Positions 1 through 64,000 of a stretch of 64,000 nucleotides of DNA are shown here, in pieces. A program made the position numbers and the translations under genes. Each line of letters starts with the position of its first letter. Position 1 is the stretch's first letter. Below the pieces are notes generated by a model. The model saw only the letters and a program-made list of their open reading frames with translations. It searched no databases and was not told the origin of the DNA. Source of the stretch: Hyperoplus lanceolatus (Eukaryota > Chordata > Actinopteri > Uranoscopiformes > Ammodytidae). Where the stretch lies: NCBI GenBank assembly GCA_026929865.2, contig CM049396.1, positions 23,951,001 to 24,015,000 of the forward strand, written 5' to 3'.

Positions 1-1200
1 AAATTAAATTTTCGTTTATAGTTCAAATACAAAACAGAGATGAGTGTGCTCGTGTCCTGCTGGGTGTGATCCTCTCAGCACTGCTCTCCTTATACCAGCA
101 GCAGCAGCCCGCTCTCTGCTCTTCTATTAATAAGACTCTTAGACAGGAGATTGGCTTGGCAAAGCATGGGGGGGAAGAGGCAAGATCCAAAACAACACGT
201 CACCCACCGTGGGCCACATGCAAATGTGAATTGCTTTTGTGGCTGATGATGTATAATCAGCTAAATATTCGTCATGAAGAATCTTTTTTTTTTTAGCATT
301 TCTAATTTTACTGAATTACAGTGAAGGCGATCGTGGGAGAGATTTTGAGGAGATTCACACTCTGGGAAAAGAAAAGATTCGTAGTTGCAGTGTGCAGAAA
401 GGATAGGCGTTCTCTAAAGGAACACCCACACGTCTGAATACATACATTTTCTCTCATACATTGGTTAATTTTGTAGTGAGTAGAAAAATAAAATGATTTA
501 TGCACACATATAAGCCTTATATATATATTGTTTCAAGACCAAATAGATATTTGCCATCGGTGTGAATAGATTTAAACCTATATAATAATAGTGATAATAA
601 TCAGCTTGTGTCAGGAAATGAGTGTAATGAGATCATTGCATATGAATGGAGAAAGAATGTGATCATAAATACGATCCCGTAACATTACATTCAAGACTAG
701 TGATAAATGGAACAATCCATTTATGTTTTTCAGTTATATGGTTCACACCATGTCTTTGAGTATAAACAAGGGGCTATGATAGAGAGATCAGATTGCCATG
801 TGTCTGTGGAAAAAGAAGCTCTTGTTTGGCAGTGGGGTAAAATATAATGTTTTCTGTCTAACCACCTACTTATGCATTAATGTGTGTTGTTTACTGCTCC
901 TACGATGAAAAGAAAAGGCATGCAGTGTAACAAATAGCATCCTCTGTTTTTTTTTTTTTGTCGAATTCTCTATAAGCCTCGGTTTGTTATTTTTTTAACC
1001 AGCCTGGGTGAAATGTGACATTGTCACTCCCTCTAAAAAGATTGGAGTTTGTGTGTATTTGCCTTGCTGATTTTTACAGAGCACATACCGCTCATCTCTG
1101 AACGTCCCTGTGATTTTCCCTCAGCCTGGGCAATTACGTGGGCTGGCACAGAAATCTGCATCGGTGAGGAAAAAGCTACGGCTGAGTGGCTGGTCCTCTG
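1..1200. other. Unique-looking non-coding sequence
   Basis: AT-rich sequence without a convincing ORF or clear repeat boundary. The longest open stretches are under 80 codons and lack domain motifs. A short T-run lies near 948-960. I see nothing else here. Confidence 0.5.
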
Positions 1201-1204
1201 AGCT

Positions 1205-1464
1205 TTCGAGGAAGCAGAGTGCATTGTTGTTTACTGAGTATGAGTGAGTCCACCTTAATAAAGTCAGACCAACGCCGCAGAGAGTCACACACACCCGCCA
1301 TGATTCAGCCCAGTGCTGTGGTGGATATATACAGAGGTACAGTTAGTGTCTGCACCAGTGACCTGACTGCTGCCAATTTTCCTGTGTGTAAAGTTTGTTA
1401 ATTGAGTAATGAGAATATATCTTAGATGATGTTAATTTCTCAAAGTTACATACTGCACCTTTAA
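1205..1464 (+). repeat. Relic of a dispersed teleost repeat (right end only)
   Basis: The right edge reads TACTGCACCTTTAA at 1451-1464. This is the reverse complement of the TTAAAGGTGCAGTGTGTAG type of start seen at 42283, so it looks like the degenerate right end of a related repeat. The left edge is not visible. It is non-coding and the family assignment is from pattern memory. Confidence 0.35.
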
Positions 1465-2840
1465 CAACTCTGGTTCTGGTGTCCTTTTATAAATGGTGTT
1501 GCTGGCCACTGAACCATGGATCTAAGGGGGAGGGAGGGTCATAACATATTAAGCTAACACACAACATCACTTTTCTAGCCCTGGGTTAAAACAAACACAC
1601 AAGAGACAAGGAAGGAGGCAAGAATGCAGGGCTGTAGAAGAGACATGGATAGAAAGCGATGTTTGGCCTTCAATTCTGCTGTGAAAAATGAATAGGCCGC
1701 TGTGGCTCGTGGCAGGAAAAAGTCACTGTAATCTCACTATAAAAACGCCTGAGCTAGCATATCCTCCCCGCCAACACACTCACCCTACTACTTCATACTT
1801 CTCCGCCACTTATTCCAATATTATATTTAATTATTTAATTCACCCTCCTTTCCGCTGTTGTTAAAGTTGAGACACAGCAGGCAAAAACATAAATTTCAAA
1901 CAATGGTCAATTTAGAGATTTTTGTCTATTTTGATTCCAAATTATTGCTGCATTTGCATATTCATTCAAACGTGTAAGTATCGTTCTTTATTTTACTCTA
2001 AGTTACTAATTAGCAATGTGCATGAGTTAACATATGAACCTATGAGTTCATTTTTTTACCCTATTCACCTGCAGTGTGTATGCGCACAAAGGTGTGCACC
2101 TTTTTCAGCTCCATTTTAAATCCAGGGACAAATGAGACGAGTGGATTTTGTTAACCATTCAAAGCATAACCTTGTGTCAAGAAGCTTTTCCCTCTGAGCC
2201 ATTTTGTCACAGTGATAAGGGGGAAGGTTGACATTTGCTGGAAGAGGATTGGATATGCTTTGTGGCCCTGGTTTGCCAACATTAGCGTCATCATCATCTC
2301 AATACTCACCCAGCTATTATCTGGCATGATCCGCTGTATGCAGGAAAAATGCTGCTTCCATGCCTGCTCACGGTCACCTTTTATCAGGCAGCACGGTGCA
2401 GGGTTTACTCCACCCCCAGCTTTCCTTTATAGATTGAAGATATTGTGTGATGTTTGTGTATGTGAGGGCGCACTCATAGGACCGTATACCGTGCTGAAGC
2501 TCGATGGTCCCCCCCTTCCCCAGTTCCCCGCTGGCCTGCATTCACACTGTTTCAGGGCCAACAAAGGCCTTGGCAATGTTACCTCATAGTACAGTATCTT
2601 GTATCACTTCGTAATTCCATACGACAAATGCATTGAATAACATTCTCGCCAAGTGTCTTTTTCCGGTTTTGAAAAACGCGTAATTTTGTTTGGGTTTTTG
2701 TGCGTTGTATACTCACATAGAATCTATGGTTGTATCATTTTTAAAAATATTTTCATCCGGCAAAATCTACATCCGCAAAGACAAAAATCTACTTTCTACA
2801 GGAATAGTTTAATATAAACTGAAGGCAGGACTTCTGGCTA
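1465..2840. other. Unique-looking non-coding sequence
   Basis: No gene, RNA gene or repeat boundary recognised. A 125-codon open stretch on the plus strand at 2212-2589 has no domain motif, signal peptide or splice context that would support a gene. Confidence 0.45.
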
Positions 2841-2844
2841 CTAT

Positions 2845-3005
2845 GAAGCTCACCTCTTCTAACCGGGCCAGGGCCAAGGAAGTGTACGGAGCTCTCACAC
2901 TGGTCAAAAACACTAGACTTTAGTATATTTTTATATATCTCATATAGTATGATTGGGTACAGTGATGGATTGCCAAGTGTGAATGCGCCATAAAAGGCAA
3001 CAAGG
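2845..3005. mobile_element. Diverged copy of the 19309 MITE family
   Basis: The core GGAGCTCTCACACTGGTCAA followed by ACACTAGACTTTAG resembles the centre of the better preserved MITE at 19309-19536 (GGAGTTCTCCCACTGGTCAA, then ACTAGACTTTAG). The right edge AGTGTGAATGCGCC also resembles that element's AGTGTGAGTGTGCCC terminus. The left terminus is unrecognisable. It is a non-autonomous DNA element relic with no coding capacity. Confidence 0.45.
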
Positions 3006-3481
3006 GTTGGAAGGGGGAACTAGCAGTTACCCTCTGCTACCTTGTCCTTAGTTGAGTTAACTGCTGGAGCTGAGGCAACAAAAAAACAATACAGAAAGCA
3101 GAAATGGAGCTAAAAAGAACACATCCCTTCTGTTGTGCTATTGATTTTTTTTTAGCAGGGAATGATGTTGTTTAGTTGCATAAAAAGAAAAAGGGAAGTG
3201 AATTAGGTCTAGTAATGATAACAATAGTAACAATAGACATTATGTGCAAGAGGCGCTGATATCTCAAGAATATGATACGACTACTTTTATGATTTAAAAT
3301 TTCTTGGCATTTTTCTGATTTACAAGACAGTTTGGAGAGACCCGAGATGAAATGACCATGAGCCAGATTCTCTAACCCATGGTCTGATTACTACCCCGAT
3401 TTTAAGGCCTTTTTTAATTTAATATTTTTAAAACATTTAGCTGCTACATGGGATGTTTGCTTAAAGGTGCTAAGAGGAACT

Positions 3482-3512
<31 letters not shown>
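3482..3512. repeat. (TCTA)n microsatellite
   Basis: About seven perfect tetranucleotide units. The motif is the same as the longer tract at 8492-8563. Confidence 0.9.
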
Positions 3513-4245
3513 GGATTTTTTGTTTTGTTTATCTGTTCTTTCTTATTTTGACCTTTATAAGCTTACTGTCCAACTGTGAAGCTTGTAAATGGAAACACCA
3601 GGAACAACGGAGGGTCTTCTTCTCTGGCCAAGCCCCCGTGGCTCTCACACTTTAATGGCGCTGCTGAAATTAACTCTATCTCATCCCTCTCTCTCTCCCT
3701 CTCCACTGTTCCACTTCATTGTTTTAATCAAGTCACTGCTGGATTAATATAGATGAGGTAAGGGAGAGGAGAGAAGGGTGCCTCCCCCCAATTTCAGCTC
3801 AGTCAAGCCTGTGAAAGCAAGCAACCTTTTCCCACACTCTGTTATGTTCATCTCTCTCTGCGTTGCTAAGTCTTGTTTGCTAGCAGCAGTGGGGGGCATC
3901 GTGTTAGCTGCCATATGTCGTGATGCTTTTCCCTCTGCCATTGTCACCGTGGTGCCTCTGATGCCAGCGTCTCAGTCAGACGTCAGACTAAATGTTCTTG
4001 GAAAAAAGACGACTAGTAGTTCCAGAATCCCATCATTTGGAACAGTCTCTTTTCACCACAGATCCAAAAAACACAATGTTGTATGTCAAAGCACGGAATG
4101 TAAAAAGAAAAAACGCTCCATATTGAACACTCGAGACATCCATGTCTGTGGGTATATATTTTGAATGTTGTAATTCTTCCAATTTAAATGAAAGGTTTTA
4201 ACAATTTGCACTATGCACAAATGCAAATAGATAGATAAGGTGTTA

Positions 4246-4279
<34 letters not shown>
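4246..4279. repeat. (CT)n microsatellite
   Basis: A dinucleotide CT run with one interruption (CTCG) near the left end. Confidence 0.9.
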
Positions 4280-5054
4280 GGAAAACAGCTTCCTAACCCT
4301 GGAAACACGATTTAAGAGTTAACCGTTGAGCCTGGACTAAAGCAAGACAATTAGCTTAAAGAGGCTAACTAAGCTGTATAGAGGTGGAAGGACACACTGC
4401 GGGGGTTTGGAGGGTAATTGTGGCTTTGTCACTACAAAACAAGGCCTCTGTTTAATTTAATGAAATAATCCAAGCGTTACCCCCAGACCTGCAGGCAATA
4501 GACTAAAAGATTAGGTGAATGTAATTCTGGCAAAATAAAGGAAAAAGCCTTTTTACGTCCTGTTCTTTGTTTCCCCGTCCCTCTCGGTAAAGCCATGAAG
4601 GCCCTGGCAGTGCTGTGGTGGACGTGCATGTAGCTAGGGACAAAGAGAAAAAGAGATGGAGACAGTGTGAGATGCTGATGAGAGTGGAGAGGTGTGTATG
4701 CAGCCAAAAGCTATTTTTTTTACCCGTTTTGCTTAAAGCGTGGCGATGCCACTGGAGCCCGGGTGTGTGTTAAAGGGAGCTCAGAGTGACAGGCTGTCTG
4801 CCCACATGGAGGCCAGAACAGCGTAACCAACGGCGACACGAAACAAAAACACTGGTGGCAGGTGAATACAGTACAGGAGACGAGATTGGCGGAAAAAAAA
4901 ACTTATGGACACCAACCGAAGAGCCAAAGACAGAGTTTGCACTTCCTAAATTGAAAATAGGTGACACATGGCCAGTCGTTTTGGGAGCAAGCGAGATGCA
5001 GTTTGACAGAATATCCCTGACAGAGCGGAGGCAGCTGACGGTGGCCGAGCGGGG

Positions 5055-5170
5055 CCTCCTCTCTCTCCCCTCTCTCTCTTCCTTTCTCTCCTCTCTCTAC
5101 CTCGCTCTTTCTCTTTCTTTCTCTCCTCTTCTTCTTCCTATTTCTCCTGTGTGTCTCTCTCCTCTCCCTC
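5055..5170. repeat. Polypyrimidine (CT-rich) low-complexity tract
   Basis: About 115 bp almost entirely of C and T on the plus strand, in irregular CTCTCT, CTTTCT and CCCT units. Apparent reading frames across it are strings of Ser/Leu/Pro or Arg/Glu/Lys and are composition artefacts. Confidence 0.85.
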
Positions 5171-5614
5171 CAACACCTTGGCACATGTCAGGACTTTCAG
5201 ACACTGTGTGTTCTTTTGTCAGGCTCAATAGGTGGCAATTCACTCTGGCGCCGTGACAGCTCTCCGATACACCCGTTGAAAGGTGTAGATGGGTGTTCCT
5301 GCCTATTTCCCGGAATGCTCTCTCATTTTGAATGGCCAAATGCACTTCACTCCGCTGCCATCAGTCATTCCACGCTGACAATGGCGTGGTAGCAGCTGTT
5401 TTTTCTAGCCTGACAAAGGTGAAAGAAATGTCACCGGCTCACTATGATATTCAGTGTGTCTCTTTGAGACAACTTTCCTTTGTTTTACTCAACAGTTTAG
5501 TCAACTTTGTAACGCATTTCCTCTTCTTTTTCTTCTTCTTGGCTTTACTTACGTCACTAATCTTTTTTGCTGCTGTTCCAATTTACGTTTTACCTCCCAT
5601 TGTTCATTTATGCA
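5171..5614. other. Non-coding flank left of the LINE
   Basis: No feature recognised. The right edge carries short TTTATG repeats that I assign to the 3' tail of the adjacent minus-strand LINE. Confidence 0.4.
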
Positions 5615-8486
5615 CTTATGTTTATGTTTATGTTTATTTTATTCCACATACAAAATAGATTTAAAAAAACATGTAGTAAAAAAAATTAAAAATACATGTG
5701 TGGGTGTGGCAGAAACCTGTACAGGCTTATATAGAGCCACACCCAAAATACATTTATATATTAATATTAGCAGATCAGCACACAAGCGTACACACACACA
5801 AAAAAAACAAAAAAAAACATATGTATGAATGAGAAAAAAAACCAATGCAAAACAATCAAAGAAATTAAGAACAAAACCCAAGACAATAATATGTATATAT
5901 ATTTAAAAAAAAATCAGTTTAAATCAGTTAGAACAAATCAAGATGTAGTAATACAAATTATTGTGTTTAAACCAAGCAAGCGGACAATCATGATAAATAT
6001 AAAAATCAAATTCCTGTTTTTAAACTAATTGCTTTTGATAGCATGGAATTCTGCAGTCTCTTTTTGAATATGGTCAATGTTATAGAAGAATCAAGTACAA
6101 TGGTACAATGATTATGAAATTTTGAGTTTGAAGAAAAATAACATCCAAAAGTACAAGGTAAATCAGTCAACTTATATCTCACCTTAAAAACAAAAGTGCA
6201 TATTTGGAGAATATTTATATCATAAATAGACAATAACTTTAATTTATAGAAAAGTGGTGCACTTGGTACCAGAGGTTTTGAGAAGGTCGCTAATCTAGCA
6301 AACCTTTTCTGCAGTAGCATAATTTTATTTAGGTATGATGAAAATGTACTCGCCCAAACAATATTACAGTATGTTAAATATGGATAGATCAGACTGTAGT
6401 ATAATGTTAATAAACATGACTTATGAACAAAAACTCTTATTTTTCGAAGGATCCCAAGGGATTTAGTTACCTTATTACAGACAAGACCAACCTGTTCTCT
6501 CCATGAGAGTTTATCATCAATAATAACACCTAAAAAACATGTTGATGAGACTTTAATTATTTCTTCATCATTTATATAAAGTTTGATTTGGTCATTGTCA
6601 TGAATCTTTTTACCAGCAAACAACATGAAATTGGACTTTTTGACATTTAAAGATAACTTGTTTGTTTGGAACCAGCTTGAGAACAGGATAAGATTATGAT
6701 TTAGCTCCTCTATTAGACTTTTTAGGACTCTATGAGAGAGAACAAGGCTGGTGTCATCTGCAAAAAGCAAAGGGAATATGGATTTCGAAACCTGCGCAAT
6801 GTCATTTATATAAATGAGAAATAATAAAGGTCCTAATATGGATCCTTGAGGTACCCCATGTTTTATGTAGTTTCTTGTGGAATCATGACCGTTAATATGA
6901 ACATACTGTTTTCTGTTTTTAACATAGTTATAAAGCCACTTATGGACAGTGCCAGAAAGTCCATATTTAAATAATTTTGAAAGCAAAATATCGTGATTAA
7001 CCGTATCAAAAGCCTTCGAAAGATCTAAAAATATACCTATTGCAAACTCATTTCTATCTAAAGCTGTATGTATCCTATCAATTAACTCTAAATGGGCCAT
7101 ATAAGTTGCATGATTCTTTCGGAATCCGTATTGATGGTTATAGAGAACATTGTGTTTATTAAAGTGCTCAAGGATCCTTTTATATACCAGTTTCTCCAAA
7201 ATTTTCGAAAAATATGGCAAGAGTGAAATTGGACGGTAATTTGTAAGGGATTCTGGATCCCCTGCTTTGAATAAAGGTATAACCTTAGCGATTTTCAAGT
7301 CAGAAGGTATAATGCCAGTTTTCATTGATTGTGCAAACGAATGTTAATGGATTAACAATAGATGAACTGACTTCCTTTATTAGGGATGAACAAATACAAT
7401 CATGACCTGGAGCTGAATCTTTGAGTTTGGATATAATATCAGTTACCTCCTTAACATCAGGAAGATTAAAATGATTAAATTCTGGAAAAGAGCCCTTAAT
7501 ATAATCTAATGGATCAGCCTTTGTATCAACTATTGTTTTGGAAAGAGATGTACCAATGCTTGAGAAGAAATCATTGAACTTGCAAGCTATATCAAATGGA
7601 TCAGTTAAAGAAGAATTTCCATCTTTAAAAGATGAAGGATAATTTAAGGAGGCCTTTTCCTTTTGAAGGAGTTGTTTAATAATCTTCCATGTATCTTTAA
7701 TATTACTTTCAGATTTAGCAAACTGATCAATATAGTACCTTTTCTTGACAGCTCTAAGGAGATGATTGTATTTGTTTTTGTATGATTTATAAGTCGCCAA
7801 ATTTAAAGGAGTTGGTGATGAAATATATTTTCTATAGAGTTTGTTCTTGATAATGGAGGACTTTTTCAGACCAGAAGAAAACCAGGGATTATTCAATTCT
7901 TTCCTAGTATCAACAGACCGAGTAACTAAGGGAAAACATTTACTAAAAGCTGAGTTAAATATTTCATTAAATGTTTGATAAGCGGAGTTTGCATTGCTCT
8001 CCATATAAACCCTTTCAAAGGAAACCTTCTCTAACATTACTTTAAATTTGGATTTATTTTTTGAATTGAAATTTCTGTAAGTTGTCGAAGACTTGTCCTT
8101 TACCTTTAGACCGTCTAAAACAACAATTTGAAATACTGGACAATGATCAGATATTTCAGTAAATAAAATTCCCGTTTTTGTTTCATAATTGAGAGAATTG
8201 AATAGTATATTATCAATTAGTGTAGCAGATTTGTCCGTTATTCTGGTAGGTTTATTAATAGTGGGATAAAAGTAACTTGAATACAATTGGTTCAAAAAAT
8301 CTTCTGTTGGAGAGTGTGTTTCACTTTTAAAAAGGTTAATATTGAAATCACCAAGAATATGACACATTTTCTTTTCCTTGTTGATGAGCTCCAGGCTGTT
8401 TGTGAGGCTTTTATTGAAACAATTAATATCAGTGTCAGGTGGTCGGTAAACCCCACCTATGATCACATTTCCCACATTTTCTTTTC
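5615..8486 (-). mobile_element. 5'-truncated APE-type non-LTR retrotransposon (LINE), CR1/L2/jockey-like
   Basis: A minus-strand LINE of about 2.9 kb. Reading 5' to 3' it contains an endonuclease (missing its N-terminus), a reverse transcriptase with C-terminal region, a roughly 370-bp 3' UTR, and a tail of AATAAA/CATAAA-like tandem units at about 5615-5645. The 3' UTR has a 9-bp inverted repeat, GGGTGTGGC at 5702-5710 and GCCACACCC at 5736-5744. The 5' end stops inside the endonuclease where the sequence turns into (TCTA)n at about 8490, which fits 5' truncation during target-primed reverse transcription. A simple-repeat rather than poly-A tail suggests the CR1/L2 side of the jockey superfamily. 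The clade is a guess; the LINE identity is firm. Confidence 0.9.
6006..7325 (-). pseudogene. LINE reverse transcriptase (3' part of broken ORF2)
   Basis: A 439-codon frame holding an almost intact RT that would copy LINE RNA at the nicked target. Motifs in order: NYRPISLLP (residue 29 on), motif A FLDLSKAFD with catalytic Asp (99-107), motif B GVPQGSILGPLLF (157-169), motif C FADD (188-191), motif D around NKLSLNVKKS (222-231), motif E FLGVIIDDKLSW (264-275), then a typical LINE C-terminal region to the stop at 6006. It overlaps the endonuclease frame by 26 bp in another register. One small indel near 7325, in a short AATCAATG context, is enough to explain the break. The rest has no internal stop, which suggests a fairly young insertion. 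Confidence 0.9.
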
Positions 8487-8491
8487 TATCC

Positions 8492-8493
<2 letters not shown>
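7300..8493 (-). pseudogene. LINE endonuclease region plus start of RT (5' part of broken ORF2)
   Basis: A 397-codon frame encoding most of an AP-endonuclease-like domain that would nick target DNA during retrotransposition. Visible motifs are GGVYRPPD (about residues 13-20), LGDFNIN with the catalytic-type Asp/Asn (47-53), SATLIDNIL (89-97) and SDHCPVF with the catalytic-type His (115-121). The C-terminal end has the GHDCICSSLIKE linker that precedes the RT. The N-terminal catalytic Glu region is missing because the element is truncated at the microsatellite. The annotated Met comes from repeat-adjacent sequence and is not a true start. The frame ends at 7300 after shifting out of register near 7325, where the RT frame begins. 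It cannot give a functional protein. Confidence 0.88.

Positions 8494-8563
<70 letters not shown>
8492..8563. repeat. (TCTA)n microsatellite at LINE 5' junction
   Basis: About 18 perfect TCTA units directly bordering the truncated 5' end of the minus-strand LINE. All-Tyr/Leu/Ser reading frames across it are artefacts. Confidence 0.95.
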
Positions 8564-9815
8564 CCAAATACATACAGTACATATACAGCAGTGATCCATT
8601 GTGGTCGGCTCCCATGGGTTTCTGCCCTCTCTGGTTACATTAACATCTTTATGTAACAATGGATTATTATTCTGAACACAGCCCAGGCTGGCCATTAAGT
8701 TAAATCCCATTTTTCAACCCGGAATGAAAAAATGTATGTATTTATGCATGCACACACACACATAATAGCTTATTTTACCACATTAAGTGCTCGCAAAGTA
8801 GCATTTTGCAGGAAAGGTCATTAATGAATCAAGCTGTGGAAATTAGGATTCAGTGCGAATCTCAAAGTCTCGCATCAAGATTCAAAGTGTTGAGGACACA
8901 CAGAAGGACACCTTTTTTAAAATCTTAATGAGGGGATAAATAGGATATCACTTTATGGAGATAAACGGCCACCGTTGGCTAAGACAAAGACACTGACAGG
9001 AATCCAAGCCTCAGCTATTTACAGCCTGGCTCTTATTTTTTAGTTGTGGCACTCACTCCCATCAGTGATCATTATATTTTACTCAGTGGTCGAAAGGCTA
9101 AGATGTGCAAAATGCCATCACAACAAGCCATTACTTGTTCGCATACATACAGGGTAAACAAATACAGGATAACAGGCATTTTAAGATCTCAGGATTCATA
9201 TGAGGATTTCTACTTTTTAATACAAAGCTGGCGTTACAGACTGAAAGATGTGGGTGTTCACTTGGGCAGTGAGGGATCCAATTAAATGATGATAACACTT
9301 TGCATCATTAGGAGTGAAGGAAGGATACAGTGTTTTTTGACTAACACTAAGGATATATCTCAGCTTGTGCTCCTTTAACTTGGCTCATTCTGTTGTATAG
9401 CCACATTATCAGGGACGTGACAGGCAGTCAGTAAATATCCACTTTTGTTCAAGGAACCAAAAGCATGCACAAGATCTGAAACAGGGAAAAATAGTACAAC
9501 AAATATTATTGGTTAAAGTGGCAACGAGGAACTTTCAGTTTGTGTTAATTCTAGCCCCCCCCCCCCCCCCCTTGGACAAATGCAGTAGTGTTTTTACGAC
9601 GCCAGCCTTGGTTCCTGGGTGACACAGGCATTAAGAAAAACTACACGAAAATAGCATGCTTTGCACTGATGGTCTCGTTTGCTGTTACATGTAAATTATG
9701 TTCATCAGAGGAACATTTTTTACAAGTTTCTTGTAGCTACTTAAAGAAAAAGCCAAACAGTAAAAAGGAGGGGATCGTGCTGCAAAGGCCCGGTAAATCC
9801 AGATTTTGGAACCAT
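8564..9815. other. Unique-looking non-coding sequence
   Basis: No gene or transposon boundary recognised apart from the poly-C run listed separately. Confidence 0.45.
9555..9571. repeat. Poly-C homopolymer
   Basis: A run of 17 C. Its length should be treated as uncertain in any assembly. Confidence 0.9.
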
Positions 9816-9819
9816 TAGT

Positions 9820-10345
9820 AAGGCCCTGCCAAAGGATCCCAAGCAATAATCAGGCTCAGAGGGAGTTTGCAAATCACAGATATAGGCTGGAGCCTGACAA
9901 TATAAGCTGTAAAACAAGCAGCAGCATCTTACAATCGACTTTAAAAACTCACAGAGAAGCAGTGAAGGGAAGCAATGGCCGCTGTGTTGTGGTTGCTTCT
10001 CTGAGTGTGAGTTTAAATCCTGGCAGCAGCATTTTGAATCATTTTCCTGCAGTCTTTGGATTTTTGGCCGAATGAGAGTGTTGCAGTTAGTCATGTCTAG
10101 GAGGAGATGAAAAGCATAGAAAACCTTTTTCTGAATCTGCAAAAAGGAAAAGAATGGCCTGATCTTCTTAGGATGTCTCATTTGGACAAAGAAAGACTGC
10201 CCCGATGTAGTTCCTTGAGCATCAAAAGACAAAAATGAACCCAAGGTTACACCTCTCTGAAATGTTTCAGTTAAGATAAATTCTTTCTCGACATTTGGTG
10301 GATTACTGTGAACATTCTGGCATTCATGTTCCCTACGCCAATAAA
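9820..10345. repeat. Decayed dispersed teleost repeat
   Basis: The stretch around 10018-10130 (GGCAGCAGCATTTTGAATCA, then a Leu-zipper-poor AT-rich part and GTTGCAGTTAGTCATGTCTA) follows the pattern of a very common fish interspersed repeat. In many genomes that repeat lies antisense to a Leu-Ile-Gln-Asn-Ala-Ala-Ala reading of LINE-type ORFs. A 209-codon minus-strand open stretch across it reads this segment in a shifted frame and looks accidental. Boundaries are approximate and the assignment is from memory. Confidence 0.4.
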
Positions 10346-10541
10346 TTGTTATCACTTGTTGATCTCTCAACTTTTCATCTGGCTATCAGTTTTATCTTGG
10401 GAATACAGTATATTCATCTTGTGAACTAATACCCCATTAAGTTAAGCGCAATATTGGCATGCTATCAAAATAAATAAAGGTGCAGCCATATTTAATTAAC
10501 ATTTCCTGCTAGACACTTCTATGTTTACATGCTCATTGTAA

Positions 10542-11689
10542 TGGCCTCTGCACACATCCTACCTCTACCGCGTGTCAGCGTCTGACTTTTTGTCACTGAC
10601 CGTGTAATCAACCTAGAGCGGGCACACATCCAACCTCAGACGCACTGCTGATGCGCGTCGGAGGCACGTCTGCAGCGACACTCCCCTTTACCTCAGGAGG
10701 CTCTCCTATTTTTTTCTGAGAGCCGCGCGTCTCTCTCGGGTCTCTCTGCTTAAACTGATAGAGAAATACTCTGCTGAGAGTCATATTGACTTCATACCGG
10801 CAGCTTTTGCTGTAGTTTCACCATTTCCTGGTGTGTCCCTTTCAAAATAAAACTTCCAACAAGCGAAAATGTGGCAAAAAAAAAAAAAAAAAGGCAATTT
10901 GGCGCACGGATTACTGTCCAGACTCAATATTAGACTCAATATAAATCATATGCATCATAAATGACACGAAAGAACTTCATTTTTAATGGGAATTATCTAT
11001 GAAAACTTTGTGTAGAAAGATAGGGCTATTAGAAGCAGCGCTGCAGCAGCAGCTGCTGAGACGTTCCATGTGTGTCCGAGAAAAGTCCGAGAGACGCAGC
11101 AGTAAGATAAGGCGACGCGCTCCAGAGGTAGACGCAGGATGTGTGCAGAGGCCGTTACCTTACTGCTGCGTCTCTCCGACTTTTCTCGGACACACATGGA
11201 ACGTCTCAGCAGCTGCTTCTAAAAGCCCTGTCTTTCTACATAGATAATTCCCATTAAAAATTAAGTTCTTTTGTGTCATTTATGATGCATATGATTTATA
11301 CTGAGTCTAATATTGAGTCTGGACAGTAATACGTGCGCCCCATTGCCTTTTTTTTTTGCCACATTTTCTCTTGTTGGAAGTTTTATTTTGAAAGGGACAT
11401 ACCAGGAAATGGTGATACTACAGCGAAAGCTGCCGGTATGAAGTCAGTATGACTCTCAGCACAGTATTTCTCTACCAGTTAAAGCAGAGAGACCCGACAG
11501 ACGCGCGGCTCTCAGAAAAAAATAGGCGAGCCTCCTGAGGTTAAGGGGCGCGTCGCTGCAGACGTGCCTCCGACGTGCATCGGCAGTGCGTCTGAGGTTG
11601 GATGTGTGCCCGCTCTAGGTTGATTACACGGTCAGTGACAAAAAGTCAGACGCGGACGCGCAGTAGAGGTAGGATGTGTGCAGAGGCCG
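10542..11689. mobile_element. 1.15-kb foldback: MITE plus inverted partial copy, TAA-flanked
   Basis: The left arm 10542-11106 and right arm 11159-11689 are imperfect reverse complements over more than 500 bp, separated by a 52-nt centre. The outer ends read TGGCCTCTGCACACATCC and, on the other strand, CGGCCTCTGCACACATCC. Both are flanked by TAA (10539-10541 and 11690-11692), a 3-bp duplication of the kind made by PIF/Harbinger-type transposases. The centre (11113-11154) is itself a copy of the terminus, ending GTGTGCAGAGGCCG then TTA. So 10542-11154 is a complete MITE, followed by an inverted copy lacking its inner end. It has no coding capacity; short ORFs seen on both strands mirror each other. 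Confidence 0.85.
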
Positions 11690-14539
11690 TAAGGGGTGCC
11701 ATCATTCTAATTTAGGCTTTTAACTCAAAGCACCACTTCTAGTGTGACTTAAGACTCATTTGATCTGTCTATCACCAGTCAACCTGTTAACAGAATTTAA
11801 GATGCCTTATGATTGTATAATATTTTAATGCTCAAACAGCTTTCTGCCTGTTGAACTTTGTCCCAGTAAACTTAAAAAACTCCAAAAGAGTTTTGCTAAA
11901 CTTGCATTTTAGAACAACATCTACTGATTGCTTGTTTTTTAGCCTTGAAGAAGAAAACTGCCTACTAAAGAATTTGGGGAAGCTTTAGAGGAGGAATGAC
12001 TCCCATATTCTGTTATCAGACATTGTATGAAGAATAACACCTGCTGAGATGAGTTTCTGGGAATATCTGCCTAATTAAAAAATGTTTCCGCTTTCGCCAG
12101 CAAAACGAGGGCGAGACACACAAACCGAGTGTATATGCCTACACATTTCTCGGACATATAACCTCTGCTATTTCTGTTCAATCTTTGTCTCAATCATGTA
12201 AGCTACACTTGTGATGCATGTTGATTCCCTTGCATTTGTTGTTGCAAGTAAAATATCCACCTGCTTTTGAAGAAGCCTGACTCAAATTCTTTTATTACAA
12301 ACACTTGGGTTGTTTAATGATAGAATTCCTTTAACAAACCAACTTGTGGATTTACAACGAACATTTCGTAACATGAATTAACAAACTTATTTTTTTGTAT
12401 TACTCTTGTCCACACAACATTTGTTCTTTTTACGAAATATCTGTGCACACGAGAATGCATATGATATGATTAGGGCAATGTTTGTGTTGTTTCATGTCAA
12501 ATGGAGGGACAATGTGAGAGGTCATGTGATTTCACGTTTAACTGAACAACAGGTGGGCCAACAAATTAAGTTGTTCGTGATAGTGTCCGAAACACATAAT
12601 CATTAACTACAGTATATAGAAACAGCTAAATAAGCTGGGGTTTCTGTTCTTGTTTTAGACATACCAGTCATATTAACAAACGTAGTTAGCCCCTTGCAGT
12701 CATAGCAGTAGTCGTACCGCTGTAGAACTATATGAGGTAGTATTTATTTATTGTTACCAATCTGCAAGGGGTCTTCATGTGGCCACAATGAAACATTGAG
12801 ATTGAACAGCACCATCAAATTGACCGTCAAACCGTATCAGAGGTTAACGGCTATAGCCAATGGGATTGCTGATGTCGGCCTTGTCATAGTCATAACAGTA
12901 GTGAAGGAAAGAGGCAGCAGTCAAAGCAGTAGTGTCAGTCAGACGTATTACCGCAGTAGTGCCAATGGCAAATTGGTATAAAACAATATATTGTAAGTAG
13001 AAACAATATTAGTCATTGCATCTGCTGAATGAATTCATATATACCATGCCAAGGGCATACATATGTACCAAAGAAATATATCAATATGGTACAACATATT
13101 TCTACCTGGTGGGTATATTGTTATCTCCATCTCAATGCTTTGGTGGAAGATGTATTTTAAACACAAAAGGAATAAGCTCTTAAATAATTCTAAACATGCA
13201 TTTTTAAAGGGCCAGTCCCCTTGGATTACAAATAAATAATAATGTATTGCTAGTGGCTAATAGATTTGTCGAGATTAATCAATGTTTTGAGATCTTCACC
13301 CCTGAAACATTCCATTCCCTTTAGCTGATGCTTGTATGTGTTGAAAATGGTACACATCCTCAGTTTCATTTCTGCTGAATGCACATCATCATCTGCTCTA
13401 AATAGGATATTTAAATGACAGTGTTCATATTTAATCTAACCCTCTCCTGAGGAACACTCTCCATAGTGAGTGCTGTCTTTACACAGGATGGAAGTATAGT
13501 GAATGTGATTGGCCATTCTCGGCCCAGCCTCTGTTGCACCGTCCTAGAATGTATTTTCTCCTGATCCAACCCTGTGCCAAAGTGCACCACAGGTACCCCA
13601 GAGAGAGCCAGGGACACACAATGACCAAAAAGTGTTCTTGGCATCTCCCGTTGGCACGGACAGTTGACTTTGCTCTAGCTTTGGCTCAACACAGTCAAAT
13701 GTCAGGGTCTGCAGGGTTCACAGAAAAATAGAAGCCCCTGTCCTGCACAAAGAGAAGCCACTAGCTCATTATGGATTAATACAATTTCCAGGCAAGATTC
13801 AGATTGAATTATTCAAAATGTTCTCCTTCAGTCAGCAGTTTTTTTCATAAACGTCAATACAAGTAGCCTATGCATTGGGCGATTTGTGTTTCTTTGACTG
13901 TAGAGAATACAGTAAAGGCTAGCGGTGTAAGCCAGGGAGGCCTCAAATACCAGAGAAAAACATCTGAGCTCATTTTCCTTTGGCGAAATTAACCTACAAA
14001 ACACAAACACTAGTAGATGAATATTATTTAAGTACACATATTTCTTCACCTTTATTGATTGAACGCCTCTCTGGCACATGACCCAAACATAACACTGGAC
14101 ACATAAAATACATACTGGAAGTCCGCCATTGTTGTTTTTACAAGACGAGTTGATCAGTACACAAAGCAACAATGGCCATGCCCCCAATAGAGTCAATGAA
14201 TCGTTTCCATCTACCTCACGATTAGCGCCAACATATTTGCATTTTAACTTTTAACATTTGGTTTAGTTTGACTTTATAAAAACCTTATACAAGCCTTTTG
14301 TTTATGATTTTGCAGAAGCTGAAGCTGTGTTTTTGCCCATAAAGCTGAGCTGTGGCCCTCAGTGCGCTCCCTCTGGATTAGCACCAAGCATTAACTCACA
14401 AGGCTTGTTTTACACTCAATCAGACTAGTGTTGGAAAGCAGTCATCCATCAACCCCCCTTCCATCCATTATAACACAGACCCCCGCCCCTCCTCCCCTCT
14501 GACTCTCCCACTCCCTGACATTACTTATTTGCACCAACA

Positions 14540-14573
14540 CCCCCCCCCCCCCCACACACACACACACACACAC
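14540..14573. repeat. Poly-C run followed by (AC)n
   Basis: About 14 C (14540-14553) running directly into roughly ten AC units. Confidence 0.9.
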
Positions 14574-15070
14574 CAATTCCACATAAGCAGCTCCTAAATA
14601 AAAGTCAGCGCCTGCACTCCAATCTCAGGGTTGCCTGTGATTTGTACCTTGATCAAATATTTACACATGGAGAACCAACCTTTCTCAGCTCGGGTTGTTC
14701 ACGTCTCGCTTGCGTCGTGCATTTCTCCAAAGAGCCATTTCAACTATGATCTGTTTGATGTCAATGTGGACACAATGATATTGTTGTTGATCAGTGATAA
14801 CTTAATTTGAACTAATATAGTAGAAAAGGTTTGGTGGAAAGGATACAAATAAAACAAGACTTCCAATGTCTAAATATTTTCTATAAGAGTCATTGTTACC
14901 ATACATATATTTCAGAAGTTAATTAAAATGTGCACGCTTGAAATAAAAGTATGATACAGAACAGACAGCAATGTGACTCATGTAGCAAAAAAAAAGATAT
15001 TGTAGTGTGTGAGCTATATAAACAAGGTAAAGATTATATAAAAATATCACAACAAACATGCATAAATACT

Positions 15071-15091
15071 ATATATATATATATATATATT
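15071..15091. repeat. (AT)n microsatellite
   Basis: About ten AT units just left of the TA-flanked element at 15104. Confidence 0.9.
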
Positions 15092-15103
15092 TAATATACT
15101 GTA

Positions 15104-16245
15104 GGGGAGAACGTGGTAATCTGAGCCACGTTTTACATTTGCTCCCCTTTAAGGGAGCTAAAATGATTTATCACTCAAATTTACACATTTCCCATTAATT
15201 CAGGATGTTTCCCAGAAATGGGCATTAGTAGAATTTTTTCAAGACAAAGGGCAGTGAAAATATGATTGTTTAAAAAAAAAGTTGTCATGTGGCTCACTTT
15301 ACCCCAGCTGTGGGGTAAACTGATCCACTCACTTTTTCCACTCTGAAACTACCATAACAACACATATTGTAACAGTTAGAATCCTGAAAGCTAGCCACAC
15401 ATCCCAGAACTAATGTCAGACTAGTAACAGAATGATGGGGTTTGGTCAATTAAGCAAAGCAAATTTTCTAAACACTTGAAAGTAACTCTGAACAAAATCA
15501 AAATCAAATACAACATATTATAATTCAAAGCATAGGAAAATCAGAACCAGCGAGAAAAGCATGGGACTCTGAACACAGGAGAAGACCCAACTGGATTATA
15601 ACATCAGCCTGTCATACTCTACAACTAGGCCTACTCTACATTCCAGCCCTGAAGGTTACAGGGAAAGATGAGAAGGTGCTCTTTCCGTGTGGTTGTCCCA
15701 GGTCGTCTTCCTGGTTTATTTCCTTGGCATGATGGCTTTTCTACAATGTGTATGACATTAAAATAAAACATATGTTATGTAATATTACATTAAAATATGT
15801 TTAAGACTAAACTTAACTTGTGGGGGAAAGTGAGACAGTGCCTCACTTTCCCCCACAGTATTTGGCTCACTTTCCCCCACCACCACAATTTGAGAAAAAA
15901 CTACCTCTCTTAGCCTTTCAGGCTAATATTTAGCTAATATCATCACATGGTTTTTATATGTTGGTAGTTCATCAACACGTATGATAGAAGTTTTTCTACG
16001 TGAATACATTTGCTTTGGCACAACAGTTGATTAAGTCGACAGCAAGAACATGTACTTTTACATGCAAAATACCTATTTTGGTGAAAAAAAACATGCTTAC
16101 CACAGCACCATGAGGTCCTCTCTTTCATGGCCAAGGGGAAATGAGAGGGACTTGAAAACATATCTCACATGACCACAAATGTTTTCCGTTGCCTAGATAC
16201 AGAGGGTGGCTCACATTAGATGCTTCAGATTCCCCCGTTCTCCCC
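15104..16245. mobile_element. TA-flanked non-autonomous DNA transposon, 1.14 kb
   Basis: A perfect 10-bp terminal inverted repeat, GGGGAGAACG (15104-15113) and CGTTCTCCCC (16236-16245), flanked by TA on both sides (15102-15103 and 16246-16247). Inside are repeated GTGGCTCACTTTACCCC-like and GGCTCACTTTCCCCCAC-like motifs in both orientations, including a near-perfect palindrome at 15819-15857. No transposase frame is present; the longest ORF is under 75 codons. The TA duplication suggests a Tc1/mariner-type mobiliser, but the family is not certain. Confidence 0.75.
15819..15857. repeat. Palindrome inside the 15104 element
   Basis: TGTGGGGGAAAGTGAG and its reverse complement CTCACTTTCCCCCACA separated by a 7-nt loop. 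A 16-bp stem could extrude as a hairpin or cruciform. Confidence 0.9.
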
Positions 16246-16247
16246 TA

Positions 16248-17625
16248 AATATTTTTTTGAAGATGAATACAATATTTTTATTACGAGTCTAGCTATCAAA
16301 GCTGGTGTGAATGGGACCCCAATGTAGACGACTAGTCTGATGCAGTTCAATTGCAATCTGAAAGGTGTATACAAAGGTGTAAGAGGGAGTTGTTAAATGT
16401 ACTGTAGGGGTGAGGTGACTGGCAGTGAAAGTAAGAGGATCCTGGTAGGGCCAGTAGAGATAATGGAAGTGAATGGGGTTAGGGTAAGTGAGAATGTGGC
16501 TGGAAACTGAGCATGCATTTGACCCAGGCTGTTTCTTATTGGAACGCATTGAAGAGTAACTGCACCCAGGCAAATAATCTCCCTGCGCTGTCAGCACTAC
16601 ATTGTAGTGCTACATGGGTGGTGAGCTTTTCCATATTGAGTCTTTTTCTTTTTTTACATTTCATAATAAAATGACAAATCAAGATGTAATGGATATTGCA
16701 AATACTCAGTAGTCGCAAACTGGTTCAATTGTGTTTTTTTTTTTTGTTTTTTTACTTTTGATAAAGCTTGGCTAATAGTTGTACTTGCTCCTAGCCTTTT
16801 TTCCCATTTAGCTATGCTGGATACATCCTGGATCTGTTTAGGACACATCCATATCCATTACCCATCACATTCTACAGCTCTGTCTAATAATAATTATAAT
16901 ACATTTTATTTGAGAGTGCCTTTCAAGTCAACAAGGACACTTTAGAGACTTGATAACATGTGTGAAACCCCAGCTGGAGTGGGAAACCAGCAAGGCATTC
17001 TTAAATCCTAACACAGTGAGCACTGAGAGGGCCTAGGCTGGTTTCTCCAGCCTGGACATCCCATCTATATCTCCAGTGTAAGGCAGTGGGAAAATAAAAG
17101 GCAGTGCATAAAGAAGAGAGAAAATCACTACATGCCAAGAAGTGTTTTGTGTCGCACACACTGAGCGGAGAACAGTGCAAGAGCCCTCCTCATTAAATTC
17201 ATGCAGTGGCGTTGGTTTTTCCACTTTAATGCTTGGGAGATGCTGGCTTCCTCCGTGGAGAGAGATAGGGGACTTGGGGGGCCAATTTGGCCGGTTCCTG
17301 GGGGGAGCGTGCTTTAAACTGAAATGCCCTCTCCTCTTTCTTAATCTCTATTAACCTCTCCCTCTCTTCATCTTACATCTCTGTTCCTGCTTCAGGGCTC
17401 CTTTACCCCCATGGTGCTCAGCCCTATATTCTCAGCTGTCTTATTTGACTTCATAAGTGTTGTGGTTGTCTCTAAATCTGCAAGTCAATTCTCCCACGGA
17501 CACCCATGTGAGTTAAAGGTGAGCTGGTGGGGTCTTGCAATTCCTTAAAATCGATGTACTTGTCTTGCTTCAAATTAGCATGAATTTTTTTTTGTTTACA
17601 TCGGATGAATCAATGACAGGCATTG
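16248..17625. other. Non-coding sequence with a short repeat relic
   Basis: Around 16888-16955 the sequence ACATTTTATTTGAGAGTGCC followed by TTTCAAGTCA and AAGGACACTTTA resembles a common fish repeat containing a GCGCCTTTCA motif. Otherwise nothing is recognised. Confidence 0.35.
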
Positions 17626-17627
17626 AT

Positions 17628-17790
17628 GCTGGTACCAATATAAGCGAACCGCGCTGTACCTTATTTTGGTCTGCCTTTTATTTGGGGTACCAAGCCGTCC
17701 CAATTGGTCCCAAGAGGGTGATTGGTCGACATAATGGTATAGTAGTGGAAGAGATTAACTGCCATGTGTCATCACCTCGAAAAACACACA
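17628..17790 (+). mobile_element. Relic of the TTTCCACTGAG MITE family (internal part)
   Basis: AAGCGAACC, TTTGGGGTACCAAGC and GATTGGTCGACATAAT occur in the same order and spacing as AAGCGAACC, TTGGGGTACCAAG and GATTGGTCGACAGAAT in the better preserved copy at 55620-55720. Both termini are lost. Confidence 0.55.
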
Positions 17791-17794
17791 GCTC

Positions 17795-19305
17795 TTTGTT
17801 TACTGCGTCCCGTTCTTCCTCTTAATTGAATTTGTTGGTCAGGCTACATTGTGTCCCGCTGCTATGATGTCACCATAGATATTAAGCTGCTCCAAAGTGA
17901 GCTAATTCCTCTTAGCTCACTTACTAACTCACATCAGACACACTGTGTGCTCTTGGGTAGACACATCATCATCATGTTGGTAGAGCATACAGCCCTGCTA
18001 GCGGCTATGTACGGCTGGTATGTTCATCATATAGAAAACCTACTGTAATTGCTGGATGGATAAAAGTTAAGGTCCAAAGTTTGTTTTACATTGTTAGCAG
18101 GCGGGATGCGGTAAATGCAAGAATTGGCCAGGGGTGAATGAAAAGTCGAGGGGGATGTCAAAGTCCTTAGTATGCATTGGCTGGTATTCCTGAACAAAAT
18201 TGTAGAGATTGCAAAAATAGTAGATGTTTTGTAATTTCAAAGCCATTAGGTTTTTCTTCCTAACCAACACACCTACAGTCATTGCCATAGCTACACTGCT
18301 AGCGTGGCTAATACAACTGGCCCTTTTAACAATGTGCAGGACACGCAACAATCGCATTTGGCACAGAATACATTGTGAAGCGTCTTGCAAAGAGACTTGA
18401 TAGAGTTGAGATTGTGACAAAGGAGAGAATATCCACCTGCAGAGCCAGCCAGACAGCTGAGGTGAAGTCAGCCATGAAGCCCTTTTCACTTTCATGGACA
18501 GGCCATGGTTGCACTAATGAATGAGTTTGAAGTTTCTGGAATAGAAACTTAAGATTTTTCCAATGATGCGGTCACACTCCAGTTATCAAGGAACTCTCAT
18601 TCCCTGTAAACCTGTATAACCTCAAATATACACGGTAGAAACAAATGGACCCTGAAAGGTAATCCAACAATGTGTCTGTTAAAAAATCAATCATAGATTT
18701 CAGGTTATGATCAAATTAAACAAATGCATTGCTTTGGGAACTATGGGCATAGAAACGTGGCTTACTGGAACAACCAACTTAGATGACCTTTTATACTTTT
18801 GATTAAAATGTACTTTAGCTAGACAATTAAATGTTCAATCTGATTCTAGCAGATACATCCTTTATGCTAGAGGTATCATCAGGGCAGTATACAGCACAAA
18901 CACTGAAGGGACCAAACATGTAGATTGTGAGATAGTTGTCAAATATGACCTTATACTTCTTGTATACAGGAAACCAATCACTTGACTGGATTCTACATAA
19001 TATGTTCGAAAGGATAATAGATTGCTTTCTGCCATTTTATCTGTTAAAGATATATTCAATTGGTGGCATTATAATTGGAAATTTCAATGGAATTTTTGAA
19101 AGTTCACTGAATGATATGGTCACTTATTAAGTTGCAGTTTCTGAATGTGAGAATTTCTGTTTGATATCATTATTGTCTGCATATTAAGATCCAAGAGATA
19201 ATTTGAGGTGGTATAAACTGATCAAAATAAACAATTAACCATTATGTTACCAATTAAGTGGGTGATGAATGCAAAGTTTATCAGGCTGTTTAAGTGCATG
19301 GCTGC
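17795..19305. other. Unique-looking non-coding sequence
   Basis: No gene, RNA gene or clear repeat boundary seen. Confidence 0.45.
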
Positions 19306-19308
19306 TAA

Positions 19309-19536
19309 GGGCACACTCACACAAGGCCCTGTTGCCCCATATAGTTCAAGCACTATTGCGATGCTCTTTATCAGCATCTGTACCGTGTCTGAGTACACCT
19401 CTCCCAACTGTGCCGGAGCTGAGGACGTGTACCATGCTTGAGTTTGGAACGGAGTTCTCCCACTGGTCAAACAAACTAGACTTTAGGGGTCAAACGTACT
19501 TGGGCATGGTACAGATGGCCTAGTGTGAGTGTGCCC
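19309..19536. mobile_element. 228-bp MITE with TAA target duplication
   Basis: The left end GGGCACACTCACACAAGGCC and the reverse-complemented right end GGGCACACTCACACTAGGCC match at 19 of 20 positions. Both are flanked by TAA (19306-19308 and 19537-19539), a PIF/Harbinger-like 3-bp duplication. It is non-coding; short frames through it are incidental. A diverged relative lies at about 2845-3005. Confidence 0.85.
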
Positions 19537-20100
19537 TAAATATACGATTTCCTGAGCAGGCAGGTTGCTGTTTGGCTCCTGGTTGGCAGATGCTCAACAG
19601 CTGGGGTTTACTAATATCACTCCAGGGTGCAAAGGTTTCCACTCTTAGCTCTCTCAGCCTCTGGCACTCTCTGTACTTCTCAGTGCAGCTTTCTATCATG
19701 CATTACCGTCTATTCTTTGATCCTTTTAAGGAATAATATCCTCCTTTTCTTAAACTTCCCTTTCACTTTATCTTCTCCTCCTCACTTTTTTGGTTCCAAA
19801 TCTCTGTTCTGAGACAGTTTGCCCGAACTAGAGTCAGGACAAAAGAGGGAGAGGGCTTTTCAGTGCTGGATTGTGCAAAGCCTTTGCCCATTCCTCAGCG
19901 CTAGACAAGCCCTCGTGTTTCACCTGAAACGCCTCTGGATTTACGCTGTGAACTGCAGCCATCTTTCTTCCGTTAATCACCTCGGGGCTGGGCGATCGGG
20001 CTCGCCACGTCCCCCAGGCCGATGGATAACCCGCGGGGGAAATGGAATGGAAAGCAGCCAAGCCTGACGCTCTTGAGGCACTTTCTAGGTACCACACTGT

Positions 20101-20103
<3 letters not shown>

Positions 20104-20139
<36 letters not shown>
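20104..20139. repeat. (GA)n microsatellite
   Basis: An uninterrupted run of about 18 GA units. Confidence 0.95.
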
Positions 20140-20141
<2 letters not shown>

Positions 20142-21286
20142 TGGACAGCAAAGCAATTCAGTTTGTGTGTATGTGTGTGTAAAAGAGGCCAGACAACAGC
20201 GTTTGCCACTAATTCAATCTGTTCCTTTTTCTAAAGGTTTGTTATGAATGTTGTTTTTGTATTCTGAAACCTGTTGGTCGACAAGTGTTTCATTTGAATT
20301 TGGCTTTTGGACTTACAGACGGTCCATTCTCAGTTCTGTTGTTGATACACAGCTCCAACCATACACTTGTTTTAATGTTAAGAAATTCATTGTTTAGTCT
20401 ATAAAAGGAAAAACAGCACATATGCACATATAAGGTCAAGGGACCCAAAGGTATTCAAAACTTAATTATAGGAAGCAGATACAAAAACACATCTTATAAA
20501 CAAAGAAGATCATTTACCTAAGTGATTAATTAATTGATTGGTCCTTTTATTAATTGTGGCCTGCATGCTTGAGGCCTGTGGCTACATTAGCAGCTAATCA
20601 GCAATCAAGTTGCATCATGGGAAATGTAGGTAGTGTCTTCTTTTTTGAACTGTCCATTAAGGATGACAGTTTAATAAGAAGTGTATTATGAAGTTGGTGG
20701 AGAGCTCTTTTACAGATATTGATATGAAACTTGCATGTGATTAATTAACACCAAACCAAGGGACAGACAGACATGAGGTCATTCAGGAGAGAGGGGGGCC
20801 CCCGGGGGATCCTGGCTGTTGATTGGTTATCCATCCTTGGTTCCACCCCAACAGTTAGCCTGTAACACCAGTCAAATACCCTGAGAAGCAATCATGCAAA
20901 AAATGTAGAAGAGTTAGACGGTGTTAACAGTCTGACACTGACATACAGTATACAGCAAACCCATCATTAATCCTGTTTTTGTCTGTTGATGTTGCTTTAA
21001 GTTCAGCGCTTGTGATGATGTCAGCAGAATCCGGCTAATCGCTGCTAATGGACAGTGTTTTGGACCAGGCATTAATGTGTTGCGGCAATTTGGGTTTGTT
21101 TTTTTCCAAACACGGCATTACCACACACATTTTTTCCCCAGATGGTTACTGATCATTTTAATGAGAGACAGGCAGAAAAAGAGGGTTTGCCCTAACTGCT
21201 TCTTAGCATGCGTTCACTCGCACTGAAAACTCATCTTTACAGACTACCCCATGGCTTTAATATATATAAATATATGCAGTACGCAC

Positions 21287-21324
21287 GTGTGTGTGTTTGT
21301 GTTTGTGTTTGTGTGTGTGTGTGT
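21287..21324. repeat. (TG)n with TTTG variants
   Basis: GT-rich tract with interspersed GTTT units. Confidence 0.85.
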
Positions 21325-21564
21325 AAGGTGAAAGGTTTTCTGTTTCTTGGATAGCTTACAACAGACAGAAAACAAATAAGAATGGTAGAGAGTATGATAT
21401 ATCTACTCTGGTGCAAAGTGACATCATTTTAATGTTCATTCAGCTTTAACATTAAAGCTCATTGACTCATCAGCGTCAGAATGTTCATTTAATCAGTGAC
21501 CTAATCAGAGCATATAATCCAATTTACTACTACAGAGTGGTTTAGAGACTAGCGAATGGAGTGA

Positions 21565-21619
21565 GGGATGGATGAATGGATGGAAGAATGGATGGATGGA
21601 TGGATAGAAAGAAAGAAAG
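21565..21619. repeat. (GGAT)n / (GAAA)n imperfect tetranucleotide tract
   Basis: Imperfect GGATGGAT/GAATGGAT units grading into three GAAA units. Confidence 0.85.
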
Positions 21620-21755
21620 CCAGTAGGAATGACGACATCATCTGGAATGACTGCATCGATCAGCATTAGCTTTAAACTCATGGCAAGTGAGTCCCAAGGT
21701 TTGGCTGAATTGTATGAAAAGGCCCTATAGCACCCGAAAGTGATGGTGGGTTATA

Positions 21756-21803
21756 ACACACACACACGTGCACGCGCACACACACACACCCACACACACA
21801 CAC
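21756..21803. repeat. Imperfect (CA)n microsatellite
   Basis: CA run interrupted by CGTG, CGCG and CC. It lies about 190 bp left of the plus-strand LINE fragment. Confidence 0.9.
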
Positions 21804-21995
21804 GAGGAGCGGGGTATAAGTTAGGAGGAGGTGGGTGAGACAATTAGGTGATATATTATGAAGACCCTTAAATGTTATCACTCATCATACAGTTTATTTA
21901 TTATATATTTCAATCGCATGATCGCAATATTGGCAACTATAATAGTAATCACACATGTTGACCTTTATCGGGCAGAAGTTTCGCCATGCCTAACA

Positions 21996-22450
21996 ACTAA
22001 CAAGAAAAAGCACTGTGCAGCACTTTTTATTGATCTTTCAAAGGCCTTTGATACTGTTGACCACCATTTGCTTTTACAGAGGCTGCATGACATTGGCTTT
22101 GATCAGTCTGCATGTAGCTGGTTTAGGGATTATCTCTCTGATAGACAGCAGTCAGTTAAACTGGGAAGATACCAGTCTGAGTTTTTAACTGTTACAAATG
22201 GTGTCCCACAGGGCTCAATTTTAGGTCCAGTTCTTTTCACAAATTATATAAATAACATTGTTTCATCGCTAAAAAACTGTCACGCCCATCTATACGCTGA
22301 TGACACAGTACTGTATTGCATTTCCGATTCGGTGCACCAATCTATTGAGAACCTACAAAGCTCTTTTAACACTCTGCAGGACTGTCTAGTGGACCTCAGG
22401 CTTGTTCTTAATACAGACAAAACCAAATATATGTGTTTCTCCAGAGCAAA
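21996..22450 (+). pseudogene. LINE reverse transcriptase, motifs A-D (frameshifted)
   Basis: In-frame part of a longer open stretch starting at 21858; the first ~45 codons of that stretch are flanking sequence. It encodes ALFIDLSKAFDTVDH (motif A, catalytic Asp), NGVPQGSILGPVLF (motif B), LYADDTVLY (motif C, YADD) and LVLNTDKTKYMCF (motif D). After motif B the usual FxLYINDI block reads FTNYINNI, a sign of decay. The frame goes out of register at about 22440-22450 and continues in another frame. Confidence 0.85.
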
Positions 22451-23140
22451 ACTACACATTTTAATGATCTTATTATTCACACAAATAATGGATCTCATAT
22501 TGAAAGAGTCACTGAATATAAATATCTCGGCATCTGGATAGATGAAAAACTCTCTTTTACATTTCACATAAAAAATCTTGTCTGTCGTCTGCGACAAAAG
22601 ATTGGATATTTTTATAGGAACAAAGCCACCTTCCCGTTGTTCAGTAGGAAAAGGATTATTGAGGCAGTTTTTATGTCTGTCCTTGATTACGGTGATGTGG
22701 TCTACCGGCATGCATCACATTCATGTCTTAAACTCCTAGACTCAGTTTTTCACTCTGCTTTAAGGTTCATCACAGGAGATGCTTATGACACACACCATTG
22801 TCTCTTATATGAAAAGGTTGGGTGGTCCTCCCTTAAAGAGAGACGTGACGCACATTGGCATATTTTTATTTACAAAGCCTTGACCGGGAAGCTTCCTCGT
22901 TATTTAACAGAAATGCTGGTTGTTTCAGATGGGCTTTATCAGACCCGCTCCACTGACATGCTTATGCTTTATGTCCCACAAGCCCGGTCTGAGCTGGGAA
23001 AGACAGCTTTTAGCTTCAGTGCACCTGACTCCTGGAACAACTTACAGCTAAAAATTAAACTAAATACATTCATATCCTTTGGCCAATTTAAACAGACTAT
23101 CTTGGATCTGCCAAACTCTACCTGTAACTGTTTTAATTAG
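22433..23140 (+). pseudogene. LINE reverse transcriptase C-terminal part (frameshifted continuation)
   Basis: A 235-codon frame continuing the RT: EYKYLGIWIDEKLSFTFHIK (motif E region), then the thumb/C-terminal region with VLDYGDVVYRHA, LHxALRFITGDAYDTHHCLLY-like and APDSWNNLQ segments, to a stop at 23140. The first few codons (to about 22442) overlap the preceding frame and are not the true reading. Without the 5' part it is a dead copy. Confidence 0.85.
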
Positions 23141-23311
23141 GCTATATTGTACTTTATGCCTTTTGGTTGCTGCCACTCTTCCCCACTCTGTAAATGTTTC
23201 AATCGTTTTGTTTTCTCTTCTCTTCACTTGTTGTGTATTTGATGTATTTGCATTGAATGTTTTGTTTGTATTGTTGTTTTGAATTTGTTTTGACTCGACG
23301 TCATTGGAAAT

Positions 23312-23325
23312 GAGGGTCACCCCTC
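23312..23325 (+). other. LINE 3'-end stem-loop
   Basis: GAGGG, loop TCAC, CCCTC, extendable by one T-A pair, about 30 bp before the repeated tail. In stringent-type LINEs such a 3' hairpin is recognised by the element's own RT; that role here is an inference from position. Confidence 0.6.
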
Positions 23326-23762
23326 AATTGGTCTCTCGAGGATAAATAAAAGTTAAATGAAATGAAATTTTCTAGGGTAAACCACCCTGAAATCTGTATC
23401 ATCACTTAAGAAAATATCATGCCCTTATTCTGCATATTCCTTTCCCCTTCGTCTTCCACTATACCATCACTACCACCACAGTTTGGTGTCTTTCTCCGCA
23501 GCCTCTATGTAGTTGTGTGTCTTGTTGGGCTGTGTGTAATTGTCTGTGCCCTCATGCCTGCGGCCATGTTTTGGGCCCTGGCCAGTGAAAATTAAAAAAA
23601 AAAAAAACTCTCAGGCTAGTGTCACTCCAAAGCCCACTGCTGTGACATGATGTTGACAGGCGCTAAGTCTAGCCAACCAAAAGCTAAAATCTAATTACCA
23701 TTAAACCCGGGGAGTCGCGCTATGGCCAACAACATCATTTCTTAGGCCTATTATTCAAAATT

Positions 23763-23764
<2 letters not shown>

Positions 23765-23802
<38 letters not shown>
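23765..23802. repeat. (CA)n microsatellite
   Basis: About 19 uninterrupted CA units. Confidence 0.95.
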
Positions 23803-23803
<1 letters not shown>

Positions 23804-24125
23804 TTTGCCTTTGCTCGCAGGCTTTTTTGCAGTCACACATCTCCCCTGTCCTTGCTACCAGTTTTCACACTCCTCCTCACTTTGTTTGGAGGTGGAAATT
23901 GAAATGGTTGGTGCAAGGGTGATGCGTGTTGTGTCATTCTAAATGGGAGTTTTCTTACATCCTGTCTGCTAATGCTACATTGAGTCACAAGTGTAGGAAG
24001 TGATACACGGTTTGTCCATTATGAAATGTGTGTGTGGGACTTTGATCCCATCTTGTTTGGAGCTGTATGGTGGCTGCGTGGTGATGATGCATTACTTATT
24101 GTACTCAGAATGGCGGCAGGGATGT

Positions 24126-24158
24126 ACACACACACACACACACATACGCACGCACACA
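24126..24158. repeat. (CA)n microsatellite, imperfect
   Basis: CA run with TA and CG interruptions toward the right. Confidence 0.9.
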
Positions 24159-24453
24159 ATTTTTTTGGTTGCAAGCTAAGGGTTTTAAGTTGCACTGTAC
24201 AGTAGATGTCTGGAAACACAATATCATAATGTGTTTCCCTCTTGCCAAATGTGCTGGCAGCTCAGTGGTAAAACAAGACAGTGAACTTTGCAGCAATGAA
24301 GCCCTGGACACACCACACATATTTTTCAGGGCAAGAAAGTGGATAGCGCTTCTGGACAGGGGAACATCTGTGTCGAATAGTGTTTTAAAACTAGGGGCAC
24401 GCGCGACCGGAAAATTCCGACATTTGTATCATCATTATTACTATTAGTGCGTT

Positions 24454-24488
24454 GAGAGAGAGACAGAGAGAGAGAGAGATAGAGAGAG
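24454..24488. repeat. (GA)n microsatellite
   Basis: GA run with one GACA and one GATA interruption. Confidence 0.9.
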
Positions 24489-24624
24489 TCCGCGAGTGAT
24501 CAGTGGAACGATCAACAGCGAGTCCATACAGTCCAGAGACACATCTTGCGATTTTTTTAACCGTGCACACGAGAGCAGAGTAGCAACGGAGCTGTCTACT
24601 CCTCACCGCTGACTGCACTTACTA

Positions 24625-24772
24625 GCCTCGTTCGACTTAGAGCCGTCTTGCTCAGACCTGCGCAACTATGACGCGCGTCTTGCTGAGCACACAACAAAAA
24701 TGTTGTGTGCTCAGCAAGACAAGTGTCATAATTGCGCAGGTCTTAGCAAGACGGCGACATCCCAAACGAGGC
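24625..24772. mobile_element. 148-bp hairpin MITE, TA-flanked
   Basis: GCCTCGTT at the left and AACGAGGC at the right, flanked by TA on both sides (24623-24624 and 24773-24774). The whole unit folds back on itself: the GTCTTGCTGAGCACACAACA arm (ending about 24696) pairs with TGTTGTGTGCTCAGCAAGAC (starting about 24701) around a 4-nt A loop, and outer segments such as GACCTGCGCA / TGCGCAGGTC also pair. It is almost one long palindrome and non-coding. Confidence 0.8.
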
Positions 24773-25612
24773 TACTTACACTGATAGAAGCCCCCGGCCA
24801 CCTGCAGCAGCCAGCAGACAGCACCGTGTGCCAGGTGATGTTTGTGAACACGACAATTGTTTTATATGTCCACATTCAATAGGCCAGTGCATATCTATGA
24901 AGTAGCTAACTTGTAGTTATATGGCAACAAAAAAAGTGTGTAAAGTGAGTTTGTAAATATGTAAATAGGCCTAGTTAATTTGTAAACTACCGTGTCAGCA
25001 TTTTCTATTAATTTTGCCTCTTTCAGAAAAGCATAGGCGATAATGCAAATTAGTTGATAATGTAATCTAGCTCCTACAAGTTACCTTTGGACCAATAACT
25101 AGGCTATTTTCCTTACAGGAGTCAGCAGAGATAGAGTAGGAAAAATCAGAGGGCTTGGATGTAGAAGTGGTTGTGGTGAAAATGGGGAAAAAAAAATCCT
25201 TTTCCTAAAGGAATGTCTGAAGAATTTCACATGGTGATGCAAAATCAAAAAACAATGAAATGTATCATCTGTTGTCAGTGCGCTCCAACACATGCTGGCA
25301 ATACAATATCAATAGGCCTAATATAGTTAAAATTGGGAAACATTTTAGATGCGTTGCAGGTCTATTTAATGTTTGCCCCTAAATGTTCTGCTTGCGCCCC
25401 TAAAAATTCTGAGTTAGGGGCGACAGTGCTCCTAGTAAAAAAAGTTAGTCTTGAGCCCGGCATTTGGGCACTCGTTATCAATTAGTCTGCCAAGTATTGC
25501 ATTGATCAATCATTTACTCTAAAATGTGTCACCGTTTATAAAGCTGGAACCAGAAAAAAAGATCTGATATCGGTGCCCTACATGTCTCAGCTGTGCCTGA
25601 TTCAGCATCCAA

Positions 25613-25647
25613 ACACGCACATGCGCACACGCACACGCACACGCGCA

Positions 25648-25732
<85 letters not shown>
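25613..25732. repeat. Long (CA)n microsatellite
   Basis: About 120 bp of CA, with CG-containing variants in the left third and uninterrupted CA in the rest. Apparent poly-Thr-His and poly-Cys-Val frames on both strands are artefacts. Confidence 0.95.
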
Positions 25733-25734
<2 letters not shown>

Positions 25735-27054
25735 AGAGAGTTGTCACATACCAATATGTTATATATATATATAAATAAACAAATATCCATCACACATGAT
25801 AATAATGGAAGCTACAATCTCACTCTGAGGTGATTGTGAAACATTGTGCTGCTTTTCACTTAAAATGTTGAAGCCTCATCATTAATAGATTCACACTTTC
25901 TCTTCAGTGCCTAGGTAATTCAATACTTGTCTTCAAACTCATGGAGACAGTGCTCAACATGCACTGCTTGCAGCAAACACCCTATAACCGCGCCTGTATG
26001 AGCTACAGAACACTGCACTGTATGAATAATGAAGAAAATGAAAGACAAGATTCAGCACTATGTAAGCTGGTCACATGTCTCTGTGCATCACAGTTCACAT
26101 GCATCGAGAAAAATTACAAAACACAGTGTTAATGATCAGAACAAAGTGTTGTGGATAGTAACATGACAATCAGATTACCAATGAAGCTTAGCCAAAGTTA
26201 TATCAGTAACACTGACTAATTGCATTCTCACTATCATTACAATGTGTCTCTCCCTCCCTCCCTCTGTCTATTTTGCTTCCATAATGTCTTCTTTCATACT
26301 AGTATAAATCAAAAGGTCAACATTGAACATTGAGGTGTTTATTTGACTAAACCTTGTCTGTTTGCGTATTCATAATTATCCATCTTTAACGACCATTTGA
26401 CATTATCCCCCCCCCCCAATACTCTGTACCAAAACTCTCAACTTTTAAAAGCAATGACATTAACTAATCTTTCCAAATTCAGCAGGTAAGAAGTATTTGT
26501 TCATATGTTAAGTTTGTTCTTACATACTTACAGACATAATGAAAAAAGGCTGTATCCCAAATATGTTCTTTAAAAACATTGGACATTAATATGTTTATTA
26601 AAATGCAATAAAGATTTTAACTCTGGCTTCATCCAACATCTATATTTTAGTTTTTTGCAGCGATGCGCATGTGCACATAATTAATTAGATATTGACTAAT
26701 TTCAATGTTCAATCAAACATTTCTTGTAATACAAACAAAATAAAGAATTGTGTGATAGTGTAAGTCATTAACTGGCAAAGTCTCATGATGATATCTATAA
26801 GTTAAACATTTTACCATTCACCTGCAGTGTCTCTCCTGAACATATTATATTTCTATTCTTTATGAAGTGCTACTCTCTGCTCTGATATACACCCTGTATT
26901 ATTGTCTGAGGCAAGTACAGCCCTCTGTCCTTGACCTTTTTCGATTTTCTTTTTTCCCTGTGTTAATCCTGTCATTTCGTGGCAGTTTGATTTCCTTTTT
27001 TCTTGTTTCTTATTTAGAGGATTAAGTTCCAGGACTTTGCCTCCATTTTATGTG

Positions 27055-27055
<1 letters not shown>

Positions 27056-27102
<47 letters not shown>
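27056..27102. repeat. (CA)n microsatellite
   Basis: About 23 CA units. Confidence 0.95.
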
Positions 27103-27105
<3 letters not shown>

Positions 27106-27674
27106 CAGCAGCACAAGAAAAATTCCAAGGCTCAGATTTTAGGCATTGATAGACACACTCCCTTTTTTTGGCACTTCCTAGGATTATGTGCTTTCATAAA
27201 AATGTCTACTCCTCCCCCCCCCCAATCCTGAGCTATACCCCAGTGCACATTGGGAGCAGCCCGACACGCTTATCACCTGAAACACACCTTTAAACTGGGT
27301 TTGTGTTGGCCCCTCTATTGTATCTTAATCTTTTTTTTTCCCATTAAATGCTTCTCTGTTATAACGCTCATCCCTTGTGATTGATGGTGGGCTTAAAAGA
27401 AGTGTGACTTACTCTTCCACATTGGGGTCCGTTTGAAAGTGTGTGTGTTTTGATGAACTTGTGTGGGTCTGGGAGTGAGTGGGGGGCTCACATGTGTGTG
27501 CGTGAAATCATCTATGTGATGGTAGACCTAGGCATGGGTTTGAGCTTCCATTGCAGTGGATCAAAGGCATGGTACGTTCTTTCACACTCCAGACTCCAGG
27601 AGATCCAGGGGAGCGAGTGAGGCTGGCTGCCTTATCGGGTTGACCCAACCCCCGGCCTGCCATAGAGCGGACCC

Positions 27675-27724
<50 letters not shown>
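27675..27724. repeat. (TC)n microsatellite
   Basis: TC run with one CC interruption. Confidence 0.95.
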
Positions 27725-29042
27725 ATGTGTGGGCCTGGAGCCAGGCTGAGCTATCCTGATGCTGGAGCCAACTGGTGACAGCTGATACACGGAAAGACCT
27801 TCACCTGGGACAGATTGAGAGTTTAGAGTCGTATCAAAACTCCACCATGAAAAACCTCACACACACTGCAAGAAATGCGAAAAGACACATTTCAATGTGC
27901 CTTGTGTACAATTCACCGACTTACTAAATGTATTAGTTTCACAAGATTTTTACTTTACTTTTTCAGACCAAAAATGTGTTTCAACAAGGCTCATTATTTT
28001 AGTATTTTAAACTTATCAAGTCATTCTCTCATGAACTGTTATTCATGAACTCCTTCATAACAGAGCCATGACTGTAAGCTCGTTGTCAGGCAAATAAAGG
28101 CCATTATTCTGTTAAAAATGGTTCTACATCTTGATTTTTTAACACATTACTAAATTAAATACATTTTTAAGGATCGATTTCATTTGAAACATTTTATAGA
28201 CCCAATCCCTGTGAGCAAGCAGCTGTAGTAAGTTATTTGCTACAATACAATAGCTTTTTTCTTCTCAAGTCTTTATTGCTAATTTGATTGCGTTGCTCAC
28301 TGCCGAGGACAGATGTCAGGCTACTTATATCATTAAATCTCCTCCCTTTAGTTTGACCTTGATAGGAGCAGAGAATAAGATGAAAAACCAGAGGGGATTG
28401 AATGCTGGATCTTTAAAAACACCTAGGTCACATCTGCACTCATTCTCTTCCTCATAGAAAAAAACAAAAAAAACTAAACAAAGGATGACATTCAGCGGTA
28501 AGTGACAGGGAGGGAGGGGGCGCAGGCTAGCGCGAAGCAGGCTAAAGATAATGGATGTGAATTGTATTAAATGGGGCTTTGTGCAGAACATTAGCAGTTA
28601 GGTCAGAGCGGCTATTGTAGCGCGAGTCACTCCCTCCACTTCTAATCGCTCTAATTAGGCCTCATCAGTGTTAGCCAGCACATCTAGTACACATCAAAGG
28701 AGGGGAAAAAAACTGGCCCGCTCCAAGGTGGACAACAGTTCTCTGCTTGTTTATTAGGGTTGATTACGGAACCTCAATAACTTTCTGTGGAGCGGCTGTT
28801 ACAATAAATCCAATACATACTGTATAGAATTGCCAACATTACGAAGCTCTCATGGCCATTAACATCCATGAACCTGATTGACACACTTCTCCTCATCCTT
28901 CTCTCCTCCCTCACAGTAACCTTCATCCCTTGCTCTCTTCACTTCCATCTCCCTCTGTCGTTCTTGCTCACCATCTGCTACATCAACACACCCCTATTAG
29001 CTTGAAGCATACAGGATTGATATTGGTCTCCTAACATACCTA

Positions 29043-29175
29043 TAGCCCCGAGCCTCGTTTCCACTGAGTGGCACAGTTACGTTTCCACAGTCAAAAGTTG
29101 GAAAGGGTACCAAAATAAACGAGCCAAACTGGACCTATTTTTGTCACCCACTTGTTGGGGTACCAAGCAAGTAGG
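29043..29175 (+). mobile_element. TTTCCACTGAG MITE family, left part
   Basis: GAGCCTCGTTTCCACTGAGT at the left, then GTTTCCACAGTCAAAAGTTG, ATAAACGAGCC and TTGGGGTACCAAGC, parallel to the copy at 55525. The right part is replaced by other sequence from about 29175. Confidence 0.65.
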
Positions 29176-29309
29176 ACCTGAGCCACATGACCTCCTCTCC
29201 ACCATGGAGACCAGACATCCACAGATGAGCATTCAGTCAGATACTGTAGGAGAGACAGACAACATGCTCACTATAGGGACAGAGAAACAAGAAGAAAGGC
29301 TGGAGGATG

Positions 29310-29560
29310 TAGCCTGGAAATCCAGACCCACATCTAGAACGATATAGGGTCTGGCCACGATCAATACACTTTCCAAACTCAAAGGGTGGCACCTACGCCT
29401 GCATTTCAAATACCACTTCACGCAATTGGATAGCACTACGGCCAATGAGAGACATTCTTCTTTCTTGTTAATTAAAGATTTGAGTGCCGTCTTCCAGCGC
29501 ATGCCCAGCAATGTTGTCATCCGGTTACGTCATAACTTCTGGAATAAGGCCACTACAGCC
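29310..29560 (+). mobile_element. Fragment of TAGCCTGG DNA element
   Basis: It starts TAGCCTGGAAATCCAGACCC at 29310, resembling TAGCCTGGTGCTACCAGACC at 41432. No matching CCAGGCTA right end is found, so it is partial or diverged. Confidence 0.45.
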
Positions 29561-29587
29561 GCAGCAGAGAGAGAGAGAGAGACCATG

Positions 29588-29730
29588 GAGAATGTATAGT
29601 GGCGCTTTCCCACTACATGATACCGGCTCTGGTCTGGTCTGGTCTGCTCTACTCTGCTGGCTTTTGGTACTGGGTCCTTTTCTGGATTGAACACTATTCG
29701 ATCCAAGCACACGTTGTACCAGGCCAGGGA
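29588..29730. repeat. Dispersed teleost repeat with GGTCT tandem core
   Basis: Contains CTTTCCCACTACATGATACC then GGCTCTGGTCTGGTCTGGTC and a second pairable half. This is the pattern of a common fish interspersed repeat in which a short pentamer is repeated after a 'tttccactacatgg' start. The assignment is from memory. Confidence 0.45.
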
Positions 29731-29734
29731 CAAG

Positions 29735-30302
29735 ACAAGGAGCTGGTTATCTTTAAGTAATTAGACTAGGACAAACTACTCACACATTATGGGAAGAAAC
29801 ATAAAAAAGCATTCCCTCATGTATTCAATAATCATGTATTTAATCATTCTATTGACCAAACGTGAAATCAAATTGTTCATGAGAATATTTAACTAGGGGG
29901 TTTGATTTACAAATGTCAATGATTTGCTGGTTTCAGTTTGCTGCTTCTCTGTCTTTCATTTTGTTTCATGGACAAAAATTATCATTTTGAAATGATGCAT
30001 TTATCAACAATAAATAATTAAGTTGCATGAAGAGGAGTTGCAAGAATATCCTGCCCCAATTTTTTTAAAGAAATGTACCACTTATACTTATAGCTCTGAG
30101 TGCACAGTAACTTACTGAATACTGAGTTAAAGCCCCTTAAATAGCCTACATTTGTCACGTTGCATTTGTGATCTTGTGTATGGTTAGAACAGGAGATGCT
30201 AAAGTTGAGGTGAAGAAAGGAGAGTGGAAAAGCACCAGGGTGTTTGCAGTGGGCTATACAGAGTGTGTTTAGCTCGACAGGCTTAGTGATGTCACTGCTG
30301 CC

Positions 30303-30383
<81 letters not shown>

Positions 30384-30698
30384 GTGTGCGTGTGTGTGCG
30401 TGTGCCTGTGTGAGGAATGCTAATGCTGGGACTTGTGATCCCACGTGGACCGAGAAGGCTGTGTTATTTTGATGCAACTGGCAAAGCAGCTAGTCTGAGC
30501 TGTGCTTACAGAGCAAGGAAAGACAGACAGATGGACCAGAAAGGCAGAGAGGGGAATAGATTGGTAAAGAGCCAGTGTGCAATTAGCATAATACACAACA
30601 TGTACATACATACTGTATGTTTTTAGAGTAATAGTATGGATTATATCTTTCCAGCATATAAAATGTATCCATAAGTGGCAAATACAAATTGAATAAAT
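29735..30698. other. Non-coding sequence with one long TG repeat
   Basis: Nothing recognised except the (TG)n tract at 30304. Confidence 0.45.
30304..30413. repeat. Long (TG)n microsatellite
   Basis: About 110 bp; the right third has regularly spaced CG variants (TGTGTGTGCG units). Confidence 0.95.
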
Positions 30699-30706
30699 GT
30701 AGAAAC

Positions 30707-31035
30707 TAGGGCTGTCAAGCGATTCAAAAAATTAATCTAATTAATTACAGGCTCTGTGATTAATTAATCTAAATTAATTGCATACTTATATGACACTTTT
30801 ATACCTGTTTGTAAACAGCTGTATAGCCTACTACAGTTTGTTTCTCTCTCTGTTTCTCTCTCTCTCTATCTCTCTCTTAACTTCTGTCTCCTCCCCTCAG
30901 CCAGCTTTATACATGAACTAGCGCCGAATTTTCTCAAAAAAACAAGCAGACAAAATTACGACTTTCCATCTCCCACAACAGACAGCGCTGCACTGCCACC
31001 ATTTCGTAGCCTACTCTACTAGGCAAAAATATTGA

Positions 31036-31103
<68 letters not shown>

Positions 31104-31492
31104 GGGGCGGGTGCTAGACAGCTAGCAAACTAAATTGGAGGAAGATTGAGAGATAGGCCTACTGTTTTGAATCAAGCCTACATTGTTGCACCCACTAAAT
31201 CAATAATGCACGGACACTGCGGAGAATTAAGTAAGATGTCTTCCTACCTTCATGCATCCCATAAACCGTCCATAGAGCCCTCGAGTCGGCCCCTTTCCCC
31301 TGCTTCTCTCTTTACCTTTCTCCCTTTAATCCACGAGCCCGGCCCGGCAAGCTACAGGTGCAGCTCCGCACCACTTTTGCACCGGGTCAAAGGGCATTAT
31401 AGAAGTGCGATTGACCTGCGTTAATTTTTTTAATCGCGTTAATTTTTCTGTGATTAATTAATCGTAATTAACGCGTTAATTTGACAGCCCTA
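30707..31492. mobile_element. hAT non-autonomous element, 786 bp, perfect 8-bp TSD
   Basis: TAGGGCTGTCAA at the left and TTGACAGCCCTA at the right are perfect 12-bp terminal inverted repeats. The flanking octamer GTAGAAAC is identical on both sides (30699-30706 and 31493-31500). The subterminal regions are rich in TTAATTAAT/GCGTTAATT motifs in both orientations. Inside is a (CA)n tract at 31037. There is no transposase ORF. An 8-bp duplication with TAGGG termini is diagnostic of the hAT superfamily. Confidence 0.93.
31037..31102. repeat. (CA)n microsatellite inside hAT MITE
   Basis: About 33 CA units. Confidence 0.95.
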
Positions 31493-31641
31493 GTAGAAAC
31501 CTAATTATTACAGACACCAATTGCTGCTACTTATATACATGGTATTAATGTAGCTCCATGACAGTACAAAAAAGGAATAAAGTAAGAGAAGAGAACAATG
31601 ACCATCCTTTCGTATCTTAACCATATATATACCTATATATA

Positions 31642-32199
31642 CACTCAACAAAAATATGAACGCAACACTTTTGTTTTTACTCCCATTTTTCATGAGATGG
31701 ACTTAAAGATCTAAAATTCATTCCAGATACACAATTGTACCATTTCTCTCAAACATTGTTCACAAATCTGTCTAAATGTGTGATAGTGAGCATTTCTGCT
31801 TTGCTGAGATAATCCATCCCACCTCACAGGTGTGCCACATCAAGATGCTGATCTGACATCATGATTAGTGCACAGGTTTGCCTTAGACTGTCCACAATAA
31901 AAGGCCACCCTGAAATGTGCAGTTTTGTCTCACAGCAAAATGCCACAGATGCCACAAGCATTGAGGGAGCACTAATCATGATGTCAGATAGGAAATCTTG
32001 ATGTGGCACACCTGTGAGGTGGGATGGATTATCTCAGCAAAGCAGAAGTGCTCACTATCACACATTTAGACAGATTTGTGAACAATGTTTGAGAGAAATG
32101 GTACAATTGTGTATCTGAAATTAATTTTAGATCTTTAAGTCCATCTCATGAAAAATGGGAGCAAAAACAAAAGTGTTGCGTTTATATTTTTGTTGAGTG
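31642..32199. mobile_element. Tc1/mariner-type foldback MITE, 558 bp
   Basis: It begins CACTCAACAAAAATATGAAC and ends with the near-perfect reverse complement. TA lies on each side (31640-31641 and 32200-32201). The inverted arms extend more than 200 bp each (about 31642-31880 and 31965-32199) with few mismatches. Long inverted repeats plus TA duplication are typical of Tc1-like MITEs in fish. It is non-coding. Confidence 0.92.
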
Positions 32200-32201
32200 T
32201 A

Positions 32202-34322
32202 TATATACATATATATACAGCTGTAACTTCAAAAACAGAAATGTTATGTTTTTATTTTTTTTCCACATTTAACCCCAGGAATGTTAACAGTTTGTTAGGG
32301 ACAACATGATAATTCAGTGCTGTGCTATCATATTTCAGTTAATTTACATACACACACAAACACAAAAAACACGTAATTTTTCCTTTGAAGACAAACTAAC
32401 TATGCAGAATGCCTACCATTCGACTGAGTGTATTTTTTTTAACCTACCGGCATTAACTAGACAATTATAACAACACAGCCTTTAGAAAATACTTTTTAGC
32501 AATTCAACATAATTCCTGATTATTTTAGTAAGCTGGACAATACTAAAGATAATTTGCATTGCAGTAGGTTCACATACTTGAAACATACAGTATAGGCTAT
32601 TGCTGCATTCATGGCACATGGGATGTTTACCATCTACAATCATTGCACTTTGCATTCCCAATATAGCACTATATTACATTTAGTCTTAACTATAGCTTGA
32701 TCAATGGTCGTTCATATAATGTCGTTTCCATCTGTGTGTAGGGAATAATTGAGGTAGAGGAAATGAGCCCCCAAAACACATTCTCACATTCGGTTCACCT
32801 TTTTAGTCAATTAATTCTAGATCAGAACACCTTGTAGTTCATTATCACTCTCCTCCCACGCTGTTTAAATTGGCTTTCATGTTTAAAAAATGCGTCCTTG
32901 GTTAATTTAACTAATTGTTACATAACTTCAACCAGTCAGTGTACTAAATCATTAATGCTGTTGCTATGGTTACCTAGTGTCTAAAGGCACCTCACACAAT
33001 CCCTGAAAGACCAATTTAAAAAAGTGAGATAAAAGGTGGAATCATTTTATATCACGTCTCCCATGTATAATTTGGAATTAAGTTTTCATATTGATTTATT
33101 GCTATTCACAGTTCATATGGATGGTGCAGTGTCATAAAAAAAGAGAACCTATTTATTTAGTGTTAAAGTGTATGACATTCAATGTTGATAAGATGAGGCT
33201 TCATAGTAATTATGTTGGTGGTCACTTTCTTCTGATCCATCACCTCACCAAACGTCAGTGAGTGCAATGCCACTAATGGTAATCATTCATAGTTTGTTAC
33301 TGGTACGGCACTAAAAATTATGTCGATTTTTGCTCCATTAATGATTGATGGGTGATGATAGACAGTAAACAGGAAGGAAGTGATTCAGTGTGGCAGAATG
33401 CAGGATCTGACCTGCTGGAACTGTGTGTGTGTATATATATAGACGATGGGATGATTTTATTTTTGCTCATATCAGATGATATTGGTGCGGTACAGAGTGA
33501 GGGACAGAGTTAGAGCTTGTAGAAGGGGATGAAATAGGATTTGGTGGCCAGTTGCCAACTGATGATAACCCAGTCCAAATGGATTGGTAATGGCTATTCA
33601 TCGGGGTGGCAAGCCGGCTCGGCTACTCTGACACTAATATGAATGCAGATTGAAATGTGGCCCAGGGACTTTGGCTGGGAGGTAATAGCATGAAGTCAAT
33701 GTTTGTGTGCACATGTTGAGCTACAGCTGCTGTGGGGGTCGCAAAAGGCCGATACTTCCACTGATGTGTTTGTTTTGCAGTCGCGGATAAACAGCATTTA
33801 TTTTTTTTGCAGTTGTCTAGATGTAGCCTATGTGACTGCCTTTCCAAGGGAAAAAAAATTAAAAAGTAAATGGATAAAAGAGAGAGGAGGACCTGTCCAT
33901 CATACCATTGTCAAACCACATGATCGGATTTTTTAACGCATATGAACATACATGTCAATAGTGCAAAAAAAGTATAAATTTATATATTGTTTATTAAAGC
34001 TTACATTTATTTCAGTGAGTGTATTAATTATATGATGAACCATTTGTCATACTGGTATTTGGACTGAGTCAACTGCTTTCATTCTTTATGGCTTTTTTCA
34101 ATTAACCTCCTTTAGAAAATCATATAAAGCACAGTGCCAGCAGTTTTGCATGACATATATACTGTACATGTTATCTATATGTTTATGCTTTGTGTGTTAA
34201 TTCATTATGTGTGAATATTCATATGCATGAACGCAGACACCTGCATTCCCTGCTTGGTGCTCAGTGTTTGCTAAACGTACAATCTATTAACAACACACAC
34301 AACCTTAGCTTTCAACTGCTTG
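32202..34322. other. Unique-looking non-coding sequence
   Basis: No gene or transposon terminus recognised. A short (TA)n lies near 33432. Confidence 0.45.
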
Positions 34323-34655
34323 TTAAAGGTGGGGCTAAGTGATTCCCGAGAATGTTTGTTGACATAATGACTTTTTGCTTCTTGTCCGTACTGTGAGTGT
34401 GCTGCAGAAAAAGCTGGTGTTAATACACAGCTTTGGCTCTATAAACAGGCATGTTTACATGGTACGGTAGGGCCCTTTTTTTTTACATTCCCTTTGTATA
34501 AATACCAGTTTACAGAGCCTAGGCTGTGTATTTACAAAGTTTTTTTTTATTTCAGCGCACTCAAATGACAGATTGTGAGGAGATATTCACTGATTTGACG
34601 AAAGGGGGATGTTTTGTCAACATACTTTCTCCAGAAACGTTTGCCCCACCTCTAA
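34323..34655. mobile_element. MITE of about 330 bp
   Basis: The left end TTAAAGGTGGGGC and the reverse-complemented right end TTAGAGGTGGGGC match at 12 of 13. Subterminal GTTTGTTGACATAATG (left) and GTTTTGTCAACATAC (right) also pair. The target duplication could be TA, or TTA/TAA if read as part of the ends. It has no coding capacity. Confidence 0.65.
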
Positions 34656-34659
34656 TGCT

Positions 34660-36970
<2,311 letters not shown>

Positions 36971-36972
36971 AA

Positions 36973-37278
36973 GTTAAGTTTCTTTATTTGGCATTTTACA
37001 CAAGGCACATCGAAATTCGTTCTTCGCATATCCCCTCTCAAGTTTTTTTCCACTTCGGAGGAGGTCAGAGCACAGGGTCAGCCATAGTACAGCGCCCCTG
37101 GAGCAGTTTTTGAGGGTTAAATGTCTTGCTCAAGGACACAATGGTAGAGATGGTGGGTACCGTATATCAGCCACCACTAGTTTAGTTTTACTACTAACAC
37201 TCTCCTATCCGGGGCCGGGGATCCAACCAGCAACCTCATGGTTCCTGGTCGGCCACTCTTTCCTCTAGGTCATCTTAC
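36973..37278 (-). mobile_element. tRNA-derived SINE
   Basis: Read on the minus strand, the head (about 37278-37215) resembles a tRNA: an A-box-like TGACCTAGAGGA (plus 37261-37272) and a B-box-like GGTTGGATCCC (plus 37218-37228; consensus GGTTCGANTCC). The body has the fish-type blocks CCTTGAGCAAGACATTTAAC, AACTGCTCCAGGGGCGCTG and CTGACCCTGTGCTCTGACC. It ends GTGTAAAATGCCAAATAAAG at about 36975-36998. Substitutions in both boxes suggest an inactive copy. Confidence 0.75.
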
Positions 37279-37430
37279 CTCTTGTACAGCTTAACACCAT
37301 TCTCTGTTTAGTCTGTTGTTTTTTGTTCAGTTAACAGTCAATTCACTAAGTATACTGAATGTCAGATTCAGCCAATGGGTTAAACCCCTCAGCTCAGGTA
37401 AATTCAATTGAACATATAAATGCTAAATGG

Positions 37431-37625
37431 GCTTGACTTTTATAGCGCTTTCTAGACAATGTTCTCAGCCCCAAAGCACTTTACATATCTTACCACATTC
37501 ACCCATTCATACACACACTCATACACCGATGGCAGTAGCTGCCATGCAAGGCGCTCTCTGAACCATCGGGAGCAATTTGGGGTTCAGTGTCTTGCCAACG
37601 GACACTTCGACATGTATGCCTTAAA
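37431..37625. repeat. Dispersed teleost repeat (TATAGCGCTTTCTAGAC type)
   Basis: TTTTATAGCGCTTTCTAGAC, AAAGCACTTTACAT, CACCCATTCATACACACACT, GGCAGTAGCTGCCATGCAAG and GTGTCTTGCCAACGGACACT follow in the order of a very abundant fish interspersed repeat. The right part usually seen after the GGACACTTCG block is missing. Confidence 0.7.
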
Positions 37626-39792
37626 TTCATTACGATTGTGTTAAGCTGTGAATATTCACAGATATAAAACAGTGTGTGTATTATCATTATTTTTTTTAAA
37701 AATCGTAGTGTTTAAAAACGTGTATTTTGGCCGCATATAGTTCTGAAAGTTCTATATTGCGATGCACTGTCATAATTTTTTTTTTTCAAAATCCTACTGA
37801 GATATTGAAAACATAAAGGAAAACAGTATGTAGGATGGAGGATGTACAGATTGGTCACAAATTTCCCGATCCAAATTACAATTCTAGGATGTAAAAAATT
37901 CTTTGTCCCACCATCGCTAAAGCAGATGATGAGAGATGTTCACTCCCATCTCTTTAAAGCTCATGAGGTTCATGGATATGAATGGTCCCTAGTGGAACAT
38001 TCTTAATGATTATGTGACGTCGTATTGGAAAAGGTTAAAGGTTTTTCATTGAAAAAATGTCAATATCAAGTAGCTACATTACCGTAAAACATTTATCCCA
38101 AGAGGATTTTTTTCTATCTAGACAAAATGGACTCTCATATGGTTAAGTGCTATCCTCAAGAGCAAAATGAGATTTTCCGCGAAGATATTTCCTAATAGAG
38201 AGGGCAGGTTGCCATGAAATTTACTGAACAGGTGCCAGTGTTGAAACCCCCCTTGATTTAAATGACCCTCTATCCTCTCGAGCCTCAAGCACATATTTGA
38301 CATTTTCAATAATCATGTCATGGATTTATATTATGTAGCCTTATAATGAGAATTTTAACTTATTGATATTGTATTTTAGGCATTTTAAGAAGTAAATGTC
38401 TCTTAAATCCAGACATTGAAATACATTTGAACATCATCTTCTGTCATTACCTTCAGAAGAGTGTTGAGAGTGATTATGGGCAAAATCAGTCGATGTAAGT
38501 GCTTTAGAAGTTGATATTTTCGGCTCAGAATATTGGAGGAAAAGAAACTAATGTTGAGATAATGGCCATAAAATATGGTTGTATGGGAGAAATATACAAA
38601 CGCTGACAGACATGGTTTAGTCAAATTAACACCTTAATGTACCTTTTGGACATGTAGTTTATCCTTATGAAAGAAGATGGAAGCAAAATACACAAAGCAA
38701 TTCAAAGTTTACCATTTGCTTGAAAAAAATATAGTTTTGCCTGCTGTGCATCTCCTTGAGTCACTGACATAGCTCTACTTATACTAGGCCTACATTCTCT
38801 GACTGCCTATGGACATGTGTTACAAATGTCCCTCTTTTAGCCCTAAGAAAAAAAACTGAATCAACTCCACATCTGCATTTCTCTGTGTTGGAGCAAGTGA
38901 TTTAAGCATCAATGATTTATTTTTTTTTTTTACTTCTAACATCTTCCATTTCATGAAACCCTGCTGCTCCCCTCCCCTGAGTGTGTGTGCTCCCTCCCTC
39001 CCGCTCTCCTGTCGCATTGCTTTTATTCATCACTGCCTTCACCTCCAGCCCATCCATGAAATACACTCCGAGAAAAGATCTAAAATCAATAATTGAGACT
39101 GAATGAGAGTTTTGTTCGTGCCATAACTCATTTTTTAATAGCTTGTGGTGGGCCAGCACACCCCCCTCCCCGTTCCACCCCTTTTTCTCCCACACCTTCT
39201 TACATGGTCCCCCGAAAGAAAAAAATAAATCAGTCATACAGCCACTTAATGCATGCTCTCTTTGGAATCCTGCACCGCTCCACTTGCCTTGGCACCGGAC
39301 AAAGAGCTGTAAATAAAGGCATTAATGCTCTTTGACATGGCCCTCTCCTCTCCTATGCTATGCTATGCTATGCCTTTCTCTGCAGTGTGTTTTAAGCAGA
39401 GAGGCAGTCAGCGTGCAATGGAGGGGGGGGGTTAATTTAAAGATGGCGTGCTGCTGAATGCAGAGCGTTTCCCAGATAGTAATTGGTTCCGGGGAGGCGT
39501 GGTGTATGTGTCATTAGCAGGGGGGAATGGATGGACAATTGTTTTTGAGTTGGATAATGGCTGTAGACCTGTCGTCGTCCTCTTACCTCATATCCCTCCA
39601 CACTGCGCTTCAGCCAACCAGTCAACTAGTCAATCACTGCTCTCTGGCCAGTGGCTTCACATTAGCAGTAATGGCTGCATGCTACCCCCCACCCACATGG
39701 CCAATGCCAAAACTAATAGGCCAATTAGTAGTATGGGAATCTGTCTAATACCTGCGCAAGATCGAGACCCCCATGGACATGATCTCTTTATC

Positions 39793-39794
<2 letters not shown>

Positions 39795-39838
<44 letters not shown>
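39795..39838. repeat. (TG)n microsatellite
   Basis: About 21 TG units. Confidence 0.95.
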
Positions 39839-39841
<3 letters not shown>

Positions 39842-40727
39842 GATTTGACTGATTAGAAGTTTTGAAGGCCATACTGATGTTTCAGCACAGAAAAAGAACC
39901 AGTGTCTCTAAATCTGAGGAAAAAAGTGTTTTTATGTGACCTTGTGCCTCTTACCATTGTCTTCATGTGGATCAAGGCTGCAGCCTGGACTGTAGTCTAC
40001 CGTTGCAGTAAATGAGATGGGTGCCTTTCAATACAGTGTTTTTCTGGCCATAGAACACATGTGCTTTTAGATGAATATGGACATACTGTACATGCTAAAT
40101 TGGACAGTAAAGCGGATTTAAACTGCTAGCCTAATAGTCACCAGTAGAGCTAATTATAAGACACAAAATCTAAGATGCACAAAAGCTCTTGCTAAAAGGG
40201 TAAAAATGTTCAAACTTAATTGGCCATTGCATCGGATAAACAAAGCAACACTCACACTGTTATATACATCTATAAAGCCTATGCCTATAATGAGAAATAC
40301 CATACGGCAGACGTACATGTTTTAACATAGCTGAAAATCTTAGGAGATTGTTATTATTATTATACTGTCTGTATATGATACATATATTATAGATGTTTTT
40401 TATTTACTGACCAAAATACATTGTTTTGATCATTTGGTTTTGTTTTTGAAACGTTTGGCTTTATAAAATGTTTTGTTTTAGTTTTTGTTCAATGTGAATT
40501 CGATAGTATGTTTTAAAAATAATGTTTTAGTCATTTGCTGATTGTTCACAGGACTGTCAGGTTGATCCACACTCAGAGTGCTACTCTTTAACTTTGTCTA
40601 AGAAAATGAACTCTGATTATCTCGAAGGGGGATTTTATCAAGGTTATCATCTTGCCATATACATATTCATAACAGAGAGATGGCATTGTAAAGGCCTTTT
40701 ACCGGACATGGAGGGTATACGACTAAG

Positions 40728-40763
40728 TTGCATTAAGGTAAGTGTAGACTTACCTTAATGCAA
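40728..40763. repeat. Perfect 16-bp hairpin
   Basis: TTGCATTAAGGTAAGT, loop GTAG, ACTTACCTTAATGCAA. The stem is perfect over 16 bp with a 4-nt loop. No transposon termini surround it. It could be a cruciform site or a small non-coding palindrome; its function is unknown. Confidence 0.9.
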
Positions 40764-41037
40764 GTAAGTGCATTAACACGTAAGTGTTTTTGGCACTACT
40801 GTGTATCTGAAGTGACTTGAATTAGATGAAACACAGGAATACCCCCCCTCAAGCATCATACTGGCACTAGAAAAATGTACTTTGCCCACAGTAATGTGCC
40901 ATTCTCCACACTGCCTGGTGTCAAAAGGGACATTGACAGGCTGCTGTGATTTGAAGAGCACCTGGACACCTGCAGTGTTTCCATGGACAAGTTTACAGTA
41001 CAGTTTAATTACCAGAGCGTAGTGTGGATAAAAGGAT

Positions 41038-41039
<2 letters not shown>

Positions 41040-41071
<32 letters not shown>
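41040..41071. repeat. (GA)n microsatellite
   Basis: About 16 GA units. Confidence 0.95.
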
Positions 41072-41075
<4 letters not shown>

Positions 41076-41404
41076 AACAGACAAAAAACAGTTGTACTGC
41101 TCCATCATTTCCTCCGCTCCCCCAATACATCCAGAAAAATTAATAATATTACAAACATGAATAATGTTGCAATATTGTATTGTGATAATGTGTGTGTGCA
41201 ACAAGGTAAAGGGTCCCGTTCTCTTCGTATATGTCTATTGAAGACTTTCCATTGCTGTGTGAAAATTTTTAATTTTAAAGAAAAAGGTATTCTAATGATT
41301 ATATAACTATTTGAATTATCTATATTGCACCTTTAAAAACATAGTTACAAAGTGCATCACAAAACAAGAAACAAAAATGGGACAAGCAAAACATACCGTT
41401 AGAT

Positions 41405-42049
41405 AAATTTCCGCTGAGAAGTAAAGTACGGTAGCCTGGTGCTACCAGACCATCGTACTTCATTTCATTTGTACAGAAGGTCTGGAACTGCTCTATTTGG
41501 CAAACGTTCATTCACTTGGAGGCGGGTGTCTGTTGCAGTTTAAAACTATTGGATCTGCCCAGTGCCACTCTGGATCAGCCAACCAATCACATAACGTTTG
41601 GTTGCAGCATTCAACTGAAACTGGAGCGCGACTTCGACGTCATCGTTCTCAGCCACTCGCTCTGTTTGCTGATTGGACGGCCGGAAATTTTCCTGAGCTC
41701 AAACACGTGAATTCACCTCAGCCCCAGACTGACTACTGAAGGGAAAATGAAATTTGGGCGGAACTAGGTAGGCGGGCGGAGCCAGGCTAACGGTACGGTA
41801 TGGTTAGAGCGTTAATGCTAGATCTGGCTTGCGTTTCCACTGCTGACATTGTACCATTTCTTGGAAAGCTGATATACGCCGGATGTCAACTTTTTTTTCT
41901 CTAAACACAAGATCCCACTGGGGGGGTTTAACTCTCCCACGGAAACGATTATGTTGACCAATCAAAGGACTGCAGTGTGTAGCTCCACCCTTTTGGACAG
42001 CTTGGTACCCCAAACTGTACCGTACCAAACCGGACTGTGGAACCGAGGC
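41405..42049 (-). mobile_element. TTTCCACTGAG MITE family, near-complete copy split by another element
   Basis: The left edge AAATTTCCGCTGAGAAGTAA (41405) resumes at 41790 (ACGGTACGGTATGGTTAG) after the inserted 41432-41789 element. It continues through TAGATCTGGCTTGCGTTTCC, TTGACCAATCAAAGGACTGC, GTAGCTCCACCC and GCTTGGTACCCCAAAC to the right edge GACTGTGGAACCGAGGC (42049). Read in reverse, this matches the order of blocks in the 55525 copy. It is a non-coding DNA element of uncertain superfamily. Confidence 0.7.
41432..41789. mobile_element. TAGCCTGG...CCAGGCTA DNA element nested in the MITE
   Basis: TAGCCTGGTGCTACCAGACC at the left and GGAGCCAGGCTA at the right form short inverted ends. 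If TA is the target duplication, the element proper is 41434-41787. Alternatively ACGG (41428-41431 and 41790-41793) is a 4-bp duplication. It interrupts a MITE whose two halves abut correctly when it is removed. A partial relative lies at 29310. No coding capacity. Confidence 0.7.
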
Positions 42050-42282
42050 AGTATAGGTAGGATAAGGGACAGCCAGGAAAACAAATGAAAACAGAGATGC
42101 ACAAACATGTGTTTCTATGTGTAGCTCATCTCTGGTTTCATTATGAGTCAGTGTGGGAGTGTTTTTTGTCATTGATTGTTATGGCTTTAGTGGCTCCCTC
42201 TCCCTCCTGCCTCTCTGAGAGCTGAGAGGTGCTTTGTCTCTTGCTGTGGTCTGGACTGTTACAGTGTCACCATTGTACCACA

Positions 42283-42530
42283 TTAAAGGTGCAGTGTGTA
42301 GAATTTTATTGGCATTTTTCAGAGCATACTTACTGGAAATGGAACATAATATCCATAAGTACGTTTTAATTGTTTAAAAATAAAATTGTTTTCTCTATAA
42401 TTTCCTTAGAATAAGCCTTTTATATGTACATAGGAGCGGGCCACACCACACGGAGGCCGCCATTTTGAATTGCCATGTTTCTACAGTAGCAGAGAATGGA
42501 CAAACTTAACAGCCACATGTATTTTTATAA
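42283..42530. repeat. Dispersed teleost repeat starting TTAAAGGTGCAGTGTGTAG
   Basis: It starts TTAAAGGTGCAGTGTGTAGA. Later blocks CACACGGAGGCCGCCATTTT and CCATGTTTCTACAGTAGC follow a repeat pattern I know from many fish genomes. The right end is not clear. The 1464 relic carries the opposite terminus. Confidence 0.65.
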
Positions 42531-42534
42531 ATAG

Positions 42535-43387
42535 TGTTTGTCCTGGGAAATGCACCTGTTGGAAGACAAAGAAGAAGTTCTATAGAATACCTAACTAAAT
42601 ACATCTTCACCTCATCAATTAATATTGTGGAAAAACTTGAGTTAGTGGTGGATAATGCCATTTTACGTAACTATCTTCTTGTCCTTGAAGGCCACTGCAG
42701 CTGGGGAATTGGGGGCTTCATCTTTTATGGCACATACACAATGCCCTGAACTAGTTTCTCAAAGACTATTTTGTGTATATTGAACACTTTTACGTAGAAC
42801 CTTAAGGTGTCTAAAGTCATGCATATACATGATGTAGATGACCAAATGTGTTTTTATATAATCAACTATGTTAATGTATGCCTATAGCTAGCAGTAAGGG
42901 ATTCCTGGCACCATTTTAATTAGTGTCCCGTGGGTTCCCCGCTGTGGCCCACCTCCTGCCTGCCTGGTGCCACACACTGCAGCATAAAAAAAGGGAAATC
43001 TTCCCCAAGGAAAAGCTCCTCTCTCAGAACTCAAATCTTTCCCCTCCTGGGAATGCACGGGCTGCCCTCGGCCAAGGGTACTTAACCCCTCAAAGGCTTA
43101 AATACATGGAAATAGATAACGCTGGAATTATCGTTTGGATTCTATGGAGAATAGGTGTGTGGCGTGTGCCCGACCAGATAGGGGACACATTTCCTGGAGA
43201 GAAGGGCTGCAGAAAGTCGACTTTTTAAACAGTGGCTTTTCTCGCTCACTTTTTTTTTTTCATTCTGCGGCGGAACGCTCGCTCTAGAGTTTGACCCTGG
43301 CGTGAACTTAGTGACTTGTGTTCTGATAGCAACACACTCACTCTCTGTTCACAGCCTGTTCTTGCCTCAAGTATTCCTATGGGCTCT

Positions 43388-43423
<36 letters not shown>

Positions 43424-44785
43424 TGTGTTGGATTAGCGGCATATTTATTTCCACTGGTAGCAGCTTCAAAGAAAATAAGCTATAACTTACCCATTCCACC
43501 CATACATGTCCAACAGCTATATGAACTTATTTTTTATCCATACATTATATACACACACGCACACAACACTTCTGCTCTAAAAATGTACTCGTTATGCAGA
43601 TGACATACTGATTTTTATACAAATGATTCTTCAACTTTATTTCAGACACACTTTTTATTTGAACAACAGAATATTGGTTACTGATATATTCCTTGGCATT
43701 GTCCCCCCCGGCCTAACTTTTACATATTTAACCACTTCTTTTGTACTTTTTAAATCATTTGCTTAATCCGAGTATTTTTAATATCCTTGCTGTTTAGTTT
43801 AACTACTGTATGGCAACACCGAGATGGTCTGACTGAAAGAGCATTTAGATCTGTGTATCTACATAGTGCAGAATTGATAATAAACTTGACCTTAACTTTG
43901 AAATACGACTGCAGGGTCCAGAGATCCCAGGGACTTTTTCCTTTGCTGGCAGCAGACCCAACCATCCATCACGTTTCAGCGAGATTCACTTTTCACATCC
44001 TTTAGCTAAACTCGCTGGACCTCATTTGTCAAAGAGTTGCAACCATTTGATATGCAAACCTTTGACAAGACCTGGCCTGGAATTTAAAGTGTTGTCTATG
44101 CACTCCCCTGTCTGCTTGTGTTCAGCGCTAATTGCTGTAGTGTTTTCGCTCAGCCCCTCCCTGTGATCATTTGTCAATCAAAAAGATAGAACAGCACTAA
44201 AAAAAATACAAATCCTTGTGAGGAATTTGTTTTTCAGTAAAGGAGTTTTCCCTTTGTTCAGTCATGTCCTGAAGTGTGTTGTTGCTTGAGCTAGAGTATG
44301 CTGTATGTATGCTCTTTTTATTTACAATAAGAAATCCATATATCCATCTAAGCATGCATTATTTATACCTGCCTATCCTGACAAGAGGTCTGTTTCTCAA
44401 AACCCCTGCTAACATGCATATCACAAGTGGTTGCTGCACCATGGTTTTACATTGTGAATAGCTATGCTACTGTTTGCCAGTCCTGAAGGCTGGCCCCATG
44501 CATGGTTCACAAGTATGACATGTGTTTTAATAAGTCAAACGTGTCAAAATAAGCGAGGTGGAAAGCACTGTTCAAAATCACATCATTGGTGTTACGGATT
44601 TGGTGAATGGGGCTTCACAGTCACGGTGGTTTGGATCCTTTCCCAGCATGCACTGGACCTGTGTCCCTGAGGCACACTCCAGACAGGCTACCAGTCCAGC
44701 CTTGCAACATTTCAATTGTATGACATGTGATTCACTGTTTTCAGTGGCTTTGAAAGACCACCATTTCCTTAAAGCCCAAGGCGGA
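42535..44785. other. Non-coding stretch
   Basis: Only the (GT)n tract at 43390 and a possible RT motif relic at 43593-43616 are noted. No gene recognised. Confidence 0.4.
43390..43430. repeat. (GT)n microsatellite
   Basis: About 20 GT units with a TTGTG variant at the right. Confidence 0.95.
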
Positions 44786-44787
44786 CT

Positions 44788-44960
44788 TATGCCTGGTTTC
44801 CACTGAGAGGCACAGTTCGGTTCAGCATGGTTTGGTATGGAAGAGTAACCCTCAATCTGGCTTAGGTTTCACTGCCGACAGTACCCTTACTTGGTAGACA
44901 GGGTTTATGCAGGACGGAGATAGCTACACAGTGTAGCCCTCCGTTTAATTCAATGAAGAG
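44788..44960 (+). mobile_element. TTTCCACTGAG MITE family, partial copy
   Basis: CCTGGTTTCCACTGAGAGGC, CAGTTCGGTTCAGCATGGTT and TCTGGCTTAGGTTTCACTGC repeat blocks seen in the 55525-58927 and 41405-42049 copies. The right terminus is lost. Confidence 0.6.
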
Positions 44961-44964
44961 GAAA

Positions 44965-45535
44965 AAAGGCTAAATAGTAAACAGAGAGCTGTGACACAAC
45001 ATGTTACTCTTGAGATCTGAAGCATTTACAAAACCAAATGTTCTCTTCACTATTTGGGGAGTGGTACAGCAGGTTTACTGACGGCCTTGTTAACCATTTC
45101 CATGGAAACCTCTGCTGCTTTAGTTCAACATATCACTTTACCAACTAGCAGCTTAGATAAAACACTCTGCTTTTACATCTAATTTGCACATTTTATCATT
45201 ACGGCTACGCATCTGCATGTGTAAAAATAAGAGCCCTGTAAAAGCTTGTTACGTTTTTCTCCCTTTGCTACCTCATTATCTGATCTTCAAGTTCCCTCTG
45301 ATTAAAAGAACTCAAGTGGTTTCCAATTTATTCTTTTGGGTCAGGTTTGCATATTTGCAGTCCAGACTCTCACTTAAGTAAGAGGATCTCTCATTTCCTA
45401 TTACTCGCCCCCTCATGCTTGCTGTCAGCAAATACAGTTCACAGAAATAAATCATTCTAAATAGCATTTAAGATAAAAAATAATTTCTGAGATCTTTATG
45501 AAAGAGCTATTGAAATAGAAAATGCGCGTGCGTGT

Positions 45536-45604
<69 letters not shown>

Positions 45605-46487
45605 GGGACAGGGGGTCAGATAGTCAGCCTAAAGTAAATGAGGATCACTGCAAAGAAGGAAAGATAGAAAAGTGTTCTCTCTTCGTGTATATCTGCCTCT
45701 GTCTCTTTCTCTCGCAACGGCACACTCAACTATTGCCTATCCTGCCTTCAATCACCGATAGACGATTCCAGCACAACCCAGGCACAACCCAGGTTAAAAA
45801 TCAGTCAACAGCCAATTAGTCAACAAAGCTATTTCCACTCAAGCAGAGCTTGGATATTTTTAAATGTTTTCTCTGAATAATGTTGTGTTCCACTCTTTCA
45901 AACATACAGCAATATACAATATGGGGGGTGGGGGTTGATTAATGTATGTAAATGCTGTTTTTTTTCTGTGTTCAAATCATGGTTCAAATATACATTTAAG
46001 GTATAGTCTGACAGCAAGTGTTGGGCTTTATGTACAAGGATACAATAATGACGGTCAATTTCAGTTTTTATTTCTGTAAAGCAAGCTGTATAGTGCTGAA
46101 GTGATGCCATCCTATGTGCCATTTTTATGGCTTCTTATTTGTATTATTCTTAACGGGTTTAGCTAGATACATGTGAAGGAAGATGAAGTCTCCATTTCAA
46201 ATCCCACCAATAAAGCTCTGATCGCTTCTCCCAACCAAACAAAGAGCTGTTAGTGAGCCCATCTCGAGACCTATTTCAATCACTTTTCAAAGTGCTGGGC
46301 AGTGATCCAGGAGGTTAGGAACCAGGATAGTTTCCGCAGACTTAAAGCCCAAAATGGCTGTTTGAATACAATGAGAAGCTTTGTGTTTTGATAGCTTTTC
46401 ATAGACCCTAACTATGACTTCACTGTGTGTAGGCAGAGCTCTCATGTTCTGGCTTTGAAATGCCTGTTCTTGTGGGTAACTCAACTT
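44965..46487. other. Non-coding sequence with one (CA)n tract
   Basis: Nothing else recognised. Confidence 0.45.
45535..45602. repeat. (CA)n microsatellite
   Basis: About 33 CA units. Confidence 0.95.
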
Positions 46488-46495
46488 GTCCTGCA

Positions 46496-47851
46496 CAGTG
46501 GCGTGGCGTGGGGATTTTTTTTGAGGAAGCCAAGTGAGACAACACCTTTAATCTACATGTGTATTGGAAGGTGGGGGACAGAAAAGAGTAGGCTACGTCG
46601 CAGCTTGTATTTAATGTAACTACAAGAGCTATTATAGCGCCTGGTCACTTTACCAGGACTTACACACGCCTGTAATCTGTCCGACACCGCTCGTTCACTC
46701 TCTCTCTCTCACTCACTCACTCATTCACACACTTCCTTATCGTCTTATTAAATTATACATTTTATTATAAATGCACCCCCCACCCCAACCGGAATGCAAA
46801 ACTAGCCGCTTAATGCCCAATGCAGATTCGTATTCAAATTAGGGGACGTTTTAGGCTATTTTAAGTTTCACATTCACATGAGACACGACTCACACAATCA
46901 GTTGTAGGTGCTTGACATACACACATACTTTCTATACATCCTTTTCGTTTAAGAACAAGGCCAAATGTTCATTACAACACCATACTTAAGACAACCCAGA
47001 ACAACTTCAGTGGATAAACAGTAGGCCTACCAATGCGACTTAATCCAGGCAATCAAGGCACAATTAGCAATAAAATAACACAAAACATAACACACATAGT
47101 TACACAGACAGTTAAGGGAACAGTTAACCCGCGCCGGGAGAAGGTGTGTATTTTACTCACTATTTGTAGAGGAAGGCCATTAGCTGAAGTTTGCCGCTAC
47201 CAGCTATCCACTCGGTGCGGACATAGTTATCCTCACGGAAAGAGCGATAAACTTTCTTTCTCTCCACACGCATTGGCCTACCGTCAGATTTGATTTTTAA
47301 TGGCTTCTCAATTGGCAGTTTGGTAAAATAATTTGTTACTAAATACTCAAAATCTCCACCCTCCATAACTGTTCTTGCTAATATGATAACAATGCAAACA
47401 TGCTAATCTCCCGCTATTGTTATTGTTGTTAAATTTCAGTGACGTTGATAATGATGCTTTGATTTGATTGGTGTGAAGCCAAAGGCCGAGTGGCTTCCCT
47501 TGGCACCCTCCTGACCAATCACAGAGGGCAGTGTCATGGTAATAACCTCACCTGATTGGTCAATTATTTTTCTTTTTTTTACCAAGGGAAGCCAGCTCGG
47601 CCTGGCTTCCTCGCAGACATACAGTGTGCAGTGTCGTGTTTCGCCACGTCTTCAGTATGTAAGTTTAAAGGGGCGCTGTTTCGCGCATTGTAAAATGCTC
47701 AACGAGAGGAGAGAAATGGGGAAGAAATTACAGGAGCACAGCACCAAAGATTACCGAAGCTGTTAAAATAAATGTTTTTATTGGATGACAACTACAGCCT
47801 AAAAAACAGGGAAGCCTGGCTTCCCTTGGCCTCCGGGAGAAAACGCCACTG
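46496..47851. mobile_element. hAT non-autonomous element A, 1356 bp, perfect 8-bp TSD
   Basis: It starts CAGTGGCGTGGCGTGGGG and ends GAGAAAACGCCACTG, giving a 9-bp inverted terminus CAGTGGCGT. The octamer GTCCTGCA flanks both ends (46488-46495 and 47852-47859). An internal inverted repeat, GGCCGAGTGGCTTCCCTTGG (about 47483) and CCAAGGGAAGCCAGCTCGGC (about 47581), surrounds a second pair, TGACCAATCA / TGATTGGTCA, so the right third can fold into a hairpin. No transposase. The hAT assignment rests on the 8-bp duplication and CAG...CTG ends. Confidence 0.93.
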
Positions 47852-48336
47852 GTCCTGCATTATCTCAGCTCAGTTCTAGTCAGAGGTGGGTAGTAACGCG
47901 CTACATTTACTCCGTCACAAATACTTGAGTAACTTTTTGAATAAATTGTAATTTTAGGAGTAGTTTTATGGCAACATACTTTTACTTTTGCTTGAGTAAA
48001 TACTTGAAGAAAGAACGGTACTTTTACACCATTCCATTTGGCTACGTGACGGTCGTTACTTCATTGTTTTATATATTTTTTTATTACATGCGAGAGCCAT
48101 TTCTCTCATGATTTCTCTCCCCGGGGACGTCTTCAGCCAACAACTCTATCACGTGACTATTTTAACCAATAAAAACCACATTAAAAAAGCTTGCCAATCA
48201 AATGCAGCCACTTGAGTCACATGACAAGTGTTGTCATGTTGTCATAGGGCTCAACAATGTCCGTGGACTTTTTTAACAGCTCCGGTGTGAGTACCAGATG
48301 TGCTCGGCTGCCAGATCGGCTCGGCGTCCTCACACC

Positions 48337-49810
48337 CAGTGGCGGAGCCAGGAAATTTTCATTGGGGTGGCCAGGATGGGGCCAGTGATATTTTTTGGGT
48401 GGCAAGCACAAGGGCTTCGGTTTTGCTTCAACATAAGTGGGGGTCTGGGGGTACTCCCCCAGAAAAAAATGTACTTCAAACATACCATTTTGTGCATTCT
48501 GGTGAATTTTAATGTACTTATTTATGCCTTCTGTAGCCTATTTAATTATTATGGTGGACATGTCTACATTTCTGTTAAGGAAAAGACAACAGGCTCCCAG
48601 TGACGTAAATATAATGTTATAAAAAGCAGTAAGGCTCTCAGGCATCTGTATTGCTTTCAAATATTTACTCTACTGTATTGTTCAAAACATTTTTTTTAGG
48701 ACATTACTCATGACACAGCAACAGTGTGAACTATTATGACACTTTACATTTTTAAATCATAGGGGAATTTGTATTAACAATTAGGAGATATATCAATGTT
48801 TCAACATCCTAAACTGTTATTTTTACCTCTTTTGGGGGAATAGGGTTGTCTTTCTTACTTTTTGAGGGGGAAAAATGTATCTCTTCTGATTATTGGGGTG
48901 GGGGGGACAACCCCTGTGCCCCCTCCCCACCTCCCCAAATCTACGCCTATGGGCAAGCATGTGTCTGAGTTGCTGAAAAAAACTGCACCACAGCTGAGCT
49001 GCCACCGAAATATTCAGACTTCAGAATTTGCAACAAAGCCCTAATGATCATAAAAACAAGATGCTTGATTTAAACTATGTCCATGTATAGGTGGTGATTG
49101 TATTTTTTTCGGCTGTACTGAAACTAACGGAGGGAAGCGACACACTGACTGTATATCCTCTTGTTGCGCTGTCAGTTCGCAATGCCTACATCGCTGTGTT
49201 TTCATGCTCGTGAGATGCAATCCGATCGCGGAAGCCTCCCCTGAACAACGTTAGCGGACATGAGATCCCCGGCGGCCGGTTATCATTTTAGCCGTTAAGC
49301 CACAGAGCTTTTCTCACCGGCAAGGTGATGACACCGTTACCCATAGTCACAGTCTCACCCCATGTTTCACTGGGTGAATCACTGCTTTGCTCGCGCAAGG
49401 CTTTTGTGTTTCGGTTTAACATCAGTCTTGGGCGAGCGAGTGTTTTAACTTTATGCTGAATAACCATTGCACTGCAATCGCTGAAAGCGAAATAGTTCAG
49501 GCGGGGGCGGGGCAGAGCGGAGCGCACTAGTAGAGATGGAAGGGTTCGCTTACTTGCCAGTCGGAGCGTCAGGTCTGTAGTAACCCCATGGTAGTAACCA
49601 TGGTAGTAACAGGCATTCAGGCTTGAGCTGTTACACAATGTGTGCATGCGGCTAAAAGGTCCGACAGTGTACTAGCGGTGTAAGAAAGGTTCCGCATTTT
49701 TCCACAGCCGTCAAAACTATTGACGGCCCGTGATATGGCGCTTGGGGTGGCCTATGGGGTGGCCGAGATTCTGCGGGGGGTGGCAGTGGCCCCCCCTGGC
49801 TCCGCCACTG
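48337..49810. mobile_element. hAT non-autonomous element C nested in B, 1474 bp, perfect 8-bp TSD
   Basis: CAGTGGCGGAGCCAGG at the left and CCTGGCTCCGCCACTG at the right are a perfect 16-bp inverted repeat. The octamer CTCACACC flanks both ends (48329-48336 and 49811-49818). A subterminal GGGTCTGGGGGTACTCCCCC hairpin followed by AGAAAAAAATGTACTTCAAA resembles the start of the 60302 element. A CpG-rich segment with a GCGGGGGCGGGGC box is at 49501-49513. There is no transposase; a 119-codon minus-strand ORF at 49288-49647 has no recognised motif. Confidence 0.94.
48800..48955 (-). mobile_element. Possible hAT terminus fragment inside element C
   Basis: Read on the minus strand, CATAGGCGTAGATTTGGGGA followed by GGGGGCACAGGGGTTGTCCC resembles the start of another fish hAT family. 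No matching second end or duplication is found, so it may be element C's own sequence or an older captured fragment. Confidence 0.3.
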
Positions 49811-50971
49811 CTCACACCGGTTCCGCACCGATGTTGTGTCCGTGCCATGTAGGCTACATGCAGATTTTACAGACTATCTTGGTGAGTCGAGAAAATGGAA
49901 GAAACCGCTGATTCCAAGGAGCAGTAACCATACCCCTGGCCTCACATACAAACTCACAAGCTCTCAATTACACAAACTCACAAAATAACAATCACACACT
50001 CACAATCACATAGACACAGACTCCCACACACTCGCAATTAGGCCTACAGAGACACTGTTCTTCTTTGACACATGTCCTGTTCTCCCTGTAGTTTACTCAC
50101 TGGCCCCTAGTCTGGCTGTGTGACAGTCTGAGAGTGGTCTCTTTTTTTCAGCCTCTCTGTAGTTTCATACGTTAAGTGAGTGTGCCAGCAGGTTTTGATA
50201 TGTAACGAAGTTTAATTTTGTGTGTTTTATATTTTTGACACAACACAACCTAGATAATGTGTATTTATTTATTTTATTATTATTATTCTTCCGGACAATT
50301 ACACATAATACATCATTTTCTCATTGCATATTCATACATATTACTTTGTGTTATCGTCCGAAGGGAAGCAGGAGAAGCCAAAGGCTTATCGGGTCCCGCC
50401 CCCACTGCCATAAGATTCAGATACACAGATACACAGCTACTACAGTTAGAACACATTTTTTTTTTTTTTTTTAAGAAGATTCATTCTAATACACAGATAA
50501 TTTTAGGTCTCTATTTTCCTCTCTCCCTGTGACAATGCAGATATGACCTTGTCCATTTCTTCTCTAGTAGCCTAAACACCTCTGCAAAAGTATTCAAAAC
50601 AGTCAGTGTGTCTGCTGACCTTGGCTACAGTCCCATAACATGCAGTGTATTTACAAATTCTTCAGTCAGAGAAAGTCTTCCAATTTTAATTTGGGTGTTC
50701 TGAACACACAGCTGATAATTAACATGTTCAATAGTCACACATTCCATTAGGTTATCAATAGCAGAGCACATTGTATTTACAATTTCAAACCTTATATTAT
50801 GACACAAACCAGTTTAAATCACTTTAATTCAAAGACCATGCTATCTTTAATTCAAATTGTCCATGCTATAATGTCATTTGTAATAATGTAATAATGTCAT
50901 TTGGGTCTGATAATCTAGGTTCCTCGTAAAGATTAGCTAATAACTCCAGACTTTCATGATAATTTATCCAA

Positions 50972-51481
50972 TCAGGTATGTTGCTCATTCTTGCAGCTTG
51001 GGTTGATCAGGTCCTCTTCCCTCCGGAATTGAACCAGATCCTCCTCCGTTCTGATTTGCACAATTTTAGCTTCTTCGGGTGTAGCTCCATTCGATTTGAT
51101 GAAGATTCTTCCATCTCTTGTCCATGTTTGTTGGACCCGTCCACATTTTTTTAACCCTCTGGCTTGGTAGGCCAAATTAGCATTTCTCTTGGTTATGTTT
51201 TCACTCATTCCAATTTGTTCGCCTTTAAGCTTCTTGCCTTGACTGAGCAAATTTATCTTATGCTTTCTACTCACAAATTTCAGAATAACAGCACGCTTTT
51301 TGGCGAATTTTCCCTTCGGGAGAAGAAAACAAGACTCCACGTTCTCCAGATCCAGACTAATGCCTTTGCTTCTCAGGAACCTTTCAACCTGGTTTTCCAC
51401 CGACACATTCCTTGTATCGCCCTCTTCTTCTCCATTCACGGCAGCTGCATACGACCTAGGTTTAATATCCATACCAGTCAT
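50972..51481 (-). pseudogene. LINE ORF1 C-terminal part
   Basis: About 169 codons from the ATG at 51481 to the TGA at 50972. It contains the segments PRSYAAAVNGEEEGDTRNVS, VENQVERFLRSKGISLDLEN, KRAVILKFVSRKHKINLLSQ, then GKKLKGEQIGMSENITKRNA and QQTWTRDGRIFIKSNGATPE. These follow the LKFxSRKxKxxLLxxGKKLKG...ENxTKxNAxLAxxAR...TWTxxGxIFIKxNG pattern of ORF1-type RNA-binding C-terminal domains in animal LINEs. The last codons overlap ATG AGC of a short second frame (about 41 codons, 50986-50861) that ends early and looks decayed. The exact LINE clade is not assigned. Confidence 0.7.
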
Positions 51482-51483
51482 TA

Positions 51484-51825
51484 TCACATCTCTGTTTTTT
51501 TGTTTTTTGCTTGTTGATCTTGGTCATCAATTTTATCTCCAAGCTCTTTCAAGAGCTGATCTTTCTTCACATTAACAGCTTGAAGTTCCTTCAATTCGAT
51601 CATCAGTGGCCTCAGACCAGCAGCAATTTTTTCTTCAATTTTTGCATCAAAACGCCCAATCCATTCGTCCATAATCCCAGCTAGCTCAGCTTTCAGCAGT
51701 GCTCGCTCCGTCTCCCTCTCACTTTTCATTTCTCTCATCAAGTCTGCCAACTGTTTTTTCATTTCTTCCGCATAATCTTTGTCTTCCTCCTTCCCCTTAT
51801 CAATGTTTTTTCCTTTTTTGGACAT
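51484..51825 (-). pseudogene. LINE ORF1 N-terminal part (coiled coil)
   Basis: The frame starts at the ATG at 51825 (MSKKGKNIDKGKEEDKDYAE); the slightly longer open frame to 51831 uses a non-ATG codon. It is a highly charged Lys/Glu-rich segment followed by a predicted coiled coil (Glu/Leu/Lys heptads around LLKAELAGIMDEWIGRFDAK and LRPLMIELKELQAVNVKKDQ). ORF1 proteins bind LINE RNA and trimerise through such coils. The frame stops (TGA) at 51484, immediately after an A-rich KNKK segment, while the C-terminal half continues in another frame. A homopolymer slip in AAAAAACAAAAAAAC probably broke a single ORF1. Confidence 0.7.
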
Positions 51826-53869
51826 CTCCAAAGATTTTCAGAGATTTTTAAGGCTGTGAATCTGAGTTCTCCGCTGCTCACGGTAAATAGCTCTTAACCC
51901 TCGGCAAGCCGGAAGTGACAGTATGTGCAAAACAATGTTATAATTATATTGGTTTTAATTAATATAATTTTGGATAAACCTAATTTATTATAATTGTATT
52001 TGAAGGGTAATTTGGCAAATAATTAATGTATTATTGTTTTTGTTCAAGGGTTATTCATTTAATTTTTAAAAACCTTATTTATTGTTTCATTTTAAAGGAT
52101 GTTTTTTAAAATATCTTTATTTGAACATTGCTGTTTTATATTTTGTTCGTGTCTATTTTGTACCGTTTGTGTTACTCTGTATATTTCAAAAATAAATCCG
52201 GAGTAATTCAGTAGGCCTACTTGTACTCTTTAGTACTTGAGTAGTCTTTTCACTGCATACTTTTTTACTCTTACTTGAGTAATTATTTGTATGAGTACTT
52301 TTACTTCTACTTGAGTAATTGTAATCTTAAAGTAACTTACTTTTACTTGAGTACATTTTTTGGCTACTCTGCCCACCTCTGGTTCTAGTTCACATCTCCG
52401 GAAATGACTGTAACGTGTTTGAACGTTATAACTAAGTGCATTAGGTCAGAACTATTGCAGGAGTGTCTAATCCACTGCACCGGAGACCGGAGTCTCAGTT
52501 GTCTCACAGAGAAAGATGTAGGGAAGAGGAAGGGGAATTGCAAGACAGTACATTTGCCAATATAACAACTTACTCCTCCCTAAGTCTTGCTCCCTGTAAA
52601 AAAAGACATCAGACTGTCTGAATCATGATACAGCCTGAAGGTCACCTTTGTGTTTTTTTGAAGTCATCTCCTCGTTGTGTTATGCCAAAGTTGGAGTCAA
52701 TCTCTCTGCCTAGTGTTGTCTCTAGGGTAAACCACCCACTGCAGTACAGTACAGCTGTGAGAACAATGACTGTTGAGGGCAGTGATCTACAACCGGAGGG
52801 CTTTGTAGAAAAGGTTGTTGACTAGGGATCCACCAATCACACATTAACTCCCTTGACGTAGACACCGATACCAATGCAGGTACAGCAGATAAGTGCGTCC
52901 CGTTTTTGAAATGGAATCTTACAGATCAGATATCAGATCAGATTATTTAACAACAATGTTTGATATCATCCTTCCTCGCTCCATGAATGACTGATACAGT
53001 GAACTCTGTCCTATCTAGCCAACAATATGTTACATGTACAGCTGTGCACTTTGGGATGGAGTGTAATGCTGACTTCATGGCTTACCATCTATACTGACAT
53101 CCCAACGAAGCTATTGTGTCTGAATGGTACTAAATCCCTGTAGCCTGGTTCAACATGGGTAAGATGTACTGGAAAGAGGAAGAGTTGTGCTGTCCAAGCA
53201 TCAGATATGGCTTGGATCAGTGTTCACCTTTTTGCACAACAAATGTTGTCCTCATCTCTATCATGATCGTGTGATTTTATTCCTTCCAGTGTTTGGTTGA
53301 AGTTGATGGGTGTTTTATGGGTTTGGGTTCCGAGCTCTCTACAGTATGCTGCTCAATTGACCTCCACTTTATTTAACTGACCTGAAATTATTTGCAGGAT
53401 TCCTACACAATTTATTGGATGCAGTAAGGCATACATACATTAAAAGAACATGATAATATTTCTAAAACCTTTAATAACATAGTGTGCACACATAAATATT
53501 GTAGGATACACCAGAGGTTATTTGGAATGAATGAATTGAAAGTGTAACAAACACTGTGTTATCCCTATTATCAGTACCAAATTGCATAGGTGTTACTCCA
53601 AAACTTCTTGGAAATGATTTAGCAAATTAAAGTTCAAACTGTACAGTGAAGCCCATATCCGGACAAATTAGTAATAGATCATACCACAAGCTAACTGGAA
53701 TACAATTAACGAATATGGGCAGTTGCCTTGACTAGCTTCAACAGCCCATTGCTGTTTTACATTATTGGCTGCCTGGTACGGCTCAAATCTTAGAAAGCAG
53801 AGCTTCATTTTAGTTACAGTAGAGGTGTCATGGTTGAACAACTGCACAGTGAAATCAATAGGCTCTGCT

Positions 53870-53976
<107 letters not shown>

Positions 53977-54457
53977 CACTCCACACTACACACTACACTC
54001 CAATCAGAGTGGACTTGTTCTTCTTCATTACTCTGAGTCAGGCATGGTCTCTTCCCCGCTGTCTGTCTTGCTCACTACCAGCTCTGTCTTATTCTTCATA
54101 ACTATACTCTCTATGAGTTGGCTCAGCCTAGAGAGGCGAACAATTTGAGTTTTTGGTGCTGCTGATGGAGGAGGAGGAAGGTCTGCCGGAAGCTGCAATC
54201 AATACTGTGGGAGCCATGGGGCCATTATGGAAATCAAATGACATTAAGTGCTGGGTAAATGTGGCTGATTGCTCAGAAAAAGCCATTAAAGTCGTGTCAC
54301 TTTTTTTTCTTTTACCTTGTTAGCCAATTTCCTATGTCAGAAGTTCTGTTTAATGACTTGTTGTGGTTTCAATCCAATTGTGGTATTCGTTGTCGTATTT
54401 CCCCTTTTTAACAATACACATAAGTATGGACATTAGGAACATTATTCGGTTTTATGA

Positions 54458-54459
<2 letters not shown>

Positions 54460-54552
<93 letters not shown>
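54460..54552. repeat. Long (TG)n microsatellite
   Basis: About 46 TG units, only 490 bp from the (CA)n tract at 53872, giving two complementary repeats in inverted orientation. Confidence 0.95.
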
Positions 54553-54554
<2 letters not shown>

Positions 54555-55829
54555 TGGTAACGTGGGAATGGGAACAGGTCTCCCTTGAGCTGACCTGGTG
54601 AGACAGTTAATCAGAATCACAGATCCACACTATATTGGGATTATAGAAATGACAGCAGTAGTTGTCTGTGTACGGGGATTATTTAAGGAACGAAGGTTTC
54701 TGGGGATTAGCAAATTTTGTAAATACAAAACACAATGTCACTGCTTTCCAAACAGACATCACCTCTGAAGCTGAGGTCATCTCATTATCATTACACAGCT
54801 TTCTACTTTATTCCTTCCTAATAATGTCTATATGATTATTATGCAGTTTACATATACCAACGGTGGTGAACATTCTGTTAAAGGAAAATATCTGTCATAA
54901 ACACACACATCTCCTCAGAAATCTATACAATTACTCCACTTACTTTTTCATACATTAAATCAGTGGATAATGGTCAGAAATCCACATTATAAACATGAAC
55001 CAATACACACACCTGATTTCAATAACTTTCTTTTCTACAATTTACCAGGATCAATGAACCTGACCAAGCTCTGTTTATCACATCTATTGTCCCGTGGATT
55101 GTTCTGTTGCTACCTGGGCTGCTTTATAGCTTCTCGTAGGAAGTTTCTGAAGTTTGGTGTATTTTACTAAATGCAGTGTTGCCAGATTTATGTAGCCCCC
55201 TTATCCATGAACTATTCATGTGTTTTTCTCTGAGTTTGATTGTGTTAAGCTGGTGCAGACACTGTTAGTTTCAATACATCTGCTCTGTGCTGCTGACCAG
55301 CTGAGCTAAGAGCTTGCCGGCCCCTCCAGGACTCGAGTGCTTGTTTGGATTTGAATGAGTAAACATTGCTACATGTATGTACACACTGATAGCTCTAATC
55401 CCTACACACGCTGGGCAAACAGTAGCCATAATTCACTGCACACATATAAATAAATAAGCAAAAAGGGAAGGAGATGATTGAAAAATAGCCCAAACCTGCT
55501 GAAAAAAAAATCTGCACCGCAAAAGTTTTGTTTCCACTGAGCGGTTCAGTTCGGTTTGGCATGGCACACAGTTATTTTCGTTTCCACCGTCAAAAGATAG
55601 AAAGGGTGCCAAAGTAAGCGAACCATGCCGCACATTTATTTGTGTCATTTAGTTGGGGTACCAAGACGTTCCAAAGGGGTGGAGCTACACACTGCAGTCT
55701 ATTGATTGGTCGACAGAATAATTTCCGTGTGAGAGATAAACCGCTGTGCGTTGTCACCTCGGCAAGAGTGAAGAGAGTCTTGTGTTTAGAGGAAAATGTA
55801 GTCACTCAACTTTTAGTTTATTGTATTGT

Positions 55830-57360
55830 AGGGGGTCAAACCTATGGACAGCTCTGTGCCGCCACCGTGCGGCCAAAACACTGCAGTACACCTTTACCTC
55901 TTCAGGTGGGCGTACCCAAACGCTAGCCGGAAACTCCACCCCGGTGGAAAGCCGGGATCTTTAAAAGGATACCCCGCGGCTTCCTCTGCCTTTCTGGTGG
56001 CGGCTGTTGGCTGACCCATATAGAAACGACAAAGTCTGTACAGATCTACAGGGGCCTCTTCACCTCTGACCCAACCCCCACGTGTTTTACTAAAGCTATC
56101 GCCTGCGGCCGCGGCGATCTCTAAGACGACAAAGTGGGTTGAAGCTGTTCCGTTGGAACGACCAGAAGAACATTGGAAGCAGGCGGGTTTTACCGAGAAA
56201 CCTGCCTTTGGACCACTCCACACTGAAAGCAGGCAGTTTATCCAGAAACTCAGCCTCTCGGACCGCGGACTGGATAGCCGATCGAGTGATCTTCGACCGC
56301 CATCCCCGCACCAAATCAGTTGCGCCCTTTTGCCTTTTTCCTGCGACCTTAAGGACGACCGCAGAGATCACCTCACCAGAACCGACCGCCAAAGGCTCGG
56401 AGCCTGGAGTTTGGATCCGCCGTCTCGCGGGCCCCTTTCGCCTGTCCTGGAAAGGAGTGGCCTACCCGCCTCAACGACGACGAAGCAGTGGAAATCTAAG
56501 TTTCCCCCAAGTGAGATTTTGGCTTTATAATTACCTGGGCAGATGTTTAGTTATTATTTACTTTTTAAAGTGTGAACAATACTGTTTATTTTCGAATTTG
56601 TGTTTGCTATTTTGAAACAAGCTGTGTGATCAATCTCCGTTTGTCTTCTCCCCCACGGAGAGCCAGAACGGAAAGTTCGATCTTTTCATTCACGCTGCAG
56701 TGTGGTTTCAAGTCTGCTGTATGTTTTAAAACCTCACACTAATCTTTCCTCCTCTTCCTCTCCTGCACGCACGTACACACACGTTAGATAAACCTTGTGG
56801 TAGTCTTTCTCAGATAGGATTATTGGTGCTAAGATCTTTGATAGAATCCCCTTTTTAAAGAGCTGGTGTTTGTTCGAAATTCCCCGCCTCAAATATCATT
56901 CGTCGGGTCCTTTGTTCCAAAGGTAGACGCCCTTTTGAGCACCCGTGGTAATCACTTCCCCCATCGGTGGAAGTAGGATAGCCTAGCCATTTTGTGTCAT
57001 TTATAACCTAGCTTATTTCGGCCGCCATTTTGTGCCTCTCGTGTCCCAAGTCACGTGGCAGCTTCCCCGCCCCTTTTTCTTGCTCCTCTTCACCTACACA
57101 CACACACTCACTCACACACACCCACACACGCACGCACGCACGCACTCACTCACACACACACACACACACACTGGTACATGGCTGTATAAACAGCAGTGTT
57201 CTAGACGTTTTTCTTTGATTAAGTGTATTTGCTTCATGCGTGTATAAAACGGAACCTTAAGTTTCATTGTGGTTAAAATAAATGTTCTTATATTGTAACC
57301 AGAAGTGTTTGTGATTTATTGTGTGGATATTATTGGAGGGTCAACAATCAACAAGTGAAA
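55830..57360 (+). other. CpG-rich promoter-like or solo-LTR-like block
   Basis: 55900-56500 is strikingly GC- and CpG-rich for this window (GGCCGCGGCGATC, CGGACCGCGG, CTCGCGGGCCCC) and 56500-57300 turns AT-rich. Downstream are TATA-like TGTATAAACAG (57183) and TGTATAAAACGG (57241), an AATAAA signal (57277-57282) and GT-rich sequence after it, an order seen in LTRs. I cannot find TG...CA ends with matching short duplications. Overlapping 125- and 158-codon frames at 56139-56615 lack recognisable domains. It could instead be the CpG island of an unknown transcript. Confidence 0.3.
57096..57171. repeat. (CA)n / (CACG)n / (CACT)n compound repeat
   Basis: CA units interspersed with CTCA and CGCA units. 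Confidence 0.9.
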
Positions 57361-57599
57361 GACTCTGTAGCCTTCAGTGTTAAGATCATATTACCAAATT
57401 TATAATAGTAACTACTTGATTACATTATTTATTGAAATGATCTTTGAGACTAGGATTTGCTAATGTTGATTTGTTTAACTGAGCGTTAAACTGATCAACT
57501 TTTCTAAATAAATCCTTTGATTAAACGAGACAATTTGCTATTACTTTTCCATTCTTGAATGAATGGTGGTGCCCCTTTTGAACTTTAATAAACTATTAA

Positions 57600-58798
57600 A
57601 GTATTATTAATCATCAGATTAATTTCTAATAGCAGAATTAATCTGAATATGTATTCGGATAAGCACGGATAATGAGTTAGATACGGATACAGATAATTTC
57701 CGAATAGTCCCGTTATTATTCGGGGATTTTTTAATTTTTTTATTATGCGCTTAATTGACGCAGCGCGTTCCGCCTCAATGACACAACAGGTAGAATGACA
57801 CTAACAGCTGTTCTGCGGTGGACATGAGAGGACCGGGCGCGTCCCGTGACCCGCGGTCTCTCTCTTTTTATCCACTGATAAACGCAGCGCGTTCGCCCTT
57901 TCCCTCGAATAGAAGGTTCTACCGGTCGCATTCGCTGCCGTTTTTATTTGAGTTTCCTCGTAACCCGCTGCTATGGCAGAGAAGAGACGAACCGATGGAA
58001 TATGCTGCACCCCGAGTCACCGTCAGCCCTTCCCCGATGTAGGCTATTTACATTCTCTAGGCCTACTGCTTAAACTCTTTTAAACATCACAACGTTTCCA
58101 TCAAACTGATGCTTAGGACCTGTACTTTTTCAGCTGTCAATCAGTGCGTAGGCCTACTTCAGGACCTATACAATAAAAATCGGAAACTGCAAACTTGACA
58201 CATTGAAATCACATATGGCTTTGTGGAAAGGCTAAAATATTATTTAGGGTTTGTGAGATTGGCACGTTGATACAGATTGTTCCTAAACCTTAGTTTAGTA
58301 AAACAAATTTAAAAAAAAAAGAGCGATAGGGAGAGATAGAGATAAAAAAAAAATCATGAAATACAGCTGTATTTTCCCCAGTTAAAGGGAGACCTTAATT
58401 AAGTTAAAAGTAAAACACTGGCCCTCATTTACTAACAGTGAGAAGCCTATGCACAGATTTGGGCTGTTATTTATCAATATTTTCGTTCCCTGAATTTCTT
58501 CGTATTCTGAGAACAAAGAAGAGAGAGATGAAAAGGTAGAAATATATCTGACTTTTTGACTTATATTTCAACATTACATCAATTTGATGCTTTGAAGGGA
58601 CAACAATTGCATTGACAATGAATATTAGTTTAGAAAATCAATGTAGGTGTGACTTCCTTTAATGTAGGCTAATGTAAAAGAAACTTCCAGTATACGCCAC
58701 GCCCACTTCTTCTTGTGTATCCGGATACAGATACAGATACAGATAATTTTGTTGGTTGAACAGATACAGATACAGATAATGACGTCTCCGCACACCCC
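57600..58798. mobile_element. Possible hAT-like element with GATACA arrays
   Basis: GATACGGATACAGATAATTT (about 57680) and GATACAGATACAGATAATTT (about 58728) lie near either side, followed at the right by AATGACGTCTCCGCACACCCCTA (58777-58798 region), a terminus resembling a known fish hAT style. The left terminus and target duplication are not identified, so limits are approximate. Confidence 0.35.
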
Positions 58799-58929
58799 TA
58801 CTGTCCAGCATAAACCCCATCTAACAAGCTACTGTGGGCAGTGGAAATGCAAGTCAGATCTAGGTTTACCGTTCTGAACCAAATCGTACAGCTGAAAGAG
58901 AATAAACTGCTTAGTGGAAACGAGACATA

Positions 58930-59912
58930 ATAGTGAAGTGAAAAGCTCACCCTGACATCTGTTTAGTCATAGTAGCAGTATGCTAGCACCTGGGTCACTG
59001 TGAGTGTATTGAAGAAGCAGCAGCCACTGTCACTTTAAGAAGGTGATGATCATGAATGTACTGTCATACTGTGAACCAGCCATAAGTGTGACAAATACTT
59101 CCTTCAGCGTCTTGGGTTCGCTGTATAATGTTTGTCAAAAGTCAGCAAAATCTTCTGATACATACACAATGAAGAGAAAACTGTCCTCTTTCTGACCAAA
59201 CCAATCCCAGGCCAGTTGAAGCTCAGCACGCATCAGCACTCCACAAAATGTGCACAATTGTCTCTCACCCTGCTTTTAAATGATGGACTGACTGAAGCAG
59301 CTCCATTCAGTTTGTGTGTGTGTGTGTGTGTGTTTTTGTTTGTGTGTATGTGTATGTGTTAGTGCCGCTTTCCCTTTCAGACTAAGGACATTTAGCATTA
59401 AACTAAAACAATAACTCCACCTCCAGATGCACATTTTATATACATTTTTGTTATTTTTTATTTATTTTTTTACACAATGCACATATTGATAATTGTGAAG
59501 GTAAAATCCATTGCATAGCGACATTCAAATTCAAGAGGTGCTTTGATTTGAAGAGCAATTTAATTTATCTACCTCAATCTTGGAGTACAGCACAGTGTTT
59601 GATTTGAGAGCTGTTGAAGGGAAAAAGTGAATTATTAACATGCTTTAAAGAAATGAACATCTGTTACCGCTGGCTGTTTGCATATGAAACAATAGATATG
59701 TGTAAAATACATAATAAATATTATAGGCTTAATTCTTTGTCTGGAATAAAACATGAAAAGTAATTACTGTTTCAAACTTAATTTTATAAATCAACAAGCT
59801 GCTGAAATTAAACATAAACAACTTGATCTTAAGGCGCAGCAGCTATTTATTAATTAGGCTTAATACTTATTGTTGAAGGACAATTGATGTGTATTTTGAA
59901 TTGTGTCAGTAG
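58930..59912. other. Non-coding flank
   Basis: Nothing recognised except the (TG)n tract at 59312. Confidence 0.45.
59312..59359. repeat. (TG)n microsatellite, imperfect
   Basis: TG run interrupted by TTTTTG and TATG units. Confidence 0.9.
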
Positions 59913-61428
59913 CAGGCCCGGTTCTAGACAGTTAGATTAGGGTGGGCCTGTAGAAATTTTAGGTGGGCACACTGGGCAGAGAGACCGAAGATGCTCTGCG
60001 CGCAAGCATAATTTTTTTGCCCTTGTAAGATCTCTGCGTCTGATTTTTGGCACATTTACTGTGAATTTTGTAGAACACAATATGCAAATAAACTTTGAGT
60101 GTTGCTGTGTGGGAGATTTGATTCTGGCATGTTTTTTTTCCAAAAGGTTTATGAATAACATATAATATACATTATATAAAACATAATGTATATATTTTTT
60201 ATCGCAGTATTAACTGTAGGCAGCCTGAGCTGATTGAAGAGAAAGCTTTGGGACTGGTCAACCTGGATGGTGGTAGAGCTATATACTATACACACTATAT
60301 ACAGTGGCGTTTCTAGGTGTAAAAAACAGGTGGGGCTCACACCAAAGAGGGAGGTCTGGGGGTCCCCCCCCAGAAAAAATTTGAGCTTCAAAGACACTGT
60401 TTCTCGCATTCTGGCGATTTTATAAACACAAAATCAGTTGTTCACATCTTGGCAAGACGTGGATAGTTGGCACAGCCTGACAGCCAATGAAATTGCAGCA
60501 CTATCCCCTGCTGACTTACGGCCAAATCACTCAAAGTTTCCAGGTTCAAATCCCAGTTCAGACAAAAGATGAAGTTTAGAACTTCAGAGTAAATAACTTA
60601 AATTCATTGTGTGGACATAAAACACAAAAGCAAAACTACACTGGACATTTAAATGCAGAATCACATCAAGGCTATTAAACAATAATATTAAAAACCTTTG
60701 ATAATATGTTTAACATGTTTAAAATGCAACTCATTTTTAACTACTAATGCAATTAATAATCAGTAAACATTATTTACTTGACACAGACTAAAATGGATCA
60801 AATGTGTTGTTTATTAAAAAATCTTCACAACAATGACAGCTAGATTTCAACAAACAAATAGTCACACAATAAAAATACTTTTAATTAACTGCATCGAATC
60901 CTTCGACACATTATATGAAATACTCGCTGATACAATATTAAGGGGCTATAAAATAAAGAATCCACATCAGGTTGAAATAAAGTAGCAGCACAGGAGTAAT
61001 GATTCATTACATTAAAAAGACAATTTTCAAATATAAAATCTTCTGTGTAAAGATTTAGCTTGTCCCAATACATGATGTCCTACTACATCCTGTAGTCATT
61101 TTCAGTGTGCAAACCAGCAGCTTTATGGAGGTTCTGACCTACATCCTATACACAGCGGAAGTCACATCACATGGACTGAGCCTCCCAGTGAAAACCAACA
61201 GCAATTCGAGGGATATACAGCAACAGAGTCAAGTCCAAGCCATGATGTTATAATGATATATGAAAGTATAAGTACTTTCCAATTGTTGCATACTGCATGC
61301 ACACTATGTACTCTTTATGGTCAGCTGCAGTATGTACAATAGAAAAAAAATAAAAATGCATGGACACAGGGATGGAGCCATCCAGAGAGCCAGGTATTCT
61401 CTACTGTTGTGAGCAGCACGGTCTGACA

Positions 61429-62702
61429 TCACAGCCACAGGAAGGAAGTGGATGAGGGGGACAGCCGGGACAGCAGGCGGCAGACCTAGTCGGACAGGAA
61501 TCAAGACACAGCAAATGTTTACGATTTTGTATGTGACTTCATATCATGTCTTTGGCAAACAAATCAGAAACATGTAAATACTTACTTTGAGCTCTCTTTG
61601 CTTATGGTGACAGCAGAGGTTCAGTTGTTGCTGCAGACGGCTCAGTAGAACAGACGTTCTGGAAAGAATATTAAACATTTCATTATTTTTAACTGGAACA
61701 TAGAGAAAAAATATTAATTGACACTTTACATAGTTTATTGTCAAGCTAACATGCTTAAAAGGAAGTTTCTTCTATGTGCTCTGACTCTGTGAAGTGCTCT
61801 TTGTTTAGAACCTACATCACACCGTTATATACTGCTCAGTTGTGGTCTAACTGTGAAAAAAGAGTATGCAGAGGCTCAAGGTAGCATAATATGTTTTACG
61901 TGTCCCCTCTGAAAAGCTGCTATAAGGTTTAGACGGCATTGGTGCAATAGCCTGTTTATCCTAAAAGTCAATATGCAATTTTTATGTATTTCCTTACTGT
62001 ATGATGTGTTATATGGACCTGTGTCAGCAATAAAGCTGTATCATTATAAAGACAGTACATCAATATTTTTTAAATGTGAATACAGGTTAAATATCACACA
62101 CCTGGAGCTGTGATGACCGTCTGTGTGGACAGGAGAGTTTCTGTTTCCAGCAATAGAAACATCAGCTTGTGAGGAAGAGAGACAGTGTTTTAATATGTTA
62201 CAGGCATTATTATGTATGTATATAAAAATAAATGAGGAAGGTTTAAATCTCCGCCCAGGCACTTTTACTGTCTGCATATTATCACTATATCTGCCTAGAT
62301 CTTAATTACATGTCTGCCTTTCTTTCTCCCCCATGACTTAAGTAATACCTACTGTAGGCCTATGTGTACATTGTCTTAACCTTTTGGGCATCTCAGATAT
62401 CAGTAATGCTATTGTAGTTTTTTTTTAACTTGTGTTGAGATTGTCATCTTAAATTTGGAGTTAATTTACAGCAAAATGTCTTCATTTATTTTACCTCTCA
62501 ACGTTGGCTTAACATATTATAAAAACGTAAATGGTGTAGTAAAATAAAGCATGCATGACAGGTAGGCCAACGAGCGACTGTTATCTCGTTCACGTAAACG
62601 GGACAAAGTCTGACATCATCGACAGAAAGTATCACTGCACATTCGTACATCGTCCATTGTTTAATTCACCGAAGTATTACTTTAAAATGTAGATAACTCA
62701 CC
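61429..62702 (-). other. Candidate spliced transcription unit inside hAT element D
   Basis: On the minus strand: exon 1 ends AAAAG at 62702 before GTGAGT; exon 2 62165-62102 follows a pyrimidine-rich CTCTCTTCCTCACAAG and precedes GTGTGT; exon 3 61658-61586 follows ATATTCTTTCCAG and precedes GTAAGT; exon 4 starts at 61485 after GATTCCTGTCCGACTAG and reaches TGA at 61429. Phases 1, 2 and 0 are compatible, giving one open frame across all four (VDFAVWRDFTDK, then ADVSIAGNRNSPVHTDGHHS, then TSVLLSRLQQQLNLCCHH, then VCRLLSRL). No in-frame ATG was found; an in-frame TAG lies about 28 codons upstream of the exon 1 donor. An AATAAA is at 60810-60815. It is either a captured host gene fragment or the element's own transcript. 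The product is unrecognised. Confidence 0.3.
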
Positions 62703-63545
62703 TTTTATCAGTAAAGTCTCTCCACACAGCGAAATCCACACGGTAGCCCTGAGCGACGTTCACTCGTCCAGCATAGACCCAACAGCATCTAGCTGACTAT
62801 TGCTGCTCTCATCTCATCCTCTCAGAAAGGTTTTTAAAATCCTCGACAAAATACCTTCTCCACCGTCCACCGAACAGCAAACAAGGGAAGCAGAAGAGTG
62901 CCTTCTTATGATCGATAGCCGTTAGCCTTCTTTAGCATAGCTACCACTCCACATTATAGGTTATTGTCCGGTAGATAGTGGGCAGTGCACCAAATGGTTT
63001 TACTAGCCTACCAATTTCTCTTCTAGACTAAGGGTCTCAAACCTGTGCTCCAAAAATGATCTACTTCATTCATGTTGTCGACTCGCTTTCGTTTGTGTGC
63101 CTCTGACATCTTTGTGTAGTGTTGTGTTAGCTACGTTATCCTGGCTTCTCCGTCCTTCTCTTCTTCGGGCTACCACTGGACTTTTCGCGGCACTACAGCG
63201 TCACAGTAGTGGAACGAACCATGATGTCCATATATGTCTTTTCCAGTGCCGGAGGGGCAGCGCCCGTTGGGCTAAAATAATCTCCGTCCACTATAACAGA
63301 GAAACACTACGAGCACGCGCATTTCGCAGTTGTTCACGTACATACACATTGCATTGCGCAGGAGGGGCAAAAGGCGAACGAGCCCCTTAGCCCTTCGGCC
63401 CAAATCTGACTGGCTCACACGGCTGCCGTAGTCTGACTGCAGAGACCATGGACATGGCACAGGCCATGGCAGAGACACAAATCAGACAAATGCAATCTGA
63501 AGAAGCAAGCTAGGGTCGGCAAAAATGAACTAAAAGCGCCAAACT

Positions 63546-63561
63546 TTTTTTTTGATATATA

Positions 63562-63608
<47 letters not shown>

Positions 63609-63610
63609 CT
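63546..63610. repeat. T-run / (AT)n / T-run low-complexity tract
   Basis: TTTTTTTTTGATATATATAT then a long AT run, then about 18 T, near the right end of hAT element D. Confidence 0.9.
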
Positions 63611-64000
63611 TGTGAGAGTAGGTGGGGCTTCGCCCCACGTGCCCCTAATGACCAGTCGCCACTGACTATATAGATATATAGTCTTTCCACTATTGGCTCC
63701 GATGTCCAGGTTGGTGAAAATATTAGACAGCCGAGGTCACGACCCTGCTAGGGGTGTCCGGGGGTATGCCTCCCCGGGAGATTTTTTTTTTTACCTTTTT
63801 AAAGTGAAATGCATGAATCTGGTGCACTTTGAGAGGAAAATTAAGAGGCTAAATCTGAGGAATTTTGTGTGAACAAATAATTTGGAGACACTGGGTCAGA
63901 TGAATTAGAAGCTATTGAAATATATATCCATAGAAATATAAATTTGAAATAAAATATTACGCAGGGTCCTCTGGGTTGGGCTTGGTGCTCTCTTTCTTTT

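Follow-up and report, generated by a model that had tools for sequence, protein, structure and literature searches.

Structure of the element and its copies

The window analysed here, a stretch of 64,000 nucleotides of Hyperoplus lanceolatus DNA, lies at C2:23951001-24015000 of an assembly of 806.7 Mb. A first-pass annotation of the window, made from the sequence, had described a splice-ready series of exons at 61429-62702 inside a hAT transposon. The setting was confirmed: the stretch sits within an element with CAGTGGCG ends and an 8-bp target-site duplication (TSD; Table 1). The ends at 60302 and 63664 were fixed and common to the aligned copies. Both were present in eight further young copies (L009-L015, L017), and L016 covered positions 60302 to 63593. 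The CAGTGGCG sequences formed inverted repeats at the ends. A matching TSD flanked 11 of the 14 copies inspected, with 10 different sequences; L018 and L021 had none, and L025 stopped short of the right end. The copies L010 and L014 on C3 had common flanks and represent one insertion that was duplicated.

Table 1. Features of the composite element and its flanks, in window positions.
Feature	Position	Strand	Remarks
Left 8-bp target-site duplication	60294..60301		ACTATATA
Composite non-autonomous hAT element (Pack-hAT), 3363 bp	60302..63664	- (captured gene sense)	ends CAGTGGCG...CGCCACTG
hAT scaffold, left part	60302..60448		common to copies with another interior; homology ends at 60448
Captured segment (filler Y), partial copy of a DUF6729 gene	60449..62751	-	end of exon 1, introns, exons 2-3, start of exon 4, 3' end
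AATAAA polyadenylation-like signal	60810..60815	-	also in the hAT-free copy on C9
Beginning of exon 4 (the gene's main DUF6729 exon)	61396..61485	-	homology with L044 ends at 61396
Exon 3	61586..61658	-	2 nt less than the L044 exon; part of the gene's coding sequence
Exon 2, 5'-truncated	62102..62165	-	DUF6729 gene frame LMFLLLETETLLSTQTVITAP; donor GTGTGT; substitute acceptor CACAAG
3' end of exon 1 of the captured gene (probably untranslated)	62702..62751	-	donor GTGAGT at 62701-62696
Broken N-terminal part of a ZMYM1/TTF-type hAT transposase	62707..63109	-	ATG at 63109; frameshifts and stops; tblastn 1e-17
hAT scaffold, right part	62752..63664	-	common to L034-L037; homology from 62752
Right 8-bp target-site duplication	63665..63672		ACTATATA

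The right part of the element contained the remains of a transposase. Its read-through, padded with X, had one protein match among 32 candidates, a ZMYM1-like protein of Merluccius polli (7.9e-23), and this protein found the window again by tblastn. A Pfam search with the pieces of the remnant gave no match. We take the TTF motif to be that of this transposase type. Below approximately 62752 the alignment probably runs on by chance into captured DNA. The window copy is non-autonomous: its transposase has stops and frameshifts, and no further transposase part was found. Short terminal inverted repeats (TIRs), an 8-bp TSD and a relative with hAT transposase domains place the element in the hAT superfamily.

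The DNA of 61429-62702 was repeated in the genome, with at least 69 matches (best 40 of 114 candidates). Thirty-one places were grouped from 33 matches, at least 18 of them with a match to the right scaffold nearby (best 40 of 68 candidates); the 18 leave out the C17 copies L020, L021 and L024, which do carry scaffold. All copy counts are lower bounds, as they come from the best 40 candidates per search. Six of 19 hAT-borne copies (L019, L020, L021, L022, L024, L027) broke off within a few bases of each other, at the equivalents of 62766-62778. The breaks were inserts in L019, L020, L021 and L024 (one common to L020 and L024) and deletion-like short gaps in L022 and L027, so that the site is possibly fragile or favoured. 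The large inserts of L019, L020 and L024 were considered as lost transposase and dropped, as they look like nested insertions.

Other repeats were seen nearby. Just outside the element, 63681-64000 belongs to a different dispersed repeat, present in L028 at 82-84% and, by eye, downstream of a gene copy on C9 (copy B, see below). Long open reading frames (ORFs) elsewhere in the window (6006-8493, minus strand; 21852-23140, plus strand; 50972-51837, minus strand) resemble, by eye, pieces of LINE reverse transcriptase or LINE ORF1.

The interior is foreign to the hAT scaffold

Between 60448 and 62752 lies a non-TE interior of approximately 2303 bp, within the range of 100-5000 bp used for Pack-TIRs. 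In a genome search, 24 places spanned the left junction (89-100%), 14 matched the scaffold only and two the filler only (best 40 of 262 candidates). The match ended at query base 69, which is window position 60448, in 13 of the 14 scaffold-only places and at base 75 in the other. One of the two filler-only places, C4:35631882 (L027), was a disrupted hAT-borne copy. For the right junction the counts cover loci examined individually. All 19 hAT-borne loci crossed 62752, 13 of them up to the query end and six only to 62769-62778; five hAT-free loci ended at 62733-62756, and four loci with another filler started at 62752. By eye, scaffold and source-like DNA overlapped by three bases (ATC) at the left join, and a few bases at the right join belonged to neither side.

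The four loci with another filler (L034-L037) had the right part of the element from 62752 and its left end to 60448, around a different interior. L036 and L037 matched the left end to 60448 over 147 bp and L034, at its edge, over 57 bp; no such match was seen in L035. The second interior (filler X) had the same breakpoints, spanned 1192-3247 of L036 (approximately 2.05 kb), had equivalents in L034, L035 and L037 and contained no ORF longer than 108 aa. A fuller relative of the scaffold, without the captured middle, was found on C14 (L038, 823-4690). Its transposase coding region was free of introns and consisted of two open frames, 476 and 266 aa long, with one in-frame stop between them; the domains DUF4371 (2.1e-15) and Dimer_Tnp_hAT (4.1e-9) were detected. 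L038 is thus a near-autonomous ZMYM1/TTF-type hAT, and it may be related to the source of transposition in trans. The interior is foreign to the scaffold: this fuller relative lacks it, and in other copies of the scaffold another sequence occupies the place between the same breakpoints. The same chimeric structure recurred with distinct TSDs, as in multicopy Pack-TIRs, and the element is a multicopy Pack-hAT with at least 24 junction-spanning places.

Source of the captured segment

Five copies of the segment were free of hAT sequence, on C4 (14.42 Mb and 5.59 Mb), C9, C12 and C15. No scaffold match was found in the stretches fetched for them (C15 without its 3' part; C4:5.59M with 5594201-5597499 excluded). 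Two of the five, C4:5.59M and C9, lay within tandem arrays of DUF6729 genes, and an adjoining DUF6729 gene was shown for these two only, not for C4:14.4M, C12 and C15. The arrays beside the partial copies extended over C4:5583300-5600400 and C9:6187500-6206100. On C4, the hAT-free partial copy directly adjoined one of the DUF6729 gene copies, downstream of its 3' end. On C9, the partial copy was followed by a second copy (copy B) that enters the DUF6729 frame (3.4e-13) with one in-frame stop. The frame of copy B had 142 protein matches from 2229 candidates; PF20499 was present in 112 of the 120 listed, and the organisms among these listed DUF6729 proteins were all fish.

The first-pass annotation had looked to a homologous host gene and to copies with the same junctions, and both were found. 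In the gene copy L044 (C4), exons 2-4 join into one open frame with DUF6729, and the donor and acceptor positions are those of the window (exon 2 donor, exon 3 acceptor and donor, exon 4 acceptor). The exon 1 donor was seen only in the hAT-free partial copies. Farther upstream, L044 has an exon interrupted by an in-frame stop, and no homologue of exon 1 was found in it; L044 therefore serves as an open-frame reference for exons 2-4 only. The DUF6729 domain was present in L044 and in copy B of C9 and absent from the window.

Introns aligned between the composite and the hAT-free copies, indicating capture at the DNA level with introns retained. By segment, the hAT-free copies were about 76-92% identical to the window; in the copy at C4:5.59M, the 180 bp of exon 1 and the early part of intron 1 reached 92% and the sequence further on 76-85%. 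None was a near-identical donor, and the exact parental locus is therefore not fixed. At the protein level, the long exon 2 of L018 and of C4:14.4M resembled the N-termini of fish DUF6729 proteins (E 2e-4 to 2e-3), and the exons of the window itself had no protein match at E 0.01. The probable origin from a DUF6729 gene draws on DNA homology and junctions, accompanied by a weak protein match.

These observations bear out the Pack-type capture by a non-autonomous hAT that the first-pass annotation had put forward. The scaffold recurs around another interior, the segment occurs without hAT sequence, and the exon 2-4 junctions reappear in a gene copy. We consider it very probable that 2.3 kb of genomic DNA, from a partial DUF6729 gene copy that was frameshifted beforehand, took the place of a hAT interior, and that the product was then multiplied. 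A non-autonomous ZMYM1/TTF-type hAT would have lost its interior and gained the end of exon 1, introns, exons 2-3, the start of exon 4 and a 3' end with AATAAA. A break within the element, mended by template switching or gap repair, may have led to the capture, and the composite would then have spread in trans with the transposase of a related autonomous hAT. The TSDs indicate that the composite moved as a unit after capture. For multicopy Pack-TIRs, a survey of animal genomes likewise proposes a template switch in the course of repair and subsequent transposition in trans (PMC8277862).

Another reading is that the segment was itself mobile, as a non-autonomous relative of a DUF6729-bearing transposon that became attached to the hAT or inserted into it, giving a chimera of two transposons. 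In its favour, there are hAT-free partial copies on C4, C9, C12 and C15, and DUF6729 proteins are many in several fish species. Yet coding loci for DUF6729 were few in this genome, with 12 matches in six places (one fish query protein; 44 candidates, all scored), and the two arrays contain spliced gene copies. Moreover, the C12 and C15 copies have more than 1 kb of common flank, which points to segmental duplication, and no TSD was visible by eye at the filler boundaries. We regard this reading as unlikely. The three hAT-free copies at C4:14.4M, C12 and C15 may have spread by segmental duplication or by mobility of their own.

Splice signals and state of the captured exons

The splice signals reported for the stretch were borne out. 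Among 88 GT sites on the minus strand of 62800-61400, the donors GTGAGT (after 62702), GTGTGT (62102) and GTAAGT (61586) ranked 1, 2 and 3; the acceptors upstream of 62165, 61658 and 61485 ranked 7, 3 and 6 among 84 AG sites. Sites were scored with a table of splice-site weights. Three donors and three acceptors of this quality could be chained in order in two ways in the real stretch. Such a chain was found in none of 2000 dinucleotide shuffles and in none of 170 overlapping 1.4-kb tiles, read on both strands, from the part of the window that surrounds the element; the plus strand of 62800-61400 had none either. Shuffles and tiles, together with the identical exon 2-4 junctions of L044, leave practically nothing of the idea that splice-like signals arose here by chance.

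The four-exon series required revision. Exons 2-4 correspond to exons of the gene, and the reported exon 1 consists mostly of the hAT transposase remnant plus approximately 50 bp of captured gene. The acceptor at 62165 exists where it was placed, and its CACAAG looks like a substitute. Older copies have approximately 170 more bases before exon 2 and a CAG acceptor behind a long pyrimidine tract; this acceptor was kept in the older hAT-borne copies L018, L022 and L028 and in the C4:14.4M copy, and was lost with the approximately 170 bases in the young group. The rough scores of the two acceptors were little apart (2.6 in L018, 2.1 in the window). Judged from these alignments, the acceptor at 62165 is probably not the original one. 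The donors were kept wherever the sequence was present (20/20, 19/19 and 20/20 of 20 loci, including the hAT-free L026), and the acceptor AG was lost in 2/20 loci for exon 3 and in 1/20 for exon 4. Within the captured 3' end, a sequence that resembles a tRNA B-box (GGTTCAAATCCC, 60543-60554, plus strand) may be a relic of a SINE or tRNA.

The gene frame of the captured exons is broken. In the window, exon 2 reads LMFLLLETETLLSTQTVITAP and exon 3 runs into a stop, because exon 3 is 2 nt shorter than that of L044. Among the copies whose exon 3 start pattern was found, the same shortening occurred in 20 of 21; exon 3 of L032 was one base longer than in those 20. As the 2-nt-short state is common to the hAT-free copies, the source was already broken before capture. 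A frame through exons 3-4 (containing KRAQSLPPAVPAVPL) was considered as the coding frame from gaps of 3 and 9 nt and dropped, as L044 gave the true frame.

The first-pass annotation had joined the exons into an open frame of roughly 90 codons. Such a frame does exist across the three junctions; it has 83 codons, contains no methionine and is closed by a TGA on its upstream side. It also differs from the frame used by the homologous DUF6729 gene. In Pfam, its best match was 0.0083, under the cut-off of that family. A variant peptide (exons 2-4 in the same frame, another frame of exon 1 and a shorter exon 2) had a best PDB match of 0.75, with nothing relevant, and matched none of 30 candidates in a protein database. 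Other frames of the exon block had no match in Pfam or PDB, and Rfam gave none at its gathering threshold.

Could the composite nevertheless encode a new small protein in this 83-codon frame? The frame is open over three junctions, exon 2 has the lowest divergence of the exons, and transposon DNA can turn coding, as described for exon 4 of dm-W (PMC9250109). Across 16 older loci, the substitutions per site were 0.026, 0.060 and 0.039 for exons 2-4 and 0.046, 0.042 and 0.030 for introns 1-3, with no consistent difference between exons and introns, exon 2 being lower and exon 3 higher. Against a new protein stand the missing ATG, the upstream TGA, the departure from the gene frame and the frameshift shared by the copies. 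In addition, minor bases were spread evenly over codon positions in the 16 older loci (exon 2: 7/7/6; exon 3: 22/25/16; exon 4: 23/26/16), and no relative was found in Pfam for the frame or in the PDB and protein searches with the N-terminally different peptide. A new protein is thus very improbable, and the coding value implied for the frame was not upheld. From the alignments there is no clear sign of selection on a protein, in a test limited by few substitutions.

The exons might also belong to the hAT's own transposase transcript or to a non-coding RNA of the element, as was suggested alternatively, and they do lie on the same strand, downstream of the remnant of the transposase start codon. 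However, the transposase of L038 occupies its two intron-free frames, with the single stop between them and without the exon block, which contradicts the idea of transposase exons, and the four examined copies of the scaffold have a different interior; we give this explanation hardly any weight. An early idea that the exon block lies downstream of a lost transposase exon was likewise dropped.

Discussion

The element belongs to a known kind, the animal Pack-TIRs with hAT ends, and is unusual in length, exon content and copy number compared with those described in the animal survey. In 100 animal genomes, 208 of 370 Pack-TIRs had hAT ends and eight Pack-TIRs were in zebrafish; only four reported cases were multicopy, the median captured length was 224 bp and exons were enriched (PMC8277862). 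With sources at 76-92% identity, the fish element would not pass the survey's filter for young captures (source at least 90% identical, 80-120% of the length), which makes the capture older; the filter is not the definition of a Pack-TIR.

The closest described system is Pack-hAT-N8_XT of western clawed frogs, which also has a hAT scaffold whose two ends belong to a single element, a genic non-TE interior, several copies with distinct TSDs and a source without flanking TE (PMC8277862). The frog element carries a 291-bp 5' UTR fragment in three places (PMC8277862), whereas the fish element carries approximately 2.3 kb in at least 24. Compared with the multicopy Pack-TIRs as presented there (PMC8277862), the fish interior has introns and parts of four exons and comes from a pseudogene-like copy of a gene that forms tandem arrays; the scaffold has a second interior too. 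In Ssk-FB4 of Drosophila melanogaster, a nearly whole intron-containing gene lies in a TIR element and was multiplied by transposition, with template switching and transposition proposed as the mechanism (PMC8277862). By the same account, Ssk-FB4 is transcribed, with proteomic support and signs of positive selection (PMC8277862), whereas the gene frame of the fish element is broken.

Plant Pack-TYPE elements are likewise reported to be non-autonomous DNA transposons with gene fragments; here the host is an animal and the element family another (PMC8903248). Exon 4 of dm-W in Xenopus, derived from hAT-10, is a further vertebrate case of a hAT and exons, in which a host gene gained a transposon exon (PMC9250109), whereas in the fish a transposon gained gene exons. 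A literature search, with most subscription journals outside its coverage, found no paper on a multicopy Pack-hAT of fish and, in full text, none on DUF6729. Gene captures multiplied to this extent seem to be uncommon among animals.

As the captured part starts within exon 1, a promoter would need to be hAT-derived. Any RNA would be expected to start in the hAT 5' region and to be chimeric, spliced and probably non-coding. A further possibility, to which we give a low probability, is that the scaffold is a recurrent capture vehicle, with at least two interiors of approximately 2 kb at 60448/62752, and that transcription of its DUF6729 version, starting in the hAT 5' region, yields spliced chimeric RNA at dozens of loci. 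If so, the chimeric RNA could act on the DUF6729 arrays as a decoy or as a source of small RNAs.

Because one genome contains the source family, scaffold relatives around a different interior and a near-autonomous hAT, the order of capture, trimming and amplification can be read from the sequence. Multicopy gene-capturing DNA transposons are very rare, with four cases in the survey (PMC8277862), and the fish case adds at least 24 places and a multi-exon insert. It also draws attention to the DUF6729 genes, and offers a natural test of whether captured splice sites give rise to exonisation in vertebrates.
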